A stretch of DNA of 64,000 nt from Synaphobranchus kaupii (lineage: Eukaryota > Chordata > Actinopteri > Anguilliformes > Synaphobranchidae), in the NCBI GenBank assembly GCA_029718625.1, contig CM056383.1:19507930-19571929 (forward strand), in the 5' to 3' direction. Made by a program: the position numbers and the translations under genes. Under the pieces are notes generated by a model, which was not told the origin of the DNA, made no database searches, and saw only the letters and a program-made list of their open reading frames with translations. Position 1 is the first letter of the stretch. Each line of letters opens with the position of its first letter. Shown here in pieces: positions 1 to 64,000 of this stretch.

Positions 1-1091
1 TGGAATATATGACCCAGTTAAAAGGTGCTGTCAGGGAAGTGAAGTGTACTGTGGGATGGAAGGAGTGGGAATGTGACGTCTTTGTTTTCTAATCACAGAG
101 AACTACAAATCCCATCATTCCCGTGGCGATATTGTAATTCATGAGTTCAATTTCCTGCCAACCTATTTTCTTGGTAAAACGTCCCATTTTTTCCACATTT
201 GTTACAGGGCTGGGGCCAATTCCATTTAATTCACTCAACTTAGTAAATTCATTTAAAATCAAGCATTTCTCAATTTGTGAACCAAATTTAAATTTGGTAC
301 CTTGTAGTGTAATTCTTTTCAATAACTATATTTTAGAATGTGAGGGTGTCAAGACTGGCTGGTTCTCTACTTACACCATTGCAAAAATCCCAGTCATGAC
401 TACATGCAGTAGTGTATTCCAGATGCATTGGCCACATGGCAAGGTCTCAGTTTCACAGGGTGTATCAAAACAGTCCAGCCTCAGTAACTTTGTGTCATTG
501 AGGCAAAGGTCTTTCACTCTTTCCTCACTAAACTGGAAGGGATCTCTGCTCTGTTCCTGAGAAATCCACCGCTTTCCTCAAAGCTGGAACATACGCCCGA
601 CCCGCAAGGCTAGAACGAAATTCACTGGGCTTTACGACAGCATTTTTGCACAGGGGAAGCCAAGCAGAGCAGTGCAGAGTTGCAAACGGCAGCAAGCAGG
701 GGAACAGACTGACAGACAAGAGAGAAACGAGAGACAACAGATCTCCAGACAAAACGCGAGGTTGGTTGATCTCGGCCGGTGTTCCTCAACTTGCAGACCA
801 ACCTGAATAATGGCGACGTGTTGTGTTGGAAATAAACAAATAAATCTTGCAAATTCAGAACTCTGCCTTTTAAATACTATATATTTGTGGCACGCTGCAT
901 GAATGGATGATATCTTTTCAATGGGGTACACTGGTATAAGAAAAAAAGCAACCTCCTGCAATATAAATGGTGTAAAACCCTGATAAGAAAAAATCAGTGC
1001 AGTCATTTTGCGAATGGAAGCCTGTACTGAATTTTCTTCATTGTGGCCCATGTGACACATGCTCGATGTGAGCGTGCGATTAGTATTATCC
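1..1091. other. No gene or exon recognised
   Basis: This should be dgkh intron 29 or the 3' flank. Searches by eye for the remaining SAM peptide (VGHMKRI) on the minus strand found nothing. Open frames here are not conserved in composition and have no recognisable domain. Confidence 0.5.
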
Positions 1092-1697
1092 GAAGGTTGA
1101 GAACCACCGGTCTAGACGGTTAGGTTAAGAATGTCAAACTCCAGTCCAGGGGGGCCACAGTACTCTGCAGGCTTCTGTGATTTCCTTCCAACCAGCAACC
1201 GACAGGTTAGGCCTTGGAAAGAAGGTGCGTGTCCTAAATTACTTAGCCTTTAGCATTTAGCCAATCGCTAATTACACTTTAGTCCTAAAATATGCTGAAG
1301 GTTGAGAACCACCGGTCTAGACGGTTAGGGTAAGAATCTCAAACTCCAGTCCAGGGGCCCACAGTACTCTGCAGGCTTCTGTGATTTCCTTCCAACCAGC
1401 AACCGACAGGAAAGGCCTTGGAAAGAAGGTGCGTGTCCTAAATGACTTAGCCTTTAGCATTTAGCCAATCGCTAATTACGCTTTAGTCATAAAATATGCT
1501 GAAGGTTGAGAACCACCAGTCTAGACGGTTAGGGTAAGAATCTCAAACTCCAGTCCAGGGGGGCCACAGTACTCTGCAGGCTTCTGTGATTTCCTTCCAA
1601 CCAGCAACCGACAGGAAAGGCCTTGGAAAGAAGGTGCGTGTCCTAAATGACTTAGCCTTTAGCATTTAGCCAATCACTAATTAGGCTTTAGTGCTCA
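1092..1697. repeat. Tandem repeat, three 204-205 bp units
   Basis: GAAGGTTGAGAACCACC starts at 1092, 1297 and 1501, and each unit runs through TTAGCATTTAGCCAATC to the next with few differences. The unit contains the CTCAAACTCCAGTCCAGGGG start of a dispersed fish repeat family also seen at 14985, 18450 and 33275, so a mobile-element fragment was amplified in tandem. Confidence 0.9.
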
Positions 1698-1792
1698 AAC
1701 ATGCCGAGAGGCGGCAGACGGCTGCGAGACCTCCGGGGCCTGGGGTTTGAGATCCCTGGGTTAGCGCGAGAGGGCTCAGCGTTGGCGTATAC

Positions 1793-1923
1793 CTTCAGGT
1801 CCCTCCTCTCCAGGTGCAGGAGCTCGGAGCCGCGGACGTCGTGGCGGACGAAGGTGCCCTTGTACTCCCCGAGGCCGAGCTGCTCCAGCCAGGCGGCCAC
1901 TTCCTCAGTGCCCCACCTCTGAA
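1793..1923 (-). CDS. dgkh: dgkh exon 29 (SAM domain start, residues 1196-1239)
   Basis: 131 nt, acceptor CTGTGTAG and donor GTATAC, ending at phase 0. It encodes [20 protein letters not shown] then [20 protein letters not shown] and RDLK, the first three helices or so of the SAM domain that mediates DGK oligomerisation. Sequence past the donor stays open only briefly and is not conserved, so the terminal exon must lie left of position 1. Confidence 0.93.
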
Positions 1924-4900
1924 CTACACAGGTCAAGAGCACAAAGCCCCCTTCAGTGTACACACGCACCACAATCGAGCAGACAGGAGGGTGTCAGGCC
2001 CGTACAGAGTGAGGGGGGTGGGGGGGGAAGAGGCGGGAAGGAGGAGTGGGGGAATAGCACGCGGCGCGGAGGACGAAGGGGAAGTGGCGGCAGCAAGCTG
2101 GCGGAAAGGAGGTCGGGGGAGGGGTGGGGGGGTCATCACGGACAGGCCTCAAGTCACTGGCACCCCAGAATTTCTTGCATGCAGGTTATTGTAAAGGGCG
2201 GGAAAGATGAAGCCTGTGCAATGCCCTACTCTGACATAGTGGGCGTGGTAATTCCAGCAGTCCATACCTGCAGCCAATTGCAGCTGGCCCTGACAAAGAG
2301 AGCCACTCCCACTTCGAGTAAAGCATAATAAGGTATGTAGTATAAAGCAGATGACAAGCCTGCTAGCTTTGGGACTGTCACGTTAGGGCAAACAGCACTG
2401 GGAGTCTGAAGGTCCAAACGCATTTTGAGGTCACAGCTCTGGTTTTTCTGAGAACTCATGTTGTACCCATTTTTTTTACTTCCATTCAATATCCTGCTGT
2501 AAAACAAACTGTAAAATAAATGAGTGAATGGAAAAAGCACTGTTCATTACAGTGCAGTAGAGAATGCAGTAAGTGTGTGTGTGTGAGAGAGAGAGATCCC
2601 CCAGCTGTTTGTGTTGGAACAATTAAAAATGACAAAAGCAGGTTTGTTAAATACCACATACCACAGATTCTATAGACTCACCAGATAGTCAGCTCCTGAG
2701 TTCCTTTCGTCTTCTCTGATTCTTAACTACAGGAGTTTCCGGTGCTATGATACAGTATTGAACATCCATTGCCACAGTACTGTCCTTGGCCGTGTCGCTT
2801 AATTCATATTCAGAGTATGCATGAAATTGGAATCCTTGGCTTCAATGGTTGGGAGAAAGAACTTGTTTAGAACATGGTAATGAGTATCTGGTGGGTCTAA
2901 AGAATCTGTGTCCATATTATTTTCCTTTCCCGAGGTCTACTCCTCACAGTCAGTGTGGCCTGCCTGACTCTTGTGAGAGGGCCTTTGGGCCTATTGTGCA
3001 TGTCTGTGCAGACTGACGGTATCCAAGCAACAGGACAACACCATGGACAGAGAATGTGTGCCGTGATGTACGCGGATGGGTGGGGTTTAGACAGAGGATG
3101 ACATCACAGAACAGACAGCAGGAGATAACTCTTAGCGCGGAACTCTCTGTAACCATGATTTCACCACTGTCACACCCACTCAGGGAGGGACCCTGCGTGT
3201 GCTGGCAGGGCTCCATTGGCTCGGGCCATTGTGGGCGTGTGTGAAAGGGGGAAACACCAGCGGGGCCCTCACCTGACTGCTGGCTGCACTTCTTGGGTGG
3301 TTTCTCCTTCATGAATTTTGGCACGATGCGGAAAACGGTGCTGCGGCTGTTCCTCTTGCTGTACTCCAGGGTGTGGTCCTGAGACACAGAAACAGGGCAT
3401 CTCACACCATCCTCATCCTAAAGCTCTCCTGCCCACCCACCGCACCCCCTGCCCCCAACCAGGGAAACCCAGGGCAACCGTTATAAAAATTATCTTATAT
3501 CTTGTGTACCACTTATGTCAGCCCCTGTATAAAATGGAAGCGACCAATGGGAGTTGGCAGTGTCAGTCAGGGGGGGTTTGAAATATGAGAAGCCAATGGA
3601 AGTGGCCGTGAGGAGTAATGGGGGCCAATGTGAGTAGCATTGGGGCGGGGTTTCACACGTGAGTGGCGAATGAGAGCGGCAGTGGGCGGACTCACCTGCT
3701 CCTGATCGGGCTCCAGAATGTGCTGGAGCCAGGGGATCTCCCACAGTTTGCCCAGTTCCAGCTCAGCGTTCTGCAGGGCGCTGGATAGCAGATCCTCATG
3801 GGGAGGCTCCAGTTGCTTTAGAGAGAAACAAAGCCGCTGAGTCGAACCATACGGGACTGCCTAGTTAACAAGCCTACCTGACAAAAACTTGAAAAAACTT
3901 CTCTGAGCAAGGTGAGGTTTAAATACGGCCCAAATGCCTGGCAATTCATTTTGTCCCCTGTTGGGGCCACACGTCTCTGGTCTCAATCTCAAGAACCATT
4001 TAATCTACTGTGCTGAAACCTAAACTACAAGGGACATTCAATAAAAATAAAATAAAAATATTTTTGTATTATTTTATATTACTTGTATTATGTACAAAAA
4101 AAAATAATTTAAGCTTCTTTGCTGTCGGTTCCCAGGAGGATATGGAAAAACAACAGAAAAAAGATGGATTTCGGAAGAACAATGTTGTACAGTAGCCCTG
4201 TATGAGCACTGTAAGCCTGCATAGGAGCAGTGTCATGAAATGATTAGGGAAGTGAGCTTGTTACTGAGGTTTGATTCTCAGGCGGGACTCTACTGTTGTA
4301 CTTTGAGCCAGGAATCAATATAGATTGTATGTAAAAAATGTAAGCTGTTATTTGCTCTGGATAAGTGGCTGCTAAATAGCTAGAGGTAATGCAATGTAAT
4401 GTAGCCCATAATAGCGCACTCACCAGAGAGACCCTTCCCACCAACAGCGACTCAGTCTCGTTGTGAAGGGCTTTCACAGTGCTGGCCACCTCGATGGCAG
4501 TGTTCCTGGCCAGACTCTGCCGGAAGCCAGGACTGGGTCAGTGACCAATCAAAAAGCCTGACATAACCATCATTCATAAAAGAGCAATTCTCATTGGGTA
4601 CGCGCTGCTGAACTCTTCAGCAAAGAGTGTGCAAAACGGGCAGCACTTCCTAATGTTTAAAACCAAAGGCTTAACTCTTTGCCAACCTGGGGTCCGTGGA
4701 CCGCTGGGGGTCTTTAAAGGTACTGCAGGAGGTCCCTGGCCAGACTAAATATACAATGACTATATAGATTTGGGGAAATATTTCAAAATATAAAAGCTTT
4801 AACTTATGGGGGTCCCCAGGATGCCAGTGAGCCTGGGTGGGGGTTCCCTGGATGAGAAAAGGTTGAAATCCCCTACTTTACAAAAATGATTTTGTAGGCA

Positions 4901-7900
4901 ACAAAGCAACAATGAGTTACAGAGATACCAAAGCATATTGGAAAGAAACTTTCCGAGCTTCCTCAGACACACGATAACTGGTGTAAACAGTTACGCCTTT
5001 GTTTTTTATTCAGAATAATGCGCTGCCCATATTTTTCAAATATTCATTCTGGGTAGCCAGCTAATGTGCAACAATTCCTTTTGGGTGCCATGTTTTATTT
5101 ACAGCATGAGACAAATTCAGGAAAATAAGATGAATTAGAGAGAGGATGCAGTGTTAGTTCAGCTGGAAATAGTAAATGGAGGGCTCTCTCACTTCTGGGA
5201 ACTTGGGGTGTGTCTTGTTGATGGCATGAGAGCTAGCGTTAACCGCGTGAGCCAGTTCCTGCTCGAGGATGCTGTGGACCTTGGCCGCTTCGCAAATCCT
5301 GTAGACAGAAACAGGTCAGAAACGGAGGTCAGGAGTCAGAGGTCAGATCACAGGGCTCTACGCACTGCCATCTTTTACCACAATGGCCAATGTCAATGTC
5401 CAGAACCTCTGCCCATTCGCAATACCTTCTTTTGTTGACAAAAGTCAACTTTGAAAATGTCAGCTTTGAGGCCCAAATATATCATTGTCTGTTCTCTGCT
5501 ACCCTGGATCATTTCTTGTGTATGCACTGCAATTGCTTTGATATGTGGCTGTAACTAGATCTAATTCAGTCATTCAACTAGGCTGAAATCTGAATATGCA
5601 GTCAAACCCCATAGGGATATTATTGCCTGTCCCAAATAAATCTGGGGTTGCAGGGTCACCTGGTGATGAGCTCCTCCGCGGCACGGGCGCACATCTGGAC
5701 GAGAGCTGCCTCCTCCTCGGTTGCCAGGTCAACAGACTGCTGGGGGTACAGGTGTGGCCGCAGTGGGGGCTTGTCGTACTTCAGCTTGTCCTCCCAGGAC
5801 TTAAGTGTGTTCTCAAATGCCTGAGCAAACAGACAGACAGGACTTAAGTGTGTTCTCAAAGACCTGCGCAAACAGACAGACAGGATTTAAGTGTGTTCTC
5901 AAATGCCTGAGCAAACAGACAGACAGGACTTAAGTGTGTTCTCAAATTCCTGAGCAAACAGACAGACAGGACTTAAGTGTGTTCTCAAATGCCTGAGCAA
6001 ACAGACAAACAGGACTTAAGTGTGTTCTCAAAGACCTGCGCAAACAGACAAACAGGATTTAAGTGTGTTCTCAAATGCCTGAGCAAACAGACAAACAGGA
6101 CTTAAGTGTGTTCTCAAAGACCTGCGCAAACAGACAGACAGGACTTAAGTGTGTTCTCAAATGCCTGAGCAAACAGACAAACAGGACTTAAGTGTGTTCT
6201 CAAATGCCTGAGCAAACAGACAAACAGGACTTAAGTGTGTTCTCAAATGCCTGAGCAAACAGACAGACAGGACTTAAGTGTGTTCTCAAAGACCTGCGCA
6301 AACAGACAGACAGGATTTAAGTGTGTTCTCAAATGCCTGAGCAAACAGACAGACAGGACTTAAGTGTGTTCTCAAATTCCTGAGCAAACAGACAGACAGG
6401 ACTTAAGTGTGTTCTCAAATGCCTGAGCAAACAGACAAACAGGACTTAAGTGTGTTCTCAAAGACCTGCGCAAACAGACAAACAGGATTTAAGTGTGTTC
6501 TCAAATGCCTGAGCAAACAGACAAACAGGACTTAAGTGTGTTCTCAAAGACCTGCGCAAACAGACAGACAGGACTTAAGTGTGTTCTCAAATGCCTGAGC
6601 AAACAGACAAACAGGACTTAAGTGTGTTCTCAAATGCCTGAGCAAACAGACAAACAGGACTTAAGTGTGTTCTCAAATGCCTGAGCAAACAGACAAACAG
6701 GACTTAAGTGTGTTCTCAAAGACCTGCGCAAACAGACAGACAGGATTTAAGTGTGTTCTCAAATGCCTGAGCAAACAGACAGACAGGACTTAAGGGGTTC
6801 TCAAAGGCTTGAACAAAAAGAGGGGGAGGCAACACACACACACACACACACACAACCAGACTTTCTCTCCCACACAATTACACTAACAGGTTTAATAAAA
6901 CCACCCAGACATCCACACAAACACAAACACTATCTTTCTCTCTCACCCTGTCCCGAGTCAGCATCTGTGCCCTGTTCTTATGCTGAATCTTAATGACCCC
7001 GGGGGGCTGGACCCAGGCCTCTCCATCCACCTGGATAGGGACCCCCTCCTCCCCCAGGATGGTGATCCTCACAGAGCGACACTGAAGGGGGACAGAGGGG
7101 CGACGTTAAAACACTGTCCCGGGCTGTGGAACAGGAAGAAGGGTCAAACTACAGGTCTGTATGGGTATGAAATTGAAGCCTAAATCCGGCCTGTACCCAA
7201 GACCTTGAGACCCGACCGGACCATTACTGGCAGTGTAGTATAATGGGTAAGGACCTGGGCTTGTAACCGAAAGGTTTCAGGTTCGATTTCCAAGTAGGAC
7301 ACTGCCGTTGTACCCTTGAGCAAGGTACTTCACCTGTATTGCTTCAGTATATACTGTATATCCAGCTGTATAAATGGATACTATGTAAAAAATGCTTTAA
7401 AATGTTGTGTACGTCACTCTGGATAAGAGCGTCTGCTAAATGCCTGTAATGTAATGAAATCGGTCACAGAAGCGGTTTTACAATGCAACTACCCTCTTGC
7501 GTAATAGCTATAATTATCATACTAAGTCATACTATAATATATTTCCTATGCACTGTAAAAAAATGTCCATTGATTTTATAGTGAAAAGTCTGTAAAATAA
7601 CAAAGGTACAAAATTGTCAACAGCTGAAATGTAAATAACATACAATACATCCGTAATATAATTAGATATACAGCCTGGTACAGTATGCGCAACATAATGT
7701 TGTTACATAATTTATACACTTTTAAATGTTACAGTACTATACTGGCACCTGGGGTTTCCAGAACTTTTCTCTATAAATAACGGTAGCAATATGTTAAGCA
7801 AACCGTAGCAGGCTGTAGCCTATATCTAATTATAGTATGGTGTTTCACCATAAACAATACAATTACTTACATTTCATACCATCGCTATTTGACAGACCTT

Positions 7901-9440
7901 TACCGTAAAATTCACAGACATTTCACTGAATAGAAGAAAACAGAACCCCGTCTGAGCCCAAAGTTGCATGTGAAAAACCGAGGGGCCCGTCGGGCTAAGG
8001 TCGGGTAGCAGAAGCAGACCTCTAGTTCAGACTGATGTGTGTCTCACCTGGGCGATCCGGTGGTGCTGGAGTTTGATGACCCGGGATACGGCCATCTGCA
8101 TGCTCCCAAATACGGCCACCACCTCCAGGATCTTATCATCAAACGATGGGGCACAGAAAATCTGGAAGAGGAGCCATGAAATACAGACCTCAAATGTAGT
8201 ACAAGCAAGGCTTGATCAGATCGCCAAGTCATCAGCCAACAAGAGATTATAGGATCTCAAACATTCACGCTTCCTGATCAGTACACCATTGTTCTTTTAA
8301 ACGTGTTGGTCAAAATGACACACTGCATTTGTTAAAGGTTATCAAGCTGGCATTATGATTTAATAAGATACACAACTTTGGATTACAGACAGCAATGGTG
8401 GCCAAAGAAAAAAATATTCTACATAGAGCTGCCATAACCTGGTTTTGTCAGATAGGCTTGTTGCTCTACGTAGCCTATTGTTGTTTTAATGTTTTCCGTA
8501 ATCTCGGCACCATCACAAATGAGGGCTCGTTTCCTCAATGTGTCTTCCGCAAATTAAATAAAGGTTGATTCATTGATTTATCGAAAGTCCACCAGAACTT
8601 TATTTAGACAGGGAAGCACTACTGGGTCAAATGAAAATGGTAAAATAAAAAGAAGAGCTCAAACACGGGGGGAAATTCAGAGGAGCGCGCGAGGCGAACA
8701 CTCTGCTCCATCCGGGAACAACCTGACCCTTATTAATGCGGTACAGAAAGACCAGCCTCGGAGAGCCTGTTTCTCAACAGACTAAGCTTGCTGGGTTCAC
8801 TGGCATCTCATACACATGGGCCGGGGGGGGGGGGGCAATGAGAAAGCAGCCATTTGTTAGCGCTTGCTAGCTATGAATCTGAACTCTGGGTACTGTATGG
8901 CTGGCAACAAACATCGACAACAAAGGGAGCTTTATCCACTGTTTATGTAAAATGATCCTGTTAATTGTTGCTTACTGTTGGGAAGGGAGGCAAACAGCTA
9001 TGTCTGTTAATGAAAAAAGCCTCATTCTAACATCCCAACACAAGAAACCTTAGAGGAGGCAACAAAATATCACAGTAGGAATTATGCAGTCGATTAAAGG
9101 GATAGTTCACTTTCTGGTGTTGTTTTTTAAATATTGTTTCATTGTTAGCGTATGTTTTCTATTGGCCCAGAAAGTGTTTGTGCGCAATGAATTCTGACAA
9201 CCTGTTGGCTTTACAATGGCCGGTGTAGGGACATTTGTGGTTTGCACTTCAAGTAATTCCAAAGCAGATTGTAGAGCAATGTTATGTTTCCAGATTGTCA
9301 TAGCATTTATTCACAATTATAAATAAAAATATCTGTTTTATATAGTGCTAGTGCTTTATTCCTTGAGCACAGGAGTCTCAGGTTGCATAGGAATTAGTTC
9401 CAGTCAAAAATAAGATTAAACCTCATGTTTAAAAAAGGTA

Positions 9441-9491
<51 letters not shown>

Positions 9492-12400
9492 GCTCACATC
9501 ATCTTCTTTAGTTCCACCCCAGAAGTTTGTCCCACCAGCGTAGCTAGGAATATTCAAAACCGCAATTCCCTGCAAACTGGGCAGAGGGATGTACTGTCCG
9601 TCACACTGAAAAAAAAAAAACATGGAATGAATGGCTGTACATAATGGTCAAATGGGAATATTTCAGATCAGTGTTGTGAATATTCTGTAGGCCTATACTT
9701 TTACCACTTCTGAAGCCTACAGGCTGTAAGGCCATATAGGGTATTGGTCCACAGACACGGTTGCAAAATGAAAGCCGTGACCTTCCTTGGTACTGTTTAT
9801 TAAAATAGTGTCTGTGACATAAAATAAAACCATGAGAAAGTCTTGTAAAGGCCACTGTGCTGTGCTTGAGAAGGTGCAGACCTTAGGAGGAGACGTCTGA
9901 TGATTCACTGTGGTTAAGATTATTGCACTTTTCAAAAGAGTAGGTGGTGTTAACCCCGGTATCCTGGTCAAATTCCCAAAAGTATGGTCACCCCCACCTC
10001 TGATTGGTTACACATTTCCATGTATTTCCTACCAACTTTGATTCCCCTAAATATAGTTATTGCTGGAAATGAGAACCGAGGTCTCAGTTGAGCCAAGTAA
10101 TTGATAAAAATAAACTTGTGTTTACAACATTTTCCATTGAAAAAGTCACTTTTTTTTAATCAGACTTAAAATTATATGCTACTGAATATTAACTTTTTTA
10201 CTTAACAATTTGGCACCTAACACGGAGAAAGATACATTACTTGTACAGTATGATGTTTCTGAGATAAACGTGGAGCAGTGGATTATGGGTAATGTAGTCC
10301 CTCTCCCTGTGATTAGGCATCCAGCCCATGCCACTCCTGTCTTTGCCAAGCCCTCTGAGATCTCTCACCTCCAGCTGAACCTTCTGCTCTAGGTTCTTAT
10401 AGGTTCTCTGTAGCAGCTCCTTGGTCCCCAGAACTCCGTACCACATCAGGTTCTTTGTGCGACTCCTACAGGAGAAAACATACACTGGACTCATGAACCA
10501 GTTTAGTACAGTTTAGTAACTGATTTGTAGCTGGATGTATATTTTTCAATTTTACTCCTATTTTCTTCCAATTTGAAGTTCCCAATATACACTGCCCGGC
10601 CAAAAAAAAAGTCGCCATTGCACCCGTCATGCATAGTGCCCACTGTACAAGCCTCTGGAGGCAGTGTTATGATCTGGGGTTGCTTCAGTTGGTCAGGTCT
10701 AGGTTCAGCAACATTATGCAGCAATAAAATGAAGTCAGCGAAGTACCTGAATGTACTGAATGACCAGGTTATCCCATCAATGGGCATATGCCAGGATGAC
10801 AATGCCAAGATTCATCTGGCTCAAATTGTGAAAGAGTGGTTCAGGGAGCATGAGGAATCATTTTCACACATGAATTAGCCACCAGATTCCTGACCATTGA
10901 AAGTCTTTGGGATGTGCTGGAGAACACTTTACGGAGTGGTTCGACTCTCCCGTCGTCCATACAAGATCTCAGCCAAAAACTTATGCTACTCTGGATGGAA
11001 ATAAATGTTGTGACATTGCATAAGGTTGTCGAAACAATGCCACAACAAATGCGCACCGTAATCAAAGCTAAAGGCAGTCCAACGAAATATTAGAGTGTGC
11101 GACTTTTTTTTTGGCCGGGCAGTGTATGTGTTCTTGTAAGGGAAGGGAATGGAAGGGAAGCAGTCTCCGTGTCCTGACCTCTACCGGCAGTGTGCCAAAC
11201 GTAAGACATGCAAAAAATAAAGGCCCTGCATCTCAATAAGGGGGAACGTACGAGAAGGCGAAAGGAACAGAGATCTAACGTTCCATGGCTACTTTCATCG
11301 GTCACACGCAAACATGTCAACGAAGTCGCCCGGTCTCCCTGTGAGGAGAAACGTACAAGAAGGCGAACAGAACTGCTGTTCTGGACATTTACCGGCTCAG
11401 TGACTAACGCAAGACTTGTAAAAATAAACACCCTGCCTCTCAGTAAGGAATATAACTACATAAATATGACCCCAAAAAAACAAAGACTTCTCTCGCTTTC
11501 AAGGAAGAAAGCAGACAGAGAGAGGATCGAGAGACAGAAAAGGCAACAGGTCTAGGCAAAGAAAGAAAAGGAAAGACCAGGAAGCGGTACAGAAAAGAGC
11601 TAAGGGAGAAGAGTCCTAATAGCTACATGCACAGAAGAAAGTCCCGCGTTACTCCAATAAAAACCCATTGGAGCAAAGAGGTCTCCTACAGAGCCTAGAC
11701 CTATACCATACCGGCTCTGCAAACAAAGGTCAAATAATACAAAACAATACAGAAGCCCCAGAAGAAGGAAACGGGGGCTTAAGTAGCTCTGAGGCAACCA
11801 CGCACAGGTGTGGACGCTGAGGGGAGAGCTCCGCGAAATAGACAGGGCAGAGCAAAAATCCACTAAAAGAGCAGCGCCCTCGTGTGGCTACCGAGGGAAA
11901 CGACCGCAAGGGAAGAAAACGTCAAAAACCATGACAGTTCTTGCTCATTGCTGCAACCTCCGCTGTTAATTTTGGGGAGTGCAGACAGACATGTGCCCTC
12001 CTCTGAAATGTGTGATGTTAAGCTTCTCTGGAACCTACCAGTTAAACTCACACAAACATGGAATCAGGAGGTGACACTTTATGTGCAGCTTGCGCAGGCA
12101 GACTATGCATGCATGATTGACTGAGGGGGGTTGCTGGTGTGAAAAAGACATGGATTACTTGGATCTTTAACAGTGAATAACTTATTTTTATTCTTTCTTT
12201 TTTTAAACTTTACAACCTTACTGAAATCAAAAATAACATTTTGTTATTTGACTTAAAAGTAAAATATATATTCACTAATACCTTTCTATTAAAAATGAAG
12301 GACAAATAACAAGGCGGTGAAATTGAATCCGGTCCTTTAATGACTGAAATCTTGAAACCAGTAAAGAAACCCTTACAAAAATATTGGCCTTCAAGCAAAT

Positions 12401-13496
12401 TTGCAGCAAACCTTTGGCATTTGCGGCAAGCTCATATTTTCACATGCAAATTAGCTTTGTGGGAACTGCCATTCACTTCTGGCAAAGTTTTTAGTTCACC
12501 GCTACTGGCAAACTCTGACAAACCTCTGGTAACATTTTGTGGAAAACAATTTAGTTTGTGGCAAATGCGCTACATATTAGCTGCAAGTTTGCGGCAAACT
12601 ATCCAGTTTTGTAAGGGATGTCCAAATTCCAAAAGAAAGTGACCATTTAAAAGGAAAAGAGAAGGATCAGAGGCAACACGAGGGAAATAGCAACATGGAA
12701 AGAGAAAGAAGAAGAGGAGAGGTGGAAAAGAGGAGAAGGAATCCCAACTCACCTGCACTTCTCTGGGTGCTCCTCTCGTTTGTTGTTGAACTCCAGGGAG
12801 ATCTTGGCATCCAGTCCAATCCCAAAATAGTTGTTCATGACGCATTTTTCCATATACCCCTCCCTGTAGGAGACATGAATCACAGCTGGTTTTAATATTT
12901 TGATTATAAAGACATATTTTTGGGTGTGTGTTACTTCAAGGAAGGAGGTAATGTTTATAGCTAAACTGAACAGGCATGCTCTAGAATAATAATGTGAATA
13001 ATGTAACACAGGGGTCACACAGTATTTATTTTTTTAGTAGACTACTCATGATATCATATTTGCAAGGAAACTGTATAAAAAAATAGTGTAATGCACACAA
13101 TTACAAACTTTAACAGAAATTAGTGTGCAAAGGTTCACAAAAAAGTTCACACTCATTCCAAGAATCAGTAGCCCACTAGTCATGTAGTCAAGGTTTTAAA
13201 CAGAACTGAGTATCAGACAACTTTAAACTGAAGTCAAGCACCAATCAGGGCCTTACAGTGAGTCCAGGTCTGGGTCGATAAAGGGCGTGGCTCCAAACGG
13301 ATCAATGTTGGCCAATAACATCTTACTGATGATGGAGCTCCCAGCTATGGAGGCAGCTAGACCTGCCCTTAAACCTGCAGGCACAGAGATGAAGGAACCA
13401 AGTGATGGGTAGAGTTCGTGGAGCGTTTGTGTACGTGTGCACATGCGTATGTGTAGGCGTGCATTCCAGGACAAATAATAAATCCATTAGGTACAA

Positions 13497-13533
<37 letters not shown>

Positions 13534-13947
13534 ATACCAGGACAAATAATGCGCGTGTTGAGCACAGGCAGGTTCTCCTTGCTGGTGCTGAAGGGGATGG
13601 AGAAGGAGCCGCAGGATTGGCTGCTGCGACTCATACGGTTCTCAGGAGGGGAGCACGGCGTCTGCACAGCTGGAAAAACAGACACACCGTCAGCTCTATC
13701 CCAGAATCCTTCGCTGCCACCCAACCAATCCCTTTTTCCCACTCTAATAGAGTTACTTAAACCTAGCCCTGACTGCTAATCAGGTAACATGAAATTGAAG
13801 ATTTCAACTGAAATGTCAAATCATAATTTCTTTCATGTTCTTTCACTGTTGTATAAGTTCTCTGAATTTGCAGTAGGTGGCAGTAGTGAGTCATCCAATG
13901 TTTTCCTTTCTTGTGTTACAAGAACACATACCATAACACAATGGCAG

Positions 13948-13981
<34 letters not shown>

Positions 13982-16900
13982 ATATAAAGAGCAATTTAAT
14001 GAAAGAAATTTGAAGGCAGAAGACATACAAGGTGACTCCAGTTCCTTAGTGTCTTCGTCCTTCTCACTGTCCTTGTTGTCTTCCTCGCTCTCAGTCTCCT
14101 TAAGGTCCGTTGGTGACTGCAGGTCCTGCTGCTCCTCTGTGTGTGCATTCTGCTCATCCACCACTGAGGAAGAGTCAAACAAATCAGAGCAGAGAAAGAG
14201 AGGGCAAGAGGAGAGAAAGAAAAAGAGGAGAAAGGTGAGCAGAGGGCAATATAAGAGAAGGGGAAGGAGAGAGGGAAGTAACAGTGAAAATGGAATTGAG
14301 GAGGTTTGTAGCTGACCAGTAGAAACAAAATGGCAGCACCTTCTACAGCTGAACATTTCCAGTCCCTTTTCTTCCACTTCACCACTTTAGGATGTAATTG
14401 CTCTGAGTGCAAAATATATTTTCCTGGCCTTCAAATACATTTTTAAATTAATTTATTTGTCCAGTTTTATTTGGACGATGAATGGGTCTTCCTAAAATGA
14501 AAGGCATTGCAGCTAGTATGTACTGTATGTTCTTTCAACATTGTAGTAACCTTAGTGCAACATTACAAACGGTTAGCTACGGTTGTGTTATACCTTTCTC
14601 GGCCTGCTCGATGATCTGCCGCACAGCTCTCTTCAGGCTGTTGGCACGCAGCATCAGCAGCTCCCTTGGCCTGAAACATTTCTCAGTCTGCGTCTTCTCC
14701 AGCTTCTCCTTCAGCTCCGACAGCGACTCCTCGCTCAGCTCCTCGCTCAGTTCCTCGTCGTCGTCGTCCTCCTCCTCCTCGTCCTCCTCCAGCTCCTCTT
14801 CCACGATTGGTGGAGTGGTGTGAGGTGGGTGGAGCGTGGCCTGGGCCTCCGTGTTGAGGGTTTGGAGGAGAGAATCCAGCTTCTCGTTGAGGACGGCGCA
14901 CTGCGGAGTAAGGTAGAAACGTGTCGACCCATCACAAATAGACATATGAAACGCAAGCTCAGAGTATGGATCTTAAGCAGAGTCAACCTCCAGTCCTGGA
15001 GGGCCGCAATGTCTGCAGATTTTTATGGCTTCATTTAATTGAGCAGTCGATTTAGGCCTTGGCATTGTGCATGGTCTCTTTAGCCATTCAACGACTTAAA
15101 TGAATCACAAGTGATCAAACACAACATAAGCCAACAGATATACTGCAGCTCTCCATGACTGGACTCAGAAATCCCTCATGATGGTTTCAGGTGAAGACTC
15201 AGATCAAGCTGAAGGACGGATGGCATGGGATGTCTTATCTTACCTTCAGAGACATGACCTCAGCTCCGTCTGCATTATCTGTAGACTTCTCGTAGGATTT
15301 CCCCACTTTGGCAACAAAGTCCTTCACCGTCTCACAGAGAACCCTATAGAGGAATGTATAGAGAGGAGGTCTGTCTTGTGTTCTTTAAAGTGTCATGGAA
15401 TACAGCCAGACTGCAATGATCCAAAATGTACCGTAAGCACCATAACTCTCAATGTGAGGTCTTTAATCTCTTCCATGGTAGGTTTAAAAATCTATTAGGA
15501 ATGTCACGTTTCCTTACTTAGTACTGTGAACACGACAGCAAGCTGTTTATTCTTTTAAAATGATGCTTCTTATTTGGTTCTAATTTCTGTTAAACATGAC
15601 AGAGCCATGTGCTTGCGAAGGACTCACTTTGCGGAAGAAATGACAACAGAGTGCTGGTCGGAGTTGAGGATCTTTGTGAGGTGGGCAGCGACGGAGTCTT
15701 CATAGGTTGAGATCTGAAACTACAACAGGCAAAAGAACAAGAAACGAAATGCAGTAAAATGAATCGTAACAACAGCACACCAATGGACTGAGTACATGTG
15801 AAAGGTGATGACAAAATTAGATGAATCTTCTATTATACTGTTACTTTAAAAAAACAATAATGATAGTAACTGATGCCTGAATACCTAGAACTGATTTAAC
15901 CACTAAATTTCTCACAATCAAGTCAGATTTTGATAGAATCTGTTAAAATGTAGTGTAAACTAATTTTGGATGCACTATATAACATATTGTCTTACTAAAT
16001 TAATATTACCTCAGTTATAAGAATTGGGACAAAAAATATTTGAGACGCGTCCTCTTAGGCAATAGTTCTCAAATTTGGTCCTCGGGACCCCTGTGTATGC
16101 TGGTTTTCGTTCCACCCACAATTACAATCCCAGAATTTTAATAAGCTGTTCATTTTCTTAATTAGACACTTCTCATGTTTTGAGGGATTATTTACCCTCT
16201 TAAGCCCCATTATGTCAGAAATGCTATACATGTTGTGAAGAACAGAAGTCCCATATTCGCATTGTGCTTATTGTGCTATATTGCAAACAACAAGATTAAA
16301 AAAAAAAAAAAATGTTTAACTGATCAAATTAAAGACTCGGGTGAATCAATAGGCTCCTAACTGGTTAAAGTGTGGACACTGGGGGGTATACTAAGAAGCA
16401 GGATTACTTAGTTAGCTGGATAAATGCACTGAGTAAAACCCGGAACAGCTCTTTTTACTTCAGTCCATGTTCAAGATTTGGGAAGGTTCCGGGATTTACT
16501 CAGTGCCGTTATCCAGTTAACTCAGTAATCCTGCTTTGTAGTATATCCCCCTGGCCACTGAAACTAACTATTTGGTATATAATGAAGTAGACAATTCAAA
16601 TGATAATAAGCCAAACCTGCATTGTGGTAAGAAGGTTATGGAAAATATTAGGAAAGAACCTGTGCTCCCCAATCTTAAAACGAGAGATTGGCTGTAGCAA
16701 AAACCAGCATACACAGGGGTCTCTAGGACCGAGATTTACAAAATTAATTTTAGTAGCATTGCCCTTAGGGACAACGAGGTGAAGTTACCTGGCAATGCTC
16801 CGACTCCTCAGGTGTGCTGGGACAGCTGTGCTTGGGAGGTATTTTAATCTCATACGTCATAATGCTCCACCTGGAGAGGCAAGGGAACGGCAGTCAGCTA

Positions 16901-19900
16901 AAGCCCCTGTGGTTCTGCTGCAACTACTTGCGTGACTCACTTAAAAATTCACAAAGAACCGAATGCAAGGGGCAGATTCTCTGTCAGGGACAGTTAGCAC
17001 TGATGGGTTCTCCAATGACAGCTTTGTCAGAAGACACAGGGACTGTGCAGCGTCAGCATCAGCATCAATTATAAATAGATTTCAAAATACCATTTATTTA
17101 ATGGATAGTATTACCATAATGAAGTATTTCTACAATGCAGTCAGTGCTGTCAGGGTGAGATAACTTGTGCATGGGTTTTTAATATGACTATTTATTAATA
17201 TTACTGTATCTTTCTAAGAAAAATATATCCAAATATCTCATTTATTCTCATACAACATCTGAGTCAAATTCCCGGCTGATCAGGAGGAGTTTAAATCCCA
17301 CATAATACACTGCGGTACCTTTGACAAAATTTCTCTGCCTTGATTGTACCAGAAAAAAAAAAGCAGGATACATGCATTATGTGCGACATTACATTGTGTG
17401 TAATATTATAGATAATATTTCAATTATTACAGTTGTTATTACCCCATCATGGGTAATAACATGATAAATCCGCCCCTTAGCCAGGCTTTTTGTTCCTCCG
17501 ACAATGCAGTTCTCTCAGTTCCCGCGCCAGTGTGCGACAGTACCTGTCCAGCATCTTGGTGCTGGCCCTCTCCAGCTTCTCCAGGATTTGCGGCAGCAGC
17601 GTGTCGTCGTCGCAGGACGGCCCCCAGCCCAGCACCCGCGCCAGGTCATTACCCGTGCCCAAGGGCAGCACCCCCAGCTGGCACTGCAATGCGAATGCAC
17701 CCCTCAGGATAATGCATGTTCGGCAAGCTCTGGGCAAGAGCATCTGGTAAATATCGCGATGTAATGCAAAAACTGAGAAATGTCCACTCAGCAGGATAAT
17801 TAAGTATCCATCTATATATTTATCCATTTGTCTGTTTATCTGTGTAGCCATCTATCAATCTGAGCTCTGTTAAGCCCTAGTCAGACCCCCGTACCTGTTT
17901 GTGAAGACTCAGCTTGTCGATTTCGGATAAAACCCATCCTACGCTTCCGTCTCCTCCACACACCAGGATTCTGAAGTTGTCGAACTTATGGAACAAGCGC
18001 AGGCTGAGGGGTGAGCAGAAGAGCGAGGACTCATTCAAAGTCCGAAAGATTCACTCAAAATGATTTGACTTCACTCATTACATTGTATTTTATGCTTGGC
18101 TACTTCTCAGTATTTCACTCTGTCCAAAGGATGAGACCAGGTCTTCTCCACTGTGGTGGATTTTCCTGTTAATCCACTCATTTATATAATGGACGACTGG
18201 ACGACTAGCAAGGATAGGTTAGGATAGGCTTATATATAGTGTAGTATGGTGACTATATACAGCTGTATAAATGGATTGTATATATGAAACCATAAACTGT
18301 ACAAATTGGTCTGGATTACAGTGTCTACCAAATGCCTAAATGTATATGTTTTAATTCAACCCTGTTAAGTCAAAATAACACTGCTGAATAGGAGTTTAAA
18401 CAACCCGATATTCTATATTCAAGGAAAGTAATTTTAAAGCACGGATTTCAGATTCCAGTCTTGGAGTATTGCAGTAGGTGTCTACAGGTTTTCAGTGTCT
18501 TTCAGATACCAGTCTCAGTGCCTAATTTAAGTCACTGATTGACTAAAGAATCCAACACATTGTTTCTGAAGCCTAAATCAGCTGCTGATTGAAAAAAAAA
18601 CACTTGCAGACACTGTGTGGACTGGAGGTTTGACACCCCTGGTCTAAGGCTTGCAGTACTTCTGGCCTGAATCATGATTCGCAGGCGGTACTCCGGCTTA
18701 CCCTAAATGAGGGCCACCATTGATCAAGTCGAACACCTGCGCGGGGTTGAGTAGCTGCTTGAAGCGACGCAGGAACTTCACCCCCTGGTTGTCCCCGCTT
18801 TTGGAGTTGACGAAGACCAGGAGCGGGCTGGCGCAGGAGGGCGGGCAGGTGGCCTTCCAGAAACCTGACAAATAAAGAGAGATCAGTCAATGATTCCAAT
18901 ACATCAACCTGATCAGCCCTATGAAATTATGTGGTCCCCTTCAACATTTCTGCCTTGTGACACATACCCAAACATTAGCACACATAAATAATGGGAGGTA
19001 TTTTAATATTATACATCATAATGCTCCACCTGGAGAGACAAGTGATTGACGGCAATAAAACAGAAAACAGAAGAGAAACACCAAATGCAGAGATTCACTT
19101 CATGTTATCCTCCTCAAATCATAAAGAACAACGTAAAAATTGCAATTGAAAATAAATTTAGAATGCAGTCTCCTTGAAAAAATGACGAAACTGATTCTTT
19201 TAGAAAGGGTAGAATGAACAGCTAATGCAACAGCTAAATACGTATGTATCCTTCTGCAAGTGAGGATACATAAACAAACTGATGAAAAAAGAATGATGAA
19301 TATTTATACAGTATTATATATCATTGCTGCTTGTAGCATTGTAGTTTACATGTTTCTTGTGTACTTGCCTACGATTCTTTGCAGTCACGGTTTGTTTATT
19401 GTCATAAATAATTACATTTGATCTGAATGCGACTGAATTGTGCGTGAGAGCCCTGAGCACATGTAGTTTGCAGATGTCGACACGTGTTCTTCTGTTTTGA
19501 CAGCTATTTTGCTAGCCCAAGGCCTAGCTCAGACAATGGAAGACCGAAAAAAAAAAGAAACGAAAGATGTGACTGGCATGCTTCAGGTCTAAGCGACAGC
19601 GACACCCTTTGTGTAGCTAGGCTTGAAATATGATAAACCGCTAATGATGTAGTCAAGGTCAAAACTGAAGCGAAAGCAAAGATAGCATGGCAATAAAGAT
19701 GGCTGAACAATAACAGCGGTGATTGATGACAGGAGTAAGGATTCTGTCATTCTGTGATGTAAAGTAATAATTATACGAGCTCATCGCGCGCTTGCTGTAG
19801 GTAAACATTCTCCAGCCAGAGCTAATAATATCTCTCGTGTACGTGTGCTTGTGTGTTTTGCCAGGACGTTGCCAGGGGCTGATATAGGAGGATTCAGGGT

Positions 19901-22900
19901 CCCTCAGGGTTGTGCAGTCCTCTGTATGAAGCACAAAGTTAAGCCCCAGCAGTACCCAAATGTGCCCTGAGGAGAGTCAACTCCAGCACCATTCCTGTCT
20001 TTCTGATAGTTTCTTCTGTATTCATCCTTGCTCTGTCCTCCTACTATACACAATGTCACCCCTACAGCAGTGCTATCTCTTTCCTTCTCTCCTTTATCAG
20101 TCATGTAAGTTACTCCGTCTCTTCTATCAGTCCTCTCCTACTCCCTTCCGGTATCAGTCCTCTCTCATCCTCATCTTACCCGCCTTAGTTCACTCCCCTC
20201 CCTCTCTAGCAAAGTGTACGTATTATACACTTATATAAATCTTTCCAAATATTGTTATTCCAAACAATATTTTTTTCCATTCCAGCCACCTCCGTCAATG
20301 CAGAAAGATGCATTTACAGCAGGCATTGTCAAACAATGATAGAGGATACGGACCATAATTAAATTCAGTCACAAAGTTTAAACCTTACGTTTTAATTTAA
20401 TTTCAGTTAATTGGTTTTAATCTATTTAATTTTAATTAGCCTACCCCTGCTACAAATCATTTCATTATTACAAATAGCCTTCTATTTATAATGTTTTGTG
20501 CAAGTAATATAACTGCTATGTGTATAAGCTGCTTCCCATAGACTAAAAACAGCAGCATAGCACCAAAAACACTAAAAATATGTCACTGACACATGTCTGT
20601 TGAATGCAGTGTGCAAACGTGTGGGCACATTGCTGTTAATCATTGGTAAGTGGCAATTGACTTTTCATATCGATTACTTGGGGAGGTGTAGTGCCTAATT
20701 TGAACAGGTTGGATCAAAGAAAGCTCTACTGAGCAACGACTGAAATGCAGGTAAGAAATTTGCCTTGGAAAAAAAAACTTCTGACCCCAGCTATAGGAAT
20801 ATTATAGATATTGTTGATTCTTTAAAAAAAATGCTTACTGTTTTTGAATAGGGACTACTGCACCTCCTCTGTGTTTTCCTGTCTGTTTATAATAGTATTT
20901 AGAATAGAAGTGTAGTATTGCTGATTTACCCACAGCTTACTGTGAACTACAGTCAACGTTCATTACTAGGGATAGCTGCTACATTATGGGAAGGATGTGC
21001 TTTGTCTTGTCTGTTCTGTAGTGATCTTGATGATGTCTCTGTATGCACTTATTGTACGTCGCTTTGGATAAAAGTGTCTGCTAAATGAATGTAATGTAAT
21101 ATCAGAACCTGATTGTTGTTGGAGTAACGTGCTCGTGTGAGGTACCGAAATGGCACAAGTTTTGTCAGCAGCACAATTGGAAAGGTCATGTGACAAGATT
21201 GCTGTCAACACCTACTTATCTAGCAATCTTTGGCAAAGCCTCAGTATTTTCTCACATAATTCAGTCTGAAAAAGTCACTGGTTTTAGGAATAAACTGTTA
21301 TTCTTCAGTTCTTTGCACACTATGCACAGCCGTTACTTATTGTTTTGTCAGTAATGTCAAATACGCTTGCTGATGTTTGATGCATCTGCGCAGGACTTTT
21401 TTTGCTTTTCAATGATCAAACGGTCAAGAGTATGCCTTTGGCCCCCAGGCCACTGGTTGGATAGCCCTGATTTATGAGTTCATTCAAAAGCAGTCCATGA
21501 TGGATCCAAATTATATGACGTGCATAAGCACTTTACGGCAGGATGAAATACTGCTTTCATTTTAGATGTGTGTGTTATAGGAAGGGTCACCAGTGTTTCT
21601 AAATCATGTGACTCACAGGAATTTAAGCTTGTATTACAATTGATATCCTCATGGGGTCCCTACAGGCTCAAGGGAGAAACATCTGTCAGTAGGGGCGCAA
21701 GAGCTTTGACTAGCACGTAGATGTCATCCATGATTTCGCCGATGCATTTTTGAGTGCATTTGAGTGCATTTCTCAATAAGAGTGTACGCCAGTGGCCCTG
21801 TTCCTGGAGATCTACTGTCCTGCAGGTTGTCATTTCAAGTGTAATTTGGCACACCTGATTATACTAATTAGCAGCTCAACAAGAACTCTTGCTGTTGAAT
21901 GAGGTGTGCTTCGTTAGGGTTGGAGTGAAAACCTACAGGACGGTAGATCTCCAGGAACAGGGACCACTGGTTTATGAAATTGTAGGGCAATCCCCTCTGC
22001 AAAGCAGCTTAAGCAGAATTATGTGCTCAATGCTGCTGATACACATGAAGAAAATAAGGAACTGCTCTAGACTACTGACAGAACATCTGTGGTCACAGAA
22101 GAGGTGACTTTGATTGATGGCACAGACAATTTTACGGTTTCCATTTTATTTATAATTTTTTAAAATTTGTTTGTTGGCAAACTCACAAGAGTTGTTAAAA
22201 AGGTTTTTAAGCGGAAAGTTACGCTACACAATGCTTCTAAGGAGTGCAGTAACAGAGCAAGTTTCCGACCTACCAATAAAACATCCACCCCATCTGAGCC
22301 ATGCAAATCAAGATGGGGCAGTTGTTATTGTGTGCTGCCGTACCATTCCCAGTACTTCAATTTCTAGTGTAGATTTTCTGACCCGGAGAAGGACTTATCA
22401 CACTAAATAGTGCTGTGCTGGCACAGCTCAAATAGTTATTGTGTATACTTTTAGGGGCATAGCTTTCGTTAATCACGGACCGTAACAAAAGCCTTGTTGA
22501 AATGATCCACTGGTCTGAGAGTAGAGAATTCAGAATACATGAAACATACAATAAGATTGATGACTGAATACCAAACATATACCAATATATACCATATACC
22601 AAAATGCTGGCTCACAGCAGTCAAAACAAGAAATAGACAATGCGTCAAAACATTCAGAGACGTCGCAGAGAAACTGACATGTTACCACCCCAGTGCACTG
22701 CAAAAGAGACCGTGTTTCTTTCAACCAGTGCACAGATTCCTCGAGGCTGTTAGGGGTTTTGAACCCAAGCCAGCCCACACACTCGACTTGACCAAACTCC
22801 CACTGGACTTGATTCCAGGATTTGACAACTGTTCTTCCAAACTCATCAATTACAAATTATTTGCGCGAGAAAACAGCACTGCGATGTCGCTGATGGATTT

Positions 22901-25900
22901 CTTGGACCAAGGCAAAAAAATACATCTTTCCAAATATTGTTATTCCAAACAATATTTTTTTCCATTCCAGCCACCTCCGTCAATGCAGAAAGATGCATTT
23001 ACAGCAGGCATTGTCAAACAATGACAGAGGATACGGACCATAATTAAATTCAGTCACAAAGTTTAAACCTTACGTTTTAATTTAATTTCAGTTAATTGGT
23101 TTTAATCTATTTAATTTTAATTAGCCTACCCCTGCTACAAATCATTTCATTATTACAAATAGCCTTCTATTTATAATTTTTTGTGCAAGTAATATAACTG
23201 CTATGTGTATAAGCTGCTTCCCATAGACTAAAAACAGCAGCATAGCACCAAAAACACTAAAAATATGTCACTGACACATGTCTGTTGAATACAGTGTGCA
23301 AAAGTGTGGGAACATTGCTGTTAATCATTGGTAAGTGGCAACTGACCTTTCATATCGATTACTTGGGGAGGTGTAGTGCCTAATTTGAACAGGTTGGATC
23401 AAAGAAAGCTCTACTGAGCGACGACTGAAATGCAGGTAAGAAATCTGCCTTGGGAAAAAAACTTCTGACCCTAGCTATAGGAATATTATAGATATTGTTG
23501 ATTCTTTAAAAAATGCTTATTGTTTTTGAATAGGGACTACTGCACCTCCTCTGTGGTCCTACTGCAACTTGGTATTCCTGATGATAACACTACGTTACCC
23601 ACTTTGTGTGTCACTGTGTATAAGTCTGTCTACCCTGTGCCTCTAATGCACTGCAACAACCAAAACATAAGTCAATCTCAACAAGTGTATTAGACTCACT
23701 GACCTGACCCCAGCGCTTACCGTCTGAGTCAATGCTGTTGAGGGCAGTTGGTGGGATGACGGACACTTTGCACTGGCCCAGCGGACATTTTCGGGGGTAC
23801 AGGTCCATGCAGGCTGTGTGTACCTGTCCAGAGCAGAGACGAGGCAGGTGTACAGGCACACAGGGGGTGTAAAGAGCGTGAGGTTGGATATAATCATGGC
23901 TATAAATATATCTATTAATCACTTTTCATCAGTGGCGTACCGTGGGAGTAGAACTAGGCCTTCTGTAAACTTACCTTTAACGGATGATCACTCTCAATCT
24001 GTTTCCGTTTACTTTTCCTGATTGTCAATAAAATAATTGATTCACTCAATAACCAAGAACAAGAAGTAAATTATTAGGCTACCAAGTTATTTTGAGATAG
24101 CATTATTGTTCTGTGCAACATAAACTTGTGTTGCATTTTTGTATATCGACATTTACGATGTTGTGTTATCATGCGTAGATTCTGACTTTTAAATGCTCCA
24201 TGTTTAAATGTTCAACGTAGATTTTCGTAAATGAGTATTTCTAGCCTGTATTATGCGCTGCTCTCAACGATTCGAGACACTTAAGAGGCTGTCCTCTTTA
24301 AATTTATGCTTTCTAATGTTTAAATCGCTTTGACTAATTTTAGTGTCGTCTTAAAATTAATTACATTCTTTAACGCATTCAGATTATTGCCTGATCCTTG
24401 TTAAACAATCTTAAGTTGTCTCTGTCGTTATCATTTGTAAATCATTATAGGCTACAAATTGGTCTTGATTATTCAGAGAATGAATGGATTGATTGTTAGG
24501 CTACTGAATCTAAATAAACGGAAACAAGTAATCCCCACTTTTTCCAACGCGCAGGCCGTCGCTACATATATTTAAGTGCTACCCATTTTATGACGCAAAG
24601 AAAAATACTAGCACAGAAAAACTTGATATATTCATTAATGTTTGTTATTCAGTTATTGAATTGCTTGATTGATAATTAAGAACTATAAGTAGAAACAGGT
24701 TGAGAGTAATATCCGTATAAAGGTAAGGTTACCGAAGGCCTATTTTACAGCCGACGTTACGCCACTGCTTTTCATACACACGTGACAAAACTCCTCATGT
24801 TAAAATCAACTCCAGCAGTGTTTAAATAGGGCCAAAATGTAGTCCGTTAGAGTTGATTTCATACAGAACATTTTGTGTTCAAGTGCTGTAGAAAAAAAAC
24901 ATCTACAATCAAGTAAAATAATGACATAACTAACAAAAAATATGTTATAAAACATAAATAAACAAAGAATGGGATCCTCACCATGGCCTTGCACCACAGG
25001 CAGCGCCAGTCCTGCAGCCTCAGCACGCTGCCGCAGGTCTTGTCGCACACGGCACATTTGGCGCTGACCGGCAGGTTCCCCTCCAGCCACTGATGTGGCA
25101 TGGCGATCTGCAGAAACATGGATCCGCACATCGTCATGCAGGAGGAAAAAGCCTCTTGCTGTTCTCTGTTCTTCAAGTGCTCTGTGCCACACTGGAACTA
25201 GACTCCGATAACTTGTGGATTCAGATAACTTGCAGACTCAGATGAGTTGCGCCCTCAGATAACTCGTGGAGTCAGATAAATTGCGGTTAACTCATGGACT
25301 CAGGCAACGCATGGATTCAGGTAACTCATAGATATACAGATAACTCACAGACTCAGATAACTCGCAGATTCAGAATCAGATAACTTGTGGATTCAGACAA
25401 CTTGCGTTTTCAGCTAACTTGTGGATTCAGATAACTTGCACTTGGAATAAGCACACTGTAAGAATTACCTGTACCTGTAGATGAACAAAAAATATATTCA
25501 ATTATTACAAACTATCATCCATCTTGCACTTAAAAAAAAAAATTAGCTGCCCAACCTGGGGCTGTATATATCCGATTCCCAACCCAATCTGGAATGTCCA
25601 ACTGTCTGCAACTGTAGCTACGCTCCATGCGCCACCCACTCTGCCAATTCGAGAGAGCATCCACGGTTCTCATCTGAAACGCATGGTGTCCAAGAGCTGT
25701 TTCTTTTCGCGTAGCAGACTGCAGCTAAGCTCACACAAAGCGGCGTCGGAGGAAGACCTTTCATATGTGCCTTTGACGTGCAAAAAAAATCTTACGAGCA
25801 CCCTTATCGGCCAGCGGGGGTCGCCCAAGAGCAAAACGCGGATCCCTGTCCAACTGAACCCTCACATACCCTGGGCAATGCAGGTGCTAACTGTGCATCG

Positions 25901-28900
25901 CTCTGTGGATCTACTGGCCGCGGTCAGCACTGGCACGGTCCATATTCGATCCGAGGCCGTGAAGCTCATCCATGCACCGCAGTGGGGTGCCTTAACCGAA
26001 GGAGCCATCCAGCAGCCGCCCCCAGACTATATTTTAACTCAAACACAGATGCTGTGTGCTACTTTATGTTTCATTAGGAAAACTGATCCACCCTCCTCAT
26101 CGGAAATTCCATTTGGCAGAGGACCTGCAAAGGTCTAAATGCATTCCTCCATTCTGTTTTATGTGTTTATGAGCATGTGGGTTCCTTATTTGTGTTTTCT
26201 TTCATTTCTGTTGCGTATGATTGAGAGCACCTACCGTACAGCTGTAAGAAACGAAAGCACATTTTGCGCTGTTTAAAATGTTTTTCTGAGTGATCACGTA
26301 TTTTTCTTCATTTGAATATTTGTCGTTTCTTGAGTGCATATTATACTTCACTATGACTCACCCTTTGATCCATTATTCATACTATATTTGCATTCTTTAG
26401 CAATAGTGCCGATACATGGAAAGTGATTTTCCTTGGTTTAATACTCGCCTTTTTGCATCGGCTTGACAATTGCACCTTGACTGTGAAAATAGGACCCTAA
26501 ATATTAAAACGCAAGAATGAAATACATGTATCCGATTCAGAAATTATCAAAACTGAAAGAAATTGACAAAGACATAGGCTAGAAGGATGTATGGGCTGAA
26601 CTGTGTTTTTAAACCTAGCTGTATGGTTCCTGCGGTGTCAGAAAAGACAAAAGACAGATCTCCCAGTTCAACTTAAACCTAACACCTTTTGATGAATGAA
26701 TGTACCCATTAATGTGTCAAACAATGCATTAAAAACATGTGTTTTATTGTACACGAGTGTGCCATTGTTTTCATTTAATTTTGATGCTCCCTTGGCAACT
26801 CATTCCACTAAAAAAAACAAACAACAAAAACACACACTGATTTGCAAAGGTCCCTGACACATGCCCCCCCCAAATTATATAATAATTCTATCTAATTGGG
26901 CATTGATAAAGTTGTCTTCTGATAAGGAGGGTGGAGGAGGGCTAAAATATAAATGAAAATGATGAGCCAATTATGGTATCTTAGTTTCACATGTAAATAG
27001 AAAATAGCACAAAGAGACTGAAATGATGAAGGAATATAGCTCATCTTTAATATACTTGTTTCCATATAACATTAGATAATGATTTGGTATTATTGGGCAT
27101 AAATAAAGTTGTCCTCCTATAAGATGGGGGGGGGGGGGGAGGGTTGGGTGGAGGTGGGTTTAAAATGTAATAAAATTATCTTATCCAGTAATGTAGGCTA
27201 CTGATTAGCCTACCATTGCTTTAGCTTGATATGAAAGCATCTCAAATCTCGCCTAGGGCTTTGTCCTGTGTAAGGTAATGCAGGAAATTAGTTTGAAGAG
27301 GCTCCCCCCCCCACCCCCCACCCCCCCCCCCCAGAGCACTTCATGCCCCCCCCCGAGCAGTTAAATTACTGTGCGGTGTTGTCGCTAGTGAGCAGCATAG
27401 CCAGTCGAAGCACTTGTCCTTAGACGTGGATCCTAGCCGTGCCAGTGGCGAGTGCCGATTTAAAGCTAGGATTCCCATCACTCAATAGTGACACCTCCCT
27501 CTCCAGTACTTATCTGCTTGCACCAGCTTCATTTGTAGGAAAGAGCAGTAACTGTGCTGCTCAGCTGGTGAACTTCAAAATTAAAATGAGCAGAGGCTAG
27601 CTTGGTTGTATGTACCCTCTAGAATTGAATGGAATTGTAGTGCGGTTGCAGTGATTGGGCCGGGCTACCGTTATTATTGGGCTAAGAGGACAGGACTAAG
27701 CCTAAATGTTAAGACTAAACTCTGAAGACCAGCCACTTACCCCATCTTCATCCTCGATGATGTCTTTCCCAATAGATGCCAGGGTTGTCCATTTGCAATT
27801 GTTTGTGGCCCTGACCGCGCATCTTTTATGAGCCTTAAACTTGCACACTGCAAAAGACAAACAAGGAATGTAGACTCCATACGTCCTCCGAAGAAGGCAA
27901 TCTCCTGGGATGTGTCAACCATTTAGCACTAACTATTTTACCATGCTTATGAATGCTTATGACATTTTGCATTGTACATTATTATTGTCCATACGGTTTT
28001 CACATCGAATCTAGAGAACACATGTAAATCTTGAGTTGAAATCTTTCGAGAGAACTTGAGACAGACTGATACTAATAAAAAGGGTATAATAAGGTATGAC
28101 AGAGTGATAAAATGACAAGTAGCCTGGTAACAGAAAGCAAACACCTTTCACTCCAGTGGAAAATTCAAAATGGAATACATGGTAATACAACTGCTTTTAT
28201 TACTTGCAGGAATCAGTTCAAACTTGCTTTGTATTTATCACTCTTCTTCTACTGAAACGCATGCACCATTAGCATTCTCTCCAGGGAATCAAATCAGTGT
28301 CAGAACTTCAATCTTCCAAGCGTCCAGAATGTAAATCAAGCACTTGGTTGCCGGTCTACCCACGTCTGTGGTAATGGAGCATAATCAGGTTTGTTGCATA
28401 ATCAGACCCATTTCTGTATGATTTCCACCCACAGCGAGGCAAGCTACAGTTTTACAAGGCTATACCGTGCCAGGCATGTTCTAACGCGTCCGACTAAATG
28501 CTTTTATCAGATGTATCGGTCATCTAAATCCAGTTACAAACTGCACCACAGATTTTCACTCTCACCAGTACTTAATAAACTGTTGCTATTCTGCATATAC
28601 TGTATACATGTTAGTCTTTCAGAGATACTCGTATTTCATATTGGCTTGCATTTGAAAAGGCTTAAAAATGTACAACTGGCCACTTTCCAGGTAAATTGTA
28701 ATTTGACAGTATGTGAACCCGTATGATTTTCCCTATACGCCATTGTTCTCTAATCTCCTTAAAAGTTAGACTTTACGCTAGCACTGTGACCTTCACTGGT
28801 ATTGAAATCAATCTTTGCTCGTTCCTTCCTGCAGTACTGTTCACACGCTGCGAGTCACACCAATGTGCTACAGAGAGACACATGCCTTGGTCCTTAAGCC

Positions 28901-29609
28901 AGACAGTATTAAACCACTCCAGAGCCTTGGTATATGTGAACATGAGGAATGTGCCGTAACACACAGACTAATTCAATAAGACAGGCGTACGGCTTCTACC
29001 ATAGACAAATGTTATTATGATAAATGCCGACACTGCTAATTAAAACCGGAACAATGAAAACCGGGTCCTGAAGGCAGATTACAGCATCACTAACCACCAC
29101 CACTTCATTAAATTCAACGCTGTTTCTACTTTGCCTCCCATGTTTCTCCCTGAAGCTCATCATATAGCACATATGCCGTTGATCCTTACGCACACTGCAT
29201 TGTTTATGGCTACTTAAACTGTATAACCTGCATGTGCCAGTATCGGCACACCTACTGAGGAGAATATGCAGTTGAATATGCACTTGCAATAGCTCCCTAA
29301 TGAAGAAATGTTTTCAGTGTAAGTGCAATATCGCACTCGAGGTCGTGCTGTTATGCTGTATATGCCGTGCCGATGTACAGCAAAACAGCACTCCCTCTCG
29401 TGCGATTTTGCTTAAATATACTTGTATTATATTCCTCCGTTTTCATCCAAATTTTAATCAACCTGCATTCGTTGACTCCTGCAAGAAATTGAAGTTGAGA
29501 GCAGACAGGCCTTATTGCTCCTGATACCTCAGAATTGTACATTTTCATCCTCTGAAAAACTAGGTCATATTTCCAGGCGTTTCATAATCCTGTCCTGATA
29601 CTAATGTGT

Positions 29610-29651
<42 letters not shown>

Positions 29652-32600
29652 TGTGGGTGTGTGTGTGCAGTGAGCCTGTGCAATATACTGAGCTCCAAAG
29701 TTCACTAAAAAACGAAATGCCAGGTCTCATCTCATTTCCTGTCCAACTATAAGAAGAGGGGAAAACTTTGGGTCCTGCGATACAAAATTGCCATTGCAAT
29801 TATTCAGAAAGCCCATAAAGAGGATATTAAATGTCAGTACTGCACAGGAACCAATTATGGTCCAATTCCCAGGAGAATAAATCAACTCTACATGAAAGGG
29901 CAATTAATGAGAGGTTTTGTCAAAATGAATGAGATCATTTTTGTTTTTCACAGCAAAATATAATTAATGCTCTCGAGGAAAAAGGCATTGCAGAAGCGCC
30001 AAAGCATAAGACTGAATCACAACAGCAAATTTGAAAGGAACAATTAATTGTTGCACTTGAACCATAGTGTTTTTGAATCAGGTGAAAATGTTATGCTGCG
30101 AAATACATAATGATAAGTGATACTTATTTGTCACCCCTACATGCACAACGGGAAGATCTATCACAAAGATCATTAAAGTGCATGCAAATGACACTGATGG
30201 TAGTTTTATATACGTATGTAGAGAAATGGAGGTGAATTAAACTCCTGTTGCATGACAGTAATTCCCTTGTTACAGTGATACGCGGAAATTTGTTTCCCCA
30301 TTTGCTTTACAAATACATTTTACGGTTAAATGGTTTTAAGTGCTGTTAAAAGTGCTCGCCTATTTTATCCAATAAGCTTGTGCTTATTGAGTCGGTCTTT
30401 TCTTCATCCCACCATTTTATAGAACTTCAGCCTGATACCTTTTGAGAGCTGAGGGAATAATTTTCCACCCCCCCCCCAAAAAAAATTTATATAAATATAT
30501 ACGTATATACATCAGTTGTGAAATCCTGTGTGACAGCCTGTTTTTAAATTATTGGTTGTTTGATTAATTTCTTGAAACAATGACTGAGAAGAAAATTAAA
30601 TATTGTGAAACAGGCGGTGTTTACTACCAAGTGGCTCAGACTTATTCAGCATAGCTTCATTTCCATCTGCTTGCGTTGTCATGCTAATTATGATAATCTT
30701 TTAATATGATTTCAGCCCATTAGCATGCATAAAGGGTGCTATTTTTAGACAAAATGCAATTACGTACATCTTTCTCCACTTTTCTTCACATTTAAAAAAT
30801 GGAAGTTCATCCACACAGAGCAAACTCTGTTCAGAAGAAACTTTTTAAAATATTTTTTTTATTTAAAACCACTGAATGACCCGCCCTTTGAAAAATATCA
30901 GTATTTCTATTTCAATATTTTTCTGAAAGTGGTATATACTGCAATATACTGAACATAATACAAATAAAATATACTATAAAGGTATTACAACACCCAAGAA
31001 TATATGGGCAAGTATCAAGTGCCACTCTCGGATATTCTAAATATTATTTTTGAAATCATTGCCATGAAATATACAGATCCTTTCCAAAAAATTAGAATAT
31101 CATGGAAAAGTTTTTTTTTTCCATAATTCCATTCAAAAAGTGAAACTTTCATAGATTATAGATTCATTACACACAAAGTGAAATATTTCTTGCCTTTGTT
31201 TCATTTTTCATAATTTTGGCTTACAGCTCCAGAAAACCCCCAAAACAGTATTTCAAGAAATTATAATAGTGTGTCGAAAATCAGCATTTACTTCAGTTAT
31301 TTCAGAGAATTAATGTTTTAGACTGAGTGTCACACTCTGCACGTGGTGGTTTTTGAAGCACTGACTCCAGCCTCAGTCCACTCCCTCTGCATCTCCGCCA
31401 AATTTTGGAATCGTCTTTGCTTGACAATCCGCTGAAGCCTATGGTCATCTCTTTTGCTTGTGCACCTTCTCCTGCCACATTTTTCCCTTCCACTAAACTT
31501 TCTATTGATATGCTTGGACACTGCACTCTGTGAACAGCCAGCCTCCTTAGCGATGACCTTTTGTGGCTTACCCATCTTCTGGAGGGTGTCAATGATGGTC
31601 TTCTGGCCAATTGTCAAGTCTGCAGTCTTCCCCATACTGAACCAAACTGAGATACCTGTCCAATTTAACGACACACCTGTAGAAAATCTTTGCTGGTGTT
31701 TTGAGTAAATTAGATGATTAGAGTGTGACACTCAGTCTAAAACATTCATTCTCTGAAATAACTGAAGTAAATGTTGATTTTCGACACACTATTCTAATTT
31801 CTTGAAATACTGTTTTGGGGGTTTTCTGGAGCTGTAAGCCAAAATTATGAAAAATGAAACAAATAAAGGCTAGAAATATTTCACTTTGTGTGTAATGAAT
31901 CTATAATCTATGAAAGTTTCACTTTTTGAATGGAATTATGGAAAAAAAATACTTTTCCATGATATTCTAATTTTTTGGAAAGGATCTGTATATAGTATTA
32001 TATTTTTTCCACAGACCAGTGTCTACAATATTTTGCATTATATTATATTTCCATAAGGGACCTTAACCTTTCCGATCAGGTTGTTGCTCCTGAAATTGAA
32101 AAAAATAAATTAAAACGAACTCAAAAATAAATTAAAACGAACTGACACCATTCTCTCCTCTCATGCGTCTTCTGAGTGTATTGCTGTCATAAAATGTCTT
32201 TCAATGCGGATGAGTGATGCTTATATTACTTTGTATTCCTGCTCTCGCTGAACTGGGAATCCTGGAAGCGGTTTGTGCTTGGTTCACTGCTGTATATTGC
32301 ATTACTGAATCCACATCATATCATAAATGCAACGTTAACTACTGTTCCTCTGTACTCTCAATATATCCGTTCCAACTAAACCCATTTTCGTGCCCTGGGA
32401 TAATCTGCGACTGACAAACTCTTCGTTCTTACCTCCAAGCGTGGGAGAATGGAATTCTCACCAAAAGGACTGTTTGGTCACTTTTCATAAGGATCTACTA
32501 AACAGAGAGTCTCAGAGATTTTGTCACACTAGAGATTTTATTTTGACAGCATTTTGTTTAATCTAATCTCAGGCTTTATGCTGTGATTATAGATTTTTCT

Positions 32601-35600
32601 ATCATACTGTATTCATTAGTGTACTAATCTCATTCAAGATTCCATTAGTATAATTATTCTATAGGCCACAGTCATTGCTTTCACTGTTAATGGTGGAATA
32701 TGATTATCAACTCTGTCTGGTGAATTAATGACTCATGCCCTCCAGCGTGATGAACCACATAGAAAAAAAACGTATCCAATTTCACCTATTATTAGTGGAT
32801 AGGCTTAGACGTGTGGTTAAATATCTCTTTAAACTGCAAAAATGAAAGGCACTGGTCCCTTGGGAGCTTACCTTCACAGGAGAGGCCATGGGACGTGACC
32901 CCAGAGAGACTGTCTCTGCAGACGTTGCAAAAGGTGGGGCGGGCGTGGGAGCAGGCATGCCAGTTGTGCATCCCTGAGAAATGTTCCACATTAAACTGCG
33001 CCGTCTGGCAAAGGAGAAGTGAAGAAACGTTGGCAGCACCGGAATAAGGACCCCCAAAGCCCAACAAGAAACACTTCGCAGAAGCTAATGGCTTATTTTC
33101 AGATGCATCAAAAAACATACGCACAATACTGTAAGACATGCACCCTGGCAGAAAACATTAAAAACTCCGATAGGGAATTGACAGAAATCCTCCCCAAGTG
33201 TATCACACCACGCTATCCCATGATCCATAGTTTCGCAAAGCTCCTGTTGAAGGCAGAAGACTGATGGCTTAAACCAGGAGTCTCAAACAGCAGTCCTGGC
33301 GGAGCGCTATCTGCTGGTTTTGGTGTGTTTTAGCACAAAGCTGGCTAATTTAAGACACTGACTGGCAAAGAGCGCACACACTTTGTTTCAAGGCCTAAAT
33401 TTACTGCTGATTGAAAATAAACCACAAAAACCCGAAGTCACCTCCTATACTGGACTTTGAGTTAAATAATTTACTTGTATAACAGCTGGCCCTTACCCTT
33501 ATCTCAATTTTACAAATTATTCATGTCATACACCTGCATATAATATTATTACTAAAATTATTACCTTGGGCAATTCCAGTTAGAAAAGGACAGAACCATA
33601 GTGTCTAACCCGAGAGTCAAACCTACACCCATCTGGTGTTAAGAGCTGCTTATTGGCCACTATGTCAAACTGCCGCCTTGCGGCACAGTTCGTTTTCCGC
33701 TGGTATTGCAATAAGACAAGCAGCTATGGAAACACCATCTCACTGGATTCACAGGGTGAAATGAACGCATCTAATTATTCTGTGCTGAGGAGATGAGGGT
33801 GTGGTACTGCAGTAGAGTTGGCGAAATAAATCCGACGCTTTTTTCTTTTAAAATTCCATCGATGCAATTAGATTCTAACATTTTGGAGGTAAAAAAAGTA
33901 ACAGCTCACAACGATGTAAGGCCGCGCTTTATATCGTCAAGAGGGAATGCGCTAGGCTTTACTACCACCAGGGGAAATTAAGTAAGTTACGACGGTTGCT
34001 ATTTACAGAGATGATCATTTTTAACAATGACAGTTATTAGAAAAACAGCAAGCTTTTGTTGGATCCTGCTGGGAGCAAATAGCGATGGTTCTCACAACCG
34101 AGCATTGCTAATCTACCGCTCTCTTTACTGTGTTATAATCTTCCACTGCTCTCTTTCAGCTGTTGATTCCCAAAGAATTCAGGTTTCACCTGAAAAACCA
34201 AATTAAAGCATAGTTGTAAAACCCAAGCTGGTGATAATGACAGGCTCCCCTGCTTTGTGATGCCCATGCACACAGATGCACCTTGGATCAACATTCACTG
34301 GAAATATACTATGCGACTGAAAATTATTTAAATCTGGAGCCTGCAGTGCAGAAGCAATGTGGCTAAAAAAAAAAATTATAAAACCCAAAAACATTTAAAC
34401 ATTTGCATAATTGTTCTATTTTTGGTCAACGTACACATTTTTTGTGTAAAAATGAACACAAAATGAAAAGCAACAAAACAAAATCGGAGCAAATGCCAAG
34501 GCTACTGTAATAATGGAGAGAAGACTTTCTGGGGAAGGGGATGAGAAGCTCGGCGTTCTTACCTCATAATGCTCTCTGGACTGGACGGACTTTAAAGAAG
34601 TGATCCAGTCCTCCATCTCTTTCCTGGTCTCTGCGCAAAGGACGAGTCTTCGGAACGGGGTGATTACCTGAAGAAGATATTCGCTCGAATGAGTGCCTTT
34701 CGCCCCGACGCTCACTTAACACACTGTTCAACTGAAGATATGTCCCTTCTTTAAAACAAGAGCTGAGTCCACCGCCCCCGCCTCTACCCCCCCCCCCCCA
34801 CCCCTCCCCAACCCTACTCCTCCTCCACCTCCTCCTCTACCTAAACCTCAGTTTGAGTTAGATTCCTCCTGACAAGCAGAACGCCTCAGAAAATCGCTAA
34901 AAGCCTGTTTCATAACCAAGACCCCGCCTCCGCCAAACCCCCCACCTCACCGACAGAGAGTATTTGCTTCATATACTCTCATTATTTATTGATTATGCCG
35001 TCCTCAACTTTTTATTTTTTTTATTTTATCCACCTGAGCGATAAGAGCCTGTCTGTCTCCCATGAGAGCAATTCTGCACATAGCACATTCTGACTGGGAG
35101 ATGTGTGCCTGCGTGAAGCTGCCCGCGAAACCAAGAGGAACAGCGTCTTCACCTATAAAACAAACCGCCGACCGTGCCTACGAGCCGAGTCGTGCAAATC
35201 ACTACCAAAGTGTTCCACCGTCAGGAGCTCCGTCATTGCGACTGCTCACAATGACTGTAAGATTACAGCGCTATCACATTTCCATAAGTTTGATTTAAAG
35301 ATCCATTTGAGTCCGGTTATGCTCCGACAACACTGACATACTGCAATGCAGTGTGTGACAATGAGCTACTGTACTACCTTATGGTACTTGTATAGTCCCT
35401 TAAAATTTTGAATGCATAGGAATATATTGTAAATATGCAGACCTTATTGAAATATGATGGAAATATATATCACAATATCTTTTTACAAAAAAATATATTG
35501 CAAAAACTAAACGTGGCAATAATCTGTACATCCTCCTACATATTTCAGTTCTGCATTATCTTTCCTGATATTTTAAATATATTTAATTTCAATATGTTAG

Positions 35601-38600
35601 TAGTATATATCATTTCCCTAATGGATATTAATATTGTTATTCATGTTTATACAGGAGATGAAAGGATTGTAGTCTTATTCAATAATACTAAGCTTTTTTC
35701 ATGGGTCTTAAGCAACAGCGATTGTACGCAGCTACCTGTTTGACGCCGTATCTACATTCACATGTAGGAATTATGCACATGCTTGTGTATAACTATGTCA
35801 TTTGATCCTATATGCTGTATGAGAAGTAAAAGTTTTGGACACTGTCAGGGACAGAGGTACAGCTACAGTGTGCATGAAAAAGCAGTCTCATGAGCAATCA
35901 TTGAGTGCTTTAGATACTCGTCACCTGCACCTCCCTGTGTGGCTCTCAGAGGTACGTATAGGAAGGAAGTGAGACATGTATAAAGCAAGCCAAAAATAAT
36001 AATAATAACAATAATAATAATAATAATAATAATAAATTAGTTTAGCAACACAAAGAGAGTGTAGCCAGAGTAAAGGGAGACAGAGTTAAAAAATAAGAAA
36101 TTAGGCCATGTAAAAAAAAATAAGTTGTTGATCGTCCTTTTTTTTTTTTTAAAGTCGTAGGGAGGGCGGTTTTTATTTTTTTAATTTAAGCACCAGGTAC
36201 AGCGGACCGTAGAGAGAAATAAAGAGGACAGAATATATAGAACATTGCGTCTCTCGACCAAATTGCTTCTGTTTAATTGTAGCCTGTCAACATCAGTTTT
36301 GCTCATATTGATTGTAATGTTTCATGTATTTTTGGTCAATAAATGTTCCTTGGTGATTGTATGTTATTGGTTTTATACTTGTACTACACCATAGACCAGA
36401 TCTGGCTACAAAACATTTTTTACAACAATAAAATACTGTATAGACCAAAGTTCAAGCAATCATAAAACATTTAATAGCCTAGGTCAATATAATTATAAGC
36501 ATGCCCTGTCATGGATAGGCTTTGGCTGCGTCCCAATCCAGTTTTTGCTCCACCCTCGTAAACTTCACTTGCAAACTTCACTTGGGGGAATCCCTTTTGA
36601 GACCAGGATGTACCCTCTGTCTCCATTTTAAGTGTGAGTCCAATCCGTTAGAAAGCAAAGTGAAGTTTGTGACATAGCCCCTCTACCCTTTCTCAAGGGA
36701 ACGAGTCTGCAAAAGAGCAGACTCTGCAAGCTCATATTACCCACAATTCACATCGAACGTCCTGTTCAGTGATAATCACGTTAATGTTTATCGCGGTATA
36801 CATTAAAAGCGCATACAGAATGGAAAAGACGCTGTATAGGCTAATAAATACAGGTTAATCAAGTAGTAGGTTGCTATTTTGTATTTCATGGTTTAGCAAA
36901 TTGCTTTATGCAGCAACTGTGTAGCGTACTGTGGGATGTAGGCTACCAGGTTCTCTAGCTTAATCTTGCTTTTAAACGGATTATTAGGCTACTTGTGTCT
37001 AAATATTTTCCTGTAGCCTATAATTTGCCAGATAGCCAAACAATTGAATTTCGCAATAACCAAGATGAATAGGTAAATAAACTTGTGCAGCATTTTACTA
37101 GGCTATATCCACATTTGTGCTGACGCAAAATGCGTTAATTGACTATGTCATGCGAAGTGATCAATGAACAGCACATATTAAATTCGTTTTTCTAGCTTGA
37201 AAGCATGCATTGCGCTAAACGCTGGTTCCAGCAATTTAAGAGGTTTCTCTTTCTTAAGAGGTATGCTTTCTAATGTTTAAATCGTTTTGACTAAATCGAA
37301 AGTCTTAAATTAATGACATTCTTTAACGTGATGAGGAAAAACGCAATACTAACGTGCAACTCACAGAAAACGTTGGGATTTTTTTGCCAGTTAATTATTG
37401 CCACCCTTATTAACCAATCTCACATTAGTAATCTCTTTAGCCTATATATAATTGATTCAGGGACTTTGTTTGATTGACATAAGCAAGCAAAATGCTTTAT
37501 TCCAGCGCACGGGCTGTCCTACATATTTACATGCTACACAATTTTATGACATCAAGAAATATGCTTGCCCACAAAACTTGCTGTATTTATTGATATTTGT
37601 TATTCAGCAAATCAATTTCTTGACTGATAATTAATGTAAACAGGTTGAGAGTTTCATCCGTTTAAAGGTAGTCTACGGTGACAGACGTTTTACATGATCC
37701 GAGATCCCACGATACGCCACTGTGCAGCAGCATGGTTACTTCCGAGTATAGATGGAGTGAAGTGCGTCTCAATTCAAATAACCCGCTCCGCCCTCGCTCC
37801 CTCCCACTCGCTAAACGCAAGTGTATACTCCTGTTTTATTGGCATGTGCGTCACATCCTCCCAAGTGAAGTTTGCAAGTGAAGTTAACGAGGGTGGATCA
37901 AAAACTGGATTGGGACGCAGCCCCAGTTTTGAAATTCATGCTGCACATGCGCTCTAACAATTTTGCGTGGTGGTCGATAGAGGGCTAGGCCTAGTGGATC
38001 GGATAGGATCTCCTAGTGCGGTGTGAGTACGATCTTCTATCCAAATGGCTTAGAAATAGGATTTCCCCGTGTTTTCTGCAACTTCTGGCCATCGTCACGA
38101 AAAAATAAAAAATAAAAATAAAAGGTCGTCGGGGCCTTTTTCGGATGTCGGGCGGGGACGATCAACAACTTTTTTTTTTTACATGGCCTTAGTTACATGC
38201 ATGCCCGGCTGTGTGTGTGTGTGTGTGTGTTCATGTGTCCCTGTTATTTCTGCCTCCATGGGCATAAAGAGGAACTGGCTCTGTCTTGCTCATTTCACCA
38301 GAGGGTAAAATTTTAATTCCAAGAAGCCCTTTTTAAAAGCATGTCCCCCGCATTCGGCAACGGGGACGCTTAACTCCCTAGAATGGGCCAGTCATGGACT
38401 CAGGCATTAAATCATTAAAGATCAGCGTGCATCATGGATACATGCTTCAGTTTCAATGCATGCACTGCATTGCATGCTCGGAAAAAACAGCATGGCAACA
38501 TTGCTGGCTCCTGGCCACCAGGAAATTGTCATTAAAAGCCATTTCCTATAGTTAATAGTGTTATGATGTCTTACAAAATGTCTAGCAGCTTTTATGCTCA

Positions 38601-41600
38601 AACAGCTGCTCTGAAATACCCCGCTACTTTCATAATGGTCTGCAAGAAATTGTCGTCTGGCGTGTTAAAAAAAAAATCATGTGAACATATTTGCCACTTT
38701 TAAACCAATAGCCACTGTTTTATATGATTTACCTATGAGATTATGAGAGACATAGTGTTATGATGGAAAGCTGATTTGCCTCTAGAGTCCTGTGCTGCAA
38801 GAGGAATATCGTCTATATTGCCTTTCATTAAGGTCAAAGCCTAAGGGTGTCAAATTTAGCAAAAACAAGCAATCTGTGATCGGTTTATGTTCCATCGTTT
38901 TGTGCGATGTCAGCTGTTAACATTAGCATTCAGCTTTTTCCCGTTACATAACCGACTCCCAATTTATGCTTTTCAACCACTCAAGGAGGGGTATGGTGAA
39001 AAGCATTGCTCGTGCTTCTCTGTGCACCCCTGCAGGAGTTGCAGCAATGAGCACGAGTACAATTGGGCATTCCAAATCGGGAAACGCAGACGTAAAATTA
39101 AAAAAGTAAGAATAATCATTTTAAGAGAAAGCGGGATTTGGAGTAGTGGTTTTTGAATGAGAGAGGTCTGACTCCCCGTGCTTTAAATCGCTGTGTCACT
39201 CAAATGAATTTGAAGGTGGACCACACAGGGTAAGGGCAGGGAGGAGCAGTACGGAAATCGACCAGGGGGAAACTGAAACGTACATTTCAGCCGAGCGAAA
39301 ATAGGCCGCTCTGTCATCGCTCTTTTCACGAAGTCGTGAGGGTGATTGAGACGGAGTGCCGTGGTGAAGAATTTTGAGTACCTGCTAAAGACACCCGGGG
39401 ACATCATCATTTTGTTTCACCCTGTGAGTGGGATGCAATACTCGCCATAATGGTGCGTTCTCTTTAAAAGGTTGATTAGTGAAGTTGAATTTCAAACATA
39501 GATTTCAAACAAAATACTGTAAGCCATTTCAGAAATTGACAAATCTCAGCTGTGACACAATATTCAATGTGAAATTAAATGCTATGTTATTTTGCCTCGG
39601 CAGGCAACCGCACAACTTCATTATAGCAGAGGTCCCCAACCCTGGTCCTAGAGAGGCGAAGGGTGTGCTGGTTTTGTTGCTGGTGAGGATTTCATTCCTC
39701 GAATTAAAGCGGACGAGGACACAATTCAGCCACCTCAACCTGATTTCTTGGATCTAAACATATTGCTGATTATAAGGCGGGAGAAAAAACCGGCCGACCC
39801 TGTGTGTCCCTCCAGGGCCAGAGCTGATGATCCTTGCATTAAATATTAGTTCTGACAATTATCACACATCCAGCTTTGATTTGTGAGTGGTTTTCAGCAT
39901 GGATGTCTGCAACACGATTTGCAAAACACGATCATTTGTGCATTTATGCGTAACCAGAGACCACATTTCTATATACATCAGAAATATCACTATACCACAC
40001 AACAGGCGTTCACTATACATTCTTAATAGCAGCACCCAGTGGGGATATCATTAATTTCCTACAGGTAGCAGGACACCCTGTGTTTTTTATTGCAATTTTT
40101 TTTACTAAGCAGTGCGTGAATCATTTTCAGGTGAATTGGAGAGGACGCACAATGGACACACGATCGACGATTGTATAACAGGCTCCGATCGTTCAAAGTG
40201 CATCTGAGCGGTGCAAATTACACCATGTTCCGCGTGGCATTGATCTGCCTCCCGAAGACGAACGCCCATCCTCACTTTGTTTGAAATGCCGCGTTAAGGA
40301 TGGCAGATGACACCACTGTCTAAATGAGGGAACGGTTCGCGGAACAACATTCCTCGCGGGGCTTGTTTTGTTTCTAAAATAGAAGGCAAAAAGGACGCTG
40401 CGAGGCCACCAGCACCGAAGAGCGGAATTGTCGAGGATGGAGGGTGGCTTTTTTTCTACCAGCCGTCAGAGCATTCAAAATTAAAGTCTCATGTTATTCA
40501 TTTAAAAGGCATACCGCTTGGAGGGACACTGTACTCAAAGGGGCGTGTGCTCAGACGATTAAGCCACAGAAGAGCCTCGCAGAGGGTGAAATGCAAGCAC
40601 TGCTCTCCCCTACATTGGGAGGGACAGATAAGCTTGGTGACCCGTTGCCTTGGAGCTCGGTTCCTCCGGGGTTTCTTCTCGTCAACTATGGGGGCATTAC
40701 TGTTGAGCTGCCCCCATCAGCTAACAGCCATAATACATACAGCCATATAGCACACACACACACACACACACACACATCCACACACGCACACACACGCACA
40801 TGCAAGCACACACACACAAGCACGTGCAGAAACACATTCATGCATGCAAACATGTACATACACACGAGTACACACAGAAACATATGCAGGCATTAACACA
40901 CACAGGCGCGCACACACACACACACACATACAGGAATGTAAGCACACACACAGGGACATACGCATGTACATGCACACAAGCAAAGATGCAAGAAAACACA
41001 AAGGCACATACAAACACACACACACACACACATACAAACATAGCAGGCTGCAATAAAATCACACACACGCACACACATTCAGCAAGGATATTTTGTTCTC
41101 ATAAGTCCCCATCCTCTAACAATTATACTTGTGTCTGAACAAGGTCTGAATCATGTCCATACACTACAATATGTGAAATCAGCATTATGTGAAATCTAAA
41201 ATGTGTATTATATTATAATCCCCACATTATATTTATGCTCTTTCCAATATAATAGATTTTGCTCACACGGAACACATTTTCCAGGTGAGTACAATAAAAG
41301 GGTTCATTCCCAGGAAAACAAAGCCTTGTGGTCACATTTTCCGATGAGCGAAAACAAACCGAAGAGCGGGGACCAGATGCAAGCAGCTCACGCGCGTCTC
41401 CAAATACTAGATGTCACAAAGACCTTCAAGCAAAATCCAGCTGAAACCGAAAATCTCAGCAGGACCTAGTATACTGCCCAGCCACAAAGATAACAAACGC
41501 ACAGGCAAAACTTCCCTTCAAATGACTATGGAGAGCCCTGTTGCAGAACAACATGCCTCGTCCTGTAGACGCAAAACGAAGACAATGGAAATTTGTGTGA

Positions 41601-41736
41601 CACTGACTTTAAGACGCCGTTGGTCCGCTGGATCCAGCGGCGATGATTCCTTTGCAGTCTTCTTCCTCTCTCCGACTGTATATGCACTGCCTGTCTGTAT
41701 GCCTGCACATCTTCTAATGAGGGAAGTGTGATCTCG

Positions 41737-41771
<35 letters not shown>

Positions 41772-42187
41772 CCTCTTTCTCTCCCTCTTTCTCTCGCTCT
41801 CTCTCTCTCTCTCTCTCTCCCTCCCTCACTCTCCTTCTCCCCCTTCCCTCTTTCCTACACAGCAGCCCCTCAACAGCCTGAGGAACAGCCCACCATAGCA
41901 GCACTGAGCATCACATGGCATGACACGCTCTCCCCTTAAGAAACCTCAGCCCCCCAACACACACACACATACACACACACACATAAACCACACGTGTGAA
42001 CATACACGTGTACACGCATACACACACTTGCATGCACACAAAGTGTATGCACGCACACTTCACACTCATTTACACACAAATGCACATGCATACTCTCACA
42101 CATTCATGCAGTTTAAGCACTCTCTCTCAATCACAACTAACACACGGATGCACACATGCACACACGCACATGCGCACACACACACAG

Positions 42188-42218
<31 letters not shown>

Positions 42219-45200
42219 GACACAGACACACACACAGACACACACGCACACACACAAAGACACATACACACACTTAGATTTCATGTGTGCAACCTCCCCC
42301 AAGCAACTCGGTACCTCTTCCACCGGTCCAAGCGGGGAAAACACACAAAAATGAGAGGAGTGCTTGGCCTTCCGCTGTCAGTCTCATTCCCTCGCTTCCT
42401 TTTCTCAACTCTGCCAGGAGAGCTTCAGCTCGGCGCTAATTCCGCCGCGCGTATGACATCGCTCCGAGGATTCCCTTTTTTTTCCTGTTCGTCTGAGCGC
42501 CGCGCTGCTCGCCCCCCTCCCCGTCCTGCCCGCCCGCCCTCACACACACTCGCACGTGCCTGCGCCTCCCCGGGGACCGATACGGTATGCACCTCTGCTC
42601 TCCGCCGCTCCTTCGCTTGAAACATTTCTGGCTGCGGCCGAGCGGCCCTAAACGCAGCGCTACTGCGCGCGATCGTTCAATCTCTGAAAGACGCTCCGTT
42701 TCCGCGGCCCCCAAAAAAAAAATTCACGGTGGCTTCATTTCATAACACATGGTAAAATACCATTCCTCTCCACTTTAGATCTCATTTAGGTACAGTCTAT
42801 GTTTATTCCCTCCCAGCAGGGAATCTTATTTTCACCATTTTAATAAAGGAATTAGACCAATAACATCTTGTTTTATCAATATTTAATGTGTACTTAATAC
42901 AGTGTGTATAGACATAATTTGTATTCTGCTCAGCAACAAGGCCTTTCCCACTTTAAACAATGGATCTGCTCCTCCAAGGCTGCCGTTAGCTTAAATTTAT
43001 AATATGGGTACAAAATATGATACGCATCCTCATTTTACTAGGCTAAAATATAGAAGCTAATAAGGGGGGTTTCTAATTCTAAAGTACAATGCTAAGGGTA
43101 GCCTGGACTGTGTGCTACATGAAAAGGTGCTCACCGAGATTAATACTTGGAGAGAAATGTCTTGCTGCCTTTTAAAAGCATACCAATTTCTCCATTCTTA
43201 CGTGAGACGGAGAAAAAAGTGATACGGCGATTAATTATGTGGAACATTCTTACGCAGATCTCTCAGTGATACTGCCTCTCAATTATGACACTACAGGGCA
43301 TCAGACAGCAATAAGGGCATTTTTACAGGGAGCACAGCTTTGAGGCTGCACCATTTATTTCTACAGGGATGAAGTGCACGAGGGAAACAAGCGGGGGGTT
43401 CCGGTGCTGCGCAGCAAAAACGGCGGTGGAAATCTTACACCCCTGGGTGTTTATATGAGACCAAAGTCTCAAATGCACACCGAGATTTTTGCTGTGCGCG
43501 CACATCAGAATTGCCGCGGCTTCATTTCCTCTTATGACGTTTAAATCCGTAACATGAAGCAAACCTGAAACTGAATCTTGTGCAGTACAGACAAATAAAG
43601 TGTTAAGCAGTCCAGCTTACCGAAAAGTTGCATTTCATTGCATTTATCTGTCATGCCCCCAAGTAACTGAAGAGCTGCTGAGGAGGCTGGGTGGCCGTTA
43701 AAGCTGTGAGGGTTATGTTAAGGTTCGGGAGAACCAGACGCAACCAATAAGGATTCTAAAAGCGTATCTAGAACGATACGCCACAAACGTGGAATTAGCC
43801 GCACCAGAGGAGAGGAAAACAAAAGAACGGGAGCAAAACTTCCCAGCACAAGCCAAATCAAAGCAACCTCAAAAGGAGGCGAGTCTTGATAAACAGCGAG
43901 AATTAATAACAAAAGAACCTCACGCACTAAATCATTAGGCGTAACAGGAGGTAGAGAAACAAAGCAAACCTCGATAAAACAAGTGAAGGAAAAGAACAGA
44001 AAAGAAAACCTGTTATCCAGAGCTCTTGTGGCGAAAGAGCTGACACAAAAGGTAACAGGTAACAAGAATAAAGGATAAAGAAAAAGATTGGAAATAATAG
44101 AGAAAACCAATCTAATCCTAATTCTCTAACCAGACTTCTTATTCGTACGAACCAGAAATGCAGTGACCGAATTTCCTATACCTTACCGACTTTGTTGTCA
44201 ACATAGCAAAGACAATATCAAAGTGTCGGAAATGCAGAAGTCCTGGGCTATTTATAACCGGCAGGAAACCCGAAACAGGTGCAAGGAATAATTGCCGGGC
44301 GAGATACAAACACTGGGACGGAGGTGGAAAAAATCCGATAGAGCGTCCCGACGACGCCAAAAGGAAAACCAAACGGCAAAACAGCAAAGGCTGCTAATAA
44401 CCGTGACAAAAGCATTGTTCCATTGTGTAGATGGGGCTCAGTGTCTTGTATCAAACTCAGTGTTCAATTTCAGTGTGCATGGGAATTTTGCTAATTAAAT
44501 TATCATTTGAATAATTTTAATAGGTACTATTGTGAAATCCGCAGCAGTTTTCTGAATGCATTCATATTGCTGTGCACATAATTTGAACTGTGATTAACGC
44601 TGATGTAGCTGCATAGATTTTTCTCAAAGCAAATCATCTTGAGTACAGAAGTGGGTGTTCAATGACCTACCCAATACTAAGTGGGTAGCATCGCTTTTGA
44701 AATGCACCACGAATTATCTCATGAATCACAGCATGATACCACAGACTTCAATTCCCTGCAACCAATATAAATATTTAATGTTAGTTAATATTTTATACCT
44801 AAAAAATGGACCACATAGACAACAGAACAAGTGAGCACTGTGCAGAGAGACTTACTCGCGCGTCCCGATTCCCATAACGCAAGCTGTCGCGTTCAGAAAA
44901 GCATGCTAACTACAGCGCTATAGGGACAGATGCTATTTATAACTCCCATTGTCCTTGGAGCTTTCTTATTTGACTTCCGTGTCTTTTTATAGCCTAGCCT
45001 GGGGAGCATATTGCAGTTTTTAGAAGGACACGCTTGCTTTCACCGGTCCTTCCCCATCATGAGTCAGACACATTCCTCTAGAGCAATAGGGAACCCAAAT
45101 TTGTTCTGCATTTAATTGAGCCATAGAAATGAACTAGAAGTGAACTACAGCCTACCTGCACAACCTGCATATAGTGACACAGAGCTTTGAGTAAAATGGG

Positions 45201-48200
45201 CAAATTTTACAAAGTCATTTACTTTTTTAACTCAAGTTATCTTTATAGCCATGTATGTAAACAAGAAAAGCATTAATATGTCAAAAAGAAAAGCATGTTA
45301 TTATAATATTTCAATCAATTTGAAGAAATATCAGCAGGGCCACACTCAGTTTTATAAATAATATTATTATTAATTATTGTTATTGTTGTTTCAAACTCTC
45401 TATAATCTCAATGAATGAAATAAATGATAGTTATGATCAGGGTTGGGGTTGTCACATCAGTGGATAGCAGAGGTGGATATCCAGGGGACATAAAGTACAA
45501 GTCCTCCCCAGTATTTTGCTCCAGTCACGGGGATTTGCTTATTAACATAATTCTTCAGCAAGGAGGTAGAGCTAATTAGTGAAATCAACTGGCTGAGTCT
45601 ATGGGTGGAAGAAACACATGGTAGGACTTTTACTTTATGTCCCCTGGATTTCCACCTCTGGTGGATAGAACTGGCTGCCTGTTTCACACAGTCCTGAGTG
45701 CCCATGGCCAAACCATTCTCAAATTCATTGCATTTTAACTGTGACTCGAACACCGGGGCCCTATTCCTCCTAGCTGGCTAACTCAGTTAGCTGGCTAACT
45801 GTGCTGAGTAAACCCCGGAACAGTGTTTTTGCTAGTTCATGGCTGCGTTCAGAATGGCTCCCTATACGCTGTTTCATGCACTCTTTAGGGAATCAGCCAT
45901 TTTGTAGGATGTCCTAATGCTCAGTGTTCTCAATTGAGAATTTGGAAGCCATCAAAATGACCAATCCCCTAAATAGTGCACTATAAATTGTATAAGGAGC
46001 CATTCCCAACGCAGCCCATATGTTCCATATCCGGAGGGTTTCCGTTTCCGGGTTTTATTCAGCACAATTAGCCAGCTAACTGAGTTATCCACGTATGAGG
46101 AACATGGCCCTGGTTTCCTTTACGGGTCCCCTTCTGCACTGCTGTATTAATTGATCCGATTGGAGACTCACAGTGAAGCTGTTATTGACGTTCTTCGTGC
46201 TTGACTCGGCGACGCTGGCATCCGACAAGTCCACTTCGTCAAAAATGAGAGACTGAGGAGGAGGGGGAGCAAAGGGGAGAGAGGGGGACACAGTAAATTA
46301 GTGCATCAACAGGACTGCACCAGCCTCTGACCTCAACTAATGGCATTGCAGTGTGGTGGCCAACAATGAAATCATTCACAGTCCCCTCTGCACTTTCAAA
46401 TCTTCAAATAAAGTTTCATAAGCAAAAAATGCATTTGGTTTTCTTTTTTTCTTCTCTCTGGAGTAGTTTATATTCCATTTTCTTGTCTTTACTTTAAATC
46501 TGTTTGACTAAAACCCATTCTTCCTGGGTTAAAGGAATGGCCCACAGTGTGGCATTGCTGGCCACACTCAAACATGGGATTGTCAGGCTTTGATTCCAGT
46601 GTAGGATGCGCCTTTCTACTACAATTAAAATACACTACAGGGCTGCATGCAATTTCCTATGTACTAGGTATTGGGCTGGGCGATAAAGCCATGTCGATAA
46701 TTTTCGCGATAAAATTTGCCACGATAATGATGATAAACGTATGAGGTTTATTTTCGATAAAACTATCATTTGCGTCCGTTTCTTCTACTTACCCAAATAC
46801 AACACAAACAGCCAATCAGAACTAGACTTGCGCGTTGCTGATGCGCCCACCCACTCAAAACAACACTACTCAGGGTGAACACATGTGTTTAGCTAACATA
46901 GGAATGAGTCACCGGCGAAATCAACCGAACTTGGTAGTTAGTAGGCGTTAGTGGAAGATAACTTGTTACACATCATACAGAAATAATGTTGGATCAACAT
47001 TAGATGTCCAATAACAAAAGCGTCAACATCAGGCGCACTTAAGCTGCATTCTCACCAAAACGCGCAGGAACCCCAAACTGTGCGTTTGGAGGGCAGTGCT
47101 ATTAGACGGGTTCAGTAGCCTACGAGGAACATTAACGGCACCTGATTGGTTAGACGTATTTTGCCTGCGTTTTCAAACCAGAACAATATGGCGGCCTGTT
47201 AATAAACTTTCTATTATACTACTTAAACGGTCCACTAAAATATGTTTCTGAAAACATTTGAGGCGAGAAATAGTATATGCAGTTGCTAAATCTTGATTAA
47301 TATTTGATCTAAAACGCCTACTTTGACCATTTGATCCGAGTTTCGCGAGCAACGGCGGACACATTAATTTGCCTAAAGTAGTTTTGGAATCTATCCTATG
47401 CAAATTCGGAACCGGCGAACGTACCACACAGTCGCCGTGCCACATCCATCATGCACCACGCAATCGCATCGCATCCTCTCCATAGAAAATGAATAGAATG
47501 CGTCCGATCGATGTACCTCGCCGGATTTGGTGAGAATGCAGCTTTAGGCCGCGATCACACCGGACGCGCTTTGTAGGCTTGAAAACGCGAGGAGCACGAC
47601 CTGTCTTGATTTTACGAAAGCCTACTCTGTAAAAGCAGTTGGAGGCGTCTTTTTTGCTGTTGCTAGGCAACCGAACTCCGTTCCTGTCAATCACTTAGCT
47701 GACGTTGTTAACGGTGTTAGCGAACTAAATTTACCCGAAAGTTTGCTTCGTTATTTGTCTTTAAAAAGCCGCAAATAAGCGGAGTGCCTTGGATCGCTTA
47801 TTTTTATCATGGTATTCACGATTATTGAAATCATATAACTCCTGGTAGGCTGAAATGGCAACTAACGTTACCATTTTTTTTCCTCAATCGTCTTCGTTTA
47901 CACGGAACCGACAGGGAGAATCAAGGTCCGCCTCTACTTTCGTGCGATTGGACAGAGGAGAAAAGAATGACAGTGACGTGGCGCGCATTTTTCCTCAGAG
48001 CGCTTCAAGTTGAGATATTTTCAACCCTGTGCGCACCGAGCATTTTTCGAAAAACAGCGAGGCGCCTGGAGCGGATAAACGCGAGGCGCCCGGGGCGCAA
48101 AAGCAGCGTGGAAAACGCTTCAAACTCATTGAAAACAATTCGAAAAAGGCGCCCCCAGCTGTTAAAGCGGATCCGGTGTGATCGCGGCCTTAGGCTACCT

Positions 48201-51200
48201 TGCAAACCGTCATTACGGCTGAAAGTTATATTTATCCTAGCTTGTGCTCTTACAGAACCATGATGGTAATAAAGTTAACTTCGCTAAGGCTATCTATCAT
48301 AGCTGCCTACACCTGCTGCAGACAGCCCTAAGTTCTGAAGCCAGAAAAAATCTCTGTAACTTTTCTTACTGTTCATGTATGCTTACTGTTCATAGTAAAT
48401 AACAAAGAAACGTGGACGGGCAGTTGTGAATGCGATAAAGCTTAAAGGGGAATTCCACCCAAAAATGATGTTTGTTTGTAGAAAAGTAGCTCTCCTCTGG
48501 CTCCTGAGCTCCTGTAGCTCTCAGCCAACTTTCTAACTGTAGTGAGAGCAGAGATATAGCCCCAAACTACTGCACATGTACCAGGTACCTGCTTTACGGT
48601 GAACTACAATGCCCAAGAGCACTTACAGTTTATGGGCGGAGTCAAGACAACGCAAGTCACACTGAATAACGTTACAGAAGCAGAGGCCAAGGGGCTGGGC
48701 ATAGAGTACTACATCACACTGGTTTCAGAAGTAAATTCCCCATTCATTTAGAGCGCAGACATTAACTAAAACTTACTTTTTACTTACGTTTTTCCGGACC
48801 AGCTTCGAGTATATTTTACGTTTTAGTATTTTTTTGTGAATATACCAGCGCTGGCACTGTTTAAAAACTTTATGTCCCATAATTCCCTCAGGATGAGCAG
48901 CGTTGTCTCCAAACGTTGTCATATAACGTTAGCCAGCAGGAGCACACAGCTCCATTTTTAAACACTTTTTTCTAACGTTAGCTAGGTAGCTAGTTTGAAG
49001 GACTAAAAGCTAGTATATACTCTAAGTGTCTAATTAGAAACGAATTGTTACACAATTAATTTACAACTAATTTTTATTCCATTATCTGCATGTTCGCTTT
49101 ACAAGAGCAGGTCTGTTTCCCCTGCTGTACTTCGCACTTTTCACGGTCTTCCTGGGAAAGTGAATCGTTTTAAAGTATTACGCTACCAGTAAAACAGGTT
49201 GGTCACATTTCCATAAGCAGGACATTATAAAACAAGGAAAAATATGCTGAACCTATGGGTTGCCAACCTGACAGATTTGTTGTATTTAGTGTCATCATTA
49301 AGGCAAAATAACGTTATGTTATTAATCTAAATTAGAATGCAGGTAGCCTAATGAACTTCGGATGAAGCTTGAACATGAGTTCATTGCATAATCAAACGAA
49401 ATTCATTAAACAAGCAGGCTAATTTGGCATTTTCTAAGGTGAGAAGGAAGCAATTGGTCGCTTATTCTCAGCTGTTGCAGGTGCTTTTAACGAAATTTAA
49501 CAGCATATATTTCGTAAACAGCACTGTCAGGAATTACCGGGAACTCATAATACTACTACTGCTACTGATCCATATAGCCTATTCCTTGATCGCACTAAAC
49601 ACGCACGAGCATGTCTGTTTCGCCATCATAAGCAATCCGCCAAGGTGGAAAAGCAGGCTTTTAAAGGGAATGGGATATGACATTTTGATTGGTTTATTGC
49701 ATGTCACGCCCAAGACACACCTATAATTAATGAAGAGACGAGGTTCAGCCCAGTTGCACCTTGCGCCGTGCTTAGCGCCCAAAAAACACGCCGTTAAAAT
49801 AGCAAAAGTGGACTTGGACACGCCCTAAATGGACTTAGTGCCATGCGCTTAGACTAAGCGCCAAGATCGCCAAGATAGGGCCCATAGAATTAAAAGTTAA
49901 AACGTCATTATTGTAGGCTACTTGTTAGCCGTTTTAGCTATGTTTGCTAGCAAAGCCAAAACTTTCCCAGTGCAACTCGAACGCACTGATGTCGGTAAAA
50001 ACATGAAAACGATGCATATATCACCCCGATATCCGACATCCTTCCATTAATGAATGCAAGGTTAGCTACTTTTGCCTCCATGGGCATTGCAAACATATTT
50101 AAAAACCAATTTGTTTTAATGCCAAGAAGCCTGTTGCTAACAACAGCTAACGCGCTAGCCCGGAAAAAATACATTGCTTCTGTAATCGAATGCTCAAAGT
50201 GAAACCGTTCAATAATGGTCAGCTAGCTAATGTTAGTCTACATAATGGTCATGGATCATAATGTAACGTTAGTTGACATGGTTCCTTACCATGTGATTCA
50301 ATAAGGCAGAGGAAGATGTAGGGAATCGGGGAATACCGGAGGAGCTCGAGTCCTGTTTGGTTTAGTTTGCCAAAACATCTTTAGGAAATAACGTAGCCTA
50401 TCAATGTAATTTTCTGACATTATAATAAAATAGCAATGATCGCTAGCGTGATCTAAGATGTGTCCCTACCACAGAACCATCCCTATTCAGAAGAGTGAGA
50501 TTCTTCCCTAGCTGGCTCTGCCTACTTGCTATGTAATTTACACGCCCACTTGTAAACACTGTAGTCTTTCAAAAAGAGCAAGTGGTGGAGGTATATGCCA
50601 TTTTGACGTATACTAGTGGTGTGTCGTTCGCGAACGAGTCGGCTCTTTGAGCCGGCTCTTTTAGGTGAACGTTGGGAGCCGACTCGCATATCTGAAGAGC
50701 CGATTTGTTTTGTAAATGAACACAAGACAAGTGCTTGTGGTCTTGGTGGAACTTTTATTAGTTTTTTTTCTTCAAGTTCCATCTGTAATCACAGAGAATA
50801 ATTTTTTAGGCCAAAAAAGAATAAAACCACTATAAGAAAATAACATTAATAATAATTTAAAAACCAGTTTAATTGTTGGTCAGTTTAATTGTTCTGATGC
50901 TGCAGTTTTGCACATTTATTTTTTTATGCATTTATTTATTTTTCTTTGTTATGACGCAATATTATGTTCTATTTTATGAGTGTCTCTTTTGTTTTGAAAT
51001 GTTCAACTACGCAGTGTTTATTGTGCAATTTATTTCAAGACATAAAAATGCCCTACTTTCAATGCAAATGTGTAAGTGCGTCTTACTGTTTTTACATTTA
51101 TTTAAATAGTTTTTCTAACAAACAAAATGCAAAATAATGTTATTTTGGTAATTAGATGGTACAGTAAGATTCCTTTGAACAATGTAAGTGATAGATGTGC

Positions 51201-54200
51201 ACAAACACCAATCATAGGTCAAAATATCGCTAACTTTGGCCGATTTTGAAAAACTGGAAATGCTACTGAATGAAGAGCCGTTTGGGAGCCGAAAGAGCCG
51301 GCTCTTATTGGTGAGCTGAGCCAAATGATCTGACTCACTGAAAAGAGCCGGAATGCCCATCACTAACGTATACCTCTACCGAATTTTCAACTTTATATGT
51401 ACAGATTTTTTTTTGGTCAGCCACAAAGAAAGACTTAATTAGTTGCGCCTTGATCTGTTCAATAAAGTTAATTTTTTTGGTGGAATTCTCCTTTAAGATT
51501 TAATCAAACCTTCACGACATTGTACAAGTTTACTTACCCACGAGCAGGCGTCTGCTGGGTCCTAATGCTTATTTCATTATAAGTGAAATAATCAGAAGGG
51601 AAAATTGAGGCAGATAAATCTGTGCTTATAGCCTATATATAAGAGAATTTCTGCATCTTTTTCCATTTTGTTACTGGATGTAAAGACATTTTGGTTCTGT
51701 TGAATGCTTATGTCAATCCATTGTTTCTAAAAAAAAAAAACCTTCTGGTTTCTTCAGGGTTCAGTCATAAGCGTAATACTCTTCAAAGTTTAAATGGAGC
51801 ATTAAGTGTATATTGTGATATCGAGCAATATAAAAAATATTATCGTGATACACTTTTTTGCCATATCGCCCAGAAATAGGTATGTGAAGAACACTCCATT
51901 TTGGAGTACACAAAGGGGAGCGTGACAGTATAGGGGAAGTTAGACAAAAACAATTCAGGATAAAGGAACTTTTGTGACAATTTCTTGGAACCAATTAAAT
52001 GGGAATTTCAAAAATCCGTAAATTGGCAAGGTCAACTTTTGCCGTTCATTTTGCAACCTTCAAAGTCACAAAGTACCCCTGGCATCCTCTACAGAGGAGA
52101 TATCATAGTGTAGAAACAATGCTGTCTCTGCACACCATTATTGTGTCCACCATGCAACTTCCTTCCTGTTACTTCGTCAACGGCCACAGTGTGATTACTT
52201 TAGCCTCGCTTGCTAATTTGTCAATCTGCCAGGCACAGATTGAGGAGGTTTTTATGCGTCCCATTTATTCAATACATCTCTGTAAGGAGCCTCTACAGGG
52301 ATGACATTTCTATCCACTTGTGCTGTCCACTACATTGCTTTTGACATGCTAAATTGGGTGCGATTGTTCATTTGTGCGCACGCACGCTTTGCTAAATCAT
52401 GTGCGAGAGTTAATTAAGTAATGCTCACGAGTAAATTAAGTAACGGGCATAATGTGTGCACAATGTACATGATTTAAACATTTTTTTTCAATATCCCTTT
52501 AGGGGCGCTACATCTAATGTCAAGAATTGCAACAAAAAAATATTTCCAAAGGGAAAAAGCCTACCTTAGCATCCTTGGCATAGTAAAGTGTTCTGCCCCT
52601 TAGTTTGAAGTAGCGCCTTTTCCATCTCTGGAAGGAGCTGGTCTGTTTTAGCAGTAGCCCCTCCTTGACGCTTGTCTGGAAAGAAACAAGCCCCGCCCCC
52701 GAACAAATGTCATTTTAAATATAAATCAGTACACTTGTTCACAACACATTTCAATTGTATTTCCGAGAGCATATCATTTGAATTAATGTATCAGCATCTA
52801 ACACCAAAGGAAACACAAAGCTTCCCAAAGCTCATTGACACTAGATTATTAAATGAAATGTGCTGCATAATTATGAGTATGATTTGATTGTTTAGTCACG
52901 GCAAAGTGTGCCCAAAAGGAGCTGCAACCATCCTTTAAGCACCTTAGTGAAACAGTGTGATGCCACTTTTGTTTTTATTAATTTATCATATTTTGCAATT
53001 ACCAATGTGTATTCATTTGTATTCATGCTCATCAGTAAGACTTTAGGACAGTGCGCACAAGCGTACATTCTCCTCCGAAACACATGAGGTCACCCACTGT
53101 TCCTTTTCATTTTGCAGTTCACCAGTTAAGCTAATAAGGACACAAAGCTGGAGGAGGATGCTTCATGTCCAGTTTGTGCCCTGGGTGACACAGGGCCACT
53201 GGCCCCATTGGCACAATCTGGTTTCGATACCAGACCGTGGGGTCCATGCGCATGCCTCAACAGGATGAGTCACCCAGAATCCTAGGTGCTCTTTACCTTT
53301 AGGCAGAATAAGTGTGGCTCATTAACACCTTTGAATTGAATTGATTGAATTTGGGAGCTGTTCACTGACACAGTCTGTATCTGTATTGCTCAAAGCTTTG
53401 CCTCTTACCCCAACTTCTGTGACATGAAGCTAACTGGCACACAAATACATCTGTTAGCCATTAGACCATTGTTTTTGATAAAGCAGTATAGTGCCAGCAC
53501 ACAGCCAGACTGGTTCAAGTTTTGCCGATATCCCTGCATGGGGAATACATAGCGAATAGCTTTCAGGTCTTGGCAGATACTATGCCGATGACATAATTAT
53601 CAAGCAAATACAAATGTGTATGATATCAATGTGCACTGCCACATATAGGTTCTTAATACATCACTTGTACATATTATACATGATTTGCACACACATGTAA
53701 CAAATGTATGAGAGAAACGCATGGGCACCAGAGTTGGGATCAATTGTATTTCAGTTCAATGAAAAAAGTGAAACCCATTTAACTCATTTTAAAAATCCCC
53801 ATAGAAATAATTTTATTTTACAATGAATTAATATAATTTAAATTATTTTCATGAAATGAAGTAGAATTGACCCCCACTGTGATTGGCACTAATACATAGT
53901 GAAGCCCTGTACCCATCAAATCTCTCTCATTGGTCCACACAGGAATCTCAAAATCACAAACACCTCAAGGACAATTTCATGCTGGGAGAAGATAGACAAG
54001 GTGCACAGGAGACGAGAAAAAGAGGCCATTACCGGAGAGACTGTGTGCCATTTTGAGATGATGTAAACACAGTAATCTCCAGCCTCCTCAATGTCACCAA
54101 GGACAGGGCCCTCTTCATGGTCCAATCACACTAAGCCTGTAATCTTACATGCAAACTGCCATTCTCAGGTCCAGAGTTAGCCTGTCAGTCAACAGACTAT

Positions 54201-56009
54201 GTCCACCAAGCTTCTGCTACTGGTTCCACAAAACATAAATATTCAAATCACTTGACCCGGTGAACTGGGACCGTTTTTTTTGTAGGAGCTGCTATGAGAG
54301 AGTACGTATCAGAATGACATGAATTCCTGAATTTACAGGTGACAAAAAGCAAATTTACAGGAATTAATGACAAGTCAAAAAAGTCATCTAAAATGTCGAA
54401 ATGAGAGGCAGGTCATGTGACAGCAGTCTAGAGGTTATTCAGCTAATGAGCCCCCCTTTACGGGTCTGCTTTTTGACTGCAGAGTCATGTGACCACTTCC
54501 AATAATAAACAAAAGAACAGAGACCAGGAAGTTGCGGTGGTCTTTCTCTCCCATTCATCTAGATATAGATTGAACATGGAAAAAATGAGCAGGAACCCAG
54601 ACGCATACAGAAGGGATATTTTTAGCAAACGGAATATGTTCTGTAGAGAATTACAAACAGAAACCCTAGGCTTGTATATGACGCCTGGGTGCACAGCTGT
54701 GTCAATGTACGAGGAGAATTCCCCCTTCGGCAAACACCCGGACGCAACGCAACAATATCATCGGACCAGCATCCTCTCCTGTACCTTCTCCTATACAGCC
54801 AGCCATTTTGTGCACATGTTCCATCCACTAGACTAGAGCAACACTGGTTCTCTATCGTCCTAAGACCCAGCAATTAATTTTTGTCCCCTGTAGGTCACAT
54901 GACATCTTTGATGTTAATCTCAAGAACCACATATTCTACTATGCTGAAACCTACGCTACAAATTACATTCAATAAAAATAGAATAAATTATATTTTAGAA
55001 AATATTTTCACTGCAACATCCAAGACACTTGTATTATGTCAAAAAATGTAAATACTGAAACCTTTTTTTGTCTCAGGAAGATATATAACTTGACCTGAGT
55101 CAAATTATTATTGGAAATACTTTGACTCAATACTAAATACTGGAGACACCAATAAATTTAAAAAAGAGAGATCTATTTTTTCATAAGATTGTACATTTCG
55201 GTCAGTATCAAGTTTTGATGAGTGTTCTCTTGGACCTATCGGCAGGGGTGATTTAAAATCTTACTGACATCTGACGTGTTAAGGAATTTCAAATATGCAT
55301 TTGAACCAGGTGGTGAGCACGCCCCACCCTGTGATTTCATGTGATGCAGTCGATTGATGATGTTCTTGAGTAAGCACAAATTCTACCACAATTGTAGCAG
55401 GAAAGACAGGAACAATGTTATGAGCAAAGGCCCCAACGATTCCTTTTCCAATTGCTTGAACTCCAATCTGTCTTTAATCTCTACAAATCTGAATGCCAAC
55501 TTCCTTGCTTTTGTGGCAAATGTCACTGTCTGTCCAATCACTGCTAAACATTTTGATCCAAACAAGAGAGGGTAGCATCAGTGAACCTGGAAGAATTAAA
55601 TTGCATAATTTGTATATGCAACATTTCCTAGCAAAGTGCCATGAAATGTCATTCTGTTTTATTTACACTATACATAGACTCCCCAGGTCCCATGAACAGG
55701 GCCATTATTCACAACCTATTTTTAAAATGACGTGGAACATCACATGTTCTCATGTTATAAAGACCAGACACTGTGATGTACAGACAAACATGGGGTACAA
55801 GTAGCAAGCAATTAGCCAAATTAAATATTAGCACCTAGAGTAAATGCTGAAAACTGAAAAAAATTAAAAGCATAAATTTCTTCCTCACTTTTTGAGCTTT
55901 GTCCTTTTATTATCTTCCCGTTGCCAAGTGAGACACGACACAATCTATTAATAGCACGTTTCTTCATTTAATTATCAGTGGGAGAAGAGTTCAGTGTCAG
56001 AGAGTGCCC

Positions 56010-56040
<31 letters not shown>

Positions 56041-59000
56041 ACTGTACACTCTGTCTCTCATACGAACACACACTGTTCTCTCGCCCATTCTCTAATAAAC
56101 GCGCATACACATACACATGCACATACACGCACACACAGGCAACACACATACAGACATACACCGCACAAAGCTGCAAAGCTCAGAATAGCAGTTCCTGGAC
56201 AGAGGGAAATGGGAAAACAGGCCTTCATCCTGTGCTTGAGGAAATCTGGCCACAGACACACCCCATAATGATCCATCCACATGTATAGTATACGTGGAAT
56301 CTTTTTCCACCATTCCTTAATCTAAGATCAGCAAGTGTTTGGGTGGAGTTTGAATGGACACACAGGAAGTAATATCTCGAGTATGTCATATTGCTATGCG
56401 TGCCTTGTGGAGCAAGAAAGCAAGCATAGCTACGTAATATCAGAAATGCAGAAAAGATGGCTTTTATTAACAACCAAATGAAAACGTTTTTTTGATCCTG
56501 GTCTTACGTAACTGCATGTAACAAACCTGTTTTTTTCCCCCCAATATGTCTGATTATTTGAAATTTTGGTTAATCGTTCAAACAAATACGAGAAACAAAT
56601 ATTACATTTTTCATTGAAATCCTCTTTCATCCCTCCAGGAGTGTTTTCAAACTTTACCAACATCTAAAGAGTTAAAGTTTCAATTCCTAATTGTTCCAGG
56701 TCTGTCTATGAGTTTTCTAATGCAGAAGAGGTTGAGATGATCTTAAGTACACCTTGAGATTCATTGCATTGATTCCTTTCACAACTCTAAACAAAAGTTT
56801 CCACTCCAACATACAGCAGAACAGCTGCTCCACTTCAGGTATCTGCCTGTTTCAGGGCCAAGAAATGAACATGTCGGACTGACATCTCTCAGAATTAAAG
56901 CAACAGCTACATCTAAGACATGCGGGCACCTTCCATCCGTGTTTCCAAAAGGCATCTGGGGTTTCCATCAGCCACTTCAACCACTGAATAATGCCAGAGA
57001 AATTGTACCCATTTCCAAACGGCGTGACCTTTAAGAGAGATTATGCTAACAGAGAACAGCTCAACGTCGATCGCTTAACTCGTGCTTCCTCTTGCCTCGC
57101 TGCTAATTAAGACGGCTTTTCGAAAGGTCCATAAAAATTAATGGGGAGAAGCAGGCAAAAAGAGATTTATCTGTTCCTGCGTCATTGCGTCTCGCTCTTC
57201 TTCGGGCCGGGAGATAAGCTACGCATCTCTCCACGGAAAAGTCTGTGCTTATATCACACCATCTGCAGTTTCACAGACGCATATTTGCATTGGTAATGTT
57301 GCTAGCAAACGCTATAGCAAGAGCCGCATAATCTAAAAATAAAACAAATAAATAAATAAAGAGCGCCGGTTGCTGCTCGCACCAGAGAGAGATAAATCGC
57401 TTCGGGGCACAATACATCAATAACACTGACATCTCACACGGACGCACCGGGAGGTTCTCCAGAGAAACTGACCTACTTCTGAACTCTCTTCTTATCAGAC
57501 GATACGGGCAGGAGAAAGGGAGAAATCTGCCAGCTCGGTGGATTCCACTGCGGTTCTATTGTCATTCAGTCAAATGAATCCCATATGAATTCAACAAATG
57601 TGAATGAGACCAGGACATGGACAGTGTAGAAAATCTAAAAACGCCTTTAAAAGTAGTTGGGATGTGACGTATCCTGATTAATCAGTAAACACTGATTTCC
57701 AGCTTAATGTTAAATGTCTCTGGGGTCGCTAGTACTTGGCATTATCTCCGAGCATTCTGTCCTGCTATCAGCAGTCAAATAATGAAAAAGCTCCTGGTTT
57801 GTGTGCGGATGACATACTCAAGTTCTCCGCCTCAGATTTAGACTGGCGCAATCAGGAAAAATCATGAGCAATCACATCTGTGATTGTAGTTGCTTTGTTT
57901 TAGCTCATTTGTGAGGCACTAGGCAGAAGGGCCTGATTTACTAAGACCTTTAGCGGGTACAAAACAAGGGGCCAAGACTGGGCTTTCGTTTTGAAGCTCA
58001 CTTCCTGGTTGGGCTGGGAGCGGCAATTGTGCCGTTGCTCACTCGCACCACTGTGGTTGGCTCCAGTAAGTCAATGGCAGCAATGTGGTCAAAATATTCA
58101 GTCAATAAATTTTTCCCACAAAAAAAATTTAATTGCAATAGGTGCCTTTCCTTCTTCTAATGCCTCTGCATGTGCTGATTTTTTAAAATATTGTGTCGTT
58201 TGGACAGGGTATTAACATTTGTTCAGGACCAATCAGAGGGACAGGTTGAGTCCTCTTCGGCTCCACGGAGCAGACGCAGTTTGTACAAACCGGCGGCGAA
58301 AAAGACTTCCAGAGACTCAATTTGGTTTTTACGAGGCCGTGGGAAGGCAATGGGTGACGCCACAGTGACTTTGTCCATATTTTTATACAGTCTATGGTAC
58401 AAAACCATTTAGCACACGCAAAACCAATAAAATGGCAGATGATTGGTCATGGAATTTATTTTGCACCAATCATTGGTCATGTTATTGGTTTTGCATGTGC
58501 TAAACGGTTTTGCACCCCCTAAAGGTCTTAGTAAATCAGGCCCTAAGTTGCTTCTATGGGTTGAAAGGCAAAGAGTGCAGGCAGCAGGAAGGACTCAAGC
58601 TTAGAGTGTCACCTCCACTCCAGCATGTCTGCAGTGCAATCCAATCAGCGCTGGTTTAGGAGGATGCAACAAGTGTAGTGGTGAGCAGCAATACACTGAG
58701 AACTGTGCTAGACACTAGCGAAGCAGTTCTGTTTAATTCAAAAAGATGTCTGTGAGATGTCCCAGTGGCTCACTCCAAAAATTTTATCAACACTTTTTTT
58801 TTATCAGTCTTTTCTGGACACCCGGACTCCAGCTCACCGATTCAAACTGCCAGCAGTTTCTGCACAGAGAAACAGTGGCAGCCATTTCCATGAAAAAAAA
58901 AAGTACAAACTGAAATGATTCTGTGCTGGACATCTGACTGCAGACCGCTGTTACTATGTTACTATGGCAGCCGATAGGCGATTGTACATAGGGTGACATT

Positions 59001-62000
59001 GATCCTTACCAAATGTTACTCTGGATAGTCATATGCACAGCCCACCAAACAGAAGCAAACATATCGCGAAAGTTCTTGCAGGAGGTTGCAAAACATTTAG
59101 AGAGAACGCAGCATTCAAGGCAAATCGCAGCAAAATGGGTTGCCTCCTGAACGCACCCTTGTGGTACCAAACGTATGTAAATTTGAGCTCCAGCCCTTGG
59201 AAACAAGTAAAGGCTGAACATAGAACAGTGCTGAAAGCTTGAATTTGACACCTGCCCACCCACTAAATGTGTGAAATGTGTTTTAAAAAATACATTTTCG
59301 GTGCCAGGTCATTCAGGTCCAACAGAAACTAATTTGCGGAAAAGGATTGGGTCCATCTCAACATGAAACTACTGCAATATGGAGATACCATTTCCTGAAA
59401 TATATAATATAAAATATATTGCTTATAAATTCTGAATGACTAGAATATTTCTTCCTCTAGTTGAGAAACTGGCTGGCTCTCAAAAAAAGGTAATTTCAAG
59501 CCTTGAAATAGGCCTTCCCTTCAGGAATAGTTATCTTTTGTTTTGGACTTGTTTTTAATGTGGGCACTTAGCTTGTGCTCCTTTTTAACTGCGAAACCAA
59601 TATCTCATAAGCATTAGTCAGCAGTACAGCACAAGAAAATAAGAAGAGAGCTAAAGTTAACCACCTGTATAAACACTGATTCGTCTTAGGCTAAATTTGA
59701 CGTGGCAGAAGATGTCCTACCAATTTCAGCATATCTGTGTGATGTGTTCTTAATTTCTCAGGAGAGAAAATGTGCTCAGAAGCAAACACCTAAAAGAACT
59801 CTCCGGGGCCTCTGTAGTCAGTTCTATTTTTGCCTTGCTTGCTGTGAAGACAGGTTTTAATTACTTTATTCAGTTGGACACAAGATCAGGTCAAGCACCT
59901 CATTAAGGCAGGTGATACTTAAGTGAACCGAGTAGTGACACGCCATGGTACAACTGTACAAAAGCAGACTGGCAGTGCTATATAGCACCATGAGACACCA
60001 CTATGTTGCTGTGAGTTGTTCATCCACTACAGAGAATGTTGGCCAACGAGAGCCGGTAACAACTTGGGTCGCTTTAACAATGCAGGTGGCGTGAGAGCCT
60101 AGAACCACTTAAACACTGTGCACTGGGGGCATGATTTCTATCCCTCCATCTGTAGACCAGCAGTGTCTGCACAGGGTTAAAAACATTCGGCCATCATGGT
60201 CACCCAGCTGGCGGGTTAGGAAGATTCCTTGCCTGGTGCATAGAAACCAATACATCAGTCATCAAAGTGGCTAGCAGGAGGTTTGCACTCAAAAAGTCAA
60301 TTGTTTGTTTGATTCTGAAGTATTTTTATTTACACGATAAGAAACCACATTGACAAACATTTAAAAGAGGTGATGAAGGCTGAGTGGCAAAACATCTGGA
60401 CTTCACTATTGGACTCATATAAACTCTGTTAGAGTTTAATTAACATTGGGCATTTTACTCTGTATGTGTCCTGTGGTTTTAGTTGTGTAAATAAAAATTA
60501 TTTAGCATCAGACAAACTTAGTGTTTTTAGTGTGCAGCCAACCGTCTGCTTGCCCCTTTGACTTGTGTCTGCTCGTAAATCAATGCAGAATGCAAAATGC
60601 AGTTCCCTCCATATGATCTCGTACTGGAGCCAGACGTTTCATTAAGACAAGCACCAGAGTGGCTGCAGGCAACAGGGGCTCGAACAGCCTGGAACAGAGA
60701 AACTCCTGGCGGGGACACCGTCTGCACAGATGTCCGCGGTCACTGGTGCTCCCTCTCCCAGACGACAGAGAAGAGACTGCTTTTCAGGGGTTGATGAACG
60801 AGCACACTAATCGGGCTCCCCCAGTAACTTTCCACCATCGAGAAACGTGCACGAGCGCTGGGACTCTCCCAGTTACCGTCGGATGCCTCAGACTGATATC
60901 GGACATCTGGTAGGTTAATCGCCCGCTTAGGCCTGCGAAGGCCGTTCAGTGTGCGCGTTCATCAAGCCCATTCGCCTACCTGATGTCCCACATCATGCTG
61001 ACACATCCAAGGATAACTGGGAGAGGATAGCCTAGTATCATGGCTATTTTTAGACAGTGAGGGTTAATGCTTCCAACAGCAGAGGAAGTTGCAGTCACCA
61101 CATGTGAGGCATAGTACAATAACAACCTCTGATCCATACCCAGAACATATCATCAAGATACATAGTTGCAACCTATATATTAGAAAGTGTATTAGATATT
61201 TTGCCACTTTCACATATGAGATATTACACACACACACATTTATATATACATTGCTGTGAAATTTTATATTCCTAACATATCATTTTGTAGTATATATTTT
61301 ATATATATTTCAAATTGCAGAATATTGCACTGTTCTAAAAGGTAGTCTGCCTCAGACCTAAATCAATAAAACAACATGCCTCACAGATTGAAAGTAAATC
61401 AACAGTACTAACTGCATGATGAAAAAAGAAAAATGAGAATGTACGGAAAGCACCAGAAAGAAAGAATAACATGCACAGGAGAAAAACGGTTCTGTTGCTT
61501 CTGTCTTAAGCTTTCTGTTGTCTTCATGTTATGCATGAACCCCATGTCCACAGGGTCAAGAATAACCCACCTTCACCAGACCCCTTGTGATAAAGCTTTG
61601 TCATTGAATTTTAAAGCCTAAATCAATGTTTCACAACCTGTCATCCATCAATAAATTGGTGAATAACTGTGTTCTCCTACTTCACAGTCCAGACGGACTG
61701 CATGAGTCTAGGCCACTCATTTTTTTTGCGTGTGGCCTCAAATTTTGATTATGACTTCTGATTTCAAACTCCAGGGTTAAAAAAAGATTCATAAGAAAAA
61801 TATGTGAACCTTGATGGTGTATCGCTTATATAAAAATGTAAAAAAGTGAAATGTTAAACTTTTTTCTAATGGTAGGGCCACTCCAGGAAAAGTCATCGAA
61901 TTTCACGCTGAAAACATTTAGTTTAGGGGGTTTTCTCCACTGTTAAAAAGGGTGGTTTTTGACCTGTGGGCAATACGAGGGTTAACACAGTACTAGTCTC

Positions 62001-63204
62001 TTAGTAGTTTGATGTTGTTTAACTAAGACATGTTATTTCAAGAAGCCATGCATTGGATTACTGAATTAATTATTGAATTTGTATTTCTCTCCCAGAGAGC
62101 ATTAGCTAGATGAAGATGTGGGTGGTGGTTACCAGGTGAATATACAGTATATCACAATGTCGCTACAGTCAGAGATACAGGGCATCGGGTCTGCTGTGTC
62201 AAGGGGTAAGGTGGGAGCCAGTGTAGTGTAATGGTTAGGGGGCTGAGTATTGTAGGTTACTGGTTCAAATACAGGGTGGGGTGTTGCTTTTAACAAATTT
62301 AAAAACAATTTGTAATGTTGGCGAGTAGTGTTATTTCCGCATGCTCTGCATCTCTGCTCTGCATAGACGTATGCACGTCTATAATTGCTATTGTGCCGAA
62401 AAAAAGTGGAGGAAACTGAAAAAGATCCTTGAATGTAGTAGTCTTGTTTTAAAATAGAATATTAACGCTGGCCTACAGTTGAACTGCAACGGGTTGTTTC
62501 AACGCTCCTCACCGCTTAGCACGATGTAGGCTATAGTGCCCGTAAAATGAGTTCAGTTAATATATAGGCTAATGTTCAAACATTTTCTCAATTTAACTAA
62601 ATACAGTTCAAAACAGAATAGAAATATTTGGGCTATTAAAAAAACACTATTTGAGCCACTCCATTTATAAAGTGTTCTGCCATTTCCTCTTGTATTGAAA
62701 TAACCAACATTGATTCAATTGCACCGAGAACGTAGTCTACTGTAGTAGCAAATATTAATACACGTAGGGTAGGCTATTGTCAATCTGTCATGCGTATAGG
62801 GACATGCATTTCAAACGGACACAACCGTCCTACATTTTTCTACTGTCTGTTTAAAGAGAGCACACTTGTTTGATCAGCCTATCACAGGTAGGCTATCTCC
62901 ATCTTTTGCTCACCTTGGTCCTGATCTGGCCAGAGGTGGACACTTTTCTGATGAGTTTATGCTGCCCCTCTTGTTCTCCTTCGCTGTCGGATGACTCGTC
63001 CACTGGACCAGCGCCTCCGAAAGCACCAACAGCATGATGTTGTATTCCTGCGCCGCAAATCCCCGCAACAGTTGGGGCTCCTTTCCCCGGGTCCTGGTGG
63101 ACAGAAAGACCACACCACTCCGACTGATTCTGGAGCGCCTTTCCCTTCCTCTCCGGCACGCCAGAGCTGGACAGCGGCTGAAAATCTGCTCTCTTCGCCG
63201 CCAT
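1793..63204 (-). CDS. dgkh: Diacylglycerol kinase eta gene, 29 coding exons, 3' end outside window
   Basis: The product phosphorylates diacylglycerol to phosphatidic acid, ending DAG signalling; type II DGKs act at membranes and endosomes and scaffold Raf/ERK signalling (family knowledge). Conceptual splicing gives 1,239 codons in one open frame with consistent phases. Domain order is PH (98-193), C1 (209-258), C1 (281-331), catalytic half with GGDG (423-426) and [12 protein letters not shown] (452-463), acidic linker, accessory half (about 755-960) and partial SAM (1196-1239), which is the type II order. Eta is preferred over delta because of [28 protein letters not shown] and [11 protein letters not shown] around exons 17-18. 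A few peptides, such as the [11 protein letters not shown] region, look delta-like, so an ancestral or divergent paralogue is possible. The last SAM residues (LGV..VGHMKRI in the family) and the stop were sought below 1793 and not found. Human eta is about 1,220 residues, so little is missing. This row gives the gene span; exons follow separately. Confidence 0.95.
2010..2135 (+). other. G-rich tract in intron 28, possible G-quadruplex region
   Basis: The plus strand has many runs of three to eight G (for example GTGGGGGGGG and GGGGAGGGGTGGGGGGG), CpG-containing and strongly asymmetric. The gene is read from the minus strand, so the G-rich strand is the template. Adjacent bases 1700-1870 are also CpG-rich, including exon 29. 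Confidence 0.5.
3273..3378 (-). CDS. dgkh: dgkh exon 28 (residues 1161-1196)
   Basis: 106 nt, acceptor GTGTCTCAG and donor GTGAGG, phase 0 to phase 1. It encodes [20 protein letters not shown] then [15 protein letters not shown]. The basic [14 protein letters not shown] motif is the conserved tail before SAM; in mammals, isoforms without SAM end soon after this point. Confidence 0.94.
3696..3815 (-). CDS. dgkh: dgkh exon 27 (residues 1121-1160)
   Basis: 40 codons, phase 0, acceptor TCTCTAAAG and donor GTGAGT. It encodes [20 protein letters not shown] then [20 protein letters not shown], comparable to [20 protein letters not shown] of mammalian eta. Confidence 0.94.
3945..4150 (+). repeat. 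Dispersed repeat, copy 1 (partner at 54880)
   Basis: TGTCCCCTGT...TCAATCTCAAGAACC...TGCTGAAACCTA...CATTCAATAAAAATA, then ACTTGTATTATGT and a CAGGA(A/G)GATAT end, are shared in the same order with 54880-55095. Neither copy shows terminal repeats, and I do not recognise the family. Confidence 0.65.
4205..4402 (+). mobile_element. Degraded tRNA-derived SINE
   Basis: A decayed B box region (GGTTTGATTCTCAGGCGGG) is followed by the ACTGTTGTAC.TTGAG body and a tail with CTCTGGATAAGTGGCTGCTAAA and repeated TAATG. Same layout as the better-preserved copy at 7229. Confidence 0.7.
4424..4516 (-). CDS. dgkh: dgkh exon 26 (residues 1090-1120)
   Basis: 31 codons, phase 0, acceptor TTCCGGCAG and donor GTGAGT. 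It encodes [20 protein letters not shown] then [11 protein letters not shown], matching the [18 protein letters not shown] block of eta. A SINE ends about 20 bp past the donor. Confidence 0.95.
4672..4860. mobile_element. Degraded short inverted-repeat element
   Basis: GGGGTCCGTGGACC near the left end and GGGGGTTCCCTGG near the right end bound an AT-rich core (TATATAGATTTGGGG). The ends are only roughly complementary and no target duplication is clear, so the class is uncertain; it resembles common hAT-related short repeats. Confidence 0.4.
5193..5298 (-). CDS. dgkh: dgkh exon 25 (residues 1054-1089)
   Basis: 106 nt, acceptor GTCTACAG and donor GTGAGA. It encodes [20 protein letters not shown] then [26 protein letters not shown] is conserved between delta and eta. 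Confidence 0.94.
5660..5820 (-). CDS. dgkh: dgkh exon 24 (residues 1001-1054)
   Basis: 161 nt from the exon-proximal acceptor TTTGCTCAG; donor GTGACC, phase 0 to phase 2. It encodes [20 protein letters not shown] then [20 protein letters not shown] and [13 protein letters not shown]. The first 24 nt and the preceding 19 intronic nt are the founder unit of the minisatellite upstream, so 22 more acceptor-like sites precede this one; only this one preserves frame. Confidence 0.94.
5821..6809 (-). repeat. 43-bp minisatellite made from the intron 23 / exon 24 splice junction
   Basis: CTGAGC or CTGCGC recurs every 43 bp from 5821 to 6767 without a length change (23 positions), plus a decayed copy at about 6810. 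On the transcript strand each unit is GCATTTGAGAACACACTTAA plus GTCC, which is exon 24 sequence, then TGTCTGTCTGTTTGCTCAG, which is the intron end. Unit types by acceptor context are A (CTCAG then GCA), B (GCGCAG then GTC) and C (CTCAG then GAA). From 5864 the order BACABABAAA occurs twice and then restarts BA, a 430-bp higher-order repeat. Confidence 0.97.
6947..7081 (-). CDS. dgkh: dgkh exon 23 (residues 956-1000)
   Basis: 45 codons, phase 0, acceptor CCTTCAG and donor GTGAGA. It encodes [20 protein letters not shown] then [20 protein letters not shown] and LTRDR, the end of the accessory catalytic region. Its donor faces the intron that carries the splice-acceptor minisatellite. Confidence 0.96.
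7229..7455 (+). mobile_element. tRNA-derived SINE, nearly full length
   Basis: The head GGCAGTGTAGTATAATGGGT contains an A box, and GGTTCGATTTCC is a B box, so RNA polymerase III control is expected. The body CCGTTGTACCCTTGAGCAAG and the tail CTCTGGATAAGAGCGTCTGC then TAAATGCCTGTAATGTAATG match the widespread fish SINE tail borrowed from L2-type LINEs. It is intronic and antisense to dgkh. Confidence 0.88.
7456..8047. other. Intron 22 remainder, nothing recognised
   Basis: AT-rich sequence with no exon, terminal inverted repeat or simple repeat apart from short A and TA runs. Confidence 0.5.
8048..8161 (-). CDS. dgkh: dgkh exon 22 (accessory domain, residues 918-955)
   Basis: 38 codons, phase 0, acceptor TCTTCCAG and donor GTGAGA. 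It encodes [20 protein letters not shown] then [29 protein letters not shown] is conserved across DGKs. Confidence 0.96.
8162..9437. other. Intron 21, no gene seen
   Basis: The stretch has a G homopolymer at 8823-8834 and otherwise unremarkable AT-rich sequence. Short frames at 8573-8785 and 9107-9301 lack any recognisable domain. Confidence 0.5.
9438..9490. repeat. (TAA)n microsatellite at exon 21 donor
   Basis: About 16 TAA triplets in a row, ending only a few bases from the exon 21 donor, so on the transcript the donor GTGAGC is followed almost directly by (ATT)n. Confidence 0.95.
9498..9605 (-). CDS. dgkh: dgkh exon 21 (accessory domain, residues 882-917)
   Basis: 36 codons, phase 0, acceptor of T run plus CAG and donor GTGAGC. 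It encodes [20 protein letters not shown] then [16 protein letters not shown], one of the most conserved DGK blocks. The donor is followed at once by an (ATT)n tract. Confidence 0.96.
9606..10368. other. Intron 20, nothing recognised
   Basis: No exon, element end or tandem array could be supported; composition is AT-rich. Confidence 0.5.
10369..10465 (-). CDS. dgkh: dgkh exon 20 (accessory domain, residues 849-881)
   Basis: 97 nt, acceptor CTCCTGTAG and donor GTGAGA. It encodes [20 protein letters not shown] then [12 protein letters not shown]. The upstream intron 19 carries a Tc1-like relic and a solo LTR inserted almost back to back. Confidence 0.96.
10590..11124 (+). mobile_element. Tc1-like transposon relic with truncated transposase
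   Basis: Ends are CACTGCCCGGCCAAAAAAAA and its complement, flanked by TA on both sides (10588-10589 and 11125-11126), the mariner/Tc1 target. The plus strand encodes the C-terminal part of a transposase: [14 protein letters not shown], then DDNAKIH, a frame break near 10878, then [12 protein letters not shown] to a stop near 11090. The N-terminal DNA-binding half is missing, so the element is dead. Confidence 0.92.
11135..11936 (-). mobile_element. Solo LTR of a retrotransposon (family A)
   Basis: An 802-bp unit starts TGTAAGGG and ends CCATGACA, flanked by an exact 5-bp duplication GTTCT (11130-11134 and 11937-11941). No internal retroviral-type coding region is present. Read on the minus strand it starts TGTCATGG and ends CCCTTACA, matching the other solo LTR at 43705. 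Two related segments near 11205 and 11405 (AATAAA followed by CCTG.(A/C)TCTCA) are an internal duplication. Confidence 0.85.
12370..12617. mobile_element. Short inverted-repeat element (MITE)
   Basis: CCCTTACAAAA at the left and TTTTGTAAGGG at the right are perfect complements 248 bp apart. The inside repeats the words GGCAAA and GCGGCAA. It has no coding capacity, and the class is not settled. Confidence 0.75.
12753..12863 (-). CDS. dgkh: dgkh exon 19 (accessory domain, residues 812-849)
   Basis: 111 nt, acceptor CTCCTACAG and donor GTGAGT, phase 2 to phase 2. It encodes [20 protein letters not shown] then [16 protein letters not shown]. The [10 protein letters not shown] motif is the conserved opening of the DAGK accessory domain. 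Confidence 0.96.
13257..13374 (-). CDS. dgkh: dgkh exon 18 (accessory catalytic half, residues 773-812)
   Basis: 118 nt, acceptor GCCTGCAG and donor GTAAGG, phase 1 to phase 2. It encodes [20 protein letters not shown] then [18 protein letters not shown], close to mammalian eta and clearly unlike delta; this is the best evidence for the paralogue call. Confidence 0.95.
13463..13487 (-). pseudogene. Decayed duplicate of the exon 17 end
   Basis: CCAGGACAAATAAT occurs at 13537-13550, across the genuine exon 17 end and donor, and again at about 13464-13478 on the far side of the TG tract. In this copy the donor GT has become GA, so it cannot splice. The two copies bracket the microsatellite. Confidence 0.7.
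13500..13531. repeat. (TG)n microsatellite at exon 17 donor
   Basis: Roughly 16 TG units. On the transcript this is a (CA)n tract beginning six to eight bases after the exon 17 donor. Confidence 0.95.
13538..13669 (-). CDS. dgkh: dgkh exon 17 (residues 729-773)
   Basis: 132 nt, acceptor TTTTTCCAG and donor GTATGT, phase 1 to phase 1. It encodes [20 protein letters not shown] then [20 protein letters not shown] and ICP. The end is a hallmark of eta. The donor runs within six bases into a (CA)n tract, and a decayed copy of the exon end sits beyond it. Confidence 0.92.
13948..13976. repeat. (CA)n microsatellite in intron 16
   Basis: About 13 CA units 50 to 80 bp downstream of the exon 16 donor on the transcript. 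Confidence 0.95.
14029..14163 (-). CDS. dgkh: dgkh exon 16 (variable linker, residues 684-729)
   Basis: 135 nt, acceptor TTCCTCAG and donor GTATGT, phase 1 to phase 1. It encodes [20 protein letters not shown] then [20 protein letters not shown] and LESP. Low conservation, but the VDEQNA.T.EQ start resembles DGK delta and the Ser/Asp/Glu-rich remainder matches the disordered linker. The donor is inferred from frame continuity. Confidence 0.8.
14594..14900 (-). CDS. dgkh: dgkh exon 15 (acidic linker, residues 582-684)
   Basis: 307 nt, the longest exon, acceptor ACTCCGCAG and donor GTATAA, phase 0 to phase 1. It begins [15 protein letters not shown] and ends with conserved [20 protein letters not shown]. 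Between them lies a Glu/Asp run (about 615-640) encoded by GAG and GAC triplets, longer than I recall in the mammalian proteins, followed by a probable short coiled coil (about 640-660). Confidence 0.94.
14985..15175. mobile_element. Short interspersed inverted-repeat element, CCAGTCCTGGAGG family
   Basis: Begins CTCCAGTCCTGGAGGGCCGC and ends with a degraded complement (CAGCTCTCCATGACTGGAC). Related to copies at 18450 and 33275 and to the 204-bp tandem units at 1092. Probably a non-autonomous hAT-type element. Confidence 0.6.
15244..15343 (-). CDS. dgkh: dgkh exon 14 (residues 548-581)
   Basis: 100 nt, acceptor CCTCTATAG (a poor pyrimidine tract) and donor GTAAGA. It encodes [20 protein letters not shown] then [13 protein letters not shown], matching the [12 protein letters not shown] block of DGK delta and eta. 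Confidence 0.93.
15628..15719 (-). CDS. dgkh: dgkh exon 13 (residues 518-548)
   Basis: Encodes (FQ)[17 protein letters not shown] then [12 protein letters not shown], ending at phase 2 before GTGAGT. Two acceptors six bases apart, TTGTAG and TTTCAG, both keep frame, so the exon starts at 15719 or 15713 and differs by residues FQ. The longer form is listed because a Phe occupies this region in mammalian eta. Confidence 0.9.
16066..16735. mobile_element. Palindromic-end element with another nested inside
   Basis: The left end GGGACCCCTGTGTATGCTGG and the right end CCAGCATACACAGGGGTCTC are complementary over about 30 bases. The inner part holds a second palindromic element at 16381-16552. Confidence 0.8.
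16381..16552. mobile_element. Nested palindromic MITE
   Basis: GGGGGTATACTAAGAAGCAG at the left mirrors CTGCTTTGTAGTATATCCCCC at the right, with inner complementarity (GTTAGCTGGATAA.. against ..TTATCCAGTTAAC). Flanks TGGACACTG and TGGCCACTG look like a 9-bp target duplication with one change. The same family appears at 45753. Confidence 0.8.
16789..16870 (-). CDS. dgkh: dgkh exon 12 (residues 490-517)
   Basis: 82 nt, acceptor CTCTCCAG and donor GTAACT. It encodes [20 protein letters not shown] then EESEHCQ after the split Arg. The first half (WSIMTYE.K.PP) is conserved; the rest is variable linker. A partial copy of this exon start lies at 18992-19042. Confidence 0.93.
17544..17683 (-). CDS. 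dgkh: dgkh exon 11 (catalytic domain, residues 444-490)
   Basis: 140 nt, phase 0 to phase 2, acceptor CATTGCAG and donor GTACTG. It encodes [20 protein letters not shown] then [20 protein letters not shown] and STKMLD. The GTGND motif is intact. Arg490 is split with exon 12. Confidence 0.96.
17895..18003 (-). CDS. dgkh: dgkh exon 10 (nucleotide-binding loop, residues 407-443)
   Basis: 109 nt, acceptor CCCCTCAG and donor GTACGG, ending at phase 0. It encodes [20 protein letters not shown] then [20 protein letters not shown] at 423-426 is the ATP-binding glycine motif essential for kinase activity, and it is intact. Confidence 0.96.
18225..18352 (+). mobile_element. SINE 3' fragment
   Basis: AGCTGTATAAATGGATTGTA then TCTGGATTACAGTGTCTACC and AAATGCCTAAATGTA follow the 3' half of the SINE at 7229; the tRNA head is missing. 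Confidence 0.7.
18450..18645. mobile_element. Short inverted-repeat element, CCAGTC family
   Basis: Starts ATTCCAGTCTTGGAG and ends TGGACTGGAGGTTTGACACC, roughly complementary. The inner text AGTCACTGATTGACTAAAGAATCC resembles the copies at 14985 and 33275. Confidence 0.65.
18702..18864 (-). CDS. dgkh: dgkh exon 9 (catalytic domain start, residues 353-407)
   Basis: 163 nt, phase 1 to phase 2, acceptor TTTGTCAG and donor GTAAGC. It encodes [20 protein letters not shown] then [20 protein letters not shown] and [14 protein letters not shown], the opening strands of the DAGK catalytic fold ([11 protein letters not shown]). Confidence 0.95.
18992..19042 (-). pseudogene. Displaced partial copy of the exon 12 start
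   Basis: About 50 bp matches 16833-16883, covering the exon 12 acceptor CTCTCCAG and its first 38 coding bases. The copy would read [12 protein letters not shown] and then diverge. It lies in intron 8, upstream of exons 9-12 in the transcript, so it is out of order, and it has no donor. A few substitutions show it is not recent. Confidence 0.85.
20239..20873 (+). repeat. Long direct repeat, copy 1
   Basis: 635 bp from ATCTTTCCAAATATTGTTAT to ACCTCCTCTGTG is repeated at 22924 with only a few percent difference. It lacks the TG..CA ends of an LTR and I see no coding content. Confidence 0.95.
21028..21100 (+). mobile_element. SINE 3' tail fragment
   Basis: GTCGCTTTGGATAAAAGTGT then CTGCTAAATGAATGTAATGT is the L2-like tail used by fish SINEs. 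It lies between the two direct repeats. Confidence 0.75.
21789..21973. mobile_element. hAT-like palindromic MITE
   Basis: CAGTGGCCCTGTTCCTGGAG at the left and CTCCAGGAACAGGGACCACTG at the right are nearly perfect complements, followed inward by (A)TCTAC and GTAGAT. CAGTGG..CCACTG ends and non-coding length suggest a hAT MITE; no target duplication survives. Confidence 0.8.
22924..23555 (+). repeat. Long direct repeat, copy 2
   Basis: 632 bp, partner of 20239-20873, in the same orientation and 2.05 kb away. Differences are scattered substitutions and A-run length changes. The right end falls about 165 bp from the exon 8 donor at 23721. Confidence 0.95.
23721..23823 (-). CDS. dgkh: dgkh exon 8 (end of second C1, residues 319-353)
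   Basis: 103 nt, phase 0 to phase 1, acceptor CTGGACAG and donor GTAAGC. It encodes [20 protein letters not shown] then [15 protein letters not shown]320, C323 and C331 complete the second zinc finger. Confidence 0.94.
23930..24767. mobile_element. hAT-like element with exact 8-bp target duplication
   Basis: Ends CAGTGGCGTACCGTGGG and CCGACGTTACGCCACTG are complementary with two mismatches. CTTTTCAT flanks both sides (23922-23929 and 24768-24775). The 838-bp interior has no transposase. Parts of it recur inside the element at 36524 (CTTTCTAATGTTTAAATCG and CACGATACGCCACTG). Confidence 0.9.
24982..25107 (-). CDS. dgkh: dgkh exon 7 (second C1 domain, residues 277-318)
   Basis: 42 codons, phase 0, acceptor TTTCTGCAG and donor GTGAGG. 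It encodes [20 protein letters not shown] then the C1 core, with ligands H281, C294, C297, C312 and C315. Identity with vertebrate DGK delta and eta is nearly complete. Confidence 0.96.
25202..25443. repeat. Degenerate minisatellite, unit about 18-19 bp
   Basis: Variants of GATAACTTGTGGATTCA recur about a dozen times (GATAACTCGTGGAGTCA, GGTAACTCATAGATATACA and so on). It starts about 95 bp upstream of exon 7 in the transcript, close to its acceptor. Confidence 0.85.
25548..26120 (+). mobile_element. Probable interspersed repeat with chance open frame
   Basis: CCAACCCAATCTGGAATGTC, CGAGAGAGCATCCACGGTTC and the CpG-rich body resemble a common long repeat of fish genomes that starts with CAATCTGGAATGTC. 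A 204-codon frame (25524-26138) crosses it but shows no domain and low-complexity composition. I do not recognise a protein. Confidence 0.5.
26140..27740. other. Rest of intron 6, simple repeats only
   Basis: Holds a diverged direct pair (about 26895-26965 and 27092-27178, sharing TTGGGCAT..ATAAAGTTGTC), a G run at 27126-27138, and C runs at 27304-27353. No exon was found. Confidence 0.6.
27741..27847 (-). CDS. dgkh: dgkh exon 6 (end of first C1, residues 241-276)
   Basis: 107 nt, completing split Val241 and ending at phase 0, acceptor TTTTGCAG and donor GTAAGT. It encodes [20 protein letters not shown] then [15 protein letters not shown], with the remaining zinc ligands C242, H247, C250 and C258. 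Confidence 0.95.
29604..29668. repeat. (GT)n microsatellite in intron 5
   Basis: About 60 bp of GT with a few GGGT interruptions. Confidence 0.95.
29815..30110. promoter_or_regulatory. Candidate conserved non-coding element A in intron 5
   Basis: Non-repetitive AT-rich text dense in homeodomain-like words (CAATTAATGAGAGG, ATAATTAATGCTC, AACAATTAATTGTTG) and free of element ends. This texture is common in vertebrate intronic enhancers, but conservation could not be tested here. Confidence 0.25.
30535..30800. promoter_or_regulatory. Candidate conserved non-coding element B in intron 5
   Basis: Contains GATTAATTTC, CATGCTAATTATGATAATC and CCCATTAGCATGCATAAAG, a run of TAAT and octamer-like words in unique sequence. 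The claim rests on texture alone. Confidence 0.25.
31074..31988 (-). mobile_element. Tc1-like element with 265-bp inverted arms (foldback)
   Basis: CAGATCCTTTCCAAAAAATT begins the left arm (31074-31337) and its complement ends the right arm (31721-31988); TA flanks both sides. The arms match over about 265 bp. The minus strand between them encodes the N-terminal part of a Tc1-type transposase from [10 protein letters not shown] (31632) through helix-turn-helix regions ([18 protein letters not shown]) to about SKTTTCRV. The catalytic DDE part is absent. Confidence 0.93.
32872..33004 (-). CDS. dgkh: dgkh exon 5 (first C1 domain, residues 197-241)
   Basis: 133 nt, begins at phase 0 and ends with one extra base, acceptor TTTGCCAG and donor GTAAGC. 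It supplies zinc ligands H209, C222, C225 and C239 of the first C1 finger, with the strongly conserved [20 protein letters not shown]. Spacing H-X12-C-X2-C-X13-C fits the family exactly. Confidence 0.96.
33273..33470. mobile_element. Short interspersed element, CAGTCCTGG family
   Basis: AGTCTCAAACAGCAGTCCTG at the left and TATACTGGACTTTGAGTTA at the right, with an inner TTTACTGCTGATTGAAAA, relate it to the copy at 18450. Non-coding. Confidence 0.6.
34563..34667 (-). CDS. dgkh: dgkh exon 4 (PH domain, residues 162-196)
   Basis: 35 codons, phase 0, acceptor TTCTTCAG and donor GTAAGA. It encodes [20 protein letters not shown] then [15 protein letters not shown], the last strands and the C-terminal helix of PH with its conserved Trp (W182). 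Confidence 0.96.
34745..34860. repeat. C-rich low-complexity tract
   Basis: A poly-C and CCTCC-rich run (34788-34840) about 80-175 bp upstream of exon 4 in the transcript. Confidence 0.8.
35995..36035. repeat. (AAT)n microsatellite
   Basis: About 13 AAT units with one interruption. Confidence 0.95.
36104..38188. mobile_element. TTA-flanked inverted-repeat element (PIF/Harbinger-like), host to a nested one
   Basis: GGCCATGTAAAAAAAAA then AAGTTGTTGATCGTCC at the left is complementary to GGACGATCAACAACTTTTTT then ACATGGCC at the right. TTA lies on both sides (36101-36103 and 38189-38191), as in PIF/Harbinger insertions. Most of the interior is a second element (36524-37922). Confidence 0.85.
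36524..37922. mobile_element. Nested inverted-repeat element
   Basis: GGCTGCGTCCCAATCCAGTT with ACTTCACTTGCAAACTTCAC inward at the left is mirrored at the right by AACTGGATTGGGACGCAGCC-type sequence; the match spans about 65 bp. The interior shares blocks with the element at 23930. No transposase frame was recognised and no clear target duplication. Confidence 0.85.
39633..39835. mobile_element. Short inverted-repeat element, CCCTGGTCC family
   Basis: Starts GGTCCCCAACCCTGGTCCTA and ends CCCTCCAGGGCCAGAGCTGA, imperfect complements. Non-coding. Confidence 0.55.
40749..41080. repeat. CA-rich compound microsatellite
   Basis: Some 330 bp of CA repeats interrupted by short words (ATGCAAG, ACATAC). 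It generates long open frames of Thr/His or Cys/Val composition on both strands that are not genes. Confidence 0.95.
41732..41828. repeat. (CT)n tract
   Basis: Nearly pure CTCT with TTT and CCC interruptions. On the transcript strand it is (GA)n. Confidence 0.95.
41955..42272. repeat. CA-rich compound microsatellite
   Basis: CA units broken by ATG and TAC words, similar to 40749-41080. It abuts the CpG-rich segment at 42425. Confidence 0.95.
42425..42720 (-). promoter_or_regulatory. CpG-rich island in intron 3, possible internal promoter
   Basis: Dozens of CpG within 300 bp (GCCGCGCGTATG, GAGCGCCGCGCTGC, GGCTGCGGCCGAGCGGCC, CTACTGCGCGCGATCG) in an otherwise CpG-poor, AT-rich intron. No retained element ends are seen. 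Unmethylated islands usually mark promoters, so an alternative dgkh first exon is plausible; no exon with a convincing donor could be fixed. Confidence 0.4.
43705..44408 (-). mobile_element. Solo LTR of a retrotransposon (family B)
   Basis: 704 bp, TGTGAGGG to CCGTGACA, flanked by exact AAAGC duplications (43700-43704 and 44409-44413). On the minus strand it starts TGTCACGG, has a TATAAATAG box (about 44250) and ends CCCTCACA. No internal region is present. The 130-codon frame on its minus strand is LTR sequence, not a gene. Confidence 0.92.
45468..45660. mobile_element. hAT-like MITE with 8-bp target duplication
   Basis: CAGAGGTGGATATCCAGGGG at the left pairs with CCCCTGGATTTCCACCTCTG at the right over about 38 bp. 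GTGGATAG is duplicated on both sides (45460-45467 and 45661-45668). 193 bp, non-coding. Confidence 0.93.
45753..46112. mobile_element. Palindromic element with a second one inside
   Basis: The outer arms (CTAGCTGGCTAACTCAGTTA.. and ..GCCAGCTAACTGAGTTATCC) belong to the family seen at 16381. Inside, 45841-46017 is a separate element with ends GGCTGCGTTCAGAATGGCTC and GAGCCATTCCCAACGCAGCC. It ends about 60 bp beyond the exon 3 donor. Confidence 0.8.
46172..46252 (-). CDS. dgkh: dgkh exon 3 (PH domain, residues 135-161)
   Basis: 27 codons, phase 0, acceptor CCTCCTCAG and donor GTGAGT. It encodes [20 protein letters not shown] then NVNNSFT, the middle of the PH domain. A palindromic transposon (45753-46112) ends about 60 bp beyond the donor, so the intron junction is tightly flanked by mobile DNA. 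Confidence 0.95.
47042..47543. mobile_element. PIF/Harbinger-like MITE 1
   Basis: AGCTGCATTCTCACCAAA to TTTGGTGAGAATGCAGCT, perfect terminal repeats, with TTA on both sides (47039-47041 and 47544-47546). 502 bp, non-coding. Confidence 0.92.
47547..48189. mobile_element. PIF/Harbinger-like MITE 2
   Basis: GGCCGCGATCACACCGGA to TCCGGTGTGATCGCGGCC, with TTA at 47544-47546 and 48190-48192. 643 bp, CpG-rich, non-coding. The left TTA is shared with MITE 1. Confidence 0.92.
48446..51492. mobile_element. TTAA-flanked inverted-repeat element
   Basis: AGGGGAATTCCACCCAAAAA at the left and GGTGGAATTCTCCT at the right, flanked by TTAA (48442-48445 and 51493-51496), a piggyBac-type target. About 2.3 kb excluding the nested hAT copy. 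No transposase was recognised. A further repeat-like block (49600-49885) ends GATAGGGCCCATAG. Confidence 0.7.
50614..51365. mobile_element. hAT-like element with exact 8-bp target duplication
   Basis: Starts TAGTGGTGTGTCGTTCGCG and ends GGAATGCCCATCACTA, with subterminal GAGCCGGCTCTT repeated in both orientations. ACGTATAC flanks both sides (50606-50613 and 51366-51373). 752 bp, AT-rich core, no transposase. It is the innermost insertion of the cluster. Confidence 0.93.
52565..52675 (-). CDS. dgkh: dgkh exon 2 (PH domain, residues 98-134)
   Basis: 37 codons, phase 0 at both ends, acceptor TTTCCAG and donor GTAGGC. It encodes [20 protein letters not shown] followed by [17 protein letters not shown], the first strands of the PH domain, nearly identical to the family. 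It was found by searching for the expected peptide because the open frame is too short to stand out. It lies about 10 kb from exon 1. Confidence 0.93.
53734..53880. mobile_element. Short palindromic MITE
   Basis: GTTGGGATCAATTGTATTTC with AGTTCAATG at the left against CATGAAATGAAGTAGAATTG and ACCCCCACT at the right. The inside is AT-rich. Complementarity is imperfect. Confidence 0.6.
54880..55095 (+). repeat. Dispersed repeat, copy 2 (partner at 3945)
   Basis: Shares ordered blocks with 3945-4150: TTTTTGTCCCCTGT, TTAATCTCAAGAACCA, TGCTGAAACCTA, CATTCAATAAAAATA, ACACTTGTATTATGT and CAGGAAGATAT. Confidence 0.65.
56008..56043. repeat. C homopolymer followed by (TC)n
   Basis: About 14 C then some ten TC units, followed by a CA-rich stretch to 56165. 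Confidence 0.95.
57040..57480. promoter_or_regulatory. Candidate conserved non-coding element C in intron 1
   Basis: Unique sequence with dense factor-like words: CTGCTAATTAAGACGG, CATAAAAATTAATGGGGAG, AGAGATTTATCTG, CATATTTGCATTGGTAATG and GAGATAAATCGCTTC. No repeat features. A distal enhancer is plausible; only alignment can decide. Confidence 0.3.
57928..58544. mobile_element. Palindromic element with perfect 26-bp ends
   Basis: AGGGCCTGATTTACTAAGAC then CTTTAG at the left is exactly complementary to CTAAAGGTCTTAGTAAATCA then GGCCCT at the right. A second inner palindrome surrounds CAAAACCAATAAAATGGC near 58430-58500. 617 bp, non-coding, class uncertain. Confidence 0.9.
58545..62215. other. 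Intron 1 segment without recognised features
   Basis: AT-rich with scattered short frames (for example 59006-59263 and 60527-60913) that lack domains and splice context. I see no exon, element ends or array. Confidence 0.5.
62216..62300 (+). mobile_element. SINE head fragment
   Basis: GCCAGTGTAGTGTAATGGTT (A box) and TACTGGTTCAAATAC (B box) correspond to the tRNA-derived head of the SINE at 7229; the body and tail are missing. Confidence 0.75.
62914..63204 (-). CDS. dgkh: dgkh exon 1 (N-terminus, residues 1-97)
   Basis: Codes for [10 protein letters not shown].. through the conserved [14 protein letters not shown] block just before PH. The ATG has A at -3 and G at +4, a good Kozak context, and is the first in frame. 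The exon ends AAG with donor GTGAGC, phase 0. The first 70 residues are not conserved with mammals apart from a loose QHH..GAFGGAG similarity, and the acidic [11 protein letters not shown] stretch is typical of eta and delta. A shorter N-terminus made from another upstream exon cannot be excluded. Confidence 0.85.
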
Positions 63205-64000
63205 CTTCCACTATCTTCTCTCAGTGGAAGCAAACACTTTTACCTATCCGGGAGACGTAAAGGGATCACCTGAACGCGCACAGATCTGCCATTTTTTTTT
63301 ATCAGTGCCTTACCATTGACTGCTTGCTTTCAAATGTGTTTCAGAACTGACAAGAGTTAAGAGTGCCTCCAGTGTCTCACAAATTTATTGAAGAGGAAAT
63401 ATCAGTAGCAAACCCTAGTGGTTGCAAGATGAGATCATCAGTCCAGACATGGAGCGCAGTATCACGAAAAAGGTGGGAATTGTTTGGCTGAAACAATAAT
63501 ATTGAACTACAGATAGAGTAATTCATTGAGAGTATATAAATTGGTCGTTTGTATTAAATAATAATAATAACGATAATTTGGAAATAACGAGCAAATCGAT
63601 AGGCTATGTCGTGAAACACTTCGTTTTAATACATCCGTCCATAATTTGCAACTTAAAAAACAGTTAGAAAATGCAAGCAACGTTTTGCATAATTAACACG
63701 TAGAGAAAATGGGCAAATAATTCGCAAGGTTCGAATTAAAAGTACACCTGTCATACAACCAGCATTATTGGCTGATGCATTATATTATTGCCTCAATAAA
63801 GCCATTTATTTTCAGTCATCGAACATCATTTGAAATATGTTGGAACAAGCAATATGGTATACACGGTAACAAGCAGAAAGAAAACACCAGTCATTTCCTT
63901 TGATTTCTGTGTAACATGACCAACTGTTTTTTTTAAGTCAAAGTCTGAAGAATTACATATTCAGTTATTAATTTCAGTTTGCTGTCAACCACATTCAGTT
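63205..64000 (-). promoter_or_regulatory. dgkh 5' UTR and upstream flank
   Basis: The 5' UTR and any proximal promoter of the full-length form should lie here. No TATA box or CpG island was recognised; the first 100 bases are moderately GC-rich and the rest is AT-rich. A further untranslated first exon outside the window is possible. No other gene is seen. Confidence 0.35.

Follow-up and report, generated by a model that had tools for sequence, protein, structure and literature searches.

The window analysed here, a 64,000-nucleotide stretch of the Synaphobranchus kaupii genome, carries on its minus strand a fish diacylglycerol kinase eta gene (dgkh). A tblastn comparison with a Denticeps protein gives 29 exon matches that run from ~63 kb down to 1.8 kb, and the exons joined from the 13th match onward encode 720 residues with no stop. 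A 717-residue exon-joined piece reaches at most 86% identity over the full query to fish proteins named DGK eta among the best 120 of 2116 relatives. In a tree of 23 taxa, comprising the window and 22 relatives hand-chosen among the best 120 of 2116 matches, the window groups as sister to Albula, a bonefish, with a support of 1.00. Additionally, Pfam analysis of seven exon frames places DAGK_cat, DGKD_4H and SAM above cut-off in one frame each and DAGK_acc slightly below cut-off, with nothing relevant in two frames. In the query, the two N-terminal matches at 46255-46145 and 34712-34563 share 24 residues. An alternative exon, a duplicate or an alignment carried too far could each account for this overlap, and the exon numbers used here are therefore nominal.

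The proteins of relatives align at 7084-6938 and 5823-5659, the 23rd and 24th of the 29 exon matches. With refined ends, exon 23 occupies 6947..7081 and ends with ...QMLTRDR, and exon 24, placed with the help of the relatives' proteins, occupies 5660..5820 and contains ...EELITR. Intron 23 (5821..6946) measures 1126 nt, most of which is made up by the tandem array described below, and intron 24 measures 361 nt. Elsewhere in the window, UnaL2 LINE 3' tails lie on the plus strand at 7396-7449 and 21040-21094, one of them within intron 22. A 204-bp x 3 array (1092-1704, 95% matches) is located in the intron that follows the final exon match, away from splice junctions, and a (TG)n tract at 13499-13531 starts at about the seventh intron base after the exon that ends at 13538.

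A 43-bp minisatellite, to which TRF assigns 23.9 copies (5795..6821), lies across the boundary between intron 23 and exon 24. On the gene strand, the array reads 23 x TGTYTGTCTGTTTGCKCAG, each followed across the splice boundary (marked below by a slash) by the G of an exon-like start, plus one decayed copy at the upstream edge, and a complete CAG/G acceptor is thus present in 23 of 24 copies. These acceptors extend from 6766 to 5820 and are separated by exactly 43 nt in 22/22 intervals. TRF and the unit table therefore bear out the first-pass annotation, which had described a minisatellite that multiplies the acceptor of exon 24 into 23 copies 43 nt apart, with a pyrimidine tract and an AG in each unit. 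Its claim that the units align to the exon 24 junction holds as well, since the exon part of the last copy is the real beginning of exon 24 and the relatives join the two exons without insertion (see below). Its partition of the unit into intron and exon pieces stands in kind, yet the proposed lengths of 19 and 24 nt have to be corrected to 17 nt of intron and 26 nt of exon, because identity with exon 24 extends through CCTG. In particular, the exon-proximal acceptor, consisting of the pyrimidine tract and CAG before exon 24, lies at 5821..5839; the 22 complete copies upstream of it span 5840..6785, with exon-like starts every 43 nt from 6766 to 5863; and the decayed outermost copy (6783..6830) carries TTCAAG/CC at ~6808, 42 nt from its neighbour.

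Among the 23 units, only five of 43 columns vary, none of them in the AG; the inner units are homogenised and the outermost unit is divergent. Because the copies are homogenised, the column variation within the array provides no test of constraint. The order of unit types repeats itself after ten units: a 430-bp block of ten is present twice (6785-6356 and 6355-5926), the pair filling 5926..6785, and comparison at the ten-unit lag yields one mismatch in 559 positions, versus 12 to 63 mismatches at 13 other lags (totals of 387 to 946 positions). This points to a recent 430-bp duplication inside the array, an indirect sign that the array length may differ between alleles or cells. With at most three mismatches allowed, a 39-nt segment of the unit occurs 21 times in the window compared with a mean of 0 in 100 shuffles, and a DNA search of the species' own genome, in which very common words were skipped, finds the array at one place only. 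Five one- and two-unit stretches of the array fold no better as RNA than their shuffles (z of -0.57 to 1.34).

Exon 23 ends between codons, and 5820 is the only one of the 23 acceptors that keeps the reading frame. From any of the 22 complete upstream acceptors, the frame runs for 16 codons and then meets a stop, a point absent from the first-pass annotation, and from the AG of the decayed edge copy it reads CCT TTG AGA ACC CCT TAA. Use of the nearest upstream copy would produce an exon of 204 nt with its stop ~150 nt before the exon end, a position from which nonsense-mediated decay is expected. In all 120 relatives listed (the best 120 of 2116), exons 23 and 24 are joined plainly as TRDR-AFE[N/S]TLKSWEDK, with no insertion, 118 of them having AFEN and 2 AFES; this comparison is one of protein sequences, so it speaks for the join in the relatives and says nothing on splicing in the present species.

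To score the acceptors, a matrix was built from 19 other dgkh acceptors, a small set. The 23 array acceptors score 8.8 to 12.4, and the productive one at 5820 has the lowest value, 8.8; the 19 real acceptors score 1.1 to 14.9 by leave-one-out, and for 1080 further AGs of the region the median is -4.3 and the 99th percentile 9.2. The 19-site matrix rates the CAG/GTC copies above the productive type, a difference that is not to be trusted. The local sequence thus does not mark the productive copy, so the choice would have to be made by position or by exon sequence farther downstream. ACTTAAG, which had been put forward as a branch-site-like word, is present in the unit with its A 23 nt upstream of the AG, yet it is of moderate quality, at 3.5 on a simple home-made scale of 0-5 on which the strongest branch-site candidates of 19 other acceptors reach 3.0 to 5.0; TTTGAG, with its A 35 nt upstream, scores 4.0. 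The intron measures 1126 nt to the productive acceptor and 180 nt to the first complete copy. In human data, the upstream one of competing 3' splice sites tends to be preferred, strongly so when the intron is short and significantly less when it is long (PMC9225289). Given the 180-nt distance to the first copy, such a preference would favour an unproductive site. Published rules therefore pull both ways on the choice of acceptor; by analogy, the closest measured cases, the amphioxus mirages and human ABCA7 discussed below, would favour the exon-proximal site.

Minisatellites appear to be very abundant in the genome around this gene, whose assembly comprises 1.503 Gb in 94 contigs. Specifically, 19 hand-chosen 10-kb stretches (L003-L021; 186 kb without N) contain 21 arrays with a period of at least 20 and at least five copies, together 17.6 kb or ~9.5%; these arrays sit in 11 of the 19 stretches, and three of them, each longer than 2 kb, account for roughly half of these 17.6 kb. 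Arrays of 62 bp x 40, 37 bp x 89 and 42 bp x 65 are among those sampled. The exon 24 peptide matches four further loci with identities of 94, 56, 56 and 46%, taken as DGK paralogues. In one of them, L025 (G000:C8, ~3.71 Mb), the exon 23 donor lies inside a perfect 3 x 52-bp array (L025:2075-2230) that reads CACCAGAGACCGG/GTCAGT..., at the donor end of the corresponding intron. The closest dgkh copy, L023 on contig C9 (94% in exon 24), has an 80-bp x 3 array (L023:1248-1485, equal to L027:6708-6945) that ends in the pyrimidine tract 15 nt before the exon 24 acceptor and leaves the AG uncopied, and L024 and L026 have no array at the exon ends examined. Across the window and L023-L027, 2 of 110 exon ends have a TRF array with a period of at least 10 no more than 12 nt away, in a survey in which eight L023 ends recur in L027 and gene-end, split and overlapping matches are included. 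A junction array is accordingly found in the corresponding intron of two of the five DGK loci examined, one on the acceptor side and one on the donor side. The second junction array and the abundance of minisatellites suggest that junction-spanning arrays look like a recurring by-product of minisatellite growth, not a singular device.

We propose that the array is probably a tolerated mirage, the term used for amphioxus minisatellite duplications that span intron-exon boundaries (PMC3087553), in which the exon-proximal acceptor is mostly used and nonsense-mediated decay clears away mistakes. A tandem expansion over the intron 23 / exon 24 boundary, neutral or mildly deleterious, would have grown by slippage or unequal exchange in a minisatellite-rich genome, and the spliceosome would mostly take the acceptor adjoining the real exon and thereby give normal DGK eta mRNA. 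Use of an upstream copy would add a multiple of 43 nt, with a stop within 51 nt, and the transcript would presumably undergo nonsense-mediated decay. This reading is based on the single frame-keeping acceptor among 23 together with the plain join in the best 120 of 2116 relatives, on the block duplication and on homogenised inner units flanked by a divergent edge unit as in amphioxus mirages, and on the minisatellite-rich genome with a donor-side junction array in a paralogue. It also draws on two measured systems: RT-PCR suggests that regular splicing is kept at amphioxus mirages (PMC3087553), and in ABCA7 the frame-shifting retention of one donor-bearing unit amounts to 2 +/- 1% in human tissue samples (PMC5954066). 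Against it stand the lowest score of 5820 and the human upstream preference, which with a 180-nt intron would favour an unproductive site.

These same observations would fit a length-set rheostat, in which the 22 upstream acceptors compete and send a considerable, copy-number-dependent share of transcripts to decay, tuning DGK eta output. The upstream acceptors score equal to or above the productive one, all 22 lead to an early stop, competing human 3' sites prefer the upstream one (PMC9225289), and ABCA7 expression drops as its junction repeat lengthens (PMC5954066). However, no sign of constraint can be separated from homogenisation within the array, and the published mirages appear to leave regular splicing undisturbed (PMC3087553), and we regard such tuning as unlikely. 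The array might instead have largely disabled the dgkh of the window, with function carried by the second dgkh on contig C9, a close copy (94% identity in exon 24), and the human upstream preference would favour the unproductive acceptors; this appears quite improbable, as the 720 stop-free residues from the 13th match on are what continuing selection would leave.

The copy number itself may partly be an assembly artefact, which the near identity of the two 430-bp blocks (one difference in 559 positions) and the mis-assembly reported for a draft amphioxus mirage would allow. We nevertheless judge it very improbable, because the 1.503 Gb are held in just 94 contigs, the window lies on a 72-Mb contig, the 3162-base locus over the array (L022) is without N, and an error could alter how many units there are but would scarcely create the array itself. 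In a last reading, the CAG/GT copies would serve as acceptor and donor at once, either as points of recursive splicing or as a nascent intron. CAG/GTCTTT occurs in 7 of 23 copies, and these sites are the best of the 96 GTs of the array as donors, a weak test given the small matrix; yet their donor score of 2.3 falls below all 20 modelled real dgkh donors (2.4 to 11.9), and such a role seems extremely unlikely. Recursive splicing and intron gain by an AG/GT proto-splice site were likewise set aside, as the best GT, at 2.3 with this small matrix, makes a weak donor.

The 23 near-identical acceptors, of which the last alone is productive, offer a ready natural test of vertebrate choice between equal 3' sites, namely whether the first one met in the intron is taken or the one closest to the exon. 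The array also adds a fish genome rich in minisatellites to those with mirage repeats, and the dgkh array together with the donor-side array in the paralogue makes the frequency with which arrays hit splice junctions countable. A bolder view would treat the array as a natural row, variable in length, of equal poisoned 3' splice sites whose copy number sets the share of dgkh pre-mRNA that reaches the productive acceptor, and mirage arrays at boundaries as recurrent dials in this fish lineage; we hold this to be unlikely.

The first-pass annotation knew of no described gene with such an arrangement, a claim contradicted by the amphioxus mirages, which include a multiplied 3' boundary: in BflGb6 an intron end and the following exon start are multiplied into 6 and 3 units of 150-160 bp, and BflGb9 is a further mirage (PMC3087553). 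There, the units contain splice signals, the inner units are homogenised and the edges divergent, and the length varies between haplotypes (PMC3087553); a PGBD5 mirage has also been described, with troponin C cited (PMC3902484). The dgkh array resembles these in that its unit spans the boundary (17 nt of intron, 26 nt of exon, the last copy being exon 24), in that its units carry splice signals (CAG/G in 23 of 24 copies, scores 8.8-12.4), and in its homogenised inner units (5 of 43 columns vary) next to a divergent edge unit. Canestro et al. 2002 are cited as having reported an amphioxus Adh3 mirage with units of 10-72 bp. Unlike the amphioxus mirages, the dgkh array belongs to a fish and not a lancelet, and it has 23 acceptors at 43 nt against the 6 and 3 units of BflGb6. 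Tandem arrays are also said, judging by title or citation of Zhuo et al. 2007 and Rogers 1989, to give rise to new introns; the likeness lies in splice signals multiplied by tandem duplication and the difference in the new introns there, none being evident in dgkh.

Human ABCA7 offers a donor-side counterpart, a VNTR in intron 18 whose 25-bp repeat starts at the donor and has 23.7 copies in the reference, and for which length alleles, RNA effects and disease association have been measured (PMC5954066). Both are short repeats that multiply a splice site, and use of a further copy shifts the frame in both; however, ABCA7 multiplies the donor and the dgkh array the acceptor, so that the boundary repeated there is no 5' splice site. 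In intron 4 of trout irak3, the first 15-17 nt of exon 5 are repeated four times directly upstream (PMC6763605). This too is a fish gene with an exon start repeated upstream of its exon, yet the repeats number only four and the available part of PMC6763605 contains no splice-site analysis of them. In the open-licence literature searched, a scope outside which most subscription papers fall, there is no report of the dgkh array or of any 23-fold acceptor array. Taken together, the type of arrangement is already known, and the dgkh array is a striking new example of it and not a new kind; what is remarkable in it is how many copies there are, how exactly they are spaced and how cleanly one frame-keeping acceptor stands apart from 22 dead-end ones.
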